A DNA stretch of 5,978 nt from Nitrospinae bacterium RIFCSPLOWO2_12_FULL_45_22. GTDB taxonomy: Bacteria; 2-12-FULL-45-22. The stretch lies in NCBI GenBank assembly GCA_001803565.1, contig MHDQ01000241.1:1-5978 (forward strand). Reading direction: 5' to 3'. The notes below the pieces were generated by a model, which saw only the letters and a list, made by a program, of their open reading frames with translations, ran no database searches and was not told where the DNA came from. The translations under genes were made by a program, and so were the position numbers. The stretch's first letter is position 1. Each line of letters starts with the position of its first letter. Of the stretch, positions 1 to 5,978 are shown one piece after another.

Positions 1-1
1 C

Positions 2-718
2 TTTCTTTCGGCCGTTTTATTCACTGACGTAAGGGTATTGCTTTCTGCCCTCCAGGCTCAGGATACCATATTCGCCATAAAACTTACTTTAATAACTGCC
101 ACCCTGGCCACGCTCCTGGCTTTAATTCTGGCAGTACCAGCCAGTTATGCCCTTTCTAAAGTAGAATTTTATGGCAAGAGCCTGGTAGATACCTTTCTGG
201 ATATCCCTATCGTCATATCACCCATAGCCTTAGGGGCTGCCCTTCTAATCTTTTTCAATACGCCCCTAGGTAGGTTTATCGAGACATATGGGATAAGGTT
301 TGTCTTCGAGGTCCCGGGGATTGTGCTGGCCCAATTCGCTATCATCACTGCCCTAGCGATCCGGCTGATGAAGGCGACTTTTGACAGTATGGGGACGCGG
401 TATGAGATTGTAGCCCGGACCCTGGGTTGTAATAAGTGGCAGGCCTTCTTTAAAGTAACCCTCCCTCTCGCCAAGAATGGCCTGCTAGCAGCCAGTATCA
501 TGGCCTGGGCACGGGCAGTAGGCGAGTTTGGCGCTACTATAACCCTGGTAGGGGCTACTAAGATGAAGACCGAGACCCTTCCTATCGCTATCTATTTAAA
601 CCTGGCTACCGCGGATATTGAAAAGGCCATGGCTATCATTATAATCTTAATTGGTCTCTCCCTATCCACCCTTATATTTTTGCGTAAGATCACTGGCCGA
701 GGTTATCCCATTGATTAA
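2..718 (+). CDS. modB: Molybdate/tungstate ABC transporter permease (ModB/WtpB type), 5' end outside the window
   Basis: Inner-membrane channel subunit of an ABC importer for molybdate or tungstate. The frame is open to the left edge (first full codon at base 2), so the start and probably the first membrane helix are missing; the TTG at base 38 lies inside this open frame and is unlikely to be the true start. Counting residues from base 38, hydrophobic segments lie at about 14-36, 52-74, 92-110, 145-160 and 196-215. The cytoplasmic coupling (EAA) loop is at about 123-143, with the family-like pattern ARTLG, then W, F and TLP. It is followed by GEFGAT at 162-167, typical of ModB/WtpB permeases and unlike the EVG pattern I recall for TupB. 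The stop overlaps the start of the ATPase gene, which supports an operon. A substrate-binding protein (ModA/WtpA) would be expected upstream, outside the window. Sequence alone does not separate molybdate from tungstate. Confidence 0.88.
   Translation, partial: FLSAVLFTDVRVLLSALQAQDTIFAIKLTLITATLATLLALILAVPASYALSKVEFYGKSLVDTFLDIPIVISPIALGAALLIFFNTPLGRFIETYGIRFVFEVPGIVLAQFAIITALAIRLMKATFDSMGTRYEIVARTLGCNKWQAFFKVTLPLAKNGLLAASIMAWARAVGEFGATITLVGATKMKTETLPIAIYLNLATADIEKAMAIIIILIGLSLSTLIFLRKITGRGYPID
699..713 (+). promoter_or_regulatory. Ribosome binding site and TTG start of the transporter ATPase gene
   Basis: GAGG at 699-702 lies 8 bases before the TTG at 711-713. This places the ATPase start inside the last codons of the permease gene (stop at 716-718), the usual arrangement for translational coupling. 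The first residues then read LIKIKDLSLQL, a normal N-terminus for an ABC ATPase. An ATG at 651 in the same frame would add 20 residues that do not resemble the family. Confidence 0.7.
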
Positions 719-1799
719 GATTAAAGATTTATCACTCCAATTAGGTGGTTTTTCCTTGAAGCAGATCAATTTGGAGATCGAAGCAGGGGACTATTTTGTT
801 ATCCTGGGCCCTACCGGAATTGGCAAGACCATTCTACTGGAGGCAATTGCCGGTATCCATAAAATAAGAGGGGGGGAGATCTGGATAGATGGAACAAATG
901 TTACCTGGCTGCCACCAGAACACCGGAAGATTGGCTATCTTCCGCAGGACTATGCCCTTTTTCCTAATCTAAAAGTCTCTGAAAATATAGCCTTTGGTTT
1001 GCATTTACAAAAAGGGCTTACCCCAAGAACAATAAACCGGACAGTAGAAGAGCAAGCAGAAAAACTGGGCATAAAACATATCTTAACCCGTTATCCGGCT
1101 GGGCTTAGTGGAGGAGAGAAGCAGCGGGTAGCACTGGCCCGGGCCCTTATTATTAAACCCCGCCTGCTTTTACTGGATGAGCCGTTAAGTGCTCTGGATC
1201 GAGTGACCAAGACATCCTTCTGGATGGAATTAAAAAGGGTTCAGGAAGAAAATCGGGTCACTATTCTTCACGTCACCCACGACCTGGAAGAAACCTTTAC
1301 TCTAAGCAACAAGGTAGCTATTCTGATGGATGGGGGTATTGAACAGAGCGGGTCTACGAGAGAGGTATTTTATCAGCCAAAAAACCGTAAGGTAGCAGAA
1401 TTTGTCGGGGTAAAGAATATATTTCCCGCTAAAGTAATTGGTCTGGAGCCCGATAAGAACCAGCTTTCTCTGACTATGGATAACTTTATTATTCATACCC
1501 CATATTTCCCCCGTCAGATGGGAGAAGAAGTATCCTGGTGTATCCGGCCGGAAGAGATCATGCTCCTCAAACCTGACCGGCCCCTAAAGAGCATATTAAA
1601 AGAGAATAAAATTGCGGGCCTGGTAACGCAGATGCTGGGGAGAGACTCTGCTCATCTACTCCAGGTGAAACTCACAGATTCCTCCAAAGAGCTCTTTGTC
1701 CAGATCCCTAACCATGTAGCCCATAAATGGGGAATTACCAAAGGGGCTACCCTTATGTTATCTTTAAAAAAATCAGCTATCTGGCTCCTTGAGCCTTAA
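711..1799 (+). CDS. modC: Molybdate/tungstate ABC transporter ATP-binding protein (ModC/WtpC type)
   Basis: Cytoplasmic ATPase that powers the permease encoded just upstream. From the TTG start the protein has 362 residues. It carries Walker A GPTGIGKT (33-40), Q-loop with YLPQDYALFP (76-85), signature LSGGEKQR (132-139), Walker B LLLLDEP (152-158), D-loop SALD (160-163) and the switch histidine H190. The motif LPPEHRKIGYLPQDYALFP is characteristic of the molybdate/tungstate and related oxyanion ATPases. Residues from about 236 to the end form a C-terminal domain of TOBE/Mop type. In the archaeal homologue of Methanosarcina acetivorans this region binds oxyanion and shuts down transport (known for the family, only inferred here). 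The gene overlaps the permease by 8 bp. Motifs appear intact, so it should be functional. Substrate preference between molybdate, tungstate and, less likely, sulfate is undecided. Confidence 0.88.
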   Translation: MIKIKDLSLQLGGFSLKQINLEIEAGDYFVILGPTGIGKTILLEAIAGIHKIRGGEIWIDGTNVTWLPPEHRKIGYLPQDYALFPNLKVSENIAFGLHLQKGLTPRTINRTVEEQAEKLGIKHILTRYPAGLSGGEKQRVALARALIIKPRLLLLDEPLSALDRVTKTSFWMELKRVQEENRVTILHVTHDLEETFTLSNKVAILMDGGIEQSGSTREVFYQPKNRKVAEFVGVKNIFPAKVIGLEPDKNQLSLTMDNFIIHTPYFPRQMGEEVSWCIRPEEIMLLKPDRPLKSILKENKIAGLVTQMLGRDSAHLLQVKLTDSSKELFVQIPNHVAHKWGITKGATLMLSLKKSAIWLLEP

Positions 1800-1801
1800 T
1801 A

Positions 1802-1875
1802 CAGCTATCAGCCGTAAGCTTTCAGCTAAAAACAACGGAAAAGCTGAACGCTGATAGCTGAGTGCTGAACGCTTA
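1802..1875. repeat. Composite inverted-repeat element between the ATPase gene and mobB
   Basis: Most of the 94-bp gap is built from variants of a short unit resembling AGCTATC or AGCTTTC. CAGCTATCAGC (1802-1812) pairs perfectly with GCTGATAGCTG (1850-1860), and inside it TTCAGCT (1821-1827) pairs with AGCTGAA (1842-1848). A competing pairing joins TAAGCTTTCAGC (1815-1826) to GCTGAACGCTTA (1864-1875) at 11 of 12 positions. GCTGAACGCT occurs twice as a direct repeat (1843-1852 and 1864-1873). No T-run follows, so it is not a standard intrinsic terminator. It ends 6 bp before the mobB ribosome binding site and resembles dispersed intergenic repeats known from several anaerobe genomes, which could not be verified here. 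Confidence 0.8.
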
Positions 1876-1881
1876 TTTGCA

Positions 1882-1889
1882 AGAGGAGA
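1882..1889 (+). promoter_or_regulatory. Strong Shine-Dalgarno site for mobB
   Basis: AGAGGAGA at 1882-1889 ends 4 bases before the ATG at 1894 and fixes that start. It follows directly after the inverted-repeat element, so folding of the repeat in the mRNA could influence access to it. Confidence 0.75.
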
Positions 1890-1893
1890 TACT

Positions 1894-2559
1894 ATGGTGC
1901 CAATTATTTCTATTGTAGGGAAGTCTGATAGCGGTAAGACCACTTTCATAGAAAAACTTATCGCGGAGCTAAACCGTAGAGGATATAGCGTAGCTACCAT
2001 AAAACACGATACCCACGGTTTTGAGATAGATCGGGAAGGTAAGGATACCTGGCGACATGCCCAGGCTGGCGCACTGTCTGTTATTATTTCCTCAAGGGAC
2101 AAGCTGGCCTTAATAAAGAGGGTTGAACAAGAGCTTTCGTTGGATGATTTATCCCGGCTGATAGAGGGTGTAGACCTGATCCTTACCGAGGGATACAAGC
2201 GGGCAAATAAACCCAAAATAGAAGTCCTGCGCACACAATTAGACCCTGAGCCACTTTGTAGCAAGACCGATAACTTATTGGCCCTGGTAGTAGATAAGAT
2301 AGATATAGACGAAGGTATTAAAGCCGGGGTTGGAGTACCTTGTTTTTATTGGGATGATGTGGCTGGGGTAGCCGATTATATAGAAAAAAAATATTTAGGG
2401 ACTTTGGACTCTAAACCCCAGGTTGAGTTGCGGGTAGATAGTGTTGATATACCCCTTACTCCTTTTGTCCAGAGTATAATAGAGAGGACCATCCGGGGTA
2501 TGATCTCTTCCCTGAAGGGTCTTACGGGACAGGGACGGATTGAGATAAAAATTTTTTAA
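1894..2559 (+). CDS. mobB: Molybdopterin-guanine dinucleotide biosynthesis protein B (MobB), with C-terminal extension
   Basis: P-loop GTPase expected to assist conversion of molybdopterin to its guanine dinucleotide form, or its delivery to target enzymes, in partnership with MobA. The 221-residue protein has Walker A GKSDSGKT at 9-16. The MobB hallmark region IKHDTHGFEIDREGKDTWRH is at 36-55, and DLILTEGYK at 94-102 carries the Walker B-like aspartate and the TEGYK signature. The MobB core ends near residue 165. A further segment (177-221) begins VELRVDSVDIPLTPF and continues through RTIRGMISSLKG; it is absent from short MobB proteins such as that of E. coli but I recall similar tails in anaerobes. 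The ATG at 1894 is supported by a strong Shine-Dalgarno site. Location downstream of the molybdate/tungstate transporter fits the role. The last 38 bp overlap the convergent gene on the other strand. No mobA is visible in the window. Confidence 0.9.
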   Translation: MVPIISIVGKSDSGKTTFIEKLIAELNRRGYSVATIKHDTHGFEIDREGKDTWRHAQAGALSVIISSRDKLALIKRVEQELSLDDLSRLIEGVDLILTEGYKRANKPKIEVLRTQLDPEPLCSKTDNLLALVVDKIDIDEGIKAGVGVPCFYWDDVAGVADYIEKKYLGTLDSKPQVELRVDSVDIPLTPFVQSIIERTIRGMISSLKGLTGQGRIEIKIF

Positions 2560-3910
2560 TCTTACCCAATTTTTCTTCTGCCTGTCGTAGCTCCTCTAAA
2601 CTCTCTAGAGGACGATAAACGGGCCTACCTATTTCATCGGTCTTATCCTGATATAGCTGCGGGTGTTTCTTTAACAGGCCGCCTAATATCCGGGCGATCT
2701 CTCGGCGTATAGCCTTATCGGCGGGGTCATTAGCTGGCTGGACCCTCTGCAGCTCAGAGCGGGCTTTTTTTGCCTCCCTCTGTAACTGCCTTATAAGGCT
2801 GAAGCCCAACTGGAATATCTTTTGCCACCTCACCTCCTTCAATATCTCTTTTCCTTTTGATACATCATCCCCGCATATATACTCTAAACCAATATTCAGG
2901 TAATGATGGCCTAGCTCAAAGGCCCTTCTTACCTCCTCCATCCGGGAAAAATCTATTACCTCGACCAACAAGACCTTATTAAACAAGACTATTAGTTCCT
3001 GTTGGCAGAGGGGGAAAATTGGGTCAGCTTGTAGATTAGCTAGCGATTCTATAAAAAAGGAATCTTTTACTATTGGCGAGAGATAAAATCGGGAAGAGAT
3101 AATAGCTTCGGTTGTTTCAGGAACAGAAACATCTTTATAAGCATAGTCCGACAGGGCCAGGGATTTTTTGTGTACCTGGGGATTAAAAGTATCAGGGTTT
3201 ATATACTGATATATTGCCGTTGCTTCATCTAATGGTGGGAACCCGGCATCCTCTAAGCGGGCTTGCCGCCAATGCCTGGCCTCCTCTTCCAGTCCCATAT
3301 TTAGTTCCCATATGACCCCTTCCATGATAGTAAAGTAGAGATGTTGATCTACCGGGAAAATCAGGTCTAGTATCTGATAAATCAACTCTTGGGCTTCAGC
3401 CGGGCCAATAAACTCTATAAAGTATTGATTATCCAGAGTAAAATAGAATTCCCTGGGTAGTCCTCCAAAGGCGGGGTCATCCGGGTTCGACGGATCATCT
3501 GGTTTTACAACTTTGATATGCCTCTTGAAGAAGTATATAATGAGCTCTGGATCGGCCTTTTGCAGCCAGGTGAGCAGTTTCCTTGGGCTGCATTCTCTCA
3601 ATGTTTTGATCCATTCCCTGACCTTATCCAGGTCTATCTCGTCCCGCTTCCAGCAGTCCAGGTCTAGCATAAAATTTATCTGCTCAAGGGAGGCCCGGGC
3701 AATAAGCTCTATAGCCCCTTCTTTGCCGAGTTCCTGGACTGCAAAGAATAGCTCTTGTTTAGGTAGGGCCCTTACTAGCCGGATGCGGTCTTCAGCCAGT
3801 TCTACCAAATCTAGCTTATCCTTAGCTGAGACCTGACACATTAGTTCCAGTCTGGCCTGGAAAGAAAGGCTGGTTATGAGTCCCCTTGCCCGTTCTGGGT
3901 CATCCTTCAT
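2522..3910 (-). CDS. DUF6178-type protein of unknown function
   Basis: Predicted soluble, mostly helical protein of 462 residues; no signal peptide or membrane segment is apparent. I recognise it as resembling the DUF6178 family from LVRALP (45-50), FMLDLDCW (80-87), the aromatic stretch EFYFTLDNQYFIEF (154-167), EGVIWEL (197-203) and EEEARHWRQARLEDAGFPP (208-226). The last 90 or so residues form a basic and then acidic helical tail. No enzymatic motif is evident and the function is unknown. The start is uncertain: the ATG at 3910 has no clear Shine-Dalgarno site, and the frame stays open upstream to a stop at 3995-3997 without an ATG, GTG or TTG. Start at 3910 is chosen because family-like sequence begins soon after it. 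It lies 211 bp downstream of the dehydratase-like gene on the same strand and overlaps the end of mobB by 38 bp on the opposite strand. Confidence 0.75.
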   Translation of the reverse strand: MKDDPERARGLITSLSFQARLELMCQVSAKDKLDLVELAEDRIRLVRALPKQELFFAVQELGKEGAIELIARASLEQINFMLDLDCWKRDEIDLDKVREWIKTLRECSPRKLLTWLQKADPELIIYFFKRHIKVVKPDDPSNPDDPAFGGLPREFYFTLDNQYFIEFIGPAEAQELIYQILDLIFPVDQHLYFTIMEGVIWELNMGLEEEARHWRQARLEDAGFPPLDEATAIYQYINPDTFNPQVHKKSLALSDYAYKDVSVPETTEAIISSRFYLSPIVKDSFFIESLANLQADPIFPLCQQELIVLFNKVLLVEVIDFSRMEEVRRAFELGHHYLNIGLEYICGDDVSKGKEILKEVRWQKIFQLGFSLIRQLQREAKKARSELQRVQPANDPADKAIRREIARILGGLLKKHPQLYQDKTDEIGRPVYRPLESLEELRQAEEKLGKIKKFLSQSVPVP

Positions 3911-3963
3911 TAAAGCGGCAATCGCCCGTTGGTTTTCTGGTTCCGTAGGAGACCACCCCCTTA

Positions 3964-4116
3964 GTAACAGTTCACGGGATTCAGTTAACAGGGCTCAGGA
4001 AAAGACTTCAAGTTAAAAGTGAGCCGTGAGCAGTAACTGCTAATTCCTTACTCCTCACTGCTCACGAAGGGAAAAGATTGCCTGACAACTGATCCCTGAC
4101 CCCTGTGAACTGTTAC
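3964..4116. repeat. Nested inverted-repeat element between the dehydratase-like and DUF6178-type genes
   Basis: The outer arms are 3964-3999 and 4081-4116. They begin with a perfect 12-bp match (GTAACAGTTCAC at 3964-3975 against GTGAACTGTTAC at 4105-4116) and match at 27 of 36 positions overall. An inner pair, CGTGAGCAGT (4025-4034) and ACTGCTCACG (4057-4066), matches perfectly over 10 bp, and GCAGTAACTGC (4030-4040) is itself palindromic. The arms are made of degenerate 7-9 bp units such as CTGACAA, CTGATCC and CTGACCC. The element fills most of the 211-bp intergenic gap (3911-4121), in which I see no gene. It contains no transposase and no clear target-site duplication. It could be a miniature mobile element, a REP-like structure or a transcript-end stabilising fold. 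Confidence 0.82.
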
Positions 4117-4121
4117 CCCCC

Positions 4122-5405
4122 TTACTTCTTCCGTTGGGCATCAAGCATATTAAAGAACTCTGTTATCCTACCTTTCATCTGGCTAATAGAAACTACCCGC
4201 TTGTCACAATAATCACCATCCAGGATAAGGGTAGGTACACCAACTTCTTCACTCATACAATCCCGTAATAGCCGGGTAAGGAGGGCCAGTTGCTTACAGG
4301 TAAAAGAGGCAAAGATAATAGAGGCATTAACCTGGCGCTCTTTAGCTGCCTGGACGATCTTGGGCCTGATATCTTCAAATTGCGAGCTGAGCAAGGTTAC
4401 CGGATAAGCCATATTTTTCCTTGCAACATACTCTACCGGGTCTTTGGGGTCACCAATGAGTTCTAAAGTGCCAAGAGTAGCCATATCAAAACCATCTTGT
4501 ACCGTAGTAGCTCCAAATTCCTTTGCCATCCAGTCAAATAAGCTCAGCTCAAAAAAAGGAAACCCTACCCACCATGCCAGGCGGTATCTTTCTTTGGCTG
4601 CTGCCCCTTGCTTATTAGCCACCCGAGAGGCCAGCTCAGCGCAATGGGCCTCCAGGAATCTACTGGCAGCTTCTGTACCAATACCCAGGACAATAATCTC
4701 CATATCCTTGAAATATTCTGCCATCGTCGCCGGTCCCGGCTCAGCCCCTTTTAACAGACTTATCTGATGCCAGTATTGTAATGTCTGCTTAGAACGTTCC
4801 ACAATCTCTTCCAGTTTATCATAGTTCATTTTATGTTTAGTATAGCCTTCAAGAGATCTGATCAAGTCCTTTATCTGGGCCTTATGATAGCTCACTCCTT
4901 CCTCAGAAAAGCCGTAGGGGCAGTCATAAGAAAATACTGGTATATGGCCCAATTCACCCATATGGTCTAACATCATATGGTTGCCCGTGCAATAAAGGTT
5001 AGTCACAGCAATCAGGTCAGGCGAAGGTAAGCTATTGGCGAGGGTCATACCCAGACGTAACCGTTCATAGGAGCAGATTTCTGATGGTACGCCATGACCC
5101 TTAGCCAGGTCATAAAACTCTTCACAGTCCCTAATGGCAGGAGTGATAAGGTTCAAGTGCCCTTGCATATAAGGGACTAAGTCCATCGCCAGGAATATCT
5201 CTGGCGAAGAGTAGATATTATAAAGGATTAATGGTTTGCCCTCCTCTTTTGCCTGAAGGATATTTTTATAATAATCCCGCAAAAAAGTAAAATAATGAAT
5301 ATCGCTCTTGGGAGCCGCGGGATTGGCCTGGGTACCCATAATCCCCAATTCGTATAACTGGATTAGTTGCTCCACCATGTTGCTTTCCTGTACTGTATTA
5401 ACCAT
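4122..5405 (-). CDS. 2-hydroxyacyl-CoA dehydratase / benzoyl-CoA reductase D-subunit family protein
   Basis: Iron-sulfur protein of the HgdB/FldC/BcrB superfamily, whose members carry a [4Fe-4S] cluster and use ATP-driven low-potential electrons for radical dehydration of 2-hydroxyacyl-CoAs or reduction of benzoyl-CoA; the double-cubane proteins are relatives. The protein has 427 residues from the ATG at 5405. Likely cluster ligands are C111 (ICSYERLRLG), C139 (NLYCTGN) and C370 (FTCKQ), the positions where the family has conserved cysteines. Other family-like features are the IPVFSYDCPYG segment (155-165), and the C-terminal GVPTLILDGDYCDKR (389-403) with GRITEFFNML (412-421). Eight cysteines are present in total. 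The ATG at 5405 follows a strong GGAGGGAG Shine-Dalgarno site; a GTG at 5474 would add 23 unlikely residues. Classical dehydratases need a second D-type subunit and an activator ATPase, and neither is in the window, so substrate and true reaction are unknown. Confidence 0.88.
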   Translation of the reverse strand: MVNTVQESNMVEQLIQLYELGIMGTQANPAAPKSDIHYFTFLRDYYKNILQAKEEGKPLILYNIYSSPEIFLAMDLVPYMQGHLNLITPAIRDCEEFYDLAKGHGVPSEICSYERLRLGMTLANSLPSPDLIAVTNLYCTGNHMMLDHMGELGHIPVFSYDCPYGFSEEGVSYHKAQIKDLIRSLEGYTKHKMNYDKLEEIVERSKQTLQYWHQISLLKGAEPGPATMAEYFKDMEIIVLGIGTEAASRFLEAHCAELASRVANKQGAAAKERYRLAWWVGFPFFELSLFDWMAKEFGATTVQDGFDMATLGTLELIGDPKDPVEYVARKNMAYPVTLLSSQFEDIRPKIVQAAKERQVNASIIFASFTCKQLALLTRLLRDCMSEEVGVPTLILDGDYCDKRVVSISQMKGRITEFFNMLDAQRKK

Positions 5406-5407
5406 GG

Positions 5408-5418
5408 TTGCTCCCTCC
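5408..5418 (-). promoter_or_regulatory. Shine-Dalgarno site of the dehydratase-like gene
   Basis: Read on the minus strand, a GGGAGGGAG tract ends about 5 bases before the ATG at 5405-5403. It decides the start codon against the in-frame GTG at 5474, which has no comparable site in front of it. Confidence 0.75.
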
Positions 5419-5473
5419 CTCTGCTGAAAAATTTTTCTCCCCGTCTCTATCTTGACCTTGCCCCATCTAACCA

Positions 5474-5489
5474 CACGGATTTATCCGTG
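5474..5489 (-). promoter_or_regulatory. Small perfect palindrome in the leader of the dehydratase-like gene
   Basis: CACGGATTTATCCGTG: 7-bp arms (5474-5480 and 5483-5489) around TT, or 6-bp arms with a 4-base loop in RNA. It lies about 14-29 bases after the predicted transcription start and well upstream of the ribosome binding site. It could be a repressor operator placed downstream of the promoter, or a 5'-stabilising RNA hairpin. No T-run follows, so it is not a terminator. Confidence 0.55.
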
Positions 5490-5509
5490 CCTTAAATAGC
5501 TGCTTTACC

Positions 5510-5538
5510 ATATTAGGGCATAGAAACAACTATGTCAA
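5510..5538 (-). promoter_or_regulatory. Sigma-70/SigA-like promoter for the dehydratase-like gene
   Basis: On the minus strand, a perfect -35 box TTGACA (5538-5533) is followed after exactly 17 bases by TAATAT (5515-5510), a 4 of 6 match to the -10 consensus. Transcription would start near 5503, giving a leader of about 100 bases before the ATG at 5405. The position, between the rsmI stop (5573) and the gene start, fits an independent transcription unit. Confidence 0.7.
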
Positions 5539-5541
5539 TTT

Positions 5542-5557
5542 GTAATACCGGTGTTAC
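5542..5557. promoter_or_regulatory. Palindrome just upstream of the -35 box, possible regulator binding site
   Basis: GTAATACCGGTGTTAC is a 16-bp palindrome with 7 of 8 symmetric pairs matching. Its centre is about 47 bp upstream of the predicted start, where activators of RNA polymerase commonly bind. I cannot assign it to a known regulator. Confidence 0.45.
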
Positions 5558-5572
5558 CTGGGTCCTTTGTGT

Positions 5573-5978
5573 CTATTTAGTATGTTCTGAGCGGATTAGG
5601 ATGGTAAACTCACCCTGGATTTTCTCCGCTTTTAATTTCTCAAGGATGGTTGAGATGGTACCCCGGTAGACCTTCTCGTAGAGCTTGGTGACTTCTTTCA
5701 CTATGACCATCTCCCGCTCTCCAAAAATAGTCTGGATTTCTGCTAATAGTTTTAAGAACCGGTGTGGGGCTTCATAAAGGATTATGGTACGCTCTTCTGA
5801 CTTTAAGCCCTCTAACCGCTTGCGCCGTTTCCCGGACTTGACAGGTAAGAAACCTTCAAAGACAAACCGGTCTGTAGGGAGTCCCGATATACTTAGGGCC
5901 GCTATCAGGGCTGTAGGCCCCGGGATAGGCGTAATACGGATATCGTCTTCTATAGCCAACTGGAGAAGATAATAAGCC
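5573..5978 (-). CDS. rsmI: 16S rRNA (cytidine-1402-2'-O)-methyltransferase RsmI, C-terminal part, 5' end outside the window
   Basis: SAM-dependent methyltransferase that 2'-O-methylates C1402 in the decoding centre of 16S rRNA, of the tetrapyrrole-methylase fold. The visible 134 codons start mid-protein at the right edge. They show PIPGPTALIAALSISGLPTD, then RFVFEGFLPVKSGKRRKRL, ILYEAPHR, VIVKEVTKLYEKVYRGT and the closing GEFTILI, all typical of RsmI in order. The frame is open to the edge, so the TTG at 5959 is not the start. The protein stops about 7 residues after GEFTILI. I recall the E. coli and B. subtilis proteins as carrying a further C-terminal helical domain, so this looks like the short form of the family. 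No terminator is evident after the stop, and the next gene has its own promoter. Confidence 0.92.
   Translation of the reverse strand, partial: AYYLLQLAIEDDIRITPIPGPTALIAALSISGLPTDRFVFEGFLPVKSGKRRKRLEGLKSEERTIILYEAPHRFLKLLAEIQTIFGEREMVIVKEVTKLYEKVYRGTISTILEKLKAEKIQGEFTILIRSEHTK

Follow-up and report, generated by a model that had tools for sequence, protein, structure and literature searches.

Insertion sequences of the IS66 family are marked by ends that begin with GTAA and by 8-bp direct repeats (PMC11946415, PMC12888890). In the ISBst12 group of this family, which has a single ORF (tnpC) and includes ISDge4 and ISGst1, the tips are of the GTAAC type and the target duplications are 8 bp long; a member that has been seen to move is ISDge4, whose tip reads GTAACTGCTCAGCA and which duplicates 8 bp (PMC12898284). 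Bacterial MITEs such as MITEPsy1, MITEAba12 and Chunjie of Geobacter uraniireducens are short, non-coding elements with terminal inverted repeats and target duplications, and they occur in many, mostly intergenic copies of variable length (PMC3189936, PMC10969869). Small repeats which are nested in one another and are mainly intergenic have been described as the pneumococcal BOX, RUP and SPRITE clusters (PMC10969869).

The element reported here resembles all three. It has the tips and the duplication length of the ISBst12 group, but it lacks a transposase and comprises only 153 bp as compared to about 1.6-2 kb, and no complete IS66 was seen to carry precisely its tip, GTAACAGTTCAC. It has the general build of the bacterial MITEs, but its tips are different, its parent is of the IS66 type, its long arms consist of degenerate units of 7-8 bp and its cores are exchangeable. 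The nesting of small repeats is reminiscent of BOX, RUP and SPRITE, to which it is unrelated in sequence, ends and host.

The window, which is the whole stretch of DNA that was analysed (5,978 nucleotides), corresponds to the complete contig 241 of Nitrospinae bacterium RIFCSPLOWO2_12_FULL_45_22, for which an incomplete genome is available (321 contigs, 3.67 Mb, 85% complete). The original prediction, made from the sequence of the window, had described a 153-bp nested inverted repeat at 3964-4116, and this was borne out: 27 of the 36 end positions are complementary, with the outer 12 being perfect, and a repeat search returned arms of 39 nt with 74% complementarity. The second, perfect 10-bp inverted repeat (CGTGAGCAGT at 4025-4034 and ACTGCTCACG at 4057-4066) and the local palindrome GCAGT-A-ACTGC (GCAGTAACTGC, 4030-4040) could both be located between the arms as described. 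We also agree that the repeat is not a product of chance, because first-order Markov shuffling of the element, repeated 100,000 times, never reached the value of 27/36 and because its single-strand fold (-59.9 kcal/mol) is 5.3 standard deviations below that of dinucleotide shuffles (-39.5 +/- 3.9 kcal/mol). Folding is strong in both orientations (z -5.3 and z -3.4). The element is gene-free, as had been stated, with no ORF of at least 80 aa in its 153 bp, and it fills the gap between two genes which are both encoded on the minus strand.

On both sides, the element is directly abutted by a perfect 8-bp direct repeat, CCCCCTTA, which had escaped the original prediction (Table 1). The distance to the HGD-D gene is 5 bp, and the TAA stop codon of this gene is part of the target duplication. 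With the element, the gap between HGD-D and DUF6178 is 211 bp, and it is 50 bp once the element and one copy of the duplication are removed. The window copy would thus have been inserted at the HGD-D stop codon, widening the gap from about 50 bp to 211 bp, and the allele before insertion would read ...gaccaCCCCCTTActtctt... without the element. No orthologous empty site was available for comparison: by tblastn, the DUF6178 homologues elsewhere are distant (23-25% identity), and HGD-D is not among their neighbours in the loci examined.

Table 1 Features of the element and its surroundings, given as positions in the window.
Feature	Position	Strand	Remarks
DUF6178 (PF19676)	2522..3910	-	flanking gene
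Left target-site duplication CCCCCTTA	3956..3963	.	identical to 4117-4124
Whole MITE copy	3964..4116	+	153 bp, no ORF; based on family alignment and 8-bp duplication
Left tip GTAACAGTTCAC	3964..3975	+	perfect inverted repeat of right tip; IS66/ISBst12-type end
Left arm	3964..4002	+	common to other family copies
Replaced core; palindrome AGTGAGCCGTGAGCAGTAACTGC...CTCACTGCTCACG	4018..4066	+	also central in repeats with other arms
Right arm	4078..4116	+	common to other family copies
Right tip GTGAACTGTTAC	4105..4116	+	perfect inverted repeat of left tip
Right target-site duplication CCCCCTTA	4117..4124	.	final three bases are the HGD-D stop codon (TAA, minus strand)
HGD-D, 2-hydroxyglutaryl-CoA dehydratase D-component family, PF06050 (2-hydroxyacyl-CoA dehydratase-type)	4122..5474	-	flanking gene

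A search of the source genome for further copies, as had been suggested, found many. BLAST with the 153-bp element resulted in 89 matches throughout the genome, many of them pieces, while a 159-bp consensus gave 49 matches, about 15 of which are near full length (73-93% identity). Standard copies have 143-183 bp and follow the pattern GTAACAGTTCACGGGGTTCAGTTAACAGGGTTCAGGAAAAGACTTTAAATTTT ... CTGACAACTGATCCCTGACCCCTGTGAACTGTTAC; shorter and longer variants range from 63 to 228 bp. We assembled 42 elements from the own genome by pairing ends in loci without regard to their flanks. An exact 8-bp direct repeat flanks 14 of these and another 5 match at 7 of 8 positions, while exact repeats of 9 bp or more were found for none of the 42; offset controls with the same elements (four offsets) never reached even a 6/8 match. 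An exact pattern scan of the genomes of other species gave an equivalent picture: 6 of 16 elements have an exact duplication at 8 bp, 5 more match at 7/8, and none has 9 bp or more. No copies were detected in the one other genome of the phylum that was examined (genus to phylum level).

Copies with the core of the window family and with 81-86% identity to the consensus were encountered in loci L066, L070 and L078 as well as L169 and L180, the hosts being Deltaproteobacteria bacterium CG_4_8_14_3_um_filter_43_13 and a relative of that genome. Their occurrence in a differently labelled metagenomic genome suggests either a kinship concealed by naming or horizontal spread.

These data establish directly that the copies are dispersed, that their ends are defined and that they are flanked by 8-bp duplications. 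The element is short (153 bp, below about 300 bp), has terminal inverted repeats and a duplication of fixed length, lacks a transposase gene and is present in multiple dispersed copies: it is a MITE. A non-autonomous mobile element had been among the proposals of the original prediction, which expected the arms of such an element to covary between copies and named a unique element devoid of covariation as the contrary finding. The element is far from unique, but covariation is indeed nearly absent, with a kept double change in 1 of 28 pairs. The case for mobility therefore rests on the ends and the duplications and not on covarying arms.

The position of the elements relative to genes was analysed for the 32 elements with a duplication of at least 7/8, using ORFs of at least 80 aa as a rough proxy for genes. 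Of 28 neighbouring 3′ gene ends, 13 are located within 10 bp of an element, while this holds for only 1 of the 31 5′ ends next to an element (Fisher p 1e-4, with a 10-bp cut-off that was chosen after the distances had been seen). The relative position within the intergenic gap is not significantly biased (KS p 0.37, Wilcoxon p 0.92), and thus selection against insertions near gene starts suffices to explain the pattern. In 3 of the 32 elements, a reading frame terminates with the TAA that is contained in the tip (G-TAA-C), and copies with less good duplications provide more examples; the stop codon thus seems to come from the MITE itself. The loci concerned are L002, L012 and L093 (also L020 and L032).

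This proximity to gene ends bears on a different reading, according to which the element is kept as a long hairpin that serves as mRNA 3′-end structure or as stability element for the HGD-D transcript. The strong folding in both orientations, the location 5 bp past the HGD-D stop codon and the enrichment at gene 3′ ends, subject to its post hoc cut-off, would fit. However, folding is common to any inverted-repeat transposon, and the position has the explanation given above. No G+C-rich hairpin followed by a T run occurs on either strand inside 3964-4116, which leaves the proposed mRNA 3′-end structure without a terminator-like site; the window has no match to an Rfam family, and compensatory change in the arms is too rare to mark a structured RNA. 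With neither a terminator-like site nor appreciable covariation of paired positions in its favour, an RNA role is unsupported although possible, and we consider retention as a hairpin to be very improbable. A secondary effect of the MITE is possible. The palindromic, mostly intergenic and dispersed nature of the element might also recall REP/REPIN-type palindromes or a site bound by a nucleoid or repair protein instead of a transposon. REP/REPIN are short palindromes which are spread by a Y1 (RAYT) transposase without target duplication. Terminal inverted repeats of fixed sequence and exact 8-bp duplications, as found for the copies of the element, are not REP features; the duplications strongly disfavour the REP reading, and we regard either alternative to a transposon as hardly credible.

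If the element is a MITE, the question arises to which family its ends belong. The length of the duplication by itself cannot single out IS66, and other insertion sequence families with 8-bp duplications (e.g. IS1595, ISL3 or IS256) have to be considered. The tips of IS1595, ISL3 and IS256 are not known to begin with GTAA, which is how the tips GTAACAGTTCAC of the element start. As a control, 11 public plasmid-borne single-ORF IS66 loci were searched for inverted repeats of any kind that enclose the gene and have a duplication of at least 7/8, without assuming an end sequence. In 8 of the 11, the top result was an inverted repeat starting with GTA and having a perfect 8-bp duplication; L167 was a ninth case, in which a repeat of this kind tied for the top. 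Several IS66 ends come near to the MITE tip, namely those from Nostoc (GTAACCGTTCACAGG), Thiodictyon (GTAACCGTTTAGCC) and ISGst1 (GTAACTATTCAGCC). The only IS66 transposase gene of the own genome is a partial tnpC with the left tip GTAACCGTTCACCC located 133 bp before the ORF; the fragment begins with GTAACCGTTCAC, and its tip is identical to the MITE tip in 11 of 12 bases. The tips thus fit independently annotated single-ORF IS66 elements as well as the IS66 fragment of the own genome, and this makes an origin from another family very improbable, although the search for a complete autonomous partner sharing the exact tips was negative.

Between the tips there is no gene, and hence no single tnpC-type DDE transposase, so that the element can only be an IS66 derivative and not an IS66 element itself. 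Searches for a complete autonomous element that ends in GTAACAGTTCAC tips were negative, and the loci examined contain no pair of GTAACAG ends that are 0.4-4.5 kb apart and have a duplication of at least 7/8. Such tips are also absent from the vicinity of IS66 genes in Magnetocorallium and in other carriers, and viral contigs contain no relative of the transposase. In locus L061 (888-2923), the partial IS66 tnpC with the left tip GTAACCGTTCACCC is followed by a run of N, an apparently unrelated gene, which we read as an HD-type gene, and a complete MITE at 2724-2923, which is flanked by the duplication AAGAAAGA. The junction has probably arisen as an artefact of scaffolding at a repeat; the right end of this IS66 fragment is lost because the scaffold enters the assembly gap. 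The assignment of the MITE to the IS66/ISBst12 type, which is based on sequence comparison, is strong but not closed. As a whole, a MITE with IS66 (ISBst12-group) type ends and an 8-bp duplication is very probably the best explanation.

The core palindrome of the window copy (about 4018-4066) recurs in central position in L009, L016 and L022, with 93-98% identity over 42-43 bp and with other arms. As judged from these alignments, the window copy is a chimera which combines the arms of its family with a replaced middle. Other copies (L012, L028 and L030) have other extra interior segments. The core could have been exchanged by recombination between hairpins or by insertion of a second small element. 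A palindromic segment of the CAGGCAG / GGCAGACAGG type is found inside MITEs of two groups (L012:1501-1683 and L061:2724-2923), as if still smaller palindromes enter the interior of MITEs.

Tips of this kind are not restricted to the window family. With up to two mismatches, GTAACCGTTCACCC occurs 165 times in the own genome as compared to 14 occurrences of the reversed control. A second set of MITEs has GTAACCGTTCA tips, several of them with perfect 8-bp duplications, and differs in the interior (CACCAAGGCACTAAGT type, GTCATTCTGAG type); these are located in L128, L129, L131, L144, L148, L151 and others. Locus L152, which has an interior of the CACAGAGAACGCAGAG type, is not surrounded by a duplication. 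Tips of GTAAGCGTTCAGC, which are even nearer to canonical IS66, also occur in the own genome. In L011 and L131, loci that also carry MITEs of these groups, there are two more HGD-D homologues with about 30% identity, which may be a coincidence. The window itself contains a second inverted repeat at 1801-1877 (CAGCTATCAGCCGTAAGCTTTCAGCT ... AGCTGAACGCTGATAGCTGAGTGCTGAACGCTTAT), directly after an ABC transporter gene. Reading from the right end of this repeat inwards gives ATAAGCGTTCAGC, which is close to the canonical IS66 end GTAAGCG; pieces related to the repeat exist in L005 and L011, and no 8-bp duplication was found around it. We consider it possible, though somewhat short of probable, that the CTGAACCC, CACCAAGGCACTAAGT, GTCATTCTGAG and, less surely, CACAGAGAACGCAGAG types of palindromic intergenic repeats, which occur in uncultured bacteria, consist of degenerate units of 7-8 bp and look unrelated to one another, represent one superfamily of ISBst12-type MITEs. 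Its members would have only GTAAC-N-GTTCA tips and 8-bp duplications in common, would swap palindromic cores and would come to rest at the 3′ ends of genes, where the host gene can take its stop codon from the TAA of the tip.

The ISBst12-type ends are directly observed. A transposase would recognise the GTAAC-N-GTTCAC tips, and the element would enter by a staggered cut of 8 bp, repair of which would create the duplication. At some point, the core was swapped for a palindrome that is common to other repeats of the genome. We infer the act of transposition, as well as the identity of the transposase and the choice between copy-paste and cut-paste. The element can be explained without any host function, and such a function is unproven.

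As a kind of element, MITEs are already known. The papers searched, all from the open literature, do not appear to describe the family, its link to IS66 or its occurrence in several uncultured lineages, and they contained no description of IS66-derived MITEs. The analysis turns a class of odd intergenic palindromes in metagenome-assembled genomes into transposons with identifiable ends and ties them to ISBst12, a branch of IS66 that has been little studied. The bias towards the 3′ ends of genes, together with the reuse of the TAA of the tip as a stop codon, provides a simple and testable account of how such elements may persist in compact genomes.
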